Source: Bacilli bacterium (lineage in GTDB: Bacteria > Bacillota_I > Bacilli_A > RF39 > UBA660). From it: a stretch of 64,000 nucleotides of DNA. The notes beneath the pieces were generated by a model. The model was not told where the DNA came from and made no database searches. It saw only the letters and a program-made list of their open reading frames with translations. This document shows positions 1 to 64,000 of this stretch, in pieces. A program made the position numbers and the translations under genes. Within the stretch, counting starts at the first letter, position 1. Every line of letters begins with the position of its first letter. The stretch covers positions 52,279 to 116,278 of the forward strand of contig JAQUWE010000001.1 of the NCBI GenBank assembly GCA_028693035.1, written 5' to 3'.

Positions 1-41
1 AGTTTAATAGAGAATATGTTAAAGTGAAAGGGGGAAATAAA

Positions 42-494
42 ATGTTTTATGGAAATTATACTTGTAACAACAATAACAATGCTAACAGCAATTGTTGTGA
101 CATTAGAGAAACTCTACAAAAAATAGAAAGATTACAAAATGAAGCAGTCAGTAATGAACTACAAGAGGGGTGCTGCAGAGATACATTAGGAGAAACCAAT
201 GTATGTGATCTATTCAATACAAGACCTATTACTTTTTATACAGCAGAGAATCGCCAAGTACAATTCCCTATCTGTAGAAGTGATAGTGGATGCGAAGGCG
301 GAGGTAAATCTTGCGTATTTCGTGTAGAATGTGTTGGTAGTGATTCATGTCAATGCCGTATTCTTGTAGAAGGCAAAAGCAAATGTGGGCGTCCTGGATA
401 CTACGCTACTGATTCATTTGTAACAATTAGATTATCTGATGTAGCATCTTGTAGATGTTTACCAGATACTTTTGTTGATTTATGTATTAGATAA
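42..494 (+). CDS. Spore coat protein of the CotY/CotZ/ExsY family
   Basis: Cys-rich protein with the CotY/CotZ pattern (CCDIRETLQKIERLQ...CC...CDLFNTRPITFYT...CVFRVECV). ATG at 42 follows AAAGGGGG; the ORF track start at 24 is upstream of this RBS. Confidence 0.75.
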   Translation: MFYGNYTCNNNNNANSNCCDIRETLQKIERLQNEAVSNELQEGCCRDTLGETNVCDLFNTRPITFYTAENRQVQFPICRSDSGCEGGGKSCVFRVECVGSDSCQCRILVEGKSKCGRPGYYATDSFVTIRLSDVASCRCLPDTFVDLCIR

Positions 495-713
495 ATCAAA
501 ATTATTGTAAAAATACTCTTATATTGCTATAAAATTCTTTATCAATTTGTATCGTTATACTATAAAGGAAACAATCTTAATTGTTTCCTTTTATTTATTT
601 AGAAACATCTTGTTTTAAACCATGAATACGCATTTTATAAAGACAAATGATAATAATAATGATAAACTAATATAAGTATTAAAAACAAAGCAATTAGAAT
701 AGGATAAAAAAAT

Positions 714-2168
714 ATGAAAACAAGTTTTAATGAATATAAATTAAATAAAGAAATAATGAAAGCCATTGACATGCTGAACTTCAAAGAGCCAACCATGGTA
801 CAAAAACAGGTCCTACCACTTGTTTTAGAAAAAAAGGATATTATAGTCAAATCACAAACTGGGAGTGGAAAGACAGCCGCTTTTGCAATCCCTATCTGTA
901 ATTTAATAGAATGGGAAGACAACAAACCACAAGCGCTTGTAATTACACCTACAAGAGAACTTGCTATCCAAGTAAAAGAAGATATTTTTAATATTGGAAG
1001 ATTTCAAAGAACCAATGTAGTTGCTATTTTTGGTAAATATCCTTTTGCTCCACAAGTAAAACAATTGAAACAAAAGACACATATAGTAGTGGGGACACCA
1101 GGACGTATTATTGATCATATAGAAAAAGAAACTTTCGATACATCCAATATTAAATACCTTATAATTGATGAAGCTGACGAAATATTAAATATGGGCTTTA
1201 TTGAACAAATAAAAGTAATTATAGATAGATTACCCCAGGATCATACAACCATGCTATTCTCTGCAACCATGCCAGAAGCTATTAAATCACTAGCCAATCA
1301 GTATATGAAAAATCCAGTAAATGTCGAGATAAAATATACAAATAGAGCCATAGACCGGATTGCCCAAGAAAAATATGTAGTAGAAGAGACTGACAAACTT
1401 AGTTTACTAAGAGATATTACCATATTTGAAAATGCTGACAGCTGCATTATATTTTGTAATACACAACAAAAAGTGGATGATGTATATGTAGAATTAAAAA
1501 GACTCAATTATACTTGTCAAAAAATGCATGGTGGCATGGAACAAAAGGACCGATTAGAAGTAATAAACAGTTTTAAAAAAGGAAGTTTCCGTTATTTAGT
1601 TGCGACAGATGTAGCCGCTAGAGGCATTGATATTGACAATATTTCTCTTGTAATTAATTTTGATATACCGCAAGATAAAGACAATTATATTCATAGAATA
1701 GGAAGAACTGGACGTATTGAAAATAAAGGAAAAGCGATTTCTTTTTCTACCAAAAGAGAATTGAGATTATTAGATGCTATTGAAGATCATATTGCTAAAA
1801 AAATACCTTTAAAAGTAAGACCTACTAAAGACAGTATTAGTGATTTAAAAGATAATTTTTTTGAAAAAATGTATACAATACCTGAAGAAAAAGAAGCTAA
1901 AGGAACACAATTAAATAAAGAAATAATGAAATTGCATATTAATGCTGGTAAGAAAACCAAAATGAGAGCTGTTGATATCGTTGGTACTATCTGTTCTATT
2001 GAAGGAGTGACTGCTCAAGATATTGGAATTATCAATATCATAGATATATCTACATTTGTAGAAATTTTAAATAACAAAGGAGAAATTGTTTACCAAGCTT
2101 TACAAACAAAACCTATTAAAGGTAGGATTCGTCGCGTAAGTAAAAAAGACGATACCTATATTAGATAG
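714..2168 (+). CDS. DEAD-box ATP-dependent RNA helicase with C-terminal DbpA-type RNA-binding domain
   Basis: Motifs QTGSGKTAAF, PTRELA, DEAD, SAT, HRIGRTGR; C-terminal INAGKKTKMRAVDIVGTI...GVTAQDIGIINI resembles a DbpA RBD. Confidence 0.93.
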   Translation: MKTSFNEYKLNKEIMKAIDMLNFKEPTMVQKQVLPLVLEKKDIIVKSQTGSGKTAAFAIPICNLIEWEDNKPQALVITPTRELAIQVKEDIFNIGRFQRTNVVAIFGKYPFAPQVKQLKQKTHIVVGTPGRIIDHIEKETFDTSNIKYLIIDEADEILNMGFIEQIKVIIDRLPQDHTTMLFSATMPEAIKSLANQYMKNPVNVEIKYTNRAIDRIAQEKYVVEETDKLSLLRDITIFENADSCIIFCNTQQKVDDVYVELKRLNYTCQKMHGGMEQKDRLEVINSFKKGSFRYLVATDVAARGIDIDNISLVINFDIPQDKDNYIHRIGRTGRIENKGKAISFSTKRELRLLDAIEDHIAKKIPLKVRPTKDSISDLKDNFFEKMYTIPEEKEAKGTQLNKEIMKLHINAGKKTKMRAVDIVGTICSIEGVTAQDIGIINIIDISTFVEILNNKGEIVYQALQTKPIKGRIRRVSKKDDTYIR

Positions 2169-2254
2169 CTTGCTTGTTTACCTCTCTCATTAAAATAAAA
2201 AGGCACAGAATTATATGATTTCTGTACTAGTCAAGTATTATTATATTTAATCAT

Positions 2255-2947
2255 CTATTTACTTTCATTATTTAATTTGACTTCGATAATCCTAGAAATT
2301 TTAAATACCCGTTCCTCATTTCTTAATAAACAAAACGCTCTCAAATAATAATTATTATATTCTCCATAAATTTCTTTAGGTATAATTTCACGAGTGGTTA
2401 TTTTATTTTTTTGCGAGACGTATTTTATAGTCATTTTCAAATTATTCTTAATTGCAATTTTAAAAATATCGTATGTATCCGGAATATTAGCTGAAATATC
2501 ATTATAATTAGCATCGACTTTTCTATTAATAATATTGTTTAAATCTGGCTTTTTTACATTTGAATGGCTTTTGTCTGTATGGTTTTTATTCCTTTTAACG
2601 CTAGAACCTTCACAATAAAAGTATATAATTATTACTCCTCCAATTATATACCACAAGTTATTGTCTGATTTGCTTTCATTAGAATTGATATCATTATCGG
2701 AATATAAGTCATCCTCAACTAATGAATAATTGCTACATTTAGCCATGGAACTATAAGAACAAGAACTTCCCGTCCACCCATCGCCACATATAACTTGACC
2801 ATTTGCTTGTTTTCTCGAACAGTCAACACCACCGTGATGTGAGCAACATCCACTAGTTGCATTGACAGTATTAGGCGTCAAAACTAATATTATCAACAAA
2901 ATAAATAATAAGCTGTATTTTTTAAAAAACATAATATCAATCCACAT
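2255..2947 (-). CDS. Membrane protein: signal/TM, Cys/His-rich SGCCSHHGGVDC...GQVICGDGWTGSSC ectodomain, second TM, WYL-like C-terminal domain
   Basis: Hydrophobic N-terminus, CCSHHGGV motif, TM LWYIIGGVIIIYFY, C-terminal LKMTIKYVSQKNKITTREIIPKEIYGEYNNYYLRAFCLLRNEERVFKISRIIEV fits the WYL pattern. Confidence 0.7.
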   Translation of the reverse strand: MWIDIMFFKKYSLLFILLIILVLTPNTVNATSGCCSHHGGVDCSRKQANGQVICGDGWTGSSCSYSSMAKCSNYSLVEDDLYSDNDINSNESKSDNNLWYIIGGVIIIYFYCEGSSVKRNKNHTDKSHSNVKKPDLNNIINRKVDANYNDISANIPDTYDIFKIAIKNNLKMTIKYVSQKNKITTREIIPKEIYGEYNNYYLRAFCLLRNEERVFKISRIIEVKLNNESK

Positions 2948-3249
2948 TTCCTTCTGAGTTAATCATATCATAAAATAGAAAAAAGTAAATAAACATAACC
3001 CCTACATAGTATTTAAACTAAAAAGGCTATTCAAAAAATAGATTGCGTGTAAAAACAGGTTTAAGATTTGGAACAATACAAAGATATTATAATGAAACAA
3101 TTAGTAGAGTAGACTTATACATACTATCATCATTATGTTGATAGTTGTAATGTTCAAAACATAATAGAATATAAGAAAAAATAACCTTTTCGCAAAATAA
3201 CGATTAGGTTATTTTTTTAAAAGAAATTATAGAAATAAATTTTGTTGTA

Positions 3250-3832
3250 AAAATTGTATTTCTTAATGTTTTTTTAAATTTGTTTTCCCCAACAATAAAC
3301 ATTTTTTCATCAATATAACAATTTAACGCTGCAACTTCTAATATCCAATCTTTAACAATGACAAGCAATTTTTAATTGTTTTTTATAAAATAATATGGTG
3401 ACATATCATTTAACACATCACTTAAATTTAAGGTACCAGCACCAATAACAAAATAAAATGCTGATTCTAATTTACTTTTTTTCTTTTCTCATGTTAATAC
3501 AAATATTTACCATGAATTCGGATAATATTCTTTCAGCATTTTTCCATAATATTGAATTTTATTGAAATATTTTTTCTTATCTAATTCCATCTTCATGACT
3601 AATAATGATAATTCTTCATTATTTAATAAATAATTCACTGGGACACCAAATAATTTTGATAATGTTCTTAAATTATCAGTATCTAGTAAACCTATATCAA
3701 TTTGACCTTTGGTAACCGACTGTATTGAAAAATTAAGCATACTTGGTAATTCTTGTTGTGATAACACAAACCTTTTTCTAAAACATCAAAAATTATAAAT
3801 AATTTTACTTCTTTATTGAAGCTATATTTCAT
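3250..3832 (-). pseudogene. Decayed XRE-type HTH gene plus downstream remnant
   Basis: MKYSFNKEVKLFIIFDVLEK (from ATG at 3832) must shift frame to continue into RFVLSQQELPSMLNFSIQSVTKGQIDIGLLDTDNLRTLSKLFGVPVNYLLNNEE (XRE-like). Further downstream, SKLESAFYFVIGAGTLNLSDVLND...KNN*KLLVIVKDWILEVAALN has an in-frame TAA. Confidence 0.55.
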
Positions 3833-4040
3833 GATGAATTTCCCTTATATTGTTTGTTATATCAGATTTTCCTTTAAAAATCTACTTATTCTATTCGTTT
3901 TTTGATAAAGTCTTAATAAACTGTTTCAGTTTTATTTGTAGTTAAATCTTCTGCTTGAACTATAATAAACTTATCGTTTGGTTTGTTTATAATTAACGAA
4001 TCATCTTTATACTATATAAAAAGTACCTGTTATATAAATC

Positions 4041-4901
4041 TTAACTCTTTGCAGTTCCATCATATTTTTTATTGTAATAATTTATTTTTCCTACTTCGAC
4101 AAACATCTTTGATAAATGTTTTTCAATATTATTTATTACGATACAATGTTTTTTATTAATGGGATTATCCGCATAACTTCTTATATCAAATTCTTCAACT
4201 TCATAATTCCAATTATAATCTCCAGCATCCCTTTCTTCATAATAAAATATCTTTTTTTGAAGCTCTACTATTTTTTCATAATTAACTTCGAAATTTTGGA
4301 ATTCATTTTTATAGATATTGAAATGAAATGCTTGTTCTTTTATATCGTTAAGTAGGTTATATATATACCCAAAAATTTCTTCATAAAACCATTTTCTTTT
4401 TTTATTTCTATCAAATGGTTTTAAAAAGTATAATTCGTCCCATAACAGCCATGCTTCACTAAAATTTATGTAGGAAATTTCAATATAAGTATCCATTATT
4501 TTTTCCATATTTTCCTTTATTTTATTTATACTTTTCTTTTTTTGTTTTTCATAATCTCTTTGAGTAAATTCAATCTTATTTTGTTGGTTATTGTAATACT
4601 CTTTACATTCCTCATATATTGGAATTTTATCTATTAAATCTAGAAACTTTATTTTAGAAAATATATTTCTATACTTTAAGATAGCTTCCATAATCGCAGT
4701 TAATAATTTTCTTCTTTGCAAATAATAATCAAATAATGATGTAGCCAATAAAACAATAGTACCAGCAAAAATATTTAACAATACATTACTAATAAATGCA
4801 GTTATATCATTACTAATAAAGAATGTAAAAAATATAGAAATAGATACTGACACTATACTAATCGCTAAAGCAAAATAAAAAACCATTTTATTTAATCTCA
4901 T
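4041..4901 (-). CDS. Uncharacterised membrane protein (two N-terminal TM helices, charged helical cytoplasmic region)
   Basis: 286-aa ORF with AGGTGG RBS; no family recognised. Confidence 0.6.
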   Translation of the reverse strand: MRLNKMVFYFALAISIVSVSISIFFTFFISNDITAFISNVLLNIFAGTIVLLATSLFDYYLQRRKLLTAIMEAILKYRNIFSKIKFLDLIDKIPIYEECKEYYNNQQNKIEFTQRDYEKQKKKSINKIKENMEKIMDTYIEISYINFSEAWLLWDELYFLKPFDRNKKRKWFYEEIFGYIYNLLNDIKEQAFHFNIYKNEFQNFEVNYEKIVELQKKIFYYEERDAGDYNWNYEVEEFDIRSYADNPINKKHCIVINNIEKHLSKMFVEVGKINYYNKKYDGTAKS

Positions 4902-5065
4902 TTAAACCACCTAAAATAATTATACATCAAATAATATATATTTCAAAAATTTTATCTATTCTTTTATTAACCACCTTGATAGTTGATTTTATTCTATAAC
5001 CCTGCGATTTTTTCCCCTCAAATCCATCTAAATTTCACAATCTGATTTTAAGCCTTCAAAACCAT

Positions 5066-5281
5066 TTAAAACAACTTCTTAATAGTAATAGCCCTTATTC
5101 TCTCAAATAAAAACATATTATCTTTATCATAATAGATAGCTAATAATTTACTAGACTTAATCGTTATATTTATAATCTTGCCTTGTATAAATTCACATAT
5201 TGCTTTCTTCATACTACAAGCAATATCTGATTTTTTTTTTAATCGATCATTTTTTACCAGATTTTTATAGCTAACTTCCAT
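5066..5281 (-). CDS. Small hypothetical protein
   Basis: 71-aa ORF with AAAGGAG upstream of ATG; no family recognised. Confidence 0.4.
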   Translation of the reverse strand: MEVSYKNLVKNDRLKKKSDIACSMKKAICEFIQGKIINITIKSSKLLAIYYDKDNMFLFERIRAITIKKLF

Positions 5282-5310
5282 ATTTTTTTACTCCTTTTTT
5301 ATTAAAACAA

Positions 5311-5343
5311 AAAGCCACAGAAACCCTTTGTTTCTATGGCTTT
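5311..5343 (-). terminator. Rho-independent terminator downstream of tRNA-Trp
   Basis: AAAGCCACAGAAACCCTTTGTTTCTATGGCTTT long stem; T-rich tract on the minus strand. Confidence 0.75.
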
Positions 5344-5383
5344 ATCTATGTTCTAACTCCAAAATTTGAAGTGATTTCATATT

Positions 5384-5458
5384 TGGCAGGAGCATTCAGA
5401 TTCGAACTGAAATTCTCGGTTTTGGAGACCAAGCGAATAACCATTAACTCATGCTCCT
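5384..5458 (-). tRNA. tRNA-Trp (anticodon CCA), encoded 3' CCA, weak D-stem
   Basis: Minus strand AGGAGCA...TTGGT-CTCCAAA-ACCGA...TTCAG-TTCGAAT-CTGAA-TGCTCCT-G-CCA: 7-bp acceptor, 5-bp anticodon stem, 5-bp T-stem. Confidence 0.85.
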
Positions 5459-5561
5459 ATGAAAAGCAAGTGGTTGCTTTTCTAAAATACATTATAGCAT
5501 AATTATAATTTCTTATCAACATTTTTTCACCTAAACAGCATATTATTATATAGGTGATACT

Positions 5562-5990
5562 ATGGGGATTATATCATACACAGAGAAGGAAAGAGACTTA
5601 CTAGCTAGACTTATGCGTGCTGAAGCCCTTGGTGAAGGGGAAATGGGTATGCTGATGGTTGGCAACGTTGGTGTCAACAGAGTTTTATCCACCTGTCTTA
5701 CATTCAAGAATATAACAACCATTACACAAATGATTTATCAAAATCCAGGAGGATTCAGTGGTACTGAAAGTCCTCTATTCTTCGCAGCCCCAACAGAAAA
5801 TGAAAAAAGACTAGCAGATCTGGTTCTCTCAGGAAAAAATTATTTTCCCGCTACCAATGCTCTATGGTTTTACGCACCTAAAAAAGGAGAAGAATGTCTT
5901 CCATTCTGGTGGGATCAAAAAAATATAGGCAGATATAAAAATCACTGCTTTTATGAACCCTATCCAGGCATATGTCCAGAAATACATTAA
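5562..5990 (+). CDS. Cell wall hydrolase, SleB/CwlJ family
   Basis: RLMRAEALGEGEMGMLMVGNVGVNRV...GGFSG...ALWFY pattern of the Hydrolase_2 domain. Confidence 0.85.
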   Translation: MGIISYTEKERDLLARLMRAEALGEGEMGMLMVGNVGVNRVLSTCLTFKNITTITQMIYQNPGGFSGTESPLFFAAPTENEKRLADLVLSGKNYFPATNALWFYAPKKGEECLPFWWDQKNIGRYKNHCFYEPYPGICPEIH

Positions 5991-6125
5991 AAATCCATCT
6001 AACATACTAACAGATATAAACAGGAAAAATACCCTGTTTTTTTCTATGTAAAATAAAAACAATACCTCCTTTTTGGAGATACCATTTTTATCAATATTCT
6101 ATATCTATACTATCCATTATATGCC

Positions 6126-7541
6126 TTAAGGAATAATAAGTGTCTGCCCAATCGACAAATTGTTATTTTTTAAATTATTTCTTTTTGTGATAGCATCCAC
6201 AGTTGTATTATTATTACTTGCTATTTTATATAAACTATCTCCAGATTTTACAACATATCTTTTTTCAGATGTTGTAGGAGTAGTAATAGCTGATGCATTT
6301 GGAATTCGTATAACCTGCCCTACACTAAGTAAATTGGTAGGTAGATTATTATAACGCATTAAAGTATCTACGGTTGTATTATATCTAGAAGCTACGTCCC
6401 ATAAATTATCGCCAGCTTTGACCGTATAATTTGTATAAGAAGAATCACTTGGCGCTGTTCCTTCTGTACCTTCATCTGTTTTCTTTGGAATTTGTAGGAT
6501 TTGACCAATACTAAGTGCACTACTAGACAAATCGTTATATTTCATAAGTTCTTCTGCACTTATATTATATTTACTGGCAATATTCCATAAAGTATCTCCT
6601 GTTTTGACTGTATATAAGGTTTCATCAGGGGGAATTAGATTCTCATTACTATTGTCATCTCCTATAATAATAGTATTTGGTACTTTAATTTGTTGCCCAA
6701 TTGATAAACTAGAAGTGGTGAGATTGTTTAAACGTAAAAGTTCATTGGCTGTCGTATTGTATTTACTAGCAATTTGCCATAATGTATCTCCTGCTTTTAC
6801 TACATATATATCACTTTCTTCTGGAGCACTTGGAATTACGGAAACCCGTAGCACCTGTCCTACTTGCAAAGCATTGGAAGGTAAATTATTTAAAGTTTTA
6901 AGAGTATCTACTGTTGTATTAAACATTTTGGCAATACTCCATAAACTATCACCTGACTTAACTGTATAAGTACCAGCTGGGGTTTTCCTTCCCATATATT
7001 CTAAAAGAGCTCTTACAACTGCATCTACATACTGTGGATAATTGTTTTTTAATTGTTGTACATCATCTTTTGTACTATCTAAAAAACCATATTCCATAAT
7101 AAATGGCTGTGTTTGCCCTGTTTCTCTAAGCATAAAATAGTAATCCTTAGATGGATCTGAAGGGAGTCTTCTTTGGTATACACTTCTTACATTTTGCCCG
7201 GCTCTTTCAATTTCTGTTGCGACTCTATTGGCTAAATTATTATTGTTTCTTAACGCATAGATAACCTCTGCTCCATCTCCACCAGATGCATTGATATGAT
7301 TAGATACAACAATGACATCATTGCTATCTCCAAAAGCATCCAATACTCTTTTTACCCTGTCATTTGGATTGATGGTTTCGTCTGTTTGACGAATCAGTTT
7401 CACAGGCACATTTAAATCTTGCAATCTCTGATACATCAACTGTGATATTTGTAAATTCAAATCTTTTTCAATAATACCATTTCCAACAGCACCACTATCT
7501 GTCCCACCATGCCCTGCATCTATAACAACTTTATAATCCAT
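6126..7541 (-). CDS. N-acetylmuramoyl-L-alanine amidase (Amidase_3) with five C-terminal LysM domains
   Basis: VVIDAGHGGTDSGAVG...SNHINA...MEYGFLDS catalytic pattern, then five YxVKxGDxLwxIA...LxxGQxlxIP modules. Confidence 0.93.
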   Translation of the reverse strand: MDYKVVIDAGHGGTDSGAVGNGIIEKDLNLQISQLMYQRLQDLNVPVKLIRQTDETINPNDRVKRVLDAFGDSNDVIVVSNHINASGGDGAEVIYALRNNNNLANRVATEIERAGQNVRSVYQRRLPSDPSKDYYFMLRETGQTQPFIMEYGFLDSTKDDVQQLKNNYPQYVDAVVRALLEYMGRKTPAGTYTVKSGDSLWSIAKMFNTTVDTLKTLNNLPSNALQVGQVLRVSVIPSAPEESDIYVVKAGDTLWQIASKYNTTANELLRLNNLTTSSLSIGQQIKVPNTIIIGDDNSNENLIPPDETLYTVKTGDTLWNIASKYNISAEELMKYNDLSSSALSIGQILQIPKKTDEGTEGTAPSDSSYTNYTVKAGDNLWDVASRYNTTVDTLMRYNNLPTNLLSVGQVIRIPNASAITTPTTSEKRYVVKSGDSLYKIASNNNTTVDAITKRNNLKNNNLSIGQTLIIP

Positions 7542-7602
7542 ACTACTACCTCCTAAAATAGTGTATGCGATTTCCCTATTTTGTGCGTATTTTTTTATCG
7601 AT

Positions 7603-7629
7603 TAAAAAAAGGACTCTATAGAATCCTTT
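7603..7629 (-). terminator. Rho-independent terminator
   Basis: AAAGGATTCTATAGAGTCCTTTTTTT on the minus strand at the end of the deacetylase gene. Confidence 0.7.
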
Positions 7630-8887
7630 ATGATACTTTTTTAATAAAATCATTGAGTGTTGTGGAATTGACAATGGCATACCTTGGTATCAACATTTTA
7701 TCTACTCCAATAGAAGCTTTCTTATTTCCACCAATAAAAGCCATTGTAAATCCAGCTTTTTTAAGAAGGGTGATTGCCCTTGTATTATATTCATAGAATG
7801 GATACGCAAAAGCAGTCGTTTGATTCAATAAATCTCTAGATGTTTTTAAATCCGCTAAAACATCTTCCTCTTTTAAACACTTAATGCCTCCTCCTTGTCC
7901 ACCTGGACATATACCTGTATTATGCATATCATTGGAATGAGAATGGAGTTCTAAATATGGAAATTTATATTTTTCTGGTTTTCTTGTACTTGTAATAAGA
8001 AATAAAGAACCTTTCATTTTATATTTAGCAAGGGCACTTGGTAAGACATTTTCGGTACCATAAGCCCCATCATCTGCTGTAATCAAAACAGTTTTCTTAG
8101 AAAATTGAACTTTTTTATCTAAAAACCATTTAAATTCTTTCATAGAAACAGCATAGTATTCATTTTTCTGTAAATATTCTAGTTCTTTCTCAAATTGACT
8201 TCTTGGAATACACATAATTTCATTACATGCCTTATCTCCATCTTCAAAGAAAAAATGATAATTTAAAACAGCCATCTTAGTAGTGGGAACTTCCTTACTT
8301 TCACTTGGAATGGTCTCTTTAATATCTTCTTCTTTTACATAAAATAAATCATTATTATAAGCAATATAACGATATGTATTATCTTTGACTAAAACGGGGG
8401 CGGTAATACTATCCTTTAAATCGTATACCAAAGTGTCTCCTTGATATAACTTTGTATTTTTAGTGACAATACTTTCTCCAAATGGAATATAGTTTTTATA
8501 ATCTTGGCTAGGTTCTGTATATGTCTCTACTTTTTCTACATCTTTGTAAGAAATGTAGAAAGGGAAGTCCTTAATTTTAAAATACTTAGTTTCTTCTGTA
8601 ATCGTACCTATATCTTCTAAAATATAAGAAATTTCTTTTTTTACAGTTCCTACTTTTTTATATTGTTTGTTCTCTAGAATATAAAGACCCGCTGTTTTAT
8701 TGGTTTTTACATATGTATTATATTTTTCTTTAATTTCTTTTATAAGATCCTTTTTCTTTTTTACTTCTGTTTGTTTTTCCTGTTCTAGCAATTTTGCCTT
8801 TCGATCTTTTTCTTTTATATAATAAACACCTACTAAAGTACCTATTAAAATAATAAAAAGTGTTACAAATACAAGTTTCTTTTTCAT
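7628..8887 (-). CDS. Membrane-anchored polysaccharide deacetylase (NodB-like)
   Basis: N-terminal TM; VLITADDGAYGTENVLPSALAKYKMKGSLFL, LELHSHSNDMHN, AFAYPFYEYN. Confidence 0.85.
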   Translation of the reverse strand: MKKKLVFVTLFIILIGTLVGVYYIKEKDRKAKLLEQEKQTEVKKKKDLIKEIKEKYNTYVKTNKTAGLYILENKQYKKVGTVKKEISYILEDIGTITEETKYFKIKDFPFYISYKDVEKVETYTEPSQDYKNYIPFGESIVTKNTKLYQGDTLVYDLKDSITAPVLVKDNTYRYIAYNNDLFYVKEEDIKETIPSESKEVPTTKMAVLNYHFFFEDGDKACNEIMCIPRSQFEKELEYLQKNEYYAVSMKEFKWFLDKKVQFSKKTVLITADDGAYGTENVLPSALAKYKMKGSLFLITSTRKPEKYKFPYLELHSHSNDMHNTGICPGGQGGGIKCLKEEDVLADLKTSRDLLNQTTAFAYPFYEYNTRAITLLKKAGFTMAFIGGNKKASIGVDKMLIPRYAIVNSTTLNDFIKKVS

Positions 8888-8960
8888 AGCGCCTCCTATT
8901 ATTTATAGTATACCAAATTTATCCAGATAGAGCAAAAAAAGATAGACAAATTTCTATCTT

Positions 8961-10037
8961 TTAGGATGCTTTATTTAAAGTAACAGTAACTTCTTTTAAA
9001 TCTTTCCCTCGGTAATATTTTACTTTTATTTTATCACCAACAGAATACTTATATAAAGTATATCGTAGGCGGGCTACACTATCGATTTTGGTCCCATCTA
9101 TTTCAGCTACAACATCTCCCTTTTCTAAGGAAGCAGCCGATGCTGGTGTATCTTTTTGTACACCTACTACTACAACACCACTTGTGACTGATTTATCGAT
9201 TATAATACCACTTTTATATAAAAGATAAGTGTTATCAATTTCGGACATTTCAATTCCAATAAGAGGTCTTGTCACTTTTTCGCCTTTTTCAAGCTTGTTT
9301 ACAGATGTCATAACAATTTCGATAGGGATAGAAAATCCCATTCCTTCTATTTCACTTTCCACAAGTTTAATAGAATTGACACCAATGACTTCTCCGTTCA
9401 CATTGACAAGAGGTCCTCCACTGTTTCCAGGGTTCATAGCGGCATCTGTCTGCAGAACTTGCATAATGTAGCCTCCTGCATCAGAACTAACGGTTACAGT
9501 ACGGTCTTTCCCTGATAGGATTCCTTTGGTAACGGTTCCCATATAGTCTTCTCCAAGTGGGGATCCTACTGTGAAAATCGTATCGCCAATTTGGGCCTTG
9601 CTGCTATCGCCTATTTCCGCTACTTCCATAACAGAGTCTTTACTAGTACTAAGGACCGCTATATCTGAATAAGCATCACTACCAAGTAATTTAGCATCTA
9701 CTTCTATACCACTAATATATTTTAACTTATAAGCAGTACCACCTTCTATGACATGGTGATTTGTAATAATATAACCATTTTTATCATCTTTTTTATAGAC
9801 AAAACCTGTACCAGTACCTACCAATTTATCATTTTTATAAGTTTCTACTAAAACGACCGCATTATATACTTTATCGACTGCTGATTTGATTGTATTTTCT
9901 TCTGTAATGCTTACTTGTTTGGTTGTTTTATTGGTGTTTTCTACTGGGGGTAAATAATGGTATACCGCTATCATCCCTCCAGCTCCTACACAAATAGATA
10001 AGATAATTGTTACTATATAAATAATCTTTTTTTTCAA
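8961..10037 (-). CDS. HtrA/DegP-type S1C serine protease with PDZ domain
   Basis: TM anchor; GYIITNHHVI, DIAVL, GNSGGPLVNVNGEVIGVN; C-terminal PDZ. Confidence 0.93.
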   Translation of the reverse strand: MKKKIIYIVTIILSICVGAGGMIAVYHYLPPVENTNKTTKQVSITEENTIKSAVDKVYNAVVLVETYKNDKLVGTGTGFVYKKDDKNGYIITNHHVIEGGTAYKLKYISGIEVDAKLLGSDAYSDIAVLSTSKDSVMEVAEIGDSSKAQIGDTIFTVGSPLGEDYMGTVTKGILSGKDRTVTVSSDAGGYIMQVLQTDAAMNPGNSGGPLVNVNGEVIGVNSIKLVESEIEGMGFSIPIEIVMTSVNKLEKGEKVTRPLIGIEMSEIDNTYLLYKSGIIIDKSVTSGVVVVGVQKDTPASAASLEKGDVVAEIDGTKIDSVARLRYTLYKYSVGDKIKVKYYRGKDLKEVTVTLNKAS

Positions 10038-10049
10038 ATTTTATGCCTC

Positions 10050-10982
10050 CTATTCTATGTCATCAATATTTCTCCAGTTTTCTGGAAATCCAATACAACT
10101 TAAAATGCTGGTAAGAGGGACTGTGTCTACCTTTCCATCTAATAAATCTATCTCATAACTTATTTCACCAATCATATCAATGAATTGCTCATTGGTAAGC
10201 ATTTGTCTTAGTATAATTAAGACGGCAAATAAATCATTTTTTCCATATATATACATATCATCTTGTTTTTCAATGTGTAGTACCTTATGATATTTTGTAT
10301 CTGGAATTACTTTTTGGGTTCTATGATTGTAAAGAATATCTTCATGGGCACATAAATTTCTAAAGTTTGATAAGATTGATAAATAAACAATCAGTGATTC
10401 TGGAGTTGTTTTATAGAATTGTGCGATATCTTGCTGATCCTCATCTTTTAAAACAGAGTATAATTCTGCAATGATTCCAAAAGAAAGTACTTTTACTAAA
10501 ATCCATAAAGGAATATATCCATAATGATTGATATAATGCATTGTTGCAGAGTGCTGCTTGCTATTGATACGAATCTGTCTTTTCATTTTATTTAAAATAT
10601 CATGTACTTGTCTTTCTTTTAAAACATCTGGTGTAAAGTTTTTGATATCCAAATAATCTTTTTCTTTACTACCATATTGTTTAGAAAGTCTATAACTCAT
10701 GATTGATTTAATATTATTTTCAACAATCAAAATATTTTTAAACATAATGTTTCGTAAAGCACGATCAAATGTAAAAACCGCATACAATTCATCAAAAGTG
10801 GTTCCTTCAATAAATCTTTTTGGCTTGTTTTGACATAAAAACATATGTCTATATCCACTTATAAAGAAGTAGTTTTCACGTAATAGAAGTTCTTTTGTTT
10901 CTTCATAGTCTTCTATAACCAATCCTTTTTCTTTCAGGATTTGAATTTGTTCATCTAGTGTCTTAAATACTTTTGCTCTCAT
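10050..10982 (-). CDS. Abi family protein (Abi_2, AbiD/AbiF-like) with HEPN-type RNxxxH motif
   Basis: KTLDEQIQILKEKGLVI...ENYFFISGYR...FDELYAVFTFDRALRNIMFKNILIVENNIKS...SNFRNLCAHEDILYNHR. Start taken at MRAK after GGTGG. Confidence 0.85.
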   Translation of the reverse strand: MRAKVFKTLDEQIQILKEKGLVIEDYEETKELLLRENYFFISGYRHMFLCQNKPKRFIEGTTFDELYAVFTFDRALRNIMFKNILIVENNIKSIMSYRLSKQYGSKEKDYLDIKNFTPDVLKERQVHDILNKMKRQIRINSKQHSATMHYINHYGYIPLWILVKVLSFGIIAELYSVLKDEDQQDIAQFYKTTPESLIVYLSILSNFRNLCAHEDILYNHRTQKVIPDTKYHKVLHIEKQDDMYIYGKNDLFAVLIILRQMLTNEQFIDMIGEISYEIDLLDGKVDTVPLTSILSCIGFPENWRNIDDIE

Positions 10983-11113
10983 ATTACCACCTATTATCAT
11001 TATAACATAAACTATATGAAAAAAATATGATATTTTTGTGTGAGATTATGGAGACTTTTTTGTTTACATTTTTTATAAAAACACTTTTGTATGATAGAAA
11101 CAGTATATAGTAT

Positions 11114-11776
11114 TTATATATGCCAATACTGCATAAGACCTTCTGCAATTACACCTACGACCTTTTGCTGATAAGTACTTTGTCTTAGTAGATAGCGATC
11201 ATTGGGATTGGATAAGAAACCTACTTCTATTAAAATGCCTGGTCTCTCTACTTTCCTATGTAGATAAATATTGGTTAATTCTTTATATTCTCTCTTTGCA
11301 TTCAATTTTTTCTTAAAAACACTTTCCATTGTTTCTGCGATTTTCTTATTTTCTGCATTTACATCATCATAAAATACTTGAATGCCCTGCCATGTCTGTG
11401 AACGATCTGCATTTAGGTGAATGGATAAATAGATATCGCATTTAGAACGATTGATAATACTCACTCTTCTAGATAAATCACTTCTTTTTCGGCTATTGGT
11501 ATTTTTGACAGATAGATCATAATCTCCATATCTTGTCATATATACAGTAGCTCCTAAAGTGGTGAGCTTTTTTTCTAATTTTTGACTGATTTCTAAATTG
11601 ATATCTTTTTCTTTTATTTTTTTATATAAAGCACCCGGGTCTGCGCCTCCGTGACCAGGGTCAACATAAATTATTTTTCCTAATAAAGGAAGCGTACTTT
11701 CTTTTCCTTCTACCAAATAAAAAGAACTCAAACAAATAACTAGTAAAACAAAAATGCTTATTTTAAATTTGTACAC
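11114..11776 (-). CDS. cwlD: N-acetylmuramoyl-L-alanine amidase, CwlD-like
   Basis: Signal anchor, YVDPGHGGADPGAL, SIHLNAD, GILIEVGFLSNPND. Confidence 0.85.
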   Translation of the reverse strand: MYKFKISIFVLLVICLSSFYLVEGKESTLPLLGKIIYVDPGHGGADPGALYKKIKEKDINLEISQKLEKKLTTLGATVYMTRYGDYDLSVKNTNSRKRSDLSRRVSIINRSKCDIYLSIHLNADRSQTWQGIQVFYDDVNAENKKIAETMESVFKKKLNAKREYKELTNIYLHRKVERPGILIEVGFLSNPNDRYLLRQSTYQQKVVGVIAEGLMQYWHI

Positions 11777-11820
11777 GCTATCACCTAATAAAAGATATGC
11801 TTTTCATATAGATTCATACA

Positions 11821-11845
11821 AAAAAAAAGAAAGATTTACTTTCTT
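11821..11845 (-). terminator. Rho-independent terminator of the Tad-like operon
   Basis: AAGAAAGTAAATCTTTCTTTTTTTT on the minus strand. Confidence 0.65.
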
Positions 11846-12263
11846 ATGTATTAGGAAAAGATTTGGTTTCACCATAAATTGGAAGTTCTAAATGAGCTCC
11901 TATAATAGGAATCTCAAAATACATATAAGCGGTGACTCCATAATAAGTAACTTCGCCTTTATTGAAAGTTTCTATACAATAACGGTATCCACTACTTGGA
12001 CTTGTTAAAGTACCACTTGTATAATGTTTTGGACATGTTGTTTTCTTTGATACAATTCGGTATCCAATTTCTCCTAGAAAAGTATCAATCTCACCTTGAG
12101 AAGCTGATATTTTTCCATCATTTTCTTCTATAATGTTGATAATTCTTGTTTTTACTTTATAGGCTTTTGTATAGCTTGTAGAACCTACAAATAAAACAAT
12201 AAATATCACTACAAATATAATAACCAAATTGACTATAAAAGTATTTCCAACAGCTTCTCTCAT
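11844..12263 (-). CDS. Pilin-like (TadE/TadF-like?) membrane protein, paralogue of 12285-12719
   Basis: MREAVGNTFIVNLVIIFVVIFIVLFVGSTSYTKAYKVKTRIINIIEENDG: short N-terminus, single TM, extracytoplasmic domain; co-directional with cpaF/tadBC. Confidence 0.6.
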   Translation of the reverse strand: MREAVGNTFIVNLVIIFVVIFIVLFVGSTSYTKAYKVKTRIINIIEENDGKISASQGEIDTFLGEIGYRIVSKKTTCPKHYTSGTLTSPSSGYRYCIETFNKGEVTYYGVTAYMYFEIPIIGAHLELPIYGETKSFPNT

Positions 12264-12284
12264 TTTCTCACCAACTTTTTCTTT

Positions 12285-12719
12285 TTATGTTCCTGAACCA
12301 AATTCATAAATTCTGTCTGTTTCTGAATAAACAGGAAGGGATATAGTCTGCGCTACTACAGGGACATCTACTGATATGTAAGTAATAACACCATATTTAA
12401 TATACCCATTTTTTTTAGCATATTCATATACACAATAACGATAGTTTTGACCTTTGTTAATTGCACGTGCGCCTTTTTTAACAGGACAACCACTTGCTCC
12501 CGTACCATCAATTTTATAACCAAGTCCATTTAGGACTCTATTGATTTCCTTAGTAGCAAGCGCATTATAACCTTCGTTATTTTCAATAGCGTTTCCTATA
12601 TAACTATTGACTTTAAACCCTTTCATGTAACTCATGATACCTAGTAAAAAGGCAAACATTACCACAATAAAAATTACAATAAAATTAATAACAAATGTGG
12701 AACCTATACTTTGTTTCAT
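12285..12719 (-). CDS. Pilin-like (TadE/TadF-like?) membrane protein
   Basis: MKQSIGSTFVINFIVIFIVVMFAFLLGIMSYMKGFKVNSYIGNAIENNEG; same architecture as its neighbour. Confidence 0.6.
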   Translation of the reverse strand: MKQSIGSTFVINFIVIFIVVMFAFLLGIMSYMKGFKVNSYIGNAIENNEGYNALATKEINRVLNGLGYKIDGTGASGCPVKKGARAINKGQNYRYCVYEYAKKNGYIKYGVITYISVDVPVVAQTISLPVYSETDRIYEFGSGT

Positions 12720-12741
12720 GCTTTACATCCCCATTCTTTCA

Positions 12742-13527
12742 TTAAATATTCATCATTGACATCATTGCATAAAGGAGAAGAAGTAAAATTCCACCACCGG
12801 TTACACAAAGCATCATCATTGTCATATTTTCCATTTTCTCTAAGCGTTCTTTGTATTTTTGCTCACGAGCTTTATTTTGGAGGCTAGATACTGTTCTAGA
12901 GAACATCAATAATTGTTCTTGTTTATTTTCTTGTGAACCTAAACCTAAACGATATAATAAACGCATCATACGCATAGAGTCACGTACAGGATATTCTTTT
13001 GCGAAATCCATATATGGATCTACAGAAGCGTCACCAGCTTCAATCTTTTCAACAAGTCTTTTCAGTCCTGAAACAAAGATTTTTGGTGCTTGTGGAATGG
13101 ATCTACGCATTGCTACTGGAACAGTATAGTGCTGTACCAAGATTTCCAAACTCTTTAAATAGTAAGGTAACATTTGATTGATGGTATGTAGATTGGCTTT
13201 ATAGTAACTGCTTAATTGCATATAAGGAGCCTTGAAAGCAAGGAATCCTAGAATAAATGCCAATAAAATATTTACAAAGTTTAGATTTGACATTAAGAAG
13301 ACAAAAACCAAAACAACGATTAAGACCAATGCTTGGGTAATTCTTTTATTGAATTCTGTTGCATAGTTTTTAGAATCTCCATATTTTACTTCTAATAAAA
13401 ATTTATAATCATCTTCCATTAAGAATTGGAAGTATGGTTCTATATCGTTAAAAAATTTCTTTGTATCAATACTTCTATTATAATGTAGAACAAATAGCAT
13501 TATCGCTGTAACTAAAACAAATTCCAT
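12742..13527 (-). CDS. Type II secretion system F / TadC-like inner membrane protein
   Basis: GspF-like topology with C-terminal hydrophobic segments; next to a TadB-like gene and the CpaF ATPase. Confidence 0.72.
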   Translation of the reverse strand: MEFVLVTAIMLFVLHYNRSIDTKKFFNDIEPYFQFLMEDDYKFLLEVKYGDSKNYATEFNKRITQALVLIVVLVFVFLMSNLNFVNILLAFILGFLAFKAPYMQLSSYYKANLHTINQMLPYYLKSLEILVQHYTVPVAMRRSIPQAPKIFVSGLKRLVEKIEAGDASVDPYMDFAKEYPVRDSMRMMRLLYRLGLGSQENKQEQLLMFSRTVSSLQNKAREQKYKERLEKMENMTMMMLCVTGGGILLLLLYAMMSMMNI

Positions 13528-14429
13528 TATTCAGCACCTACATTCTCATTATAGTATTTTTCCCCATTTAATAGGAATAGTGTATTGATAATTATGATTC
13601 CATGTAACATTAGTTGTACTAGAAGAGAGGTTAGCATATTGATATATGTATCAACTCCAAGTAAGAACTGGACAAGCATTACCATTAAATATAATACAAT
13701 TCCAAATTGAAGGAATTTTTTATGGAAAGAAGCTCTATCAATACGGTCACGATATACATTTTCAACAAGCATATCGATATCTTGTGACATATTTTCAAGA
13801 GAAGCTCCTGCATCTTTAGAACCTTCATTGGTAATTTGGTAAAATAATTGATGCATGTTTTTAACAATATAATAATTGTATTTATTATTCATATAAGTAA
13901 TGGATTCATCGATGGTACCATTTTCATAAGCTAAATCAATCATAACTTTTACATCACTACGAATAGGATCTTCTAAAACCCCCGATGCATACACACCCTC
14001 TAATGATTTTACAAAAGATTGTGTAGTGGCAAACTCCATGATTGTATTGGTTGTATATACTTGTATTTGTTCAAATATATATTCACTATAAATTCTCTTA
14101 CATCTCAAATGTGTAAGATATGGGATAACAATTACTGATATAGCCATATAGACAAGAGAGATAATAAGATTATAAAAGTATAGATAAGTAATAATGAGTG
14201 CTGAAACAGCAAATATAGTAATTTGAAGCATATATTGCTTTTTTGTATAATCCTGTCCTAACTCTTTTACTTTCTTCCTTATTTCTTTGTATGAATAAGG
14301 GGTATACTTATCATAAATAAAGGCTGTTTTACCAGCAATGTATCTATAGACACTTTCCCCTGTACTATTTCTATACGCAATAACAAAGATTACAACAAAT
14401 GCGATTAATAGAAAAATTATAAAATCCAT
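13527..14429 (-). CDS. Type II secretion system F / TadB-like inner membrane protein
   Basis: Two N-terminal TM segments, cytosolic GspF-like region, C-terminal TM pair; operon context. Confidence 0.72.
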   Translation of the reverse strand: MDFIIFLLIAFVVIFVIAYRNSTGESVYRYIAGKTAFIYDKYTPYSYKEIRKKVKELGQDYTKKQYMLQITIFAVSALIITYLYFYNLIISLVYMAISVIVIPYLTHLRCKRIYSEYIFEQIQVYTTNTIMEFATTQSFVKSLEGVYASGVLEDPIRSDVKVMIDLAYENGTIDESITYMNNKYNYYIVKNMHQLFYQITNEGSKDAGASLENMSQDIDMLVENVYRDRIDRASFHKKFLQFGIVLYLMVMLVQFLLGVDTYINMLTSLLVQLMLHGIIIINTLFLLNGEKYYNENVGAE

Positions 14430-14467
14430 ATATATCCTCCTTTATCTCTTATTCTTTTGTTATCCTT

Positions 14468-15808
14468 TTATTGATAACGATCGGTTGGAATTGAAAATCC
14501 TGTATTTCCAGGATTGGCTGGCATTGGTCTTACTGGGGCACTAGCTGGCTGCTGTGGCGCCATTAAGTCAGGTCTTGGTGCAGTTCCAGGTGTTTGTGCA
14601 CTTGCTTGCATTGGTTGCATATTTTGTGCACCTTGGTTTGGAACCATTGTTTCATTATTTTCTTGTTGTCCAAAGAAGATGTTTCTAACTTCTGGACTTT
14701 CTGTTTGGGTAGAAACTTTTTCTACTGTGATAACAGGTTCTACTTTTGTTTCTGATTCTACAATAACATCCTCTGGTAATACAACACCTTGGGCATCTAG
14801 GTAATCAATCAAGTATTTACTTGGTTTTTTACGTACTACATTACCTGTTGTTGATTTCTTATAGATTGTATTGCTTCCTGCTTCATTGTTTTCTGTAACA
14901 TAAAATTCTGTTACTTCTGCTATTTCACGATGAAATTTTCTTGTTACTTTATCTTGATATCCTCTTATATAAACACCCAATTGTATATATCTATAAATGG
15001 ATTTCATAAATTGTTCAATATCTTGATTGGTTTCAAGCAAACTGTACATACGACTTGGAATAGAAGAAGCTTTGTCAGCATGGATAGTAGATAAGATATA
15101 GTGACCAGAAGAGATGGAGTTACGAACGGCCATAACTGCTTCTGCACTACGGACTTCTGATAATAAAATCCATTTTGGATTCTGTCTCATACAAGTAACA
15201 AGTACATCTGAATAAGACGCTATATTATTGGTTTTCATGGTCACAATATCACGATGTGGGAAGATTCTGTCTAAATGAAGTTCGAGTGTATCTTCTATTG
15301 TAATTAGCTTTTCATCTTCTTTTGTATGCGCTGCTAAATACTTGATAAACTCTGTTTTACCAGAACCAGTTTCTCCACAAGCAATGATATTACAGTGACC
15401 TTGTACACAATAAATTAAGAAATCATGTATGTCTAAGTCAATATATTTATCTTGTAATAATTTGTTTTTTTCTAGCCTTATTTTAGCTGGGGTTTTACGA
15501 ATAACAACCGCAATTCCATTTCTAGCAATTGATTCATGAACAAAGTTAAGACGTAATTCTGCTCCTTCAGCATCTAGAAATGGTTGTGCCATATTAAAAG
15601 CTTTACCCATAACATTGGAACATTGGAATGCTAATTTTTCCATAAAGGCATTATCAATACCTACAATGTCTGCTCTATAAATACCTCTGGAAAGTGTTTT
15701 TAACCAAACTTGTCCACTATTACTATAAGAAATATCGGTGATGTCGTCATTTTCCAGATATGGCTTTAAAGGTCCAAAATCAATTTGGGAAAACATTCCA
15801 TCATTCAT
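14468..15808 (-). CDS. CpaF/TadA-type secretion ATPase
   Basis: Walker A ACGETGSGKTEFIKYLA, TIEDTLEL, MRQNPKWILLSEVRSAEAV, HADKASSIPSRM; Pro/Gln/Met-rich C-terminal tail. Confidence 0.92.
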   Translation of the reverse strand: MNDGMFSQIDFGPLKPYLENDDITDISYSNSGQVWLKTLSRGIYRADIVGIDNAFMEKLAFQCSNVMGKAFNMAQPFLDAEGAELRLNFVHESIARNGIAVVIRKTPAKIRLEKNKLLQDKYIDLDIHDFLIYCVQGHCNIIACGETGSGKTEFIKYLAAHTKEDEKLITIEDTLELHLDRIFPHRDIVTMKTNNIASYSDVLVTCMRQNPKWILLSEVRSAEAVMAVRNSISSGHYILSTIHADKASSIPSRMYSLLETNQDIEQFMKSIYRYIQLGVYIRGYQDKVTRKFHREIAEVTEFYVTENNEAGSNTIYKKSTTGNVVRKKPSKYLIDYLDAQGVVLPEDVIVESETKVEPVITVEKVSTQTESPEVRNIFFGQQENNETMVPNQGAQNMQPMQASAQTPGTAPRPDLMAPQQPASAPVRPMPANPGNTGFSIPTDRYQ

Positions 15809-15811
15809 AAA

Positions 15812-16684
15812 TTAATCCTCAACAGTTGTTTTATCTGTATCAGCTGCTTTTTCTTTTGCTTTTTTAGCAGCTTCTTCTGCTGCTTTTGCTTCTTCTTCTG
15901 CTTTAATTTCATCATTTGGTACTGTTTTAGCATTGATAAATTCTTGTAATGTTTGTGAACTTACTTCTGTTGTATTGCTTCCTGTATTTGCTTTTTCACC
16001 ATGTGGTACTGGGAATAATTCAACTTGGAAACTTGCTAAATAACTTGCTTTTCTAACTAAGATATTCATTTGTGCATCTAAAGCAAAGATTAAGTAAGCT
16101 GGTTCTCTCGTTTCTTCTGAATTTTCAAATACATGTTGTCCTTGTGAATCTTTAACAGCAAGTACTTTTACATTTTCAATTAATTTTCCAACCATGATTT
16201 GTCCATTTTCATTTTCTGCTTTCATGTAAATGTCAATGTAATTTCCTGGGAAGATTGAATTTCCATAAGTTGTATCAATAGTTACAGGGAAGTTGTAAGG
16301 AATTTTACCTTTTGGTACTTCAACAAATGCTGAATCTGGTAATTCTTCTTCTGTAATAAGTGATTCTTTGTAGAACATTGAACCTTTTGGAATAATAGTA
16401 TTATAATTACTATATTTCCCAATAACTGCGTTAGATGTTACATATACATTTTCTGGTACCGCTGCGGAAGCCATATCAATGCTTGTAATCATATCTGCTG
16501 TGATTTTTGTTCTTGGTTGAATGGTTGCAGATGCAGTAGGGATATTTGGAACAGGGCTTACTGCATTATTTACTTGAATTTTATATCCAATAAATAATAT
16601 AGCAATTACGGCTACTACTCCAAGGATAGTAACGGTATTTTTGTTTCTAAATAATTTTCTTAACGACATTTGAATGTTTTTCAT
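15812..16684 (-). CDS. CpaB/RcpC-like SAF-domain protein
   Basis: N-terminal TM, IPTASATIQPRTKITADMITSIDMA...VIGKYSNYNTIIPKGSMFYKESLI SAF-like; position next to cpaF. Confidence 0.78.
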   Translation of the reverse strand: MKNIQMSLRKLFRNKNTVTILGVVAVIAILFIGYKIQVNNAVSPVPNIPTASATIQPRTKITADMITSIDMASAAVPENVYVTSNAVIGKYSNYNTIIPKGSMFYKESLITEEELPDSAFVEVPKGKIPYNFPVTIDTTYGNSIFPGNYIDIYMKAENENGQIMVGKLIENVKVLAVKDSQGQHVFENSEETREPAYLIFALDAQMNILVRKASYLASFQVELFPVPHGEKANTGSNTTEVSSQTLQEFINAKTVPNDEIKAEEEAKAAEEAAKKAKEKAADTDKTTVED

Positions 16685-16704
16685 ACTTTTCTCCTTTTCT
16701 TCTC

Positions 16705-17121
16705 CTAATATGGAACTTCTAATATCGCATCTAAACGATTGCTGATATCAAATGTTATTGTTTCTGAGTTACCTAAATCTTTAAGAGATTGGGTAGATAA
16801 CTTAGTGGAAACCTTTAAACTAACCTTAGGGGGTGTTTCACTTATATCGTAAATTTCAATTTTATATGTATTGTTTAAACTTACACTTTCTGAAAATCTA
16901 CGAACAAAATTTTCTACGAATTTTTCTCTGTTAATCCGAATCACACCTGTTGTTTTATAAGCTGTAACATCGACTGCATCATACATAGCTGCTTCTGTTA
17001 CCTCTCTTAAAACTGTATAATTTTGCTCACTTGTATTGGTTACATCTTGAAAAAAGAAGATAGCTGCGATTGCAATTAAACCAAGTGTAATAATTGTCAT
17101 TCCCCAAAATGAATCTTTCAC
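16705..17121 (-). CDS. Small single-TM protein of the Tad-like operon
   Basis: MKDSFWGMTIITLGLIAIAAIFFFQDVT followed by an extracytoplasmic domain; operonic. Confidence 0.6.
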   Translation of the reverse strand: MKDSFWGMTIITLGLIAIAAIFFFQDVTNTSEQNYTVLREVTEAAMYDAVDVTAYKTTGVIRINREKFVENFVRRFSESVSLNNTYKIEIYDISETPPKVSLKVSTKLSTQSLKDLGNSETITFDISNRLDAILEVPY

Positions 17122-17133
17122 TTCTATCTCCTC

Positions 17134-19536
17134 CTATCCATTTAAGCAAGAATCAAAACTTGCAGAACTTCCACCATTACAAGTACCACCTGTAAGGATA
17201 CTGTTTGTACGAAGGAATGAACTCATGCATTTTGATCCATCCATATTACCTGTTGCATCTTTTCCATAGCAGTTTAAAGTAAAATCTGCATAGCCTTTAT
17301 TTTGTGCTCTATTGTACCCTTTTACTGCTCTTAATCTACTTGGATCTAATGTGATTACATAAATTGGTTCTTTATTATATACTTTGTTAGCAGATACATT
17401 TCTGTTATTGAGTATTTTACTTGTAACAAGTTCTCTACTATTCCAGTTTGGACCTGGATAACGTCCACTATTTACACTTAAGTTAAATCCTGCTACCCCT
17501 CGATCTAAGTTTTTACTTGGAAAGGGGTTTTCTAGATTAATGGTTCTATAAATATATCTAGGTTTTGGTGTTCCCCCTGGACATACCGTATCTTGACAAT
17601 ATTTTAATACAGTAGAAATAGAAGCACCTGGATTTTGTTTGAGTGCGGTCTCTACACAGCCCGTTACATCCATTGGATCTTCACCTGGATTGTCACCTGG
17701 ACAGTTATATGGACCATTGGTTCCACAGTATTTGTTATAACAATACTCATATCCTTTGCCTGAATTATTGACACATGATTCTATTTGCACTTTATTGTTA
17801 TCAAGACAATATTTTGGAATATCAGGGGGTTGGGGTACAGATCCATTGCAATATTTTGCCTGCGCCTCTATACATGTAAGTTTTTCTGAGGCTGTATATG
17901 GATATAAATCTATTCCTGAATTTTTGGTTCCTGGAGGGCATTTACACCCTTCCGACGTTTCCTTTACCTTATAATTACAAGTATATGTATTTTTATTTGC
18001 AATGGCACCAAAGATATTATTTACACCTAGTTTAATGTCTTTGATCTGTAAATTATATGTTTTCTTAATATCTGCTTTGTTAGAGATAGGTAAATTGCCT
18101 TGTCCCACATCTGTGTAATTAGGAGAATTTGTTACACCTTTTGTAGCATCTACTGATTCCTTTGTTTTATTATCAATAAATCTATATATTTTATCTGGTA
18201 TTATATATTTTCGTGTAATATTTACTGTAATGGTTTTATTATCACGAATACCTGCACATCCATCACAAGTGATGCTTTCTGTTACATGATTGTTATTATC
18301 TTTTTGTTGTGTAAGTTCAAACTCACGGCCATATTTTGGATCATTGTAGCTGACCCTCATAGAACTTTGGAATCCTGCATATAAGTCAGAAGCATTCACA
18401 TTGCCACTGCAACCACTTCCTACTGCTTTACAAGTTCTTGTTCCTTTAATATTTAATTGGTGTTTATCATTGATACCATTTCCTAAAGAAGGCCATACAA
18501 AGTAACTTCCTTTAGCACTTGCTGGAAGAACATTTCCAGGAAATTCAGTTATAACTGATTCCTTACAGTAGATTTTACAACTGCCATTTAGTGTTTTTAC
18601 AAGTCTTCCATTTTCTGTTGTATCTTTTTCTTCTTGTGTAGCACTATTACAATCTACTTTGGTATATGTTTCTTGATAAGAACCAAAATTACTAGTATTG
18701 GTATTTTTACATACAGCTGGTGTTCCTGCACCACTTATTTTATAACATGCTTGGAAAATATCACTTTTTGGATTGATAATATTGTAACCATACCCAGAAC
18801 GCGAATTTCCAATAAGTCCTATATCCCCAGATGGCTCTCCATATGCTCGAATCCCAATATCATCTTTTAATGTATGAAGTAACCAGCTTTGTGTGGGATG
18901 TTGGAAATCATTAGAAGTTCCACCATGTTGTGAGAAGACTTCTTTAACAGTCATAAATTTTTCAACTGATTGTCCAGGCAAAATCCAGTTTAAAATAGGT
19001 TCTACAACAAAACGATATCCTTTACTATTATAATCTATTTTTCCTGAGTGAGGTCTATTGAGTGACGCTGGATTGACCCCCATTTTTTGTAATAAAGCGA
19101 TATCGTTGTTAGCAACATTTGGTCCTCCACCTTCAGCATCATACCTTCTCTTTAGCCATTCATATCCATATTCACAGCCATCATAAGGACCCCTTCCGGC
19201 TCCACATGTTGAAATGCTATCATTCACTTCTACGTACTGCGCTCCACCAACGTCTCCCCTTAATTTGTCCGCATATCCATAATATTCTGAATTGATAATA
19301 TAATATGAATGCCCAATTTGCCCCCATGAATTTCCATCATAATAAACAAGACTGATTTGAACAGCAGTAAATTCCCGGTTCCACCATGTACAAGGCCATG
19401 CCAGTCCAACACAGGTTCCTCCTCCAGCTGGGGCAGAAGTTCCACCAGAACCATTATAATAAGCTTTTACATCACTCGTATTTACCATAAAAAAGCAAAG
19501 CAATGTAAAAAGTAATAATCCCATTTTCTTTTTCAT
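17134..19536 (-). CDS. Large secreted Cys-rich protein of the Tad-like operon (putative surface/tip protein)
   Basis: Signal peptide MKKKMGLLLFTLLCFFMVNTSDVKA, about 800 aa, many Cys pairs (e.g. CKCPPGTKNSG, CDGCAGIRD, CNGGSSASFDSC); cotranscribed. Confidence 0.65.
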   Translation of the reverse strand: MKKKMGLLLFTLLCFFMVNTSDVKAYYNGSGGTSAPAGGGTCVGLAWPCTWWNREFTAVQISLVYYDGNSWGQIGHSYYIINSEYYGYADKLRGDVGGAQYVEVNDSISTCGAGRGPYDGCEYGYEWLKRRYDAEGGGPNVANNDIALLQKMGVNPASLNRPHSGKIDYNSKGYRFVVEPILNWILPGQSVEKFMTVKEVFSQHGGTSNDFQHPTQSWLLHTLKDDIGIRAYGEPSGDIGLIGNSRSGYGYNIINPKSDIFQACYKISGAGTPAVCKNTNTSNFGSYQETYTKVDCNSATQEEKDTTENGRLVKTLNGSCKIYCKESVITEFPGNVLPASAKGSYFVWPSLGNGINDKHQLNIKGTRTCKAVGSGCSGNVNASDLYAGFQSSMRVSYNDPKYGREFELTQQKDNNNHVTESITCDGCAGIRDNKTITVNITRKYIIPDKIYRFIDNKTKESVDATKGVTNSPNYTDVGQGNLPISNKADIKKTYNLQIKDIKLGVNNIFGAIANKNTYTCNYKVKETSEGCKCPPGTKNSGIDLYPYTASEKLTCIEAQAKYCNGSVPQPPDIPKYCLDNNKVQIESCVNNSGKGYEYCYNKYCGTNGPYNCPGDNPGEDPMDVTGCVETALKQNPGASISTVLKYCQDTVCPGGTPKPRYIYRTINLENPFPSKNLDRGVAGFNLSVNSGRYPGPNWNSRELVTSKILNNRNVSANKVYNKEPIYVITLDPSRLRAVKGYNRAQNKGYADFTLNCYGKDATGNMDGSKCMSSFLRTNSILTGGTCNGGSSASFDSCLNG

Positions 19537-19667
19537 CAAACCAGCTCCCAATTATCTATTTTCTCTTTTAGCCTAAACATTGTATATCTATATAAGTATA
19601 TCATAAATTACCAAAAAGAACCAAGTCCTTTTGTAAAACTTATCTTATAATTTGACAAAAGTATATA

Positions 19668-20300
19668 TTAGAAAAAATCATCTTGTTTTCTTTTTCTAAC
19701 AATCACTATCAATCCAACAACAATAATAATAGGTAAAATAATATAATAGTATTTAGAATAATAAAGTAATACATAATCATAAAAGCCCATTATTTCTGTA
19801 TTTTTAGGTGTTTTTGTATCATCATTTGCTTGTTTATACTTACGTGCTAATTCCACAATTTCTTCATACCTATAATCATAATTACTCCATTTTTGGCAAA
19901 AAGGATAGGTTTCTAATCCTTGACAAACAGGCGCTTTATAATAAGGATTATATCCTGTTAAAGTGACATATTTTGATAAAACAGAGTTTCCTGCACAAGC
20001 AGGTAGTGCAGAATAGAATTTAAAACGATAACTTTTTCTTGGTATATAAGGATATAGTACAATTTCATTGGCTGTATAGGTATATGTTTTATTTTCAGAT
20101 ACATCTACAAAATAGAAATTGGGATTTAAATTGGTTACTATTAAACTATAAAATCTTGTATCTTCATTAAAAACAGGTGTGAAACTGACTTCATTTACCA
20201 TTTTAGAAAGACTTACAACTTCACTGTCACTACAAGCTGCTTTTGTTTGTATAGGAGAAAGTAGTATTAAAAGACTTATAGCTAAAATTATTTTTTTCAT
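19668..20300 (-). CDS. Secreted/membrane-anchored protein (signal peptide, C-terminal TM with RKRKQDDFF tail)
   Basis: MKKIILAISLLILLSPIQTKA ... YYYIILPIIIVVGLIVIVRKRKQ. Confidence 0.6.
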   Translation of the reverse strand: MKKIILAISLLILLSPIQTKAACSDSEVVSLSKMVNEVSFTPVFNEDTRFYSLIVTNLNPNFYFVDVSENKTYTYTANEIVLYPYIPRKSYRFKFYSALPACAGNSVLSKYVTLTGYNPYYKAPVCQGLETYPFCQKWSNYDYRYEEIVELARKYKQANDDTKTPKNTEIMGFYDYVLLYYSKYYYIILPIIIVVGLIVIVRKRKQDDFF

Positions 20301-20313
20301 ATAAAAATCCTTT

Positions 20314-21888
20314 CTATTTTAATATATAGCGGTATGTTTTATCACGAATTGTCAAATCAAACCAAATGCTAGAAGCATTCAATATTTCATTACTTACTTC
20401 TATATAAATTGTATTCCCTGAAGTTGCTTGTTTTGGTTTTACAAATACAAAATCTGTAATTGTTTTATTATTATTACCAACTTGATACTGCAAAGTTCCA
20501 TATCTCTTACTCATTTTAGATAAAGAATCAACATCGATATTGCTATCCTTAGAGAGAGAAACACTTCCAACTAGCTTCATAAGAACTTTTGTTTCATTCC
20601 CAGCAAAGGTAGGTATAACATATTCATTTGCTTGTAAACATGTTGAACTGCTAATACAGTATTCATAGGTTTCTTTAAAACGTTCTGCTATCTCCAGACT
20701 TGTAAATGTAATACTTGATTTGCCTAAAATACTATTTGCTAAATTGGCAGTGTCTCCAATGCGATACTCTTTTTCTATTTTGGCTTCTCCTATTTCAGTA
20801 GGAGATACTTTGATTTTATAATTTTCTAACCCATCTGTATAATATAAATATTTATCATATTTTAATAAAGTATTTGGTATTTCATAAATAAAACTGTATT
20901 TTTGTTTCTCAGTATTTAATTTTTGATCTGCGTAGCCAGTTCCTAAATCAAAGAATTTATCATTTAAATCTTTATTATGATAAAATTTATGACCTTTTAT
21001 TTCTAAATAAACACGTGCTGACTCTAATTTTCTTTTAATACTACTATAACTTTGGACTTCAAAATTGACGATGATATATGTTTTATTTTCTACTTGTTTT
21101 TGTTCATAATCATAAGGTGTTTGGTACACTTTTTCAAAAGTAAAACCAAAATCATTGGTAGAAATAGAATCGCCTATTTTATACACTTTGTGGAAAACAG
21201 TAATATTTAGATATACAAAAACACCAATTCCTGTTAATAGAAGGACTCCTAAAATAGTAAGTGCAACTTTATTCTCTTTGATAATGTATTTCGCATATCT
21301 TCTAAAACGGTTTAAATTTCTTTTATACTTACCCTCTTCAAATTCAACATTGAATTCAAATTCTTCGTTGTCTGCTTCTTCGATATCTAATTGTTCTAAA
21401 TCTTTGTTAAAATCAAATTTTTTGATATCAAAACCAGTGGCTCTTACGATCATAATAAGCGCCATAAAAAATTGTAAAATAAGGGCTGTTCTAGTGATAT
21501 CTTGATTCAATTTTAATGTTCTAACATCTGTTAGATTGATTTCTAATCCAGATAAAGTAGATAAAGAATATACATATGCCAAGACAGAAATCATGCATAC
21601 TAAAATACTTACAATATAAAAAGTAATGGGTTTCTTTTTAAAGCGCATTAAAACAAGAATGATCAAACATCCTAAAATAAGGATAACAGGTATTAAAAAT
21701 GCTAAAAAAGGAATTAATTTATCTGTTTCTGTTGGATCTAATAGTGTAGTTGGCATTTTTATATAAGAGGTAAAGAAAGAAGAAAGTACGGAAGTTTCAT
21801 ATACCATATAACAGGCCAAAACAGCAAGTACAATATGTATTCGCTTAAAGTTTTTAATAAGAATTGCAAACGGCTTTCTAAGTATCAT
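20314..21888 (-). CDS. Polytopic membrane protein with DUF4352-like extracytoplasmic domain(s)
   Basis: Several N-terminal TMs, TM VALTILGVLLLTGIGVFVYLNI, then VYKIGDSISTNDFGFTFEKV...YIIVNFEVQS, with a second similar segment (YRIGDTANLANSILGKSSITFTSLEIAE). Confidence 0.6.
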   Translation of the reverse strand: MILRKPFAILIKNFKRIHIVLAVLACYMVYETSVLSSFFTSYIKMPTTLLDPTETDKLIPFLAFLIPVILILGCLIILVLMRFKKKPITFYIVSILVCMISVLAYVYSLSTLSGLEINLTDVRTLKLNQDITRTALILQFFMALIMIVRATGFDIKKFDFNKDLEQLDIEEADNEEFEFNVEFEEGKYKRNLNRFRRYAKYIIKENKVALTILGVLLLTGIGVFVYLNITVFHKVYKIGDSISTNDFGFTFEKVYQTPYDYEQKQVENKTYIIVNFEVQSYSSIKRKLESARVYLEIKGHKFYHNKDLNDKFFDLGTGYADQKLNTEKQKYSFIYEIPNTLLKYDKYLYYTDGLENYKIKVSPTEIGEAKIEKEYRIGDTANLANSILGKSSITFTSLEIAERFKETYEYCISSSTCLQANEYVIPTFAGNETKVLMKLVGSVSLSKDSNIDVDSLSKMSKRYGTLQYQVGNNNKTITDFVFVKPKQATSGNTIYIEVSNEILNASSIWFDLTIRDKTYRYILK

Positions 21889-21929
21889 AATAACAGCCCC
21901 TTTATTATATAAGTATAACCTATATTAGC

Positions 21930-21961
21930 AAAAAAAAAAAGAGGGTAATGAAAATCTCTTT
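21930..21961 (-). terminator. Rho-independent terminator
   Basis: AAAGAGATTTTCATTACCCTCTTTTTTTTTTTT on the minus strand. Confidence 0.6.
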
Positions 21962-21969
21962 GTCGAATT

Positions 21970-22617
21970 TTAATGAAAATAGGTAAATGGTTTTCTTTCT
22001 GGGAGTGGAAGAACAAAATACATCATTTCTTTTGTAATAGGATGATGAAAAGTAATACTTTTAGAAAATAATGCAATCTGCTGTCCTTTGCTAGCATTTT
22101 TATTGTATCTTTGGTCACCATATAAAGGATGATTTCTACTAGAAAATTGCACTCTTATTTGATGAGACCTTCCTGTTTTTAATTCAATTTCTACAAGAGA
22201 TAAACCTTCTTTATGGGCTAAGCTTTTATAAGATAAAATAGACTCTTTTCCAGTAGAGCTCGCATAGGAAGTATTTGTTTTTTCATTTTTTTGTAAAAAA
22301 TCAATCCAAGTTTCTTCTTGCTTTACTTTTCCTTCTACCACTGCTACATACTTTTTTTCTAATTGTCTATCTTTGATTTGTTTCGATAAACGAGCTGCTG
22401 CTTTACTTGTACGAGCAAATATCATAACCCCTCCTACGGGTCTATCTAAACGGTGAACAAGTCCAAGATATACTTCTCCTGGTTTATTATATTTTACTTT
22501 TATATATTCTTTGATGATAGATGTAAAATCTTTGTCTTGACTAACATCTGCTTGCACAGGTATATTGATTGGTTTTTCTAAAACTATAATGTGATTATCT
22601 TCATACAAGATATTCAT
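21970..22617 (-). CDS. RluA-family 23S/tRNA pseudouridine synthase
   Basis: ILYEDNHIIVLEKP, YLGLVHRLDRPVGGVMIFARTSKAAARL, TGRSHQIRVQF, HPLYGDQRY. Confidence 0.92.
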   Translation of the reverse strand: MNILYEDNHIIVLEKPINIPVQADVSQDKDFTSIIKEYIKVKYNKPGEVYLGLVHRLDRPVGGVMIFARTSKAAARLSKQIKDRQLEKKYVAVVEGKVKQEETWIDFLQKNEKTNTSYASSTGKESILSYKSLAHKEGLSLVEIELKTGRSHQIRVQFSSRNHPLYGDQRYNKNASKGQQIALFSKSITFHHPITKEMMYFVLPLPERKPFTYFH

Positions 22618-22618
22618 T

Positions 22619-23488
22619 TTAGCTTTCCCATCTTCCATAAATGCCACAAGGAAGATATAAAGAATCTTTTACAATAGGAAGGGCAACTTCTCCAGCACTG
22701 ATTTTTCCATCTGGATATTTAGGAAGAAAAGTTCTTTTTAAGATATTTTCTAATACAATGCTTGATATTCCAGTTGTATAGGAATTGATTGTAAAGAAAA
22801 GGGGTTTATCGCTTAGTATTTTCATACTTTCTTCAATTAAATGATAAATATTTTGTTCAAATTTCCATACTTCTCCATTAGGTCCTCTTCCGTAACTAGG
22901 GGGATCCATAATAATACCATCATAAACATGTCCTCTTCTAGCTTCTCTTTGGACAAATTTTAAACAATCATCCACAATAAAACGTATTTTATTATTTTCT
23001 AGATTTGATAGTACCATATTTTCTTTGGCCCATTCTATCATACCTTTGGCAGCATCTACATGCACGACTTCAACAGCACCTGCTTTGGCGCAAGCCATAG
23101 TGGCAGCTCCTGTATAGGCAAAAAGATTTAGTACCTTAATAGGTCTATCTGCTTTTCTAATTTTGTCCATCATAAAATCCCAATTGATTGCTTGTTCTGG
23201 AAAAAGTCCAGTGTGTTTAAAATTGGTTGGGGAAACTTTAAAAACTAAGTCTTTATATTGGACTTGCCATGATTCTGGTATTTTTTTCTTAAAGTCCCAA
23301 TATCCTCCACCTTTTTGGCTTCTTATATAGTGTCCAGAAACATCTGTCCACGTATGATCAAATTCAGTATTCCAAATGGCTTGTGGATCAGGTCTTCTTA
23401 AAAGTATCCCATTCCATGATTCTAATTTTTCTCCTTCACCCGCATCTATAATTTTATAATCTTTCCAATCTTCACTTACTCTAAGCAT
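22619..23488 (-). CDS. Class I SAM-dependent rRNA methyltransferase (RlmI/RlmK-like)
   Basis: TGLFPEQAINWDFM, VLNLFAYTGAATMACAKAGA, IIMDPPSYGRGPNGEVW. Confidence 0.88.
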   Translation of the reverse strand: MLRVSEDWKDYKIIDAGEGEKLESWNGILLRRPDPQAIWNTEFDHTWTDVSGHYIRSQKGGGYWDFKKKIPESWQVQYKDLVFKVSPTNFKHTGLFPEQAINWDFMMDKIRKADRPIKVLNLFAYTGAATMACAKAGAVEVVHVDAAKGMIEWAKENMVLSNLENNKIRFIVDDCLKFVQREARRGHVYDGIIMDPPSYGRGPNGEVWKFEQNIYHLIEESMKILSDKPLFFTINSYTTGISSIVLENILKRTFLPKYPDGKISAGEVALPIVKDSLYLPCGIYGRWES

Positions 23489-23525
23489 AATATTTCCTCC
23501 TTTTGTCTATTTGTAGTAATTTTTC

Positions 23526-23936
23526 TTATGAAGAGGTAGGTAATTTACAATCGGTTGCGTTATCTGAAATTTCTATGGTTTCCGTATTTGCTTTTTTAGT
23601 AGCACACCAATTTTTTTTCTTTACAGCAAGTGTGATGTATCCGTCTTCATCAATAGTGGCTGAACCGGTTTCATTAGAACCACCTTTGGTACTTAGTTTT
23701 TCTCCTGTACTTCTTATGATATCTCCATTTTCAATGGTATAGGTTTCATTACCATAATTGCTTTCATCTTGACTGGTTTTAATGGTACGAACAATACCTT
23801 CTACGTCTCTTTTAAATGTATTTTTATCTGCTTTAGCAATAGCCCCTACAATCATAGGTCCTGTAATAAGAGAGAGAACTCCAATAATGAGTACGGTCGC
23901 TAATACCTCTACGAGCGTAAATCCTTTTGTTTTCAT
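23526..23936 (-). CDS. Type IV prepilin-like protein (N-terminal methylation motif)
   Basis: MKTKGFTLVEVLATVLIIGVLSLITGPMIVGAI; C-terminal KKKNWCATKKAN...DC. Confidence 0.88.
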   Translation of the reverse strand: MKTKGFTLVEVLATVLIIGVLSLITGPMIVGAIAKADKNTFKRDVEGIVRTIKTSQDESNYGNETYTIENGDIIRSTGEKLSTKGGSNETGSATIDEDGYITLAVKKKNWCATKKANTETIEISDNATDCKLPTSS

Positions 23937-24094
23937 TTTATCACCTTATCCTATTTTTATTATATCACAATCTGTTTTCTTTAGGAAAAAAGTTTAGAAT
24001 TGATATACGTTTCTATTATATAGAATTTACTGTTATAATTCAATTGATTTCATTCTTTATTATAAAAAAAACATTGTGTTTTATCACAATATTT

Positions 24095-25687
24095 CTATTT
24101 ACTAATTATCATACGTGTTGCGACATTGGCATATCCGCCACCTGTATATCCCATAAAGTCAAAGATACCAGCGCCGGTTCCAGAATCATAATTTCCACCA
24201 CGCAGAAACCAAGATAAGTCATTATTAACGAAATAGGCATAGTCGTCATACCATCCTCCATAATTGGTACCAAATCTTCTTAGTGTTTCTTTTGTGGCGT
24301 CACCAAGTAAACCTCTTTTATGACTTATTTCACTACCATCATAGGCATAACTATCGTAATACATAGTAGCTGGTTGTTTTGGATCATTTGTTCCAGTAAA
24401 TCCAGCATTACGAGAATAAAAAGCCCCTTTGTTATCTACCATATTTCCCATTACAGCTTCTTTAGCGCCACCAGCCATATCATAGATACCTGTAATGTTT
24501 CCAGTGGTTGACTGATTTATATTACTTTTATAGTTTCCTGCACCTGTTAGATAACTCGCATTTGTATTGGTCGTTACTTCTGTACAGGTACCACTTGTAC
24601 ATCTTCCATATTTTGACTGTGTTAAATAAGCAGCAGCACCCCATTCCATGTTCTTCATCATATGGGTATTAATCTCTGTTGCTTTTAGTCCATATTTATT
24701 GTTATTTAAAGTACTCATACTTCTTGCAGCATAAAAGAAACTGCTTATTGATTGAATTCTTACGCTTGTTACATTCGGTTTAATAGTTAAGTCAGCAGTG
24801 GCACAAGATTCATTTACGCAGGCAGCACTCATAGATCCTGTTGTTTCAAACTTTCCTACCCAAAATCCTTCTAGTTCTTTAGAACCGAAAGTGAAAGCAG
24901 GATGTGTTAGATAAGTACCATTGGTGCTTCCCTTTGATTTTGCATCATTCTTGCCTTCAAATACAACTTCAATTTCTCTTTCATTTACTTGACTGTTTGC
25001 GGCATTAAATAATTTATATTTATATCTTGGAATCCATACAAAATAAGCAAGTATTTTACTTTCTGGAATCACATCTCCATTTTCATAAGCATTTCTGCCA
25101 TCACTACTTACAAGAACTGCATTAGCCCATTCTTTTTTATCATAATCATACCATTTACTATTGGTATCTACTCTTGTAACTGTTCCGTTGGCTGCGATTG
25201 TAACTGGTAACAATCCTTTTGCTAAAATAGGATCTGCTCCTTGCAACTCTGGTGAATGATAATTGTTTTTCTCTGCAACAACACCACAGGCATCTTCTTC
25301 ATATTTTTCTACAGTGATTTTAGATGCATCTTCCCCTTTAGAAGCACACCAATTTTTTCCCTTGTCATAAATAGCTAAAATTTGTTTTCCTTTACCTGTT
25401 ACTTCTAAAGATCCTCCACCTATCTTTTCTCCTGATAGTTTTAAGTTTTCAAAAGCACTTGGGAAAGAAAATGTTTCTCCTTCAAAATCATCATTTGCAA
25501 AATTCTTTGCATAATATAATTTTCCTGATTCTAATACTCCATAGGCTGTATCGATAAATGCATTTTTTTTAGCTTTATTAATAACACCTACTATTATAGG
25601 AGTCGCAATTAAAGCAATAATTGCTAAAATCACTATTACCGCCAATAACTCAATTAACGTAAACCCTTTTTTATTTTTACGAACCAT
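24095..25687 (-). CDS. Type IV prepilin-like protein with C-terminal FGE/SUMF1 (C-type-lectin-like) domain
   Basis: KGFTLIELLAVIVILAIIALIATPIIVGVI head; C-terminal IYDMAGGAKEAVMGN...SWFLRGGNYDSGTGAGIFDFMGYTGGGYANVATRMIIS. Confidence 0.8.
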   Translation of the reverse strand: MVRKNKKGFTLIELLAVIVILAIIALIATPIIVGVINKAKKNAFIDTAYGVLESGKLYYAKNFANDDFEGETFSFPSAFENLKLSGEKIGGGSLEVTGKGKQILAIYDKGKNWCASKGEDASKITVEKYEEDACGVVAEKNNYHSPELQGADPILAKGLLPVTIAANGTVTRVDTNSKWYDYDKKEWANAVLVSSDGRNAYENGDVIPESKILAYFVWIPRYKYKLFNAANSQVNEREIEVVFEGKNDAKSKGSTNGTYLTHPAFTFGSKELEGFWVGKFETTGSMSAACVNESCATADLTIKPNVTSVRIQSISSFFYAARSMSTLNNNKYGLKATEINTHMMKNMEWGAAAYLTQSKYGRCTSGTCTEVTTNTNASYLTGAGNYKSNINQSTTGNITGIYDMAGGAKEAVMGNMVDNKGAFYSRNAGFTGTNDPKQPATMYYDSYAYDGSEISHKRGLLGDATKETLRRFGTNYGGWYDDYAYFVNNDLSWFLRGGNYDSGTGAGIFDFMGYTGGGYANVATRMIISK

Positions 25688-25786
25688 TTCCCCACTCCTC
25701 TACTTTGCTTATCATTCTATCATATCTCCTTTTTATTGTCTATAAATTTTACGAAAAAATATCGAGTAACTAGATATACATGAAAT

Positions 25787-25816
25787 AAAAAAAGTGCGAT
25801 TTATCTAAAATCACAC
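25787..25816 (-). terminator. Rho-independent terminator after ftsH
   Basis: GTGTGATTTTAGATAAATCGCACTTTTTTT on the minus strand. Confidence 0.7.
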
Positions 25817-25853
25817 TCTTCTTTATATTTTATTATTTACGGATTTGTAAAAA

Positions 25854-27839
25854 TTATTCTTGTTCTTCTAAAGCTTTGATTAACTCTTCTTTTGTCATTT
25901 TATAATAACCTGGAACTTCTGCTTCTTTTGCAATCGCTTTTAGTTCTGTAACAGTTAAATCTTCATAGCTTGCAGTTTCAATTGTTTCATCTTCTTCTTT
26001 TTCTTCTGGCATTGTACCATTTTTTACTAAGCTTTCAATTTGTTCTTTTGTAAGCGTTTCATGTTCTAATAAAGCATTCGCAATTAAATCTAATAATTTT
26101 TTATTTTCTTTTATTATTTTTTCTGTTTTTTTGTAACATTCATCAATAATTTTACGCATTTCTTGGTCAATTTCAAAAGCGACTTGTCCTGAGAAATTAC
26201 GACTCTTATTATAGTCTCTTCCTAAGAAAACACTTGATTCTTGATGTTCAAATTGGACAGGTCCTAAAGAACTCATTCCATATTCTGTTACCATAGCACG
26301 CGCTATTTTAGTTGCTTTTTCAAAATCATTGTGGGCACCAGTTGTCATTTCACCAAAGATAAACTCTTCAGCAACTCTTCCTCCTAAAAGTCCACTAATA
26401 CTTTCTAATAATTCTTTTTTAGTAGAAAGGTAAGTTTCTTCTTTTGGAAGCATCAAGTTATAACCACCAGCTGCACCTCTTGGTACGATTGTAATTTTTT
26501 GTACTTCATTGGCTCCATCTAATTGTAAACCAATAACAGCATGGCCTGCTTCATGATAAGCAACAACACGTTTTTCTTTTTCTGTGTATTTGTGACTTTT
26601 TTTAGCAGGTCCCATTAAGACACGGTCATGTGCTTCATCCACTTCTGACATTGTAATAAATGGTTTATTTCTACGAACAGCTAATAGAGCTGCTTCATTG
26701 AGTAAGTTCTCTAAATCAGCACCACTAAATCCTACTGTTCTTTTTGCGATATTTGATAATTTAATATTTTTTGAAAAAATCTTATTACGAGCATGTACGC
26801 CTAAAATTTCTTCTCTTCCTTTTACATCTGGTAGATTGACTGTAACTTGTCTATCAAATCTTCCTGGTCTTAAAAGGGCTGGATCTAATACATCAGGGCG
26901 GTTTGTAGCAGCAATGATAATAATACCTTCATTTGCTCCAAATCCATCCATTTCTGTAAGCAATTGGTTTAGTGTTTGTTCTCTTTCATCGTGTCCTCCA
27001 CCTAAACCAGCACCTCTTTGTCTACCTACTGCATCAATCTCATCAATAAAGATTAAACATGGTGCACTTTGTTTTGCTTGTTTAAACATATCACGAACAC
27101 GGGAAGCTCCAACACCCACGAAAAGTTCTACGAATTCTGAACCACTTATATAATAAAAGGGTACATTGGCTTCTCCTGCGACAGCACGAGCAAGTAGGGT
27201 TTTTCCTGTTCCTGGAGGACCTACTAGTAAAACTCCTTTTGGAATACGGGCACCTAATCTTTGGAATTTTTTAGGATTTTTTAAGAAATCAATAAGTTCA
27301 CTTACTTCTTCTTTTTCTTCTTCTAATCCTGCTACTTCATCAAATGTTACTTTTTTAGAATCTTGGTTGAGTCTAGCTCTACTTTTTCCAAAATCCATTG
27401 ATTTATTTGCACTTCCCATTTGTCTTGTAATGAAGAAGAAAGCTCCTCCAAGTAACAACAACATAGGAAGGACATTAATAATGAATAATAGGAATGTGCT
27501 TGATTCTGGGTCAGTTTCTGTATTTACTTTGAAACCATATTCTTCTTCTGCACTAAGAACACGATTCATTACTTGTTCTGCTAAAGGAACACGTAAGAAA
27601 AATGTTTCGTTTTCTTTGTACCCTTTCATGGTTCCAGTAATTTCATAAACACTGGCTCTACTTCTTGGTGTAATTACAACCTCTTTTATTTTTCCTTTAT
27701 TTACATTATCCATAAAATTATCATAAGATATAATGTTCACTTTTTGGTTTAAAAATTGAAAAACAAACATTACAACTATGAAGAATATAAATATGAATAG
27801 ATAAGGTAATAAACCTCTTTTGACTGCTTTTTTATTCAT
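25854..27839 (-). CDS. ftsH: ATP-dependent zinc metalloprotease FtsH
   Basis: [29 protein letters not shown] zinc site. Confidence 0.97.
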
Positions 27840-27853
27840 TATAAGCTCCTTTC

Positions 27854-29179
27854 TTAATAGTACTTAAGTATTATATCATACTTTTCTTCTTTTGGCTTAT
27901 CAAATTGTGTTTTTTTAAGTCCTGGTAACCAGATGATTTGGTCATCCGCATCCGTTATAATTGGGTAGCTTTTACGCTCTTTTACCTCTATCTTTTTATC
28001 AATAAAAATGTCTGCTATTTTTTTAGTACCCGTCATTCCTTTTACTCTCATTTTGTCCCCATCATGACGATTTCTTACATAGAGAGGAAGTTTTAGTTCA
28101 CTGCTTTGTAGGCGGCAAACAAAGTTACTTGTATCTTCGCTTTCTTTTATCATTTCTATATGATGTTTGTTTGGCAAAGATAGAAAGTCTTTTAGTTCTA
28201 TTTTATAGGTACTTTCTTCTTTTGAAGCTTCTTCTAAAGTAAAATGCATATAAGCTTTTCGTCCTATTTTTTGGTCTGGAAGATGTATTTCTCCATTTGC
28301 TTTTTCTGAGTGCAGAAGCTTTTGAAGTTCTTCTATATGGACATCTGTAATTTTATAAAGATCTTCTCCATAAAATTTTTCTAATAAGTAAGCAAGAATC
28401 CTTTTTTGGAGAAGGGGTTCTTCTTGCAAATACTTTTTAATATCTAAAATAGAATTTATACATATTTTTTCTACTTTTGCTTCTACTTCTTTTTCTATAT
28501 ACGTTTCATATTCTAGTAGTGTTTTACTATATCTGTAGAATTGTTCATGGACATTTTCTTTTTCTGTTTTTAAGGGAGTCACTACATATTTTCTAAAACG
28601 ATTGCGTGTATATACATCTTTTAAATTAGAAGCATCTAGTGCATAATCAATATGATTTTCTTCATTATATTTTAGAATGTCTTTTTTTGTGATTTCAATA
28701 AAAGGTCTTACAATCTGATAAAAGTCTCTATTTGTTATTTTAGAAAAACCACTATATCCTTTTAGTGAAGAACCTCTTACAATACGCATCAATATCGTTT
28801 CCATTAAATCATCCCCATGATGAGCGGTAAACAAATAACGTGCTTTATATTTTTTTATAATTTTTTCAAAATAAACATACCTTTTTTGACGAGCTTGTTT
28901 ATGAAAGTTCTCTTCCCCGTATTCTTCTATTTTCATATATTCAAAAATAATATTATGTTTTTTACAGAAAGATTCTACAAAGACTTTTTCCTCTTCACTT
29001 TCCTTTCTCATACTATGATTGACATGGGCACATATAACATGAATACCCAATTTTTCTTGGAGAAGACTTGTAAGGTATAAAAGGCACATCGAGTCAGGAC
29101 CTCCAGATACTGCCACTACAATAGAATCTCCTTTTTGTAAAGGGAGTTTTTCTTGTAAAAATTTTTGTACTTCGTTCAT
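27854..29179 (-). CDS. tilS: tRNA(Ile)-lysidine synthase TilS
   Basis: VAVSGGPDSMCLLYL PP-loop, HVNHSMR, AHHGDDLMETILMRI. Confidence 0.93.
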   Translation of the reverse strand: MNEVQKFLQEKLPLQKGDSIVVAVSGGPDSMCLLYLTSLLQEKLGIHVICAHVNHSMRKESEEEKVFVESFCKKHNIIFEYMKIEEYGEENFHKQARQKRYVYFEKIIKKYKARYLFTAHHGDDLMETILMRIVRGSSLKGYSGFSKITNRDFYQIVRPFIEITKKDILKYNEENHIDYALDASNLKDVYTRNRFRKYVVTPLKTEKENVHEQFYRYSKTLLEYETYIEKEVEAKVEKICINSILDIKKYLQEEPLLQKRILAYLLEKFYGEDLYKITDVHIEELQKLLHSEKANGEIHLPDQKIGRKAYMHFTLEEASKEESTYKIELKDFLSLPNKHHIEMIKESEDTSNFVCRLQSSELKLPLYVRNRHDGDKMRVKGMTGTKKIADIFIDKKIEVKERKSYPIITDADDQIIWLPGLKKTQFDKPKEEKYDIILKYY

Positions 29180-29236
29180 TGTATCCCTTCTTTTCTATTT
29201 CTATTTTATATCAATTTGTCTATGGAAGCAACTTTT

Positions 29237-29259
29237 AAAAAAAAGACTTCTGTCTTTTT
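29237..29259 (-). terminator. Rho-independent terminator after ung
   Basis: AAAAAGACAGAAGTCTTTTTTTT on the minus strand. Confidence 0.65.
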
Positions 29260-29941
29260 ATATATCCAAACGATTCAAATTTGTTTTGGGTCCCCATTGA
29301 ATGGGTTCTAGTCCATCTTTTTCTAAATAGGCATTGGCTTTGGAAAAGGGCTTACTTCCCAAAAACCCTCTAGAAGCAGAAAGAGGGGATGGATGGGCTG
29401 ATTCTATTATATGATGAATAGGATTGGTAATCATTTCTTTTTTACTTCTTGCATAGCCACCCCATAGTATAAAAATAATTGGAGTTTCTCTAGCATTTAA
29501 ATAGCGCATAATATTATCTGTAAAAGTTTCCCAGCCTTGACCTTTATGAGATAAAGGGGTATCTTTTTGAACAGTTAAAACACTGTTTAATAAAAGAATG
29601 CCTTGTTCTGCCCAATCTGTCAAATCATTTTGGTCTCTTTCAATTTGTAAATCATTATAAAGTTCTTTAAAAATATTTCGTAATGAAGGAGGTCTACGGA
29701 CGTCCCCTTTTACAGAAAAAGAAAGTCCCATCGCTTCTTTGTCTCCATGATAAGGATCTTGCCCTAAAATCACAATTTTTACTTTATCATAATCTGTAAT
29801 TCTAAGTGCATTGAATATTTCTTTATAGGGAGGAAATATTTCCTTTGTTTGATATTCTTTTTTTATAAAAGTCCCAAGATTTTTAAAATAATCTTTTTTC
29901 ATTTCTTTTTCTAAAACGGTATCCCATACCTTATTAATCAT
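29258..29941 (-). CDS. ung: Uracil-DNA glycosylase
   Basis: VVILGQDPYH-type motif (KIVILGQDPYHGD), LLLNSVLTV, SAHPSPLSA. Confidence 0.95.
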   Translation of the reverse strand: MINKVWDTVLEKEMKKDYFKNLGTFIKKEYQTKEIFPPYKEIFNALRITDYDKVKIVILGQDPYHGDKEAMGLSFSVKGDVRRPPSLRNIFKELYNDLQIERDQNDLTDWAEQGILLLNSVLTVQKDTPLSHKGQGWETFTDNIMRYLNARETPIIFILWGGYARSKKEMITNPIHHIIESAHPSPLSASRGFLGSKPFSKANAYLEKDGLEPIQWGPKTNLNRLDI

Positions 29942-29966
29942 ACATCCACCTTCTTTACATCTATAT

Positions 29967-31307
29967 CTATCGTACCATATTTTCTTTCCCTTTTCTACGT
30001 TTTTGATGATATTCTTTGAGTTCTCTTACAATATCCTGCTTTAATTTCAGCAAAGCATAAATGTTGATAAAAGCAAGAATTGCGACCATAATATCTACTA
30101 AATTCCATAAAAAATTAGAAGGAAGTAAACAACCCATAAACAAAACAGCTAAAGTAATTCCTTTTAATAAAAACAAATGTCCTTTTGATACCTTTTTTAA
30201 AAAATATTTTAAACTGGATTCTCCATCATAATATCCTGTTAAAATAGTAGAGAAAGAAAAGAGAATGATAGAGAAAAAGATCATATAACTTCCAATATCT
30301 CCTAGATGGTATTTAAAAGCAAACTGTGTAATTTCAATACCATTGATATCATTTAAAACAAGGTTTTGATAAGGAGAGGTTAAAATAATGACAGCCGTAG
30401 ACGTACAGATCAACATCGTGGTAATGTAAACCCCAATCATTTGAAGGTATCCTTGGCTGCAAGAATCATTGGTCGCGACTGTAGAAGAGGCAATAGCACC
30501 CGTACCAAGCCCTGCTTCATTGGAGAAAATACCACGCTGGACACCAATAATAAAGGTTCCTAAAAAGCCACCTACAAAAGGTTTAAAAGTGAAAGCTTCT
30601 TTTAGAATCGTTCCAAAAATAGTAGGAATCATATCGATATGAAGAAAACAAATATAAAGAGCAATCCCTATATAACCAATGGTCATAAATGGCACCAATT
30701 TAGACGCAGTAGAAGCAATCGTTTTAATGCCTCCGAAAATAGTAATAAAAGTGAAAAAAACAATGACAATGCCTACAATAATAGGCGATATGTTTACAAT
30801 TTCTCCAATCGATTTTGTGATGGTATTTGCCTGAATACCTAAGAATCCAAAGATATAACTAATGATAATAATAAAAGCATAGATAGCCCCTAATTTACCA
30901 TATCCAAGACCATTTTTTAAATAATAACTGGGGCCTCCTTTATAAATATCTTTCCCGTCTTTTTCTTTATAAAGAATACCCAAAACTGTTTCCGCAAAGG
31001 AATTGGCAGCGCCTATAAAGGCAATAATCCACATCCAAAAAATGGAACCTACACCGCCTAAATAAATAGCAAGTGCGACACCTGCAATACTTCCGACCCC
31101 AATTCTTCCTGCTAAAACCATCATTAAAGTTTGATAAGGTTTAATTCCTTTTTCAGCTTTTGTAAAAAGACTTTTTGCCATTTGTTTGAAATGGAACTGG
31201 ACAAACCTTAACTTCCATGTAAAATAAATACCTGCATACACAATGAGTACGGTCGCTCCTGCCCAAAGAACTTTATTTAGAATATCCACAAGCATCACCT
31301 TACTCAA
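29967..31307 (-). CDS. AGCS family sodium:alanine/glycine symporter
   Basis: GRIGVGSIAGVA, GGPSYYLKNGLG, GIFSNEAGLGTGAIASSTVA. Confidence 0.92.
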   Translation of the reverse strand: MSKVMLVDILNKVLWAGATVLIVYAGIYFTWKLRFVQFHFKQMAKSLFTKAEKGIKPYQTLMMVLAGRIGVGSIAGVALAIYLGGVGSIFWMWIIAFIGAANSFAETVLGILYKEKDGKDIYKGGPSYYLKNGLGYGKLGAIYAFIIIISYIFGFLGIQANTITKSIGEIVNISPIIVGIVIVFFTFITIFGGIKTIASTASKLVPFMTIGYIGIALYICFLHIDMIPTIFGTILKEAFTFKPFVGGFLGTFIIGVQRGIFSNEAGLGTGAIASSTVATNDSCSQGYLQMIGVYITTMLICTSTAVIILTSPYQNLVLNDINGIEITQFAFKYHLGDIGSYMIFFSIILFSFSTILTGYYDGESSLKYFLKKVSKGHLFLLKGITLAVLFMGCLLPSNFLWNLVDIMVAILAFINIYALLKLKQDIVRELKEYHQKRRKGKENMVR

Positions 31308-31367
31308 GTATATTCTTTTCCTTTGTCACTATTTGTTTATTTCCGTTTTTATAAAAAAAAAAGGCTT

Positions 31368-32204
31368 TTATAAGTCTTCTAAATGATTGGCTATATCAGC
31401 AAAAACATCAATCGATAAATTTTCTGCACGTACAGAAAGATCATACCCATATTTTTGTAATACTTTTTCGATTGTTTCTAAATGATATTGTTTTAAATTA
31501 TTACGAATGGTTTTTCTTTTTTGTACAAAACTATCACGAACAAGTTTAAAAAATAAAGCTTCATTTTTTACTTGTAAAGCATTGTTTTTCCGTGTAAAGG
31601 CTACTACAATACTGTCTACATTTGGTTTTGGCATAAAAACATGTTTACTAATATCCATTATTTTACTGATACTAAAGTAATAATTTAGATAAATCGTAAG
31701 AGAACCATATTCTTTTGAACCAGGACTCGCTTTAAATCTATCGCCTACTTCTTTTTGGACCATCACAACAATTTTATCAACTGGAATTTTGTCTTCAATC
31801 ATTTTTGTAATGATAGGTGTTGTAATATAATAAGGCAAATTCGCTACTACATAGATTTTCTTATAAGAGTATTTTTTTAAATCTTCTAAAACATTTCTTT
31901 TTAAAAAATCTTCATATATAATTTCATAATTATCCATTTCTTTTAGATTTTCATTTAAAACTTCTTTAAGAGATTGGTCAATTTCATAGCACAAAACAAA
32001 GCCAGCTTTTTCAGCTAATTTTGTAGTTAAAGAACCTGCTCCTGGACCTATTTCAATTACAAGCGTATCTTTATCAATATCAGCTTTGGTAACAATGGTT
32101 CCTACTATATTCTCATCTATAATAAAATTTTGTCCAAATTTTTTCTTAAAATGAAATTCTTTTTGTTCTAGTGTTTCTTTCATATTTTTCGGTGAATATT
32201 TCAT
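31368..32204 (-). CDS. rsmA: 16S rRNA dimethyladenosine transferase RsmA/KsgA
   Basis: KKFGQNFIIDENI, VIEIGPGAGSLT, VANLPYYITTPI. Confidence 0.95.
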   Translation of the reverse strand: MKYSPKNMKETLEQKEFHFKKKFGQNFIIDENIVGTIVTKADIDKDTLVIEIGPGAGSLTTKLAEKAGFVLCYEIDQSLKEVLNENLKEMDNYEIIYEDFLKRNVLEDLKKYSYKKIYVVANLPYYITTPIITKMIEDKIPVDKIVVMVQKEVGDRFKASPGSKEYGSLTIYLNYYFSISKIMDISKHVFMPKPNVDSIVVAFTRKNNALQVKNEALFFKLVRDSFVQKRKTIRNNLKQYHLETIEKVLQKYGYDLSVRAENLSIDVFADIANHLEDL

Positions 32205-32207
32205 AAA

Positions 32208-33134
32208 TTACTCCTTACCTTGCAATTTTTTAGCAAATTGTTCCATTTTTTTTAAACGATGATGCAATCCAGATTTGGTAATGGAAATCCCTGTTTCTAG
32301 AGTAATAATTTCACTAAGTTCTGTAAGAGAAATATCTGGATATTTGAGTCTATAAGAACTTGCTTCTTTTACTTTTTCATCTAACAAATCAAACGTATTT
32401 GTTTCTTGTAAATACATAATAAGTTTTGCTTGTTTACTTGCTGTTTCAATCATTTTATCGACATTTGCTTGTTCACAGTTATTAAGACGATTGGTCATAT
32501 TTTTATGATCTCTATAAATTCTGATATCTTCATAATAAAGAACAGCTTTGGTAGCTTTCACCAAACGAAGAAAATCCCCTATTTTTTCGGCTTCTTTAAT
32601 GTAAATCATATATTTATTTTCTCTTTTAAGTACTTTACTATTTAATGAAAAATCATTTAATAAAGAGGAAACAAATTGGGCATAAGGTTCATCCCCTACT
32701 AATATTTCTAAATGATATCTAGATGTTTTAGGATCATTGATACTGCCTGTACTTAAGAAAACCCCTCTTAAATAGGCTTTTTTTAAATCTTCATCAGCAA
32801 GAATATATAAAGGAGGGATTGCTTGGTATCTACTATTTTTAAGTAGACCAGTATCTTCTAATAAAGCATTTATATTATGTTTTACTTCCAAGATATAGAT
32901 GTAATTTTTTTTGAAATTATATCCTTTTCGCACTGTAATACGTACTGATACATCATATAACTCTTTCAACATTTGATAAATATATCTAGCAATAGCAACA
33001 TTTTCTGTACTTAGTTTCATTTCTTCATTTATCACTGCGCTATTTCTAATAATAGCAGATAATTCCGCTATTTTTTCAGGTTGTATAGATTCAATCCCAA
33101 TAAGTTCATTTTTTACAGTTGCGGTAAAGGACAT
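32208..33134 (-). CDS. whiA: WhiA family sporulation/cell-division regulator
   Basis: N-terminal LAGLIDADG-like half and C-terminal HTH (ISLTELSEIITLETGISITKSGLHHRLKKM). Confidence 0.93.
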   Translation of the reverse strand: MSFTATVKNELIGIESIQPEKIAELSAIIRNSAVINEEMKLSTENVAIARYIYQMLKELYDVSVRITVRKGYNFKKNYIYILEVKHNINALLEDTGLLKNSRYQAIPPLYILADEDLKKAYLRGVFLSTGSINDPKTSRYHLEILVGDEPYAQFVSSLLNDFSLNSKVLKRENKYMIYIKEAEKIGDFLRLVKATKAVLYYEDIRIYRDHKNMTNRLNNCEQANVDKMIETASKQAKLIMYLQETNTFDLLDEKVKEASSYRLKYPDISLTELSEIITLETGISITKSGLHHRLKKMEQFAKKLQGKE

Positions 33135-33148
33135 ACATATTCACTCCC

Positions 33149-34093
33149 TTATATGATAGAGGAGAAGATATCAGCACTGACTTTCATTACATTATGACGA
33201 ATGACAGAATCTGTGATAGTCGCATAGTTGTTTGTAATGATTTCAGGCACTAATTTTTGGACTTCTTCTAAATCCACTTCTACTAAATCTTTTTGTTCTA
33301 ATGTTTCATATTTTTTTACTAATGCTGTATCAATCGCACCTGTATTGATAATAGCAGAATCTAATTTTCTGTTTCCTAAATAACGATTAATAGTTTTAAT
33401 ATGGTCACTTGTTTTGAATTTATCCGTTTCACCAGGTTGTGTCATCATATTACAAACATACATTAATTTGGCTTTGCTTCCATCAATTTCATGAATAATC
33501 TCTTTGGAAAGTAAATTAGGAAGAATACTTGTAAACAAGCTTCCCATTGTAAAAATAATTAAATCTGCTTCTTTTATTTTTTGGATTACGGCTCTTGGGA
33601 TTTCTGGCTCTTTTTCATAGAAAACGTCGATTACTTTTTGTGGTGTTTGGGTAATGTTATGCTCCCCTTTTACAAGAGACCCATCTTCCATTTTTCCCAT
33701 TAAGACAACGTTGTCTTCTGTTAGAGGTAAAACTTTTCCTTTTAAATTTAATACTTTACTCAAAGACTCAATGCCATCTGACATATTTCCTGTAATATTA
33801 GCAAGTGCGGTGAGAAGTAAGTTTCCAACAGTATGACCATTCAAATCACTGGTTGTTTGAAACCTATAATTAAAAAGGTCTTCGATGAGAGGTTCTGTTT
33901 CTGATAAAGCTACTAAAACCTTACGAATATCTCCAACTGCAGGTATATTGAATTCTTCTCTTAGTTTTCCTGTACTTTTTCCATCATCACAAACGGAAAC
34001 AACGGTTGTAATTTCGATTGGAAATTCTTTTAAACCTTTTAGAAGAGTAGACATTCCTGTTCCTCCTCCAAATAATAAAACCTTCTTTTTCAA
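33149..34093 (-). CDS. Gluconeogenesis factor YvcK/CofD-like
   Basis: KKKVLLFGGGTGMSTLLKGLK, VCDDGKSTGKLREEFN, HTVGNLLLTAL. TTG start at 34093 preceded by GGAGG; the upstream ORF extension looks non-coding. Confidence 0.9.
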   Translation of the reverse strand: MKKKVLLFGGGTGMSTLLKGLKEFPIEITTVVSVCDDGKSTGKLREEFNIPAVGDIRKVLVALSETEPLIEDLFNYRFQTTSDLNGHTVGNLLLTALANITGNMSDGIESLSKVLNLKGKVLPLTEDNVVLMGKMEDGSLVKGEHNITQTPQKVIDVFYEKEPEIPRAVIQKIKEADLIIFTMGSLFTSILPNLLSKEIIHEIDGSKAKLMYVCNMMTQPGETDKFKTSDHIKTINRYLGNRKLDSAIINTGAIDTALVKKYETLEQKDLVEVDLEEVQKLVPEIITNNYATITDSVIRHNVMKVSADIFSSII

Positions 34094-34107
34094 AATAAAG
34101 CCTCCTA

Positions 34108-35007
34108 TTAAATTAACAAATCTTTTTTGATTTGATGGGCCGCAATGGCTGCTTCCCCTGCTGCTGTAGTAAGCTGATATACTTCTTTTTGAATACTGTC
34201 GCCACAAGCATAAATACCTTTATGACTTGTTCGCATGTTTTCATCTACAACAATGTATTGATTTTTCGTTTCTACATTTGTATTTGTAAGAAAAGTTGCT
34301 TTTGGTTCATAGCCAATAAAAACAAATAAACCTTCTATATCTAATATCTTTCCATCATCCAGTGTTACAGAAACTAGTTTTCCTTCAGCTTCATTTAATT
34401 GTGTAACAGTACTATGATATAAAATTTCTATATTAGGTATTGCTTCTGCTTTTTCTCTTAAACTTGCTTCACTGCGAAGTTCTTCACTTCGATAAATAAT
34501 GGTTACTTTACGGCAAATGTTACTAAGAAAAATAGCTTCTGTTACAGCACTATTTCCCCCACCTATTACAGCAACATCTTTTCCTTTAAAGAATGCCCCA
34601 TCACAGGTTGCACAATAACTGATACCATGTCCAATTAACTTACTTTCTAAAGGCAAATGCAGTTTTCTAGCTTCCCTTCCGCAGGCAATCACAACTGTTT
34701 TTGCTTTATATATATTGGATTCTGTTTTTACAATTTTTTGATTTTCAAAATCTTCTACATCAATTACATTTTCATAAACCATTTGGGGCCCAAGAGAAGT
34801 TACTTGATCATAAATATGCATAGCAAGATTGGCACCTTCTATTTTTCCATACCCTGGATAATTTTCAATATGAGGGGCTTTGACCATTTGTCCTCCTGGC
34901 ATTTCTTTTTCTATAAGTAAGACATTTAAGTTTTCTCTTCTTAAATAAATAGCAGTTGTCATACCGGCAATCCCAGAACCAATAATAATTGTATCAAATT
35001 CCTGCAT
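34108..35007 (-). CDS. trxB: Thioredoxin-disulfide reductase
   Basis: IIIGSGIAGMTTAIYL, SYCATCDGAFFKGKDVAVIGGGNSAVTEA. Confidence 0.95.
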   Translation of the reverse strand: MQEFDTIIIGSGIAGMTTAIYLRRENLNVLLIEKEMPGGQMVKAPHIENYPGYGKIEGANLAMHIYDQVTSLGPQMVYENVIDVEDFENQKIVKTESNIYKAKTVVIACGREARKLHLPLESKLIGHGISYCATCDGAFFKGKDVAVIGGGNSAVTEAIFLSNICRKVTIIYRSEELRSEASLREKAEAIPNIEILYHSTVTQLNEAEGKLVSVTLDDGKILDIEGLFVFIGYEPKATFLTNTNVETKNQYIVVDENMRTSHKGIYACGDSIQKEVYQLTTAAGEAAIAAHQIKKDLLI

Positions 35008-35010
35008 TTT

Positions 35011-35808
35011 TTAAGCCTCCTTTTGATTATATAGATTGTTTTTTGGAGAAGATTTTTTAGAATGTACAAATAAAGCAATTCCTATTAAAATAGAAAGAAG
35101 TGACACAAGCTGCGCAATGCGCAAGTTGCCCATCATCAAACTATCTGTTCTAAGTCCTTCTATCCAAAACCTACCTAATCCATACCATACTAAATAAAAA
35201 CTTGTTAAATTCGATATTTTTAAAGATTTCATCCTTCTTAATAGGAGCAATAGTACAAAGCCAATCAAACACCACACAGATTCGTAATAAAAAGTAGGAA
35301 GATGATAAATCCCACCAATATTCATTCCTTCTATCACAAAATTAGGAATAGGTTGTTTTTGAAGAGCAGAAAGGGTTGTTACAGGACCAAAAGCTTCCCC
35401 ATTCATAAAGTTTCCCCATCTACCTAAAGCTTGCCCAAAAATAAGACTAACCGCACCTATATCTGTCATTCTAAAAAAAGATATTTTATATTTTTTGGTA
35501 TAAAAGTAAGTAAAAATAATACCTGCAATGACACCACCATGGATAGCAAGACCACCTTCCCATGTTTTAAAAATATCTGTAGGATACATTTTATAATAAT
35601 CTAAATTAAAAAGAACAAAATAAAGACGGGCTCCAATGATTACAATCGGCACTAAATAAAAGAAATAATTGGTCATAAAAGCCTCTGAAATATTAAATTT
35701 TTTTGCTTCTTTAAAAGCAAGTGCTCCTGCTGTAAAAAAGGCAATCAATAAAAGAATAGAATACCAATAAATTTTAATAGGACCTAAATCTAAGAAAATG
35801 TTATTCAT
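35011..35808 (-). CDS. lgt: Prolipoprotein diacylglyceryl transferase
   Basis: GGLAIHGGVIAG, GQALGRWGNFMNGEAFG. Confidence 0.95.
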   Translation of the reverse strand: MNNIFLDLGPIKIYWYSILLLIAFFTAGALAFKEAKKFNISEAFMTNYFFYLVPIVIIGARLYFVLFNLDYYKMYPTDIFKTWEGGLAIHGGVIAGIIFTYFYTKKYKISFFRMTDIGAVSLIFGQALGRWGNFMNGEAFGPVTTLSALQKQPIPNFVIEGMNIGGIYHLPTFYYESVWCLIGFVLLLLLRRMKSLKISNLTSFYLVWYGLGRFWIEGLRTDSLMMGNLRIAQLVSLLSILIGIALFVHSKKSSPKNNLYNQKEA

Positions 35809-36229
35809 AAATACGTTCCTTTCCTAATAAGGGTTTGATAACCAAATAATCTAATAAATTATTCATAATAGAAATTGAAACTGCTACAATAGCACTCATA
35901 AAAAGTCCATGAATCGTAAAATGGCTTCCTAAAATAAAATGTACAATATGTAAAATAAAGACATGAATAAAAGGATAAAATAAGCCCATTGATAACGCCG
36001 TAATAGGAATAGTAAGCCAAACAATAATAGGTTTTATTGTTTTATTTAGAATAAAAATAATTGTGGATGCTAGAAATCCCCATAGTCCAAAATAAGCATT
36101 ATCAATATATAATGTTTTAGGAAATAGAAGCGTTGTCGCAATTAAGATAAGACCATATCCAATAATATAAACAAACCATTCTACTAAGTTGCTTATTACC
36201 GTGCCTTTTTTTGTTTTTCTATACATCAT
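35801..36229 (-). CDS. Phage holin family (4-TM) membrane protein
   Basis: Four TMs, AYFGLWGFLASTIIFILNKTIKPIIVWLTIPITALSMGLFYPFI pattern. Confidence 0.7.
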   Translation of the reverse strand: MMYRKTKKGTVISNLVEWFVYIIGYGLILIATTLLFPKTLYIDNAYFGLWGFLASTIIFILNKTIKPIIVWLTIPITALSMGLFYPFIHVFILHIVHFILGSHFTIHGLFMSAIVAVSISIMNNLLDYLVIKPLLGKERIYE

Positions 36230-36256
36230 ATCACCTTCTATTATTATATCACATTC

Positions 36257-37102
36257 CTATTTAAATTTTAATCGATATGTACATTTTTGACATAAGGGCT
36301 CTAGTACTTTATGATTTTGAAAATTGCTTTTCATTTTTTGAAAGCGATCTTTTTTTATAATTGTATCAAATGTCTCTTTATATATATTTCCAAATGTAAT
36401 AACACCTGCACTATCTAAACAACAAGGCACTACATTTCCACCTGCTAATATAGCAAGATGTTTTCTTGTCCCATAACAAGTTCCACAACTTATACTTTTG
36501 TCCTTTTCTAGACTAGGCCATTCAAATTCTGATTCTTTATTTAAATATAAATGTTTTCTTAAGATTATATTCTGTTTTTCCTCTATTTCTACTTTTTTTT
36601 CATCCGAAAGATTAAAAAAAGTACAAATTTGATCTATTTTATAGGCTTGACTATCAGAAAAACCTTTAGAGGGTAGTGCCCAAAATCGGTAAACAATTTC
36701 TATATCTGTTTTTTGTAAAAGAATATCAGTAGATTTTAAAATTTGATTTAATACTTGATTTTCTTTGGGATAAGTGGCATGTAAGGAAAGATTGATTTGC
36801 CTTACTACACCCGTATTTACAATAGCATCTAGTTGTTTTGCAAGAAAAAATCCATTGGTTGTAAGATTGACTTTTTTATTATATTTTTTACAAAGAAAAA
36901 GAATCTCATCAAATTGTGTATGCATGAGAGGTTCTCCTTTTACGTGTAAATATAAATAGTCAGTGTAAGGGTTTATTTCTTTTAAAACATGTTTGAATTC
37001 ATGGAGTGTCATTTCTTTAGCAGGTAAATGATCTTTAGAACAAAAAGAACAACTTAAATTACATTGATTGGTTATTTCTATATATATTTTTTTGAATTTC
37101 AT
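36257..37102 (-). CDS. Radical SAM protein with SPASM-like C-terminus
   Basis: IEITNQCNLSCSFC; C-terminal SCGTCYGTRKHLAILAGGNVVPCCLDSAG...EPLCQKC. Start taken at MKFKK. Confidence 0.85.
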   Translation of the reverse strand: MKFKKIYIEITNQCNLSCSFCSKDHLPAKEMTLHEFKHVLKEINPYTDYLYLHVKGEPLMHTQFDEILFLCKKYNKKVNLTTNGFFLAKQLDAIVNTGVVRQINLSLHATYPKENQVLNQILKSTDILLQKTDIEIVYRFWALPSKGFSDSQAYKIDQICTFFNLSDEKKVEIEEKQNIILRKHLYLNKESEFEWPSLEKDKSISCGTCYGTRKHLAILAGGNVVPCCLDSAGVITFGNIYKETFDTIIKKDRFQKMKSNFQNHKVLEPLCQKCTYRLKFK

Positions 37103-37106
37103 TTTA

Positions 37107-39053
37107 TTAATTTCCTTTAAGTTCATATAGAACATCCCTAAGTTCCATTGCTCTTTCAAAATCTAAGTTTTTAGCTGCTTCCTTCATTTCATTTTCAATT
37201 GTAATCATTAAATCTTGCTTCTCTTTTTTACTTAATTTTTCTGCTGGTTTTTCTTCTACTTCTTTATTGTTACTAATAAGATCACGTATTTCTTTTTGAA
37301 TTGTGATAGGAGTAATATTATGAATTTTGTTATATTCTTCCTGAATCTGTCTTCTTCTATACGTTTCTTTGATTGCAATATCCATAGCTGCACTTACTGT
37401 ATCTGCATACATAATAACATGTCCCTTTGCATTACGGGCTGCTCTACCAATGGTTTGAATGAGGCTTCGTTCACTTCTTAGGAATCCTTGTTTATCTGCA
37501 TCCATTATGGCAATTAAACTTACTTCCGGAATATCAATTCCTTCTCTTAAAAGGTTGATTCCGACAATAGCATCATATTTTCCTAAACGTAAATCTCTAA
37601 TAATACGTAGTCTTTCAAATGTTTTTATTTCATTATGAAGATAAGCAACTTTGATATCTAATTTTTTTAAGTAACCTGATAATTCTTCTGCCATACGAAT
37701 GGTTAAAGTCGTTACTAAAACTCTTTCATTATTTTTTCTTTTTTCATAAATCTGTTCAACCAAGTCATCAATTTGTCCTTGTACAGGCTTGATTTCAATA
37801 GTTGGATCCAATAAGCCGGTAGGACGAATGATTTGCTCAACGATTTTGTTTGTTTTTGTCTTTTCGTAATCGCCTGGCGTAGCCGATACATAGATAACAT
37901 TGTCCTCTTTCTTTTCAAATTCTTCAAATTTTAAAGGGCGGTTATCCTTGGCACTAGGAAGTCTAAATCCGTAGTCTACTAAAACGCCTTTTCTTGCTTG
38001 ATCCCCATTGTACATGGCTTTAACTTGTGGAATAGTCACATGAGATTCATCAATTACTAAAAGGAAATCATCTCCAAAAAAGTCCATTAACGTGGTAGGG
38101 GTTTCGCCTGCTTTTTTTAAAGCAATATGTCTTGAGTAATTTTCTACGCCACGACAACTCCCTGTTTCTGTTAACATTTCAAGATCATAATTGGTTCTTT
38201 CCATAAGTCTTTGGTGTTCTAAAAGTTTATTTTCTTTTTTAAAATGAGCAAGTTGTTCTTCTAATTCTATCTTTATATTTTCAATTGCAATTTTTAATTT
38301 GTCTTCACTGGTGACAAAGTGGCTAGCTGGAAATAATGTAGCTGCTTTTTTTTCTGATAATACAGCTCCTGTTAAAGAATCAAATTCATATATTTTATCG
38401 ATTTCATCTCCAAAAAAGTCAATTCTTATTCCTTTTCCATGTTGTCCTATTGGCATAATTTCTAAAATGTCGCCTCTGACTCTAAATCCACCTCTTTTTA
38501 AATCCAAATCGTTTCTTTCATAGTACATAGAGATTAATTTTTCTAAAATTTCGTTTCTTTCAATGGTTTCGCCTTCTTTTAGCGTAATTGTTTTTTTACG
38601 GTATTCTTCTATTTCACCGATACCATAAATACAAGATACAGAAGAGACAACAATCACATCTTTAGAGGAAAGCAATGCTGCGGTGGCGGAGTGTCTTAAT
38701 TCATCTATTTCATCATTGATAGAAGCATCTTTTTCTATATATGTATCTGTTTTTGCAACATACGCTTCTGGTTGATAATAATCATAATAGGAAACAAAGT
38801 ATTCTACATGATTTTCTGGAAACAATTCCTTTAATTCAGAGTACAATTGTCCTGCAAGTGTTTTATTATGGGCTAAAACAAGGGTTGGTTTTTGGATTTT
38901 ATCTATAACGTTAGCAATAGTAAAGGTTTTTCCAGTACCTGTTGCTCCCAATAAAATTTGTTGTTTTTGCTTGCTTTCAATTCCAGTTGCAAGTTCATGA
39001 ATGGCTTGTGGCTGATCACCACTTGGTTGGTATGGGGCATGTAATTTAAACAT
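37107..39053 (-). CDS. uvrB: Excinuclease ABC subunit UvrB
   Basis: [27 protein letters not shown]-terminal UVR motif. Confidence 0.98.
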
Positions 39054-39220
39054 TTAAAACCCTCCTTTTTTTTTATTAAATATTTGCGTTTTTTATTAAA
39101 ATAATTTACAAAATTACTAACTTTTACTGCTCTTTATTTTAGCATTTTTTTCTCAAAATAACAAGGTGATTATAAGAACCATCTTGTTACCTTATTTTGG
39201 CTAATTTTTTGATTTTTTAA

Positions 39221-39769
39221 TTATATTTTTCTATTTATATTTTCCTTTATAAAGAAGGACTTTCGGTCCAAATATAATTGGTTAGATGTTAGAGATAGAA
39301 GAATCTCTTCTACTGCAGTTATGATACCTAGTGCACAGGTAATACTAAAGTAAATAGAAATATAGGGACTTCCCATTATATAAACAGAAAGAAATAGTAG
39401 CAAGCCCATAGTTTTATTGAGATATGTATGCAGAATAACAAACTGTTTAAATTTAATAGCATGGATTGTAATCGCTAATATTTTTAGAAAAGCAATAATA
39501 AAAAACCATATTATAAAGAAAAGATTGGCATATTGAAAAAGGACTTTTACAATAATAAGTCCAAAAAATAAATCAGCTAAGGTATCTAATTTACTACCAA
39601 GAATACTTTCTGTCCGTAATTTTCTTGCGATAAAACCATCTATCATATCTGTAAATCCACCTAATGTATAAAGGACTATAAAAAAGGGAGAAATGGAAGG
39701 TTCAAAAAGTAATACAATCGCAATGACTACTCTTGAAGCTGTTATATAATTCGCAAAATTTTTTTTCAT
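39221..39769 (-). CDS. CDP-alcohol phosphatidyltransferase family membrane protein
   Basis: TDMIDGFIARKLRTESILGSKLDTLADL fits D-G-x2-A-R-x8-G-x3-D-x3-D. Confidence 0.85.
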   Translation of the reverse strand: MKKNFANYITASRVVIAIVLLFEPSISPFFIVLYTLGGFTDMIDGFIARKLRTESILGSKLDTLADLFFGLIIVKVLFQYANLFFIIWFFIIAFLKILAITIHAIKFKQFVILHTYLNKTMGLLLFLSVYIMGSPYISIYFSITCALGIITAVEEILLSLTSNQLYLDRKSFFIKENINRKI

Positions 39770-39800
39770 AAATAACATTCCTTCCTATATAAAACATTTA

Positions 39801-40418
39801 TCATTTCATATTTTTAAAATATTGATATCCGAGGATACAAATAGGTAAAAAGTATAAACACCATATTTCTAATATTATGGTTCCCATTATATTGTTTGTA
39901 CTATTTGTAAAAATAGGAAACATTGGAATAAATAAACAACTTAAGAAAAATATACCATGTATACAAAGCAATTTTTTTAATATGCTTCCTACTCTATTTT
40001 CTACATGTATGGTAAAACTGATAAAGAATGTCGATAAACCCATAAAAGCATACCCAAGCAAATCATAATTGAAAAATAAACTTCCTGTTTGTGCATAACT
40101 AATAATAGAAAGAATTTCTTTGCTTAAATTGGGCTGCAATCTGATTGTCGTACATTCAGCATAATATACAAGAAAGATAATCGTTGCATAAATAATACCA
40201 AAGGTAATGCCTGCCATACCCAGCCCATTTTTATCAGCATCTTTTTGATGGGTGTTAAGTGCAATAATAAAGAGGAGATAGCCAATCGCAATAAACATAC
40301 TGAGTAAACAACTTACAAAAATAGTACTTTTAAAGAGTCCTACTATCATAGAAAGCCCAAACAATAAAACAGAAGTACCTGTAATAACAGTTCCATATTT
40401 TCCTAATTTTTTATTCAT
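39801..40418 (-). CDS. Hypothetical polytopic membrane protein
   Basis: Multiple hydrophobic segments; no family recognised. Confidence 0.55.
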   Translation of the reverse strand: MNKKLGKYGTVITGTSVLLFGLSMIVGLFKSTIFVSCLLSMFIAIGYLLFIIALNTHQKDADKNGLGMAGITFGIIYATIIFLVYYAECTTIRLQPNLSKEILSIISYAQTGSLFFNYDLLGYAFMGLSTFFISFTIHVENRVGSILKKLLCIHGIFFLSCLFIPMFPIFTNSTNNIMGTIILEIWCLYFLPICILGYQYFKNMK

Positions 40419-40439
40419 AAATACTTTTACCTTTCTCTT

Positions 40440-41135
40440 TTAGTATGGTCTTTTTCCATCAAGCCATCCTTGTTTTTTCCAATATTCAGCATCAATAGGA
40501 TTCCATCCTTTTTTTTGAGTCATTTTGAATATATTAAAGAATAGTCTCATTTTAAAACTTATTTTTCTATTTTTGAGACTTTTTTTAATTTTAGCAGTTT
40601 TTTTCTTTATTTTATTTATAATTCTATCTTTATGTGGATATTCATTATAATTTCCTTGCATTTGCATAGCTGTTACACTATATTTATAAATTTTAGGAAT
40701 TCCCCAATAAAACATGTTATTTTTAAGTAATTTATTGGTATCTCTTATTCCAGAACCTGCGGCTGTTGTAACAATGAGTCCTACTTTATGAAACATGCTT
40801 TTGCTTGGTCTGTGAACAAGCCATCTATATGCCAGGTGATCTAGTACTGTTTTTAATCCACTTGAACATGACATTGCGAAAACGGGGGTTGCTAAAATAA
40901 GTAAATCTGCCTTTTCTATTTTTTCTACAATAGAAGTCATTTTATTGTAGTGAGGACATTTGTCTTCCCCTCTTAAAATACAATTGGCACAACCATAACA
41001 GAAATTTTCCATATCTCTTGGTAAAATAACTTCTTCAAAACTATTTTGTTCTTCTTTAAATTCATTTAAAAACAAATCAACAATTGCTCTTGTATTACCT
41101 TTGTGTGGGGTCCCTATTATCGTTAAAATATGCAT
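40440..41135 (-). CDS. NAD(P)H/FMN-dependent flavodoxin-fold oxidoreductase
   Basis: MHILTIIGTPHKGNTRAIVDLFL, CYGCANCILRGEDKCPHYNKM, LILATPVFAMSCSSGLKTVLDH. Confidence 0.8.
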   Translation of the reverse strand: MHILTIIGTPHKGNTRAIVDLFLNEFKEEQNSFEEVILPRDMENFCYGCANCILRGEDKCPHYNKMTSIVEKIEKADLLILATPVFAMSCSSGLKTVLDHLAYRWLVHRPSKSMFHKVGLIVTTAAGSGIRDTNKLLKNNMFYWGIPKIYKYSVTAMQMQGNYNEYPHKDRIINKIKKKTAKIKKSLKNRKISFKMRLFFNIFKMTQKKGWNPIDAEYWKKQGWLDGKRPY

Positions 41136-41367
41136 AATGTATCTCCTTTGAAAACAATGTTTCATAAAACTCTATTTTTTAAATTAAGTATATCATATTT
41201 CTTTCCTTATACATATAATTTATAACTAAATAAGTATTTTAAAATTTTTATATACCAATACTTAATTTATTATCATAAAAAAAAGGTTTTTATAAACCCT
41301 TTGATAGAAGATTTTAAATAAATAATACAGGTAGAGCGTATTTAAATAGTTTTCATTTTAAAGGCTA

Positions 41368-42294
41368 TTAACGATTTTTCATTTGTTTTATTTTTTCTCT
41401 TTCTTGTGACATTAATAAAGATAAATAATCACCATAAATGTTTATTTTGCTTTGCATATCATACTGATTTATAATGGATTGATATTCTTTTAGCAATTTA
41501 ATTTTATCACTTTGTGTAGCCTCTTTTTTTACTAATGTACCCTTTATATCTGTAAGAATTTGTGTAGGGATAATGACGTCTTGATTACGAAACAATCGGT
41601 CAGCTGCTTCTGGTGCTATCAATGTTTCTACAATGTAACTTTTTTGTTCTTGTTTAATTTCCGCTTCTTCATCCTCCACATCATGGGGTACTGTATCGGT
41701 TTCAGTGGCTCTAAGTCCCATCATAAAATAAGGACTAACGATTTCATCACTGGGCGTATAGAAAAACTTAGTAGAATTAGAATTAAATATATCATTTGGG
41801 TTTTGTAATAAATATTCATCTTTATTAAAATTGATGCATCCATAGTTAAAGGCTGATAAATCTGATAATTTACTAAAAATATCGCATTTTATAGCTATTT
41901 TATAATAATTAATTGCTTTTACATATTTTTGATCATAATCCAAAACTTTTTGCTTATTTTCTATAATTAATTTTAAAAGTTCATAAGAAGAAATATTTTT
42001 TTCTGGATCATAATCCAATACATCTTTTCGATAATTTTTAAAATAATCAGAAGATAAATTTTTATAATTTATACCTAGCATATGACAGATATTTTTCTGT
42101 AAAATTTCAAATTCTATTTCTTCGTTATTACTAAAAGAAATATTATATTGAATATTTGCATATTCTTTATGATAAAGTGCAAGACTTTCAATCAGTTTAT
42201 CCAATGTTTTTTCACAATAATCTATTCCTGGATATGGGACTTTATTGGCCCATTTATTTATAAAACCTAATTCTTTTCTTGTAATCATATTCAT
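41368..42294 (-). CDS. Uncharacterised 308-aa protein
   Basis: Intact ORF with RBS region; no confident family. Confidence 0.55.
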   Translation of the reverse strand: MNMITRKELGFINKWANKVPYPGIDYCEKTLDKLIESLALYHKEYANIQYNISFSNNEEIEFEILQKNICHMLGINYKNLSSDYFKNYRKDVLDYDPEKNISSYELLKLIIENKQKVLDYDQKYVKAINYYKIAIKCDIFSKLSDLSAFNYGCINFNKDEYLLQNPNDIFNSNSTKFFYTPSDEIVSPYFMMGLRATETDTVPHDVEDEEAEIKQEQKSYIVETLIAPEAADRLFRNQDVIIPTQILTDIKGTLVKKEATQSDKIKLLKEYQSIINQYDMQSKINIYGDYLSLLMSQEREKIKQMKNR

Positions 42295-42472
42295 TTCCCC
42301 TTTTTCAGTTTGTTATTTTATAATAGAAATACTAGAAAGTCAAGGTATAACAGGTTTTTCTTTTTTTCTAACTAATTCTCCTCTTATATTTCTATATGTC
42401 TTTTATATTACACAAATAGTATACCAGAAATTATAATACAGATATATTTATAAGAAAAAAAATTTTGATTAT

Positions 42473-42503
42473 AAAAAAGTCTATACTTTTATATACTGTA
42501 TAG
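42473..42503 (-). terminator. Rho-independent terminator
   Basis: CTATACAGTATATAAAAGTATAGACTTTTTT on the minus strand. Confidence 0.65.
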
Positions 42504-42521
42504 TTTTTTTTGAAAAAACTA

Positions 42522-43475
42522 TTATTTCGTCAATATTTTTTCTTTTATTTTAGTAGCGACAATTACTTTAGAATCAATAACAAGTGGTTTAAAAATTGCT
42601 TCTTCTATATATCCCTTACTGTTAAAATTAAGTCTAATATCCCAGGCTCCTTGTAAAGGATTTTCTCTAGGATTGTATAGAGATGGAATAAGATAAAGTA
42701 AATGATTGTCCTCTACTTCTCTTTTGCTAGTATGATAATGACCTTGAAGGACTATTTTGGGAATGATATTCTGTTTTTCGTATTTTTCGAAAATATTTTG
42801 TTTATCATGATCTTGCGGATACTTTCTTGTATGCGTTAACATAATATAATCATTTTGAAACTTGAGAAAGGCATAGAAATATCCCATATTAATAAAATCT
42901 GTTCGATTGGAAAAAATATACTTAGAAATATCGAATCCTTCTTTTTTTATACTATGATAATCATGATTTCCCAATAATATATAATGAATAATGTTTTTAT
43001 CATATGGATATTTTCTCACTAAGTACTTGGCTTGGCTATAAATATCTTCATGAAGAGCAGGGTTTCCTTTTTCCTTATATATTCCCTGAACCAAATCCCC
43101 TAAATGAATAAAATTATGAATGCCTTTTTCTATACCATAATTATAAAGTTGGTCAATGGCTCCTATATTTTCATATGGAGAACCTATATGTGTATCAGAA
43201 TAGGCAATGATATGAATAGAATCTTTTTCTACATAAATACTTTTTATTACTTTTTCTTCTAAATCTAATTGTTTTTTTAAAGTGATTATTTCCTTATTAT
43301 CTTGATACTCTTGCTCTATTAGATACCCTTTATTTCTTAAATGATTAAAAGTTTCTAATAATTGATTTGCAGTAAGACCAGTTTTTCCTTTTAATTCTTT
43401 GATAGTTGCATTTTCCTTAATTAAATGCAAAATAACATGGTCTAATTTAGATATTTTGTTATGATCTAATGACAT
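42522..43475 (-). CDS. Winged-helix-like N-terminus fused to calcineurin-type metallophosphoesterase
   Basis: ATIKELKGKTGLTANQLLETFNHLRNKGYLIE (wHTH-like), then AYSDTHIGSP, HLGDLVQG, LLGNHDYHS, LQGHYHTSK. Confidence 0.8.
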   Translation of the reverse strand: MSLDHNKISKLDHVILHLIKENATIKELKGKTGLTANQLLETFNHLRNKGYLIEQEYQDNKEIITLKKQLDLEEKVIKSIYVEKDSIHIIAYSDTHIGSPYENIGAIDQLYNYGIEKGIHNFIHLGDLVQGIYKEKGNPALHEDIYSQAKYLVRKYPYDKNIIHYILLGNHDYHSIKKEGFDISKYIFSNRTDFINMGYFYAFLKFQNDYIMLTHTRKYPQDHDKQNIFEKYEKQNIIPKIVLQGHYHTSKREVEDNHLLYLIPSLYNPRENPLQGAWDIRLNFNSKGYIEEAIFKPLVIDSKVIVATKIKEKILTK

Positions 43476-43490
43476 ACTACTTCCTCCTTA

Positions 43491-43903
43491 TAGTCTTAGA
43501 TTTTTAGTTTTTATATATATAAACTTTGTAAACAAAGCGGTTTTAGGCAAAAAAAGAACCTAATATAAAAATACATTAGATTCTTCATTGTTTTTATAAA
43601 TAGATTGCAGAAAAAACAACATTTTCTGTTTTGATTGCGGATCAGTATATTAGACAGTTTACTTCTTTTTGTCATAAAATTACCCCAACTTTTTCAATAG
43701 TCTTAGATTTTTGGCTTTTATATATATAAACTTTGTAAACAAAGCGGTTTTTAGGCAAAAAAAGAACCTAATATAAAAATACATTAGATTCTTCATTGTT
43801 TTTATAAATAGATTGCAGAAAAAAACAACATTTTCTGTTTTGATTGCGGATCAGTATATTAGACAGTTTACTTCTTTTTGTCATAAAATTACCTCAACTT
43901 TTT
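43491..43903. repeat. Two direct tandem copies of a ~207-bp noncoding unit
   Basis: 43491-43697 and 43698-43903 are near identical (tagtcttagattttt...gtcataaaattacc[c/t]caactttt), with a few substitutions and homopolymer indels. Confidence 0.93.
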
Positions 43904-43993
43904 AAATTGATATCCAAGGATAGTGTAACAAATGATTGAAATATTTGTCAACACTTATTTTAAAGTTTTAATAAATTTATTACAGAAGACAAT

Positions 43994-44881
43994 TTAAAAC
44001 AACTGTATTTGTTCTTTTACTACTTTTTCCTTTTGATAGGCCTTTATAATATCTTCCATCTGATATAAAAGACCATATTTTTCACACTCTTTTGTAAAGA
44101 TTTGGTATAATTCTTTATAATTTGGAGCAAAACACATATATTTATTGCCATACTGTTTAATATATTTTTCTTTTATTCCAGGAAAACTTTTTTCTAATTG
44201 ACAATAATAATACTCTCTTTGATTTTCTCTTAAAGTGACTCCCATATACGTATGAATAAATTTGGCCCCATTTAGGGCAGCTAGCCGAACAAGTTCCTTA
44301 ATATCGTCTACAGAATCTGTAAGAAAAGGAAGTATGGGATTCATCATAACACCTACAAAAATACCATTATCACTTAAAACTTTTATAGCATTCAATCTTT
44401 TAGAAGATGGAATTACATGAGGCTCTATTATTTTGGATAAGGCATCTTTAGGGGTTGTAATGGTAAATTTAATAATCACATCATTTTTACTATTGATTTC
44501 TTTTAAAATATCTAAATCACGTAAAATTAAATCACTTTTTGTATCAATAGAAACCCCATAATTATATTTAGATATAAGTTTTAAAGCACCTCTTGTTAAT
44601 TCATATTTACGTTCCTCTGGATTGTAAGTATCTGACATTGCGCCAATTCCTATGACACCTTTATTACGTTTACTAGATAACTCCTTTTCTAAAATAAGAA
44701 GAGCATTCTCTTTTCCTCTTACTTTATCGAAAGAATCAATATGATAACAAGCACTTCTACTATCACAGTAAATACAACCATGGCAGCAACCTCTATACAA
44801 ATTCATATTATAATGAATTCCATACCATTCATTTCCATATTTTACTTTTGATAATATTGTTTTTGTTGGTATAAATTCCAT
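43994..44881 (-). CDS. SPL-family (spore photoproduct lyase-like) radical SAM protein
   Basis: NLYRGCCHGCIYCDSRSACY, IGAMSDTYNPEERKYELTRGALKLI. Confidence 0.85.
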   Translation of the reverse strand: MEFIPTKTILSKVKYGNEWYGIHYNMNLYRGCCHGCIYCDSRSACYHIDSFDKVRGKENALLILEKELSSKRNKGVIGIGAMSDTYNPEERKYELTRGALKLISKYNYGVSIDTKSDLILRDLDILKEINSKNDVIIKFTITTPKDALSKIIEPHVIPSSKRLNAIKVLSDNGIFVGVMMNPILPFLTDSVDDIKELVRLAALNGAKFIHTYMGVTLRENQREYYYCQLEKSFPGIKEKYIKQYGNKYMCFAPNYKELYQIFTKECEKYGLLYQMEDIIKAYQKEKVVKEQIQLF

Positions 44882-44941
44882 ATTTCCTCCTAGGTCTATT
44901 TTTTATAAGAAAAAAATGGTATGAAACCATTTCTTTTATTT

Positions 44942-46858
44942 TTATTTTTCCATTTTAATTCTAACTTCATAGTGTCCTGGTAAATCCATTTCTTCAATAT
45001 CTACTTTGATTCCTAATCCTTCTAATTGATTTGAAAGATTTCTTACCATATTAATTCCTTCTCTAATATTGAAAGAAAGTGGTAAAGTCGTAGAAACAGG
45101 AACCTGTGGTTCTTCTACCATTGGTTGTTCTGGTACTTTTATTACAGGTGCGGTTGCGGCTTCATTCATTCCTTCTGGTTGTAAAGGAATAATAGGTTCC
45201 TCAAATTTGTGAGCATTTGGAATGGCTTCTGGACCCATTGGTGTATAGGTTACCTCTGGAGTTGGTACTGGAACTGGAGTAGGAATAGTCTCTACTGGTT
45301 CTAAACGTAGAGGCTCTATCGTTGGAGTCTCTACTACCATAGCTGGCTGTGAAAAAATATCTTCTACTGGTGCTTGTGGTTCTTCTACTATTGGTTGTAC
45401 AAATTCAGGTTGTACGATTTCTGGAACCGCTACTTCAGCAATACCACTTGATTGTTGTGGTGCTGGAGCTGGCACTGGATCAATAAAAGGATTTTCTAAT
45501 ATATTAGGTGTTTGTTCTGTAAATGTATTTTGTACAGTTGGTGCTTCTACTGGAGCTGGAGTAGGAATATTCAAATCTGAAAAGATAGGAGAATCATCAC
45601 TAAAGATAGAAGTATTTGAAGGAGCTACCTCTGATACTATTTGATGATTTGCATCAACATTTTCCATACTTGGTAAAACATCGAAAAATTTTCCTGCTGG
45701 TTCCTTTGGTAATTCTACCTCTTGTGGCACAACTTCTGGTTCTGCTCCTGGGGTTGGCATAAAATTAAATTCACTTGCAACTGGCGCTGATTTTGGTGCA
45801 ATATCTGCTGCCTCTCTTTGAATTTTATCAATATCCATAAATCCAGGATTTATCATTTGTGGATTTTGTTGTTGTATAGTTCTTTCTGGTTCTACAGGTC
45901 CTACTGTAGAAGGAATAACCATTTCAGGCATAATTTCTACTGGAGCTGGTTCTGGTTGCTTTGGAAGTTGTTCTGTGGGAATATCGTCTATAATATTTAC
46001 TTGTGGTAAATCAAATTGATTGATTGGATCGTTGTTATTCATTGTTTCTTCCTCTCCTTTTTTTATATTTAATGAATTGATAAAATCTAATATTTCTTGT
46101 TCTTCTACTTGGAAATCTGGTTCTGTTTGAGATTCTTTTGGTTCGGGTTTGATGATATTTGGAGATATATTTTGAATATCTACCGCTTCTTTTTCTATCT
46201 TATCAATATCCATAAATCCAGGATTTATTCCTTTTCCTTTTTTTTCTAAATCTTCTTCCAATATTTTCTTTATTTCTTCATCTGCTTTTCTAACAGTCAT
46301 TCTTTCTTGCATAATTCTATACAATAATTGTACTTGTTTTTCTTTATCACGAACTCTTAATAAAGAACGAGCATGTCTTTCTGAAATTTTATTTTCAAGT
46401 AATGCCTCTTGCACATCATCCGTAAGTTGCAAAAGCCTTAATTTATTGGCAACGGTAGCTTGTGTAACCCCTAATTTTTTTGCCAAATCTTCTTGTGTTA
46501 AGTCTCCCATATCTAAAATTTTACGGTAAGATACGGCTTCTTCTATTGGGGTCAAATCTTCTCTTTGCACATTTTCTATAAGAGCTATTTCTGAACTATC
46601 TTTATCATTTAAATTGTTAATAATTGCTGGGACCATTTCTAACCCAGCCATCACAGATGCTTTATAACGTCTTTCTCCTGCAATGATTTCATATTTATCT
46701 CCAAGTGCCCTTACAGTAATAGGCTGGATAACGCCATACTTTTTAATGGATTCTGCTAATTCTTGAATCTTATCCTCATTAAAGTGAATACGAGGTTGGA
46801 ATCGGTTAGGCAGAATATCGTTTATATGAAGCATGACAACTTTTGGTTCACTCTTCAT
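44942..46858 (-). CDS. parB: ParB/Spo0J-type chromosome partitioning protein with long Pro/Glu-rich insert
   Basis: ILPNRFQPRIHFNEDKIQELAESIKKYGVIQPITVR, GERRYKASVMAGL, ALIENVQREDLTPIEEA, LGVTQATVANKLRLL, ERHARSLL; then a low-complexity region and C-terminal SNQLEGLGIKVDIEEMDLPGHYEVRIKMEK. Start taken at MKSEP after GGGAGG. Confidence 0.92.
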   Translation of the reverse strand: MKSEPKVVMLHINDILPNRFQPRIHFNEDKIQELAESIKKYGVIQPITVRALGDKYEIIAGERRYKASVMAGLEMVPAIINNLNDKDSSEIALIENVQREDLTPIEEAVSYRKILDMGDLTQEDLAKKLGVTQATVANKLRLLQLTDDVQEALLENKISERHARSLLRVRDKEKQVQLLYRIMQERMTVRKADEEIKKILEEDLEKKGKGINPGFMDIDKIEKEAVDIQNISPNIIKPEPKESQTEPDFQVEEQEILDFINSLNIKKGEEETMNNNDPINQFDLPQVNIIDDIPTEQLPKQPEPAPVEIMPEMVIPSTVGPVEPERTIQQQNPQMINPGFMDIDKIQREAADIAPKSAPVASEFNFMPTPGAEPEVVPQEVELPKEPAGKFFDVLPSMENVDANHQIVSEVAPSNTSIFSDDSPIFSDLNIPTPAPVEAPTVQNTFTEQTPNILENPFIDPVPAPAPQQSSGIAEVAVPEIVQPEFVQPIVEEPQAPVEDIFSQPAMVVETPTIEPLRLEPVETIPTPVPVPTPEVTYTPMGPEAIPNAHKFEEPIIPLQPEGMNEAATAPVIKVPEQPMVEEPQVPVSTTLPLSFNIREGINMVRNLSNQLEGLGIKVDIEEMDLPGHYEVRIKMEK

Positions 46859-47037
46859 CACACGTACCTCCCGCAATTTTCTTTTATCTATTCTTTTACA
46901 ATTACTATATTACTATACTTTGGGAAATAATTCAACAAACTTTTTAAAATGTTAATGGTTTTTTAGTGATTTTTATAATCCTTAAAGAAAAATTATTTTT
47001 ATACTTTCACTATTGACAACAAATTCTTAAAAAAAAA

Positions 47038-47502
47038 TTATATTTTTAATTTTTTCGCATATTCATCATCTATAAAACCAACACTTTCATACATTTTCAT
47101 AGCAACAGGATTCTTTGTGCTCAATTTAAACTTGTTAATTCCTAAACGCTTACCTAATTCTATACATTCTAAAAATACTTTCTTTTGATATCCTTTACTC
47201 CTATGATTTTCTTTCGTGTACACACTTGTAATATATCCAACCTTACAACTTAGGTCATCTGCTTGTGGAAAGTATTTGAAGATAGTCAGACCACATATAG
47301 AAACAAGTTCACTATCAACATATGTTCCATACATATATAATTCTTTATCAATATTTTGATTTAAAAATTCTCTTGTTTTATTTTCCAATATTTTTTCATC
47401 AAGTCCTAAATTTCCTTTAAAATCAAACTTCTGTAATTCTATTCTTAAGGGAATGATTTCTTCTATATTTTTTTTGGTTAATTTTTTAACTTCTACTTCC
47501 AT
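47038..47502 (-). CDS. GNAT family N-acetyltransferase
   Basis: VGYITSVYTKENHRSKGYQKKVFLECIELGKRLGINKFKLSTKNPVAMKMYESVGF. Confidence 0.88.
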   Translation of the reverse strand: MEVEVKKLTKKNIEEIIPLRIELQKFDFKGNLGLDEKILENKTREFLNQNIDKELYMYGTYVDSELVSICGLTIFKYFPQADDLSCKVGYITSVYTKENHRSKGYQKKVFLECIELGKRLGINKFKLSTKNPVAMKMYESVGFIDDEYAKKLKI

Positions 47503-47652
47503 TTTTTTTCACCTTCTATTACATTATTTTTTTTCTTAGATATATTAAATACTATGCTTATCCTATTGGAATCAAAGGAAATATTGAAGATAAGCACAAC
47601 ACCAAGTTCATACATTATACCACAAAAAAAAGAGCATATATAAACATATACT

Positions 47653-48357
47653 CTATAATGATTTATTTTTTATATCCCCATATTTTCTTGGATATTTTAG
47701 AGATGTTTCTTTTTCCTTTTGAAATTTTAAAATGGTTCTTGTACTATTTTCTATAGGAAGTAAAAAACAATCCTTTTTTACAAGTTTACTATGAAGAATT
47801 TGTAACGCTTTATTTGTTTTTTGTAATTCTTCCTCACAGTGGCCTTTCATGGGTATGAAATGTCCCCCTACTTTTACTAAAGGAATACTATATTCCATTA
47901 AAATAGAAAGTGGTGCGACAGCTCTAGAAGTAACAACATCAAATTGTTCCCTTACTTTTTTCCCATATTCTTCTGCTCTTTCATGAAGAACTATACAATT
48001 TGTAAGCTTTAATTCTTCAATAACTGTTTTTAGAAAAATAGTTCTTTTTTGAAGAGAATCAACAAGTGTTACAGATAGATTTGGATATAGTATTTTCAAA
48101 ACCAAACCAGGAAATCCTGCACCTGTTCCAATATCGCATAAACTTTTTATACTTGTTAAATCAATACTTTTATTTAAAGTAGCACTATCATAGAAGTGTT
48201 TTAAATAAACATCTTTCTTTTCCGTAATACCTGTTAAGTTCATCTTTTCATTCCAAGTAATTAGTAAGTGATAATAGGAATCTAACTGCTGGAGTTGTTC
48301 CTCTGTAATGTTTATCCTTAATTTCTCTAGTTCTTCTATAAATATCTTAATTTCCAT
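47653..48357 (-). CDS. rsmG: 16S rRNA (guanine-N7)-methyltransferase RsmG
   Basis: YHLLITWNEKMNLTGI, CDIGTGAGFPGLVLKI, VTSRAVAPL. Confidence 0.95.
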   Translation of the reverse strand: MEIKIFIEELEKLRINITEEQLQQLDSYYHLLITWNEKMNLTGITEKKDVYLKHFYDSATLNKSIDLTSIKSLCDIGTGAGFPGLVLKILYPNLSVTLVDSLQKRTIFLKTVIEELKLTNCIVLHERAEEYGKKVREQFDVVTSRAVAPLSILMEYSIPLVKVGGHFIPMKGHCEEELQKTNKALQILHSKLVKKDCFLLPIENSTRTILKFQKEKETSLKYPRKYGDIKNKSL

Positions 48358-50218
48358 CTACTTGTCCCCTTTTGATATAAATCATTAAAATAGAAATATC
48401 GGCTGGATTGACTCCACTGATACGAATGGCTTGCCCAATCGATACTGGTTTTACTTCTTTTAATTTTTGTCTCGCTTCTGATGCTATATTTTTAATTTCA
48501 TCATAATTTATCCATGATGGAATTTTTTTGTTTTCAAGTTCTACCATTTTTTCTGCATCTGCTTGGGCTTTTTTTAAATACCCTTCGTATTTATTCGTAA
48601 GTTCTACTTCTTCTATAACATCTTTATCATAAGGAATATTTATGAAATGTTTTAAGGCTTCCATATTCCATTCTTGTCTTTTTAATAAATCATATAACGT
48701 AATAGCATCTTTTAAAATAGGACTTCCCATTTCTTCAAAATACGTATTGATTTCTACTTTAGGTGTCAATTTGGTTTTCTTTAATAATTGTGTTAATTCT
48801 TCCATTTGCTTATTTTTCGTTACAAATTGTTGATATCTATTTTCATCAATTAAACCTATATCATATCCATATTGACGAAGGCGCATATCCGCATTGTCAT
48901 GGCGAAGCAATAAACGGTACTCTGCACGAGATGTTAATAAACGATAAGGATCTCTTACACCTTTGGTAATTAAATCATCAATTAAAACACCTATATAAGC
49001 ATCATTTCTTTTTAAAATAAGAGGTTCTTTTTGCTCTATTTTTAAAGAGGCATTGATTCCTGCAATTAAACCTTGACAAGCTGCTTCTTCATATCCACTG
49101 GTTCCATTGATTTGTCCTGCTGTAAATAAATTTTGAATCAATTTAGTTTCAAGGGATGCTTTTAACTGGGTTGGATAGATGGCATCATATTCAATGGCAT
49201 ATCCATATTTACTAATTACGGCGTTTTCAAAGCCTGGGAGACTATGAACCATTTTATCTTGAATTTCCTTTGGCATACTTGTAGAAAATCCCTGTAAGTA
49301 GATTTCATCATAATAAAGACTTTCTGGCTCTACAAATAATTGATGTTTTTCTTTGTCAGCAAAACGAACCACTTTATCTTCAATAGAAGGACAATATCTA
49401 GGACCAATCCCTTTGATATCATCTAAGCCACCATACATACTTGATTTAGATAAGTTATCTCTAATAATTTGGTGTGTTTCTTCTGTTGTATAAGTAATAT
49501 AACAAGGAACTTGTTCTTCTACTTTATAATAAGGAGCGTGGTCATGACTAAATGTATATAATTTATCATCCCCCGGCTCTACTCTTACTTTTGTATAATC
49601 AATTGAATCTTTTTCAATTCTTTGCGGCGTTCCTGTTTTAAGTCGGATAATTTTGAACCCTAATTTTTCTAGGTGTTCACTTAGATATAAACTTGGTTTT
49701 TCCCCATGTGGTCCTTCTCTTCTACGTGTATCTCCTATTAGAACATCTGCTTTCATATAAGTACCTGTTGTTAAAATAATAGCTTTAGAAGTGATTTGCT
49801 CTCCATTTTCTAAAACAACACCTTGTACTTGATTATCTTTTACGATTAAATCTTCAACAAGTGATTCTTGAATGGTTAAATGTTCTGTTTCTTGTAGTGT
49901 CTTTAACATCTCTTTAGGATAAGTAACTTTATCTGCTTGCGCTCTTAAAGCTCTCACTGCGGGTCCTTTTTTATTATTAAGTAATTTCATTTGTAATAAT
50001 GTTTTATCGGCATTATGACCCATTTCTCCACCTAAAGCATCTATTTCTCTTACAACAATCCCCTTTGCACTTCCTCCAATAGAGGGATTACAAGGCATGG
50101 TTGCAATATTATCAATTCTTCCGGTAAGGAGTAATGTGGCATGGCCTTTTCTAGCAGAAGCCAGGGCTGCTTCACATCCTGCATGCCCTCCTCCTACTAC
50201 TATAATTTCATAATTCAT
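48347..50218 (-). CDS. mnmG: tRNA uridine-5-carboxymethylaminomethyl modification enzyme MnmG
   Basis: IIVVGGGHAGCEAALASARKG, CNPSIGGSAKGIVVREIDALGGEMG, TSRAEYRLLLRHDNAD. Confidence 0.97.
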   Translation of the reverse strand: MNYEIIVVGGGHAGCEAALASARKGHATLLLTGRIDNIATMPCNPSIGGSAKGIVVREIDALGGEMGHNADKTLLQMKLLNNKKGPAVRALRAQADKVTYPKEMLKTLQETEHLTIQESLVEDLIVKDNQVQGVVLENGEQITSKAIILTTGTYMKADVLIGDTRRREGPHGEKPSLYLSEHLEKLGFKIIRLKTGTPQRIEKDSIDYTKVRVEPGDDKLYTFSHDHAPYYKVEEQVPCYITYTTEETHQIIRDNLSKSSMYGGLDDIKGIGPRYCPSIEDKVVRFADKEKHQLFVEPESLYYDEIYLQGFSTSMPKEIQDKMVHSLPGFENAVISKYGYAIEYDAIYPTQLKASLETKLIQNLFTAGQINGTSGYEEAACQGLIAGINASLKIEQKEPLILKRNDAYIGVLIDDLITKGVRDPYRLLTSRAEYRLLLRHDNADMRLRQYGYDIGLIDENRYQQFVTKNKQMEELTQLLKKTKLTPKVEINTYFEEMGSPILKDAITLYDLLKRQEWNMEALKHFINIPYDKDVIEEVELTNKYEGYLKKAQADAEKMVELENKKIPSWINYDEIKNIASEARQKLKEVKPVSIGQAIRISGVNPADISILMIYIKRGQVDGN

Positions 50219-50282
50219 ATACATCGCCTTCTTTTTCTTATTCATTATACTATTCATTGTCTTTTATGACAAGAAAAAAGAA

Positions 50283-51635
50283 TTATTTTCCTAAACAGAA
50301 ACGGCTAAATAATTCATCTAATAGTTCATCCGTATAGGTTTCCCCTATTACTTCTCCTAAAATATTCCAAGCTTCTTTTAAATCAATGAGTGCCATATCA
50401 ACAGGCATTTGATTTTGAATGGTAGCAATACTTTCATCCAAATGCATTTTGGCTTTTTTGATAAGAGCAAGGATACGAGCATTGCTTAAATAAGTAAAAT
50501 CATTTTGTTCTAATTCTTCTAAGTGAAATAATTCTTTAATATATCTCTTTAAATCTTGAATTCCTTTTTTCTCTACTGTACTTATATAAATCATTTTTTC
50601 TTTAATAAAAGAAGTATCTAATTTAGATTCTAAGTCTATTTTATTAATAATTACAATATGATTTTTTTCTTTTATTTTTTCGTAAAGTTCTTTTTCTTCT
50701 TCTGTAATAATTTCATTATTATTTAAAACAAATAGTACCAATTCTGATTTATCTATAAAAGAAAGACTTTTCTTAACACCAATGCTTTCTACAATATCTT
50801 CTGTTTCTCTAATTCCTGCAGTATCGATCATATGAAGCAAAATGCCATCAATATTAATAACACCTTCAATAATATCTCTTGTTGTACCTGGAATTTCTGT
50901 AACAATGGCTTTATCTTCTTCTAATAATTCATTTAATAAACTACTTTTTCCTACATTGGGTCTCCCTATGATAGAAGTCATAATGCCTTCTTTGATTATT
51001 TTTAAATTTCGGCTTTCTTCTAATACCGTATCCATTTTTTTTGAAATTTCGATAAGAGGATTGGTTAAATCTTCATGGTTTAATTGCTTAATATCTTCAT
51101 ATTCTGGATAATCAATATTCACTTCCATTTGGGCAATAACAGAAATTAAAGTATTTCTAAGATCTTTAATGAAAGAAGAAATACTTCCTTCTACTTGATG
51201 GATAGCGACTTCTCTCATCTTTTCTGTTTTTGATTCTATTAAATCCATAACGCCTTCTGCTTCTGTTAAATCAATTCTTCCATTTAAAAAGGCTCTTTTT
51301 GTAAATTCTCCTGGTTCAGCTAATCTAGCACCGTTTTGTAATAGAAGCTCTAAAATACGGTTGGTCGGCGCGATCCCACCATGACAATTGATTTCTACGA
51401 CATCTTCTGCTGTAAAACTTCTAGGACCCCTCATTACGCTTACTAAAACTTCATCAATTACTTTATCATGATCCATAATATGTCCATAGTTAATGGTATG
51501 ACTAGGTACTTCTTCTAAATTTTTGCCTCTAAAAAGTGTATTAACAATTGTAGTTGCCTTAGATCCACTTACACGAATAATTGAAATAGAACCGATTCCT
51601 AAGGCTGTCGCTATAGCTGCAATCGTATCAAACAT
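50283..51635 (-). CDS. mnmE: tRNA modification GTPase MnmE
   Basis: GRPNVGKSSLLN, PGTTRD, C-terminal FCLGK. Confidence 0.97.
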   Translation of the reverse strand: MFDTIAAIATALGIGSISIIRVSGSKATTIVNTLFRGKNLEEVPSHTINYGHIMDHDKVIDEVLVSVMRGPRSFTAEDVVEINCHGGIAPTNRILELLLQNGARLAEPGEFTKRAFLNGRIDLTEAEGVMDLIESKTEKMREVAIHQVEGSISSFIKDLRNTLISVIAQMEVNIDYPEYEDIKQLNHEDLTNPLIEISKKMDTVLEESRNLKIIKEGIMTSIIGRPNVGKSSLLNELLEEDKAIVTEIPGTTRDIIEGVINIDGILLHMIDTAGIRETEDIVESIGVKKSLSFIDKSELVLFVLNNNEIITEEEKELYEKIKEKNHIVIINKIDLESKLDTSFIKEKMIYISTVEKKGIQDLKRYIKELFHLEELEQNDFTYLSNARILALIKKAKMHLDESIATIQNQMPVDMALIDLKEAWNILGEVIGETYTDELLDELFSRFCLGK

Positions 51636-51639
51636 AAAA

Positions 51640-52134
51640 TCACTTCTTTCTTTTTTTTATTCCTATATACATAGGTAAATCTTTTGGTTTTAAAAATACC
51701 TTCCCTGACGCTAATTTATCAGCTAACGTAACAATCCAGCTTTCTCTATATCTTGGAGGATTGATATTTAATGGAAACATATGCTTTGTAATAATATCTT
51801 TTATTTTAGGTGTCATATATTGTGGAAAAACTTTTAGTGCGTTTTGATAGGCTTGCTTGGCATGCACAAAACCATGCATATCTCTAAATCGTTTTGCTTT
51901 TTCTGCAGACATCCAAGGTGTTGTATAAAAATCATGAAGAAGGCCTCCTATAGCTGCACTTTTGGCATCTAAGTGCAGTTTCTTTGCCATTCTGTATGCA
52001 AGATAAGACACTTGCAAACTGTGATCATATACACTCTCTTCTCCATGATGTTTAAAAGTTTTTCTTCTTTGAAATTCTGGATGTTCTATAATCTCATGAA
52101 TAATTTCATTAAATTCATCTTTATTACTTTTCAA
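51640..52134 (-). CDS. HD-domain protein
   Basis: ESVYDHSLQVSYLAYRMAKKL...GGLLHDFYTTPW (HD); TGA stop. Confidence 0.8.
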   Translation of the reverse strand: MKSNKDEFNEIIHEIIEHPEFQRRKTFKHHGEESVYDHSLQVSYLAYRMAKKLHLDAKSAAIGGLLHDFYTTPWMSAEKAKRFRDMHGFVHAKQAYQNALKVFPQYMTPKIKDIITKHMFPLNINPPRYRESWIVTLADKLASGKVFLKPKDLPMYIGIKKRKK

Positions 52135-52179
52135 TGGAAGTCCCCCATTTCTCTTGCTACATTATATATAATTTAAATA

Positions 52180-52208
52180 AAAAAAACAAGACATTATAAA
52201 TCTTGTTT
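52180..52208 (-). terminator. Rho-independent terminator after jag
   Basis: AAACAAGATTTATAATGTCTTGTTTTTTTT on the minus strand. Confidence 0.7.
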
Positions 52209-52808
52209 ATAGGAAATAACGATTTGACGATTTGGTTCTTCCCCTATACTATGTGTCTCTAACATAGTATATTCACTGATAATATTGTGTACAAATCTTC
52301 TTTCGTAAGAATTCATAGAGTCTAATTTTGTCTCTATTTTTGTATGAATAACTTCACTTGCAATACGGCGTGCCATATTTTCTATTTGTTTCATTTTCTT
52401 TTCTTTATACCCTGAAACATCTACATCTATTTTTACAGGCATCCCGATTTTTGAAAGTAACATTTGACGAAGTAAAACTTGAACAGCTTTCATTGTTTTA
52501 CCATCTTTACCAATCAAAATAGAATTGTGATCAGAATCTAAAGTGACTTTAAAAATATGATCTTCTTCTTTAACAGTAGCATCTATTCTAATATTCATTA
52601 AATGCGCAAATTCATTTAAGAAACTTTCAATTTCTTCTCTAATTTCTTGCAAAGTTACGACTCTTACTTGATATTTTGTTTTTTTAAGTAAAGTACCTGG
52701 AATTTCTTTGGTACGATAAAGGACTTCTTTAGAAGAAGCATTGGCTTCCTCTAATCCTTTTTGTAAAGCAATTTCCTCTGTTTTTCCTTCTCCTAAATAT
52801 ACCATCAT
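52194..52808 (-). CDS. jag: Jag/KhpB RNA-binding protein (Jag-N, KH, R3H)
   Basis: GKTEEIALQKGLEE, LIGKDGKTMKAVQVLLRQ, NSYERRFVHNIISEYTMLETHSIGEEPNR. Confidence 0.93.
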   Translation of the reverse strand: MMVYLGEGKTEEIALQKGLEEANASSKEVLYRTKEIPGTLLKKTKYQVRVVTLQEIREEIESFLNEFAHLMNIRIDATVKEEDHIFKVTLDSDHNSILIGKDGKTMKAVQVLLRQMLLSKIGMPVKIDVDVSGYKEKKMKQIENMARRIASEVIHTKIETKLDSMNSYERRFVHNIISEYTMLETHSIGEEPNRQIVISYKQDL

Positions 52809-53734
52809 TTTGCATCTCTCCTTTGTACAAGTAAACTTTGTACGATTGTAAAGGTACTATTGGTAATCCAGTATAAAGCAATTCCTGTTGATATTGTAAG
52901 GGAAGCGATTCCAATAAATACAATCATCATATTTGTCATCATTTTCATTTGTTTTTCTTGATCAGCACTCATAGCGGCTGTTTTATTAAATTTCATTGAG
53001 AAATAAGTAGCTGCTATAACCAATACAATAAAGATAAGATATAAGTAATGTCCTTGGCCAAAGGCAGTCATTGGACTTGTTCCCAATTGAAAGCCAAATA
53101 ATTTTTCTTCAAACAATACAGGTAAACGATTTAATGCTTCATAAAAAGCGAAGAATAATGGAATTTGAATAAAAGAGAATAAACATCCTGACATAGGACT
53201 TATATTATAACTTTTATAAATAGCCATCATTTCTTGTGACTTCTGCATCATAATGGTTTGATCTGCTTGATCTTTATTTTTATATTTTTTTTCTAAACGA
53301 TCTAATTCTGGTTTTGCTTTTTTCATATTTTCAGATTGCATTGCAGTTTTCTTAGTAACTGGATATAAAACCAATCTAATTAAAATAGTAATTAATATTA
53401 CAGCAATTCCATAATTATTACAAAACTTCCCTACTTCAATAATAAACCATGCAAGTGGTTTTACAAAAACGGTTGCCCAGATTCCTTCATATCCACCAGA
53501 AGTTGCTTTGAAATTTTCACATTTTGGTAATTTTTCAATATTGATTTTATTTTCTTCGTACTTCTTAATCGTTGGGGCTGCTGATGGTTGGCATAAAATA
53601 TTTGCTGTTAAACTTTGCCCTGTTGTTTCATTTGTAACTACTTTTTTATTTTTATCTTTTAATACTTGTGTACATCCTGTTAAAGAAAAAACAAGAAAAC
53701 TTATTACAGCGATTTTTAAAAATTTATTTTTCAT
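52805..53734 (-). CDS. yidC: Membrane protein insertase YidC/SpoIIIJ/OxaA (lipoprotein)
   Basis: Lipobox LTGC; NYGIAVILITILIRLVLYPVTKK; stop TGA overlaps the jag start. Confidence 0.95.
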   Translation of the reverse strand: MKNKFLKIAVISFLVFSLTGCTQVLKDKNKKVVTNETTGQSLTANILCQPSAAPTIKKYEENKINIEKLPKCENFKATSGGYEGIWATVFVKPLAWFIIEVGKFCNNYGIAVILITILIRLVLYPVTKKTAMQSENMKKAKPELDRLEKKYKNKDQADQTIMMQKSQEMMAIYKSYNISPMSGCLFSFIQIPLFFAFYEALNRLPVLFEEKLFGFQLGTSPMTAFGQGHYLYLIFIVLVIAATYFSMKFNKTAAMSADQEKQMKMMTNMMIVFIGIASLTISTGIALYWITNSTFTIVQSLLVQRRDAK

Positions 53735-54071
53735 TTTCCACATCCTTTATAATGTCTATTTTTTTGACTAACCTTAAAACATCTTCTCTCATTTCACCAA
53801 AACTTTTTTCAAGTATGGCTTTCTTCACTATTATAATACAATTAAATCCTTTTTGATAGACCTTTTCATCTAAAATATTTTTAAGTCTTCTTTTGACAAG
53901 ATTTCTAGTAACCGCATTCCCTACTTTTTTTCCTACAGAAAAACCAAAATGATAAGTACTCTCCTCTGTTCTCTCTAGATATACAATATAATCTTTAAAG
54001 TGAAAAGATTTATTTGCATGAATAATTCTCGAAAAATCCTTTGTATCTTTTAATATATTAACTTTTTTCAA
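53724..54071 (-). CDS. rnpA: Ribonuclease P protein component
   Basis: FGFSVGKKVGNAVTRNLVKRRLKNIL. Confidence 0.95.
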   Translation of the reverse strand: MKKVNILKDTKDFSRIIHANKSFHFKDYIVYLERTEESTYHFGFSVGKKVGNAVTRNLVKRRLKNILDEKVYQKGFNCIIIVKKAILEKSFGEMREDVLRLVKKIDIIKDVENEK

Positions 54072-54097
54072 AATGCACCTTCTTTATAAATCAAAAA

Positions 54098-54122
54098 AAC
54101 CCACTGAATCATTCAGTGGTTT
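54098..54122 (-). terminator. Hairpin/terminator between rpmH and rnpA
   Basis: AACCACTGAATGATTCAGTGGGTTTTTTT on the minus strand. Confidence 0.75.
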
Positions 54123-54125
54123 ATA

Positions 54126-54248
54126 TTAATGCGTTAAAGCTTTACGACCTTTTTTTCTACGACGCGTAATAATATTTGTTTTCATACGAGCGAAAAATCC
54201 TTGTTTCTTAGCTTTTCTTCTATTATTTGGTTGAAACGTTCTTTTCAT
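54126..54248 (-). CDS. rpmH: 50S ribosomal protein L34 (40 aa, compacted)
   Basis: [40 protein letters not shown]; missed by the ORF track because it is under 60 aa. Confidence 0.95.
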
Positions 54249-54439
54249 TAATAAACACCTCCTATGTCAATTGCCAGTTCGCTTTCATAATTATATAGAT
54301 AAATGGAGCATTTGTCAAATCTTTTTTTATAAAAAGACAAAAACAATTAAAGTAAAATTAAAAGTTTTATATTTCAAAAAAAGTGCAATAGGTTCTCTAA
54401 CTATTTGTATGCATCTAAAAAAAATAAATACATACTCTA

Positions 54440-54790
54440 TTTTTTCCACATAATTACTTTTTCTGGACATTTGTACGTGTTCACAATTTATGTGGATAAA
54501 TATTTTATTTTTACTAATATCTATATGCGTTTTTCCTTTGATTATGGGTTATCCACCATAAAAGTGGAATAATTATCCATAGTCTTTTTTACATATTTAT
54601 TAGTTTTCCACATTTTTGTTGAAAACTCTTTTTTTTGATATAATATAAGGCCTTTAATTGTGGATGATTTTGTGGATTGCATGTGGATTGATTTTTTTTC
54701 CACTTTTTCCTTATTTTACCTTGTTTTTTCCACATTTTTATTCTAAAATGGTAGTAGAACAAACAAGTTATATCTAGAGTGGGGGTGCTT
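54440..54790. other. oriC region upstream of dnaA with a DnaA-box cluster
   Basis: Perfect TGTGGATAA at 54491-54499; near-consensus TTTTCCACA (54442, 54604, 54726), TTATCCACC (54549), TTATCCATA (54573), TGTGGATGA (54659), TGTGGATTG (54671, 54682). Confidence 0.85.
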
Positions 54791-54791
54791 C

Positions 54792-56144
54792 ATGGATATT
54801 GATAGTATTTGGTCGCAATTTCTGAATCATATTAAGGAAAATACCAATTCTATGATTTATGAAACTTGGTTTATGGACACGAAATTATTAGGGCTTAATG
54901 AAACAACAGCGAAAGTCCTTGTACCAATGCATGTGCATAAAAAGTTTTTAAAAGAAAATTATAGTGATTTAATAGAAAATATTTTTACAGAAATTACAGG
55001 ATCTAATTTTGCATTTGAGTATTTTACAGAAGAAGAGATTGAAAAGAATATAGAAATTGATACAGATGATATAGGGGTTCCTTCTATAAGCAATTTTGAA
55101 ACCAATTTAAAACAACAATATCAATTTGAAAATTTCATAGTAGGGCAGAGTAATAAATTTGCTAGAACAACAGCGCTTGCGGTTTCAGAAAAACCTGGAA
55201 TGATGTATAATCCTTTGTTTATCTATGGAAATAGTGGACTTGGAAAAACCCATTTGATGCATGCGATTGGAAATTATATCAGTAAAAACAGTAAAAAAAG
55301 AGTACTTTATGTAACAAGTGAACAATTTGTAAATGATTTTATAGAACTATCAAGAAGAAACCAAGAGGGTAGTAATATAGAAGAAGTGAAAAACTTTAAA
55401 AGAAAATATAGAGATATTGATGTCTTAATGATTGATGATATTCAATATCTACAAATTGCCAATAGTGCACAACAAGAATTTTTCAACACTTTTAATGAAT
55501 TATATGGTAATAATAAACAAATTGTCATTTCATCAGACCGTTCTCCAGATGATTTAAATAAACTGGAACAAAGACTACAAACGCGCTTTAACTGGGGGAT
55601 TACAACAGATATTTTACCACCAGACTTCAAATTACGAATTGATATTATCAACAAGAAAATAGAGGGTAGTGCCATGGCAAATTCTTTTCCACAGGAAGTA
55701 AAAGAATATATTGCAAGCAATTGTATGAGTGACATTAGAAAGCTAGAAGGATCTATCACAAGAATCATGGCCTATGCAACCATTATGAATAGTTCAGAAA
55801 TTACGATTGACTTAGCCATTGAAGCTTTAAGAGATTACTTTGTAAAAAGTGTTTCTTCCAAAAATAAGATAGATCAAGTCCAACAACTGATTGCAAGTAA
55901 CTACAATATTAGTGTAGAAGACTTAAAAAGTAAAAGAAGAGTTGCTACTATTGCTGTACCAAGACAAATTGCGATGTACATCTGTAGAGTGAAGTTAGAA
56001 GAAACACTTCCTAAAATAGGAATCGCTTTTGGTGGAAAAGATCATACTACCGTTATGCACTCTGTGGATAAAATAAAAAAAGAAATACAAAAAGATAAAA
56101 ATTTAGAAATACAAATAGAAAAAATTGTGGAACAAATAAAATAA
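54792..56144 (+). CDS. dnaA: Chromosomal replication initiator DnaA
   Basis: NPLFIYGNSGLGKTHLMHAIGNYI, VLMIDDIQ, C-terminal GGKDHTTVMHSVDKI. Confidence 0.98.
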   Translation: MDIDSIWSQFLNHIKENTNSMIYETWFMDTKLLGLNETTAKVLVPMHVHKKFLKENYSDLIENIFTEITGSNFAFEYFTEEEIEKNIEIDTDDIGVPSISNFETNLKQQYQFENFIVGQSNKFARTTALAVSEKPGMMYNPLFIYGNSGLGKTHLMHAIGNYISKNSKKRVLYVTSEQFVNDFIELSRRNQEGSNIEEVKNFKRKYRDIDVLMIDDIQYLQIANSAQQEFFNTFNELYGNNKQIVISSDRSPDDLNKLEQRLQTRFNWGITTDILPPDFKLRIDIINKKIEGSAMANSFPQEVKEYIASNCMSDIRKLEGSITRIMAYATIMNSSEITIDLAIEALRDYFVKSVSSKNKIDQVQQLIASNYNISVEDLKSKRRVATIAVPRQIAMYICRVKLEETLPKIGIAFGGKDHTTVMHSVDKIKKEIQKDKNLEIQIEKIVEQIK

Positions 56145-56300
56145 GAAATGTGTATAACCCTTTATAAACGTGGATAAAAAAAAGTTATTCACATTTGAAA
56201 ATGTTGTTTTTTCCTTATAAACTAAAGAAAAAAAGAACTTTTTCCACATTATCCACATCTATAATAATAATAATTTTAAAATAATATAATAATAAGGAGG
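56145..56300. other. Second oriC element between dnaA and dnaN: DnaA boxes plus AT-rich unwinding region
   Basis: TTATTCACA, TTTTCCACA and perfect TTATCCACA (56249-56257), followed by ATAATAATAATAATTTTAAAATAATATAATAATAA. Confidence 0.75.
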
Positions 56301-56304
56301 ATTT

Positions 56305-57426
56305 ATGAAATTTAAAATTAAACAAAATATATTAATGGAACACTTAAACTATGCGATAAAAGGAATCTCTAATAAAAACTTAATTCCTATATTAAACTGT
56401 ATTAAATTTGAACTTACACAAGAAGGTTTAAATCTAATGAGTACAGATAATGATATTGCTATAAAAACATTTATTGATAAAAAAGATATTGAAGAAGTAG
56501 ATACTTTAGGAGAAGTTGTTATTTCAGGAAAATACATTTATGAAATTATTAGAAAATTACCTAATACAATCATTAATATAGAAGAAGCAGTAGATTCTAG
56601 GCTATATATATATACAGATTCATCTTCCTTCTATTTAAATAGTAATTTAGTAAGTGATTTTCCACAAATTGATTTAAATGATCACAAAAGTCCTATTGTA
56701 ATGAATCAAAAGGTGTTGAAAACTATTTTTGCACAGACATCATTTGCGACATCAACACAAGAAACAAGACCTATCTTAACAGGTATCAATTTTAAAATAA
56801 ACGAAAATAAAATGGAGTGTACTGCTACTGACTCTTATCGTTTGGCTAAAAAGATTGTGGAAATCAATGAAACAATTAAAGAAGACATCAATGTTACCAT
56901 TCCAACAAAGAACCTAGGGGAACTTGTTAAAATGTTTAATGATGATGAAGATACAGTAGAACTTCATATCTTTAATAACAAAATTATTTTTAAATTTAAT
57001 AATATTATTATGTTATCAAGTTTAATCAATGGAACGTATCCAGATACATCAAAACTAATACCAGAAAGCTTTTCCTTACATATTCAAACAAAATTCAGAG
57101 ATATCTATGGAGCTATCGATAGAGCCTCTTTATTAACAAATGAATCTGAAAAAAATACAATACGTTTTGAAAGCAAACAAAATGGAGTTGTTATTTCTTC
57201 TAATATTCCAGAAATAGGAAATGTTGAAGAAAAAATACAAATCCAAAAACAAGAAGAAGGGGATATTCATATTTCTTTCAGTTCTAAATATATGATGGAT
57301 GCATTAAAGACAATAGAGGCTGAAGACGTGACTTTATGCTTTAATAGTGAGATACAACCTATTATTATTAAAAGTGCTGATAATGACCATCTAATCCAAT
57401 TAATTCTACCAATTAAAACCTATTAA
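56305..57426 (+). CDS. dnaN: DNA polymerase III beta subunit
   Basis: Sliding-clamp pattern, position after dnaA, C-terminal LIQLILPIKTY. Confidence 0.97.
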   Translation: MKFKIKQNILMEHLNYAIKGISNKNLIPILNCIKFELTQEGLNLMSTDNDIAIKTFIDKKDIEEVDTLGEVVISGKYIYEIIRKLPNTIINIEEAVDSRLYIYTDSSSFYLNSNLVSDFPQIDLNDHKSPIVMNQKVLKTIFAQTSFATSTQETRPILTGINFKINENKMECTATDSYRLAKKIVEINETIKEDINVTIPTKNLGELVKMFNDDEDTVELHIFNNKIIFKFNNIIMLSSLINGTYPDTSKLIPESFSLHIQTKFRDIYGAIDRASLLTNESEKNTIRFESKQNGVVISSNIPEIGNVEEKIQIQKQEEGDIHISFSSKYMMDALKTIEAEDVTLCFNSEIQPIIIKSADNDHLIQLILPIKTY

Positions 57427-57429
57427 AGA

Positions 57430-57459
57430 GAAAGATAAGACAAAATCTTTCTTTTTTTT
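57430..57459 (+). terminator. Rho-independent terminator after dnaN
   Basis: GAAAGATAAGACAAAATCTTTCTTTTTTTT. Confidence 0.7.
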
Positions 57460-57562
57460 ACGATTATAGACAAATTTTGATAAAATTCGACGAATTTAAG
57501 TGGTATAAGAGAGGAAATCAGACGCATTTCATAGAAATATGTCTGTAGAGGGAGGTGAATAC

Positions 57563-58009
57563 ATGATAGATCATTATGAGATAAATCCATCTACCATTGC
57601 TTTAATCGCAGTAGGTACGAGTGAGACAAAAGTCTTAGAAGAAGATCGTGTCTTTATGATCAATAAAAATACAACCGATATTATTAATCATAGTTGTAAA
57701 TATTTTGGAAGTTCATTAGTTGGAAGAAAGGAGGGAACCAAGGCTTTGACAGGCGTAAGTTATAAAGCACCTATTATTATTGAAGAAACCCAAAGTATTA
57801 TTTTCTTTCCAACAAGTTCTCCTAGATTTGATAACTGTTCTTGGATATCACTAAATCATATTAATGATTACTTTAGAGCCAATCAAATGTCTTTAGTTAC
57901 TTTTAAAAATGGACAAAGTTTAGAAATAGATATATCCTTTGGATCACTAGAAAATCAAGTTTTAAGAGCAACACGACTTGAATCCATTTTAAGACATCGA
58001 AAAATCTAA
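57563..58009 (+). CDS. comK: ComK family competence transcription factor, C-terminally short
   Basis: YEINPSTIALIAV...IINHSCKYFGSSLVGRKEGTKALTGVSYKAPIII...IIFFPTSSPRFDNCSWISLNHI...VTFKNGQSLEIDISFGSLENQVLRATRL aligns with recalled B. subtilis ComK. ATG 57563 after GGAGGTG. Confidence 0.88.
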   Translation: MIDHYEINPSTIALIAVGTSETKVLEEDRVFMINKNTTDIINHSCKYFGSSLVGRKEGTKALTGVSYKAPIIIEETQSIIFFPTSSPRFDNCSWISLNHINDYFRANQMSLVTFKNGQSLEIDISFGSLENQVLRATRLESILRHRKI

Positions 58010-58045
58010 TAAAATAAGTCTATTTTGGCTTGTTTTATTTTTTTT
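58009..58045 (+). terminator. Rho-independent terminator after comK
   Basis: AATAAAATAAGTCTATTTTGGCTTGTTTTATTTTTTTT. Confidence 0.65.
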
Positions 58046-58142
58046 ATGCTCATTTTGTGGTATAATTGTAAATAGGTATAGGAGTACCTATTATATATAA
58101 AAATTCAAAAAATAGGTTATTTTTATAAAATAAGGGGGACAT

Positions 58143-59246
58143 ATGATTTTAAAAGAGCTAAATATTGTCAATTTTAGAAACTATGATTCCCTTTCTTTGA
58201 AACTTCATGATAATATCAATATTATTTATGGGGATAATGGTCAAGGTAAAAGTAATTTATTAGAGAGTATTTATGTTTTGGGACTTACAAAATCCCATCG
58301 TCTTTTCATTGATGAACATTTAATTAAAGAGGGTTCTGTATTTTCTAAAATCAAAGGTATTGTAGAAACAAATGGCATTAAAAAAAATTTAGAAATTGTT
58401 TTAAAAGACAAACAAAAAGAATTTAAGGTAGATACAGATCCTATAAAAAAGGTAGGAGACTATATTACCAATTTAAGTGTTATTATTTTTTATCCTGAAG
58501 ATTTAGAAATCATTAAAGGGTCACCTTCTATACGAAGAAAATTTATCAATACGGAAATGAGTCAGTTACAACAAGGATATTATGCTGTTTTAAATGATTA
58601 CAATAGACTATTAAAAATGCGCAATGAATATTTGAAAAATCCTAAATTTGATAGTGTTTACTTTGAAATTTTGACCAATCATTTTATTGATAAAGCTTAT
58701 ATTATTTATAAAATGAGACAAAAATTCATAAGCAGAATTAATGAATATGCAGAATCTATTTATGAAAATATTATGCAAATAAAAAATTTCAAAATAGAAT
58801 ATGAAATAAGTGAACCCTTGTCCTTTGAAAAGGATGGGAAAACAAATATCTATAATTATTATAAAAAAGTGCAAGAAAAAGAAATACTATATCAGAAAAC
58901 CTTATTTGGACCCCATAGGGACGATATAATATTTTATATTGGTACACAAGATATGAAATCATATGCCTCACAGGGGCAGCAAAGGGTAGCGGTACTTGCA
59001 TTTAAGCTCGCATTATTGGAATTATTCAAAAAATATAAAGAAGAAAACCCTATTTTGTTATTAGATGATGTTTTTAGTGAACTTGATCATGGTAAAAAAA
59101 TAAATTTACTTTCTTATATAGGAGATAATATTCAAACCATTATTACAACAACAGAGCTTGATTATTTAAATGATGATATTAAGAAAAACGCAAAAATGAT
59201 AAAAATTAAACAAGGAAAGAAAGTCAAACAAGAAGAGGTGGAATAA
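58143..59246 (+). CDS. recF: DNA replication and repair protein RecF
   Basis: NIIYGDNGQGKSNLLESIYVLG, SQGQQRVAVLAFKLA, ILLLDDVFSELD. Confidence 0.97.
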   Translation: MILKELNIVNFRNYDSLSLKLHDNINIIYGDNGQGKSNLLESIYVLGLTKSHRLFIDEHLIKEGSVFSKIKGIVETNGIKKNLEIVLKDKQKEFKVDTDPIKKVGDYITNLSVIIFYPEDLEIIKGSPSIRRKFINTEMSQLQQGYYAVLNDYNRLLKMRNEYLKNPKFDSVYFEILTNHFIDKAYIIYKMRQKFISRINEYAESIYENIMQIKNFKIEYEISEPLSFEKDGKTNIYNYYKKVQEKEILYQKTLFGPHRDDIIFYIGTQDMKSYASQGQQRVAVLAFKLALLELFKKYKEENPILLLDDVFSELDHGKKINLLSYIGDNIQTIITTTELDYLNDDIKKNAKMIKIKQGKKVKQEEVE

Positions 59247-61181
59247 ATGAAACAAGAAAATATGCATTATGATGCATCTGATATTCAGGTATTAGAAGGA
59301 TTAGAAGCTGTACGAAAAAGACCAGGTATGTATATTGGAGCCACAAGTAGTACTGGATTACATCATTTGGTTTGGGAAATTGTTGATAATGCTATTGATG
59401 AAGCATTAGCAGGGTATTGTGATGATATTGAAATTATTATTAATAAAGACAATTCTATTACAGTAAAAGACGATGGTCGTGGTATTCCAACAGGGATTCA
59501 TGCAAAAACAGGTTTATCCACAGTAGAAACTGTTTATACAGTACTTCATGCTGGTGGTAAATTTGGTGGAGGCGGATATAAAGTATCTGGAGGTCTTCAC
59601 GGTGTAGGTGCATCTGTTGTAAATGCGCTAAGTTCATGGGTAGAAGTAACTGTTTATCAAAATAGTAAAATTTATTTCATTCGCTTTGAAAAAGGTGGAC
59701 ATACGGCTGCGCCTTTAGAAGTTATTGGAGAATGTGAAGAAGATAGAACAGGAACAACTGTTACTTTTAAGGCAGATCCAGAAATTTTTACAGAAACGAC
59801 AGAGTATAGTTACGAAATTTTAAGAACAAGAGCACAAGAACTTGCTTTCTTAAATAAGAGTCTAAGAATTATTTTATGTGATGATAGACCTGCAGATGAA
59901 GCAGAAAAGAAAAAGGAAATCTTTGTATATGAAGGTGGTATTAGTGCTTATATTGAAAAATTAAACAAAAATAAAACACCAATTCATGAAAACATCATCC
60001 ATTTAATGGGGGAATCAGAAGGTATTTCTTTAGAAGTCGCACTACAATATAATTCAGGATATATTGCTAACATTTATTCTTTTACCAACAATATTAATAC
60101 CCCAGATGGTGGTACGCATGAAGATGGAGTAAAAAGAGCTCTTACAAGAATTATAAATAATTATGCTAGAAAAAATAAATTTTTAAAGGACAATGAAGAT
60201 TCTTTAAGTGGAGAAGATGTAAGAGAAGGAATCACGATGATTGTTTCCTGTAAACACCCAGATCCACAGTTTGAAGGACAAACAAAAACAAAATTAGGAA
60301 ACAGTGAAGTTAGAAAAATAGCAGATGATGTTTTTAGTGAGGGATTTGAAAGATTTTTATTAGAAAATCCTGATTCTGCAAAAATTATTATAGAAAAATC
60401 AATGACAGCAGCCCGTGCTCGTATGGCAGCTAAGAAAGCCAGAGATTTAACGCGCCGTAAAACAGCTTTAGAAGTAACAAGTTTGCCAGGTAAACTTGCA
60501 GACTGTTCTTCAAAAAACGCTGAAGAATGTGAAATATTTATTGTCGAAGGGGATTCAGCAGGTGGTTCTGCTAAATCTGGACGTAATCCGAAAACACAAG
60601 CCATTTTACCATTAAGAGGTAAAATTTTAAATGTAGAAAAAGCTAGATTGGATAGAATATTAGGAAATAATGAAATCAGGGCTATGATTACAGCATTTGG
60701 TACAGGTATTGGAGACGAATTTGATATTTCAAAATTAAGATATCATAAAATTGTTATCATGACCGATGCCGATGTAGATGGTGCTCATATTAGAATTCTT
60801 TTATTAACATTCTTTTATCGTTATTTTAAACCATTGGTAGAAAAAGGCTATATTTATGCAGCACAGCCTCCTTTATATAAGATAGAGTATAACAAAAAGG
60901 TTTATCATGTATATAGTGACGAAGAAAAAGACGCTGTCATTGCGACTCTACCAGATCCAACAAGAGTGAAAGTAAACCGTTATAAAGGTCTTGGAGAAAT
61001 GGATGCAGAGGAATTATGGGAAACCACTATGAATATTGAAACACGTATTTTATCAAAAATCACTATGGATGATGCCATTATTGCAGACCAAGTCCTTAAT
61101 GATTTAATGGGTGAAGAAGTAGAACCAAGACGTGATTTTATTGAAAAAAATGCTAAATTCGTAGAAAATATAGATGTATAG
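59247..61181 (+). CDS. gyrB: DNA gyrase subunit B
   Basis: [32 protein letters not shown]-terminal [17 protein letters not shown]. Confidence 0.98.
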
Positions 61182-61192
61182 GAGGAAAGAAA

Positions 61193-63652
61193 ATGGATAA
61201 ATTACAAGAAATGCCTTTTGCACATGAAATAGAAAACTCATTTTTATCTTATGCAATGAGTGTTATCGTTTCGCGTGCCCTTCCAGATGTTAGAGATGGA
61301 TTAAAGCCAGTACAGAGAAGAATTGTTTATGGAATGAATGATATGGGTGTTACTGCCTCTACACAACATAAAAAATGTGCTCGTATTGTTGGAGATGTTA
61401 TGGGTAAATATCATCCACATGGAGATTCTTCTATCTATGAAGCTCTTGTACGTATGGCACAACCCTTTTCTTACCGTTATATGCTTGTTGATGGACATGG
61501 AAACTTTGGTTCTATAGATGGAGATGGTGCAGCTGCTATGCGTTATACAGAAGCGCGTATGGCTAAACTTAGTATGGAACTTGTAAGAGATATTAATAAA
61601 GATACAATTGATTTTGAACCTAACTATGATGCTACAGAAAGAGAACCAGCCGTTTTACCAGCTAGATTTCCTAATATATTAGTAAATGGTACTACAGGTA
61701 TTGCAGTTGGTATGGCAACAAATATGCCACCTCACAATTTATCAGAAGTCATTGATGCTACTGTTGCTTTAATTGAAAACTCTGAATTAACGGTTCTTGA
61801 TCTTATGCAATATATTAAAGGTCCAGATTTTCCAACAGGAGCGTCTATTCTAGGAAATAGTGGAATTCGCAAAGCTTACGAAACTGGAAAAGGAATTATT
61901 ACAATCCGTTCTAAAGCACGCATAGAAGAAATGAAAAATGGAAAACATCAAATTATAGTTACAGAAATTCCATATATGGTAAATAAGGCTGTTTTAATCA
62001 CTAAAATGGCTGATTTAGTAAGAGATAAAGTGATAGATGGTATTACTGATATTAGAGATGAAAGTAATAGAGATGGAATCCGTATTGTAATTGAATTACG
62101 TAGAGATTCTAATGCCAATGTTATTTTAAATAATTTATACAAGCATACGACATTACAATCTAGTTTTGGAATTAATAATCTAGCCATTGTAGATAAAGAA
62201 CCAAGAATTTTAAGTCTTAAAGAAATATTAGTAAAATATATTGAACATCAAAAAGAAGTTATCATTAGAAGAACTAAATTTGATTTAGATAAAGCAGAAG
62301 CAAGAGCACATATTTTAGAAGGATTGAAAATAGCTCTTGATAATATTGATGCAATCGTTCAATTGCTTAAAAAGGCTAAATCAGATGATGAAGCAATCAA
62401 ACAATTGATGGAGAGATATAAACTTACAGAAATTCAATCAAAAGCAATTCTTGAAATGAAACTTCGTCGTTTAACAGGTCTAGAAAGACAAAAAATAGAG
62501 GAAGAATTAAAACAATTAGAAATTATGATTGCTGATTTTAAAGCTATTTTAGATAGTGAAGAGAGAATTTTAAATATTATTAAAGATGAATTAACAGAAA
62601 TCAAAAATAAATACGGAGATGAAAGAAGAACCAATATAGATATGTCAGCTATTGACTATATTGAAGATGAAGCTTTAATTCCGGTAGAAGATATTGTTAT
62701 TACATTAACCAATAAAGGTTATATTAAGAGAATGCTTAGTGAAAATTATCGCACACAAAATCGTGGAGGAGTTGGAATTAAGGGAATGGCTACAAATGAA
62801 GAAGATTTTGTAGAAAATATTCTTTCTATGACAACGCATGATTACATTTTATTCTTTACCAATAAAGGAAAAGTATATAGAATGAAAGGTTATGAAATTC
62901 CTCTCTATAGTAGACAATCTAAGGGATTACCAATGGTAAATTTACTTCCAATTGAAAAAGATGAAGTAGTAAAAGCCATGTTGAAAGTAGAAAATGAAGA
63001 CCAAGCACAATATATTGTATTTTGTACACAAAATGGTTTGGTAAAAAGAACTAAGATTGAAGAATTTGATAACATTAGAAATAGTGGAAAAATAGCTATT
63101 ACATTAAAAGATGAAGATGAAATTTTAGATGTTAAGAAAACAACCGGAAAAAATGAAATTTTAATTGCTTCTTCTAACGGAAGAATGATTCATTTTGAAG
63201 AAGATGAAATTAGAGTAATGGGACGTTCTGCTGCTGGAGTACGTGGTATAGATATAGGCGACGGAAAAGTTGTAGGATGTGAAATTGCGGAACCAGGTCA
63301 TGAAGTATTGGTTGTAACTGAAAAAGGTTATGGTAAGAGAACTGGAATTGAAGAATACCGTATGACTCATAGAGGAAGTAAAGGTGTTAAGGCGCTAAAC
63401 ATTACCGAAAAAAATGGTAATATAGTTTCCTTCAAAGCCGTTCACGGAGATGAAGATCTTATGATTATTACTAATAATGGAATTGTTATAAGATTATTAA
63501 TTGATCAGATATCAACTACTGGACGTGTAGCGCAGGGTGTAAAACTTATTAATTTAAAAGATGATCAAAAAGTTAGTACAGTAGCTACAATCAAAAAAGA
63601 AGAGAATATTGAAGAAAATGATAGTGAAGTTGTAGAAGAAAATAATGAATAA
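61193..63652 (+). CDS. gyrA: DNA gyrase subunit A
   Basis: [54 protein letters not shown], GyrA-box-like [10 protein letters not shown]. Confidence 0.98.
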
Positions 63653-63702
63653 TTATTTTCTTTTTTTAATTAAATTAATTTTATGAAGATAGAAAAATAT
63701 TT

Positions 63703-64000
63703 TAATAAAAACAAAAAGAAGTAAATCAATGTTTCACGTGAAACATAGTGCGAAGAAATAAGAGAGTAAATGAATAAAAGGAAGTAAATCAATGTTTCAC
63801 GTGAAACATAGTGCGAAGAAATAAGAGAGTAAATGAATAAAAGGAAGTAAATCAATGTTTCACGTGAAACATAGTGCGAAGAAATAAGAGAGTAAACCAA
63901 AAAGAGAAAGTAAATCAATGTTTCACGTGAAACATAGTGCGAAGAAATAAGAGAGTAAACCAAAAAGAGAAAGTAAATCAATGTTTCACGTGAAACATAG
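63703..64000. repeat. Tandem 63-bp repeats, each with a perfect parS palindrome; continues past the window end
   Basis: TGTTTCACGTGAAACA at 63730-63745, 63793-63808, 63856-63871, 63919-63934, 63982-63997, spaced exactly 63 bp. Confidence 0.97.

Follow-up and report, generated by a model that had tools for sequence, protein, structure and literature searches.

A tandem array of parS sites beside gyrA, the probable chromosomal centromere of an uncultured Bacilli bacterium

The ParABS system of Bacillus subtilis comprises a Soj-like ParA, a Spo0J-like ParB, a Noc paralogue and SMC, with a 16-bp palindromic parS that occurs near dnaA/oriC as eight sites spread over ~0.75 Mb (PMC8357415). Clustered chromosomal parS sites are already known, the closest case to the one described here being Myxococcus xanthus, with 22 sites in a 3-kb cluster near parAB, ~4 kb upstream of parA (PMC3899335, PMC3778016); Pseudomonas aeruginosa has an origin-proximal chromosomal cluster of four sites, for which the available part of the source mentions no duplicated units (PMC4368675). 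Tandem ParB-site repeats are likewise known from plasmids: F sopC, adjoining sopAB, is made of twelve 43-bp tandem repeats bearing 16-bp inverted repeats (PMC6238139). A review of ParABS leaves open why chromosomes have several parS sites when one suffices and why these are clustered (PMC7333895), a single site being enough in several model species (PMC7333895, PMC7083940). Scattered sites are reported to be confined to a few lineages, the Bacilli among them, and to be counterproductive for avoiding SMC collisions, which are expected to be fewer with tightly clustered loading (PMC8357415).

The locus analysed here belongs to an uncultured gut-type Bacilli genome and shares with B. subtilis the 16-bp palindrome, the proximity to dnaA/oriC and the set of Soj-like ParA, Spo0J-like ParB, Noc paralogue and SMC. 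Its layout is different, with all perfect sites at a single address ~34 kb from parAB, whereas those of B. subtilis are scattered. As in M. xanthus, many parS are packed into a few kilobases near the origin; unlike that cluster, this one occupies the gyrA–dnaX interval and is built from head-to-tail units with near-identical spacers, a species-specific period and an address fixed across the family. The P. aeruginosa cluster, also origin-proximal, has fewer sites. With sopC our array shares tandem direct repeats that each carry one inverted-repeat, ParB-type palindrome and, by prediction, a role as ParB nucleation platform; it differs in being chromosomal, without a plasmid match, and neither adjoins nor derives from a plasmid par operon. 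The F plasmid's ParB and site sequence differ from those of the chromosomal parS system. The array combines a chromosomal parS cluster with sopC-like tandem architecture, and we found no report in the open-access literature of a head-to-tail chromosomal array with a fixed address and a lineage-specific period. Set against the scattered sites noted for Bacilli, the family described here went the opposite way, towards clustered parS.

The window, meaning the whole 64,000-nt stretch of DNA that was analysed, corresponds to C7:52279–116278 of a 1.36-Mb genome in 36 contigs (G000). Scanning it with TGTTTCACGTGAAACA recovered five sites with 0 mismatches, at exact 63-bp steps and within 270 bp (Table 1), at the very coordinates given in the original prediction. 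No further match at ≤3 mismatches exists elsewhere in the 64,000 nt; the chance expectation for such sites over the whole window is 0.34, and none of 100 shuffles reached five. Tandem Repeats Finder delimits a repeat of period 63 (96% matches, 0% indels; ~4.6 copies inside the window) whose start, as had been claimed, directly follows the end of gyrA, and a listing of the units agrees with the A, A, B, B order described for the four complete spacers. The array does run off the window. On the contig it reaches C7:116657 (equivalent to window position 64379), laid out as five units, a 100-N scaffold gap and five more units, every site perfect, with two further spacer subtypes past the gap, arranged C, C, D, D. 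Because the gap lies inside the array, the parS copy number is a lower bound: at least ten perfect copies of the 16-bp palindrome TGTTNCACGTGAAACA (parS being this sequence or a close variant) in <0.7 kb as assembled. The genome scan proposed with the prediction identifies the array as the sole perfect-match parS cluster; no perfect parS was found outside it in the 1.36-Mb assembly (93% complete, 6% contamination). A 1-mismatch copy lies at C7:124388, ~8 kb downstream and within an mfd-like gene.

Table 1. Coordinates of the array and associated genes, numbered from the first nucleotide of the window
Feature	Coordinates	Strand	Basis
Noc-like ParB paralogue, 644 aa, long Pro/Glu-rich C-terminus	44942..46876	-	TIGR04285, alignments, residues
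dnaA	54792..56144	+	ORF; name by sequence recognition and gene order
gyrA, left neighbour of the parS cluster, conserved across the family	61193..63652	+	NF004043/TIGR01063 over cut-off; synteny
Left part of tandem parS array, 63-bp units	63713..64000	.	Tandem Repeats Finder, pattern search, unit listing
parS 1, perfect palindrome	63730..63745	.	Pattern scan
parS 2	63793..63808	.	Pattern scan
parS 3	63856..63871	.	Pattern scan
parS 4	63919..63934	.	Pattern scan
parS 5, last ahead of assembly gap	63982..63997	.	Pattern scan, contig sequence

The distance to dnaA, which lies 7.6 kb upstream, and a GC-skew turning point at ~54–56 kb in the window, near dnaA and marking the origin region, give the array the origin-proximal position of a chromosomal ParABS centromere. 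We take the genes upstream to be rnpA, dnaA, dnaN, recF, gyrB and a gyrA-like gene, in the usual origin order. On the 3' side follow a bacterial small SRP RNA (RF00169, 57 bits), tadA and dnaX, the latter over its NCBIfam cut-off and tadA just below its own (139 versus 150 bits). Past dnaX come what are presumably a ybaB-like gene and recR, named by sequence recognition and order. Two 209-bp direct repeats (97% identical; no Rfam match) occupy 43490–43907 of the window.

Genes for ParA, ParB and SMC were all found, and so the parts of a ParABS–SMC system are present. A ParA-family ATPase and, directly downstream, its cognate Spo0J-type ParB are encoded at C7:150330–151989, downstream of the array. 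The ParB, of 297 aa, scores 204 bits against TIGR00180, with B. subtilis Spo0J as best PDB match (6sdk, E 1.9e-62). SMC, the gene for which must be present if the protein is to be available at parS, is encoded on C17 (TIGR02168, 985 bits). The array is very probably a chromosomal centromere (parS locus) contained in one intergenic interval, running from gyrA to the SRP RNA/tadA/dnaX block. As the only perfect parS cluster, near dnaA, in a genome encoding ParA, ParB and SMC, it would be the main ParB-loading centromere of the origin domain, in keeping with the original prediction.

The genome encodes a second ParB homologue, the Noc-like paralogue of Table 1, which adjoins rsmG and mnmG 17 kb upstream of the array. 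It scores 283 bits against TIGR04285, under the 315 cut-off, and, of the four positions that separate Noc from ParB (positions from PMC7383237), three are Q, K and R in the alignment, the 297-aa ParB retaining R at position 173. The NBS sequence, TATTTCCCGGGAAATA, has exactly one perfect copy in the genome (C7:123162–123177; L012 ~13163), ~6.5 kb past the array and within an rsmI-like gene; the sites of the array itself are parS, not TATTTCCCGGGAAATA. Noc-type residues and the single genomic NBS disfavour this paralogue as binder of the array, and the 297-aa Spo0J-type ParB is expected, from its sequence, to be the protein that binds parS. The Noc match begins ~11 residues into the paralogue, against 26–28 in the longer PDB Noc chains, and so its N-terminal membrane-binding stretch may be missing. 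The C-terminal extension has a repeated NPGFMDIDKI motif. A weak ParB-like match at C31:8440–8661 is broken and contains a stop codon; it may be what is left of a mobile element.

Across a family sample of 117 genomes (116 genera), parS sites at ≤1 mismatch are present in 91. Loci were retrieved for 113 genomes, 89 of them via a parS match; since these 89 were found through parS, it is their neighbourhood alone, and not site presence, that counts as a test. Parsing the neighbourhoods places parS-like sites (≤2 mismatches) beside gyrA and/or tadA/dnaX at 109 of the 113 loci; of the other four, one has sites but none of these anchors, and at three gyrA lies near a contig end and sites are lacking. 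An independent sample consisted of 19 loci retrieved by the GyrA C-terminus from genomes without a ≤1-mismatch parS match, seven of the 26 such genomes being left out for having only GyrA/ParC-like matches of 39–43% identity. Two-mismatch parS variants lie alongside gyrA at 16 of these 19 loci, often as regular arrays (27, 28, 66 and 121–125 bp). All ≤1-mismatch sites are confined to one locus of ≤3 kb in 60 of 89 genomes, and most of the remaining 29 loci stop at a contig edge, as is expected of repeats in short-read assemblies. At least two sites are kept in 82 of the 89 genomes with sites, and the number across genera runs from 1 to 18, several family members having one to three. The family consensus is an 18-bp palindrome, ATGTTYCACGTGRAACAT, whose outer A and T played no part in site selection.

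Closer to hand, four of five other genomes of the same genus have parS adjoining gyrA (and tadA/dnaX where the contig extends), as six sites at 45–46 bp, seven at 36–38 bp, seven at 64 bp and 3+1 at 136 bp. The location beside gyrA is conserved across relatives, whereas the 63-bp spacing is not. The original prediction had held that relatives with dispersed parS and without shared 63-bp spacing would speak against it: the spacing is indeed not shared, but the sites of relatives are not dispersed, clustering instead at one address. More than 100 genomes form a natural series with one centromere address, in which the number of sites runs from 1 to 18 and their spacing from 27 bp to several hundred. 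Spacer purine content is high in some arrays (0.78–0.90); with a family median of just 0.54, purine-rich spacers were rejected as a general feature, and the enrichment is probably leading-strand skew.

The repeat units turn over between lineages. Spacers are near-identical within an array and dissimilar between species of the same genus (identity 0.89–1.0 versus 0.14–0.69), the likeness between species rising at most slightly above that of shuffled sequence (z no higher than 3.3), and site variants are shared at 0.64 within genomes versus 0.28 between them. The paired spacers, A A B B before the gap and C C D D after it, fit duplication of single units. These patterns fit units that have probably been duplicated and homogenised around a conserved site at a conserved address, and agree with the expansion by unit duplication that had been proposed.

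Several other origins for the array have to be weighed. A misassembled duplicate, or a minus-strand gene for a 21-aa protein repeat (63 = 3 × 21), might be suspected from the 100-N gap that splits the array and from a 103-aa minus-strand open frame that spans it; both are extremely improbable, for arrays of other species stand at the same place with other sequences and periods of 37, 64, 55 and 28, the outer flanks are anchored in gyrA and SRP RNA/tadA, and simple duplication of reads would not yield four spacer subtypes. The coding repeat was rejected outright, as sister-array periods indivisible by 3 could not keep frame. (The frame itself, at 63670–63981 on the minus strand, encodes a hydrophobic repeat of 21 aa, which simply follows from the 63-bp period.) It is scarcely more credible that the chromosome captured a plasmid- or phage-derived, sopC-like centromere: the architecture does resemble F sopC (PMC6238139), and tandem parS triples occur in five viral contigs, but no similar DNA was found among 72,556 plasmids, the phage comparison gave one weak 47-bp match, the address is shared by 109 family genomes with housekeeping flanks and no mobile genes, and the 16-mer is that of chromosomal parS and not plasmid-specific. 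The viral contigs (L308–L312, from IMG/VR) each hold at least three perfect parS spaced 34–54 bp, and in L312 (e.g. 6137–6445) there are eight parS-like sites, most of them at 38-bp intervals; such sequences may come from the host or from plasmid-like prophages, or act as parS decoys. A further reading concerns the period, which the original prediction took to matter because 63 bp would put every site on the same face. Selection of a six-turn period, with all ParB dimers on one face for cooperative assembly, has 63/10.5 = 6.0 turns in its favour, as well as a group of 62–66-bp arrays near six turns (L012, L021, L186, L198, L204 and L245); we nevertheless judge it very improbable, and this part of the prediction is not supported by the comparison. 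Same-genus periods (~45.5, 37, 64 and 136 bp) amount to 4.3, 3.5, 6.1 and 13 turns, and regular arrays of at least three equally spaced sites, found at 37 loci, have periods of 27 to 265 bp, or 2.6 to 25 turns. At 10.5 bp per turn, a Rayleigh test on the 33 arrays <140 bp gave R = 0.07 and p = 0.84, with no significant helical-turn preference for these 33 periods anywhere between 10.2 and 11 bp. Among pooled spacings <120 bp, neither 10.5 nor 10.6 bp gave a signal; p = 0.003 came up at 10.2 only, a value we discount as the spacings are non-independent, being copies within one array. Integral-turn spacing of the kind expected for a helically phased ParB array is not conserved, and with no phase preference over the family arrays the six-turn fit is not a common design rule. 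ParB–CTP clamps load on parS and then slide off (PMC8299390), so a fixed DNA face is not expected to matter.

Whether the number of sites is itself selected is a finer question. We tentatively propose, at somewhat below an even chance, that the family centromere is a miniature satellite, in which address and site are fixed, the unit is replaced and homogenised in each lineage, and a high parS number is selected for one strong ParB/SMC loading point as opposed to scattered ones. A neutral satellite, with functional sites whose tandem copies stem from replication slippage at an intergenic position and bring no benefit, is unlikely, if still a serious competitor: genera differ in their number of copies, from 1 to 18, the period is not conserved and one site is enough in C. 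glutamicum (PMC7083940). Slippage alone does not predict the non-tandem clusters with unrelated 100–300-bp spacers that retain many sites (e.g. L155, L156 and L202); the retention of at least two sites in 82 of 89 genomes also argues against neutrality, as does the keeping of the 16-mer while spacers diverge, seen at L096, where nine of ten sites are perfect and the 55-bp spacers variable.

In the centromere reading that we favour, Spo0J-type ParB dimers would load as CTP clamps at every parS and slide to flanking DNA, giving one dense partition complex; ParA would move this complex, which would in turn load SMC from a single point. Packing many parS into <1 kb may speed up clamp loading at that point. 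Tandem duplication and homogenisation would quickly change copy number and spacer, selection would keep the 16–18-bp site and the chromosomal address, and spacer length probably just reflects which unit got duplicated. In vitro, B. subtilis ParB condenses DNA more strongly the more parS the DNA carries, 5–7 sites per DNA being needed (PMC8299390), and the natural series found here comes near the designed multi-parS single-molecule substrates of that work. Several sites probably add robustness in C. glutamicum, though one suffices (PMC7083940). A compact multi-site platform at a single address fits these findings and the lower number of SMC collisions expected with tightly clustered loading (PMC8357415). 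Given that a single parS suffices in several model species, an advantage of ten is hypothetical, and the family members with one to three sites indicate that a long array is not required. Loss of sporulation was considered as a cause of clustering and rejected: it predicted absence of Spo0A, whereas a Spo0A-type regulator exceeds its curated cut-off in 79 of 98 small family genomes (mostly ~1–1.5 Mb). The clustering must therefore have a cause other than Spo0A loss.

Beyond the family, genomes from other Bacilli families in a class-level sample have 0–3 loosely spaced sites, some near gyrA or dnaX, and no tandem parS array was found in that sample. A scan of 84,980 species listed at least 119 stretches with two perfect parS 18–48 bp apart, so close parS pairs are common in bacteria. 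Among the 119 stretches listed, five, which serve as examples and not as frequencies, hold at least five sites within 1 kb; they come from Parcubacteria, Rhodospirillales, Lachnospiraceae, Treponema and one uncultured Bacilli contig, in which ten sites, spaced 55 bp, lie in a gyrA–tadA–dnaX block. A Rhodospirillales MAG has its tandem parS between mnmG and rsmG, ~41 bp apart (L100, 2221–2399), and a Parcubacteria MAG has them at 52 bp (L095, 4525–4862), which suggests independent tandem parS expansions outside the family.
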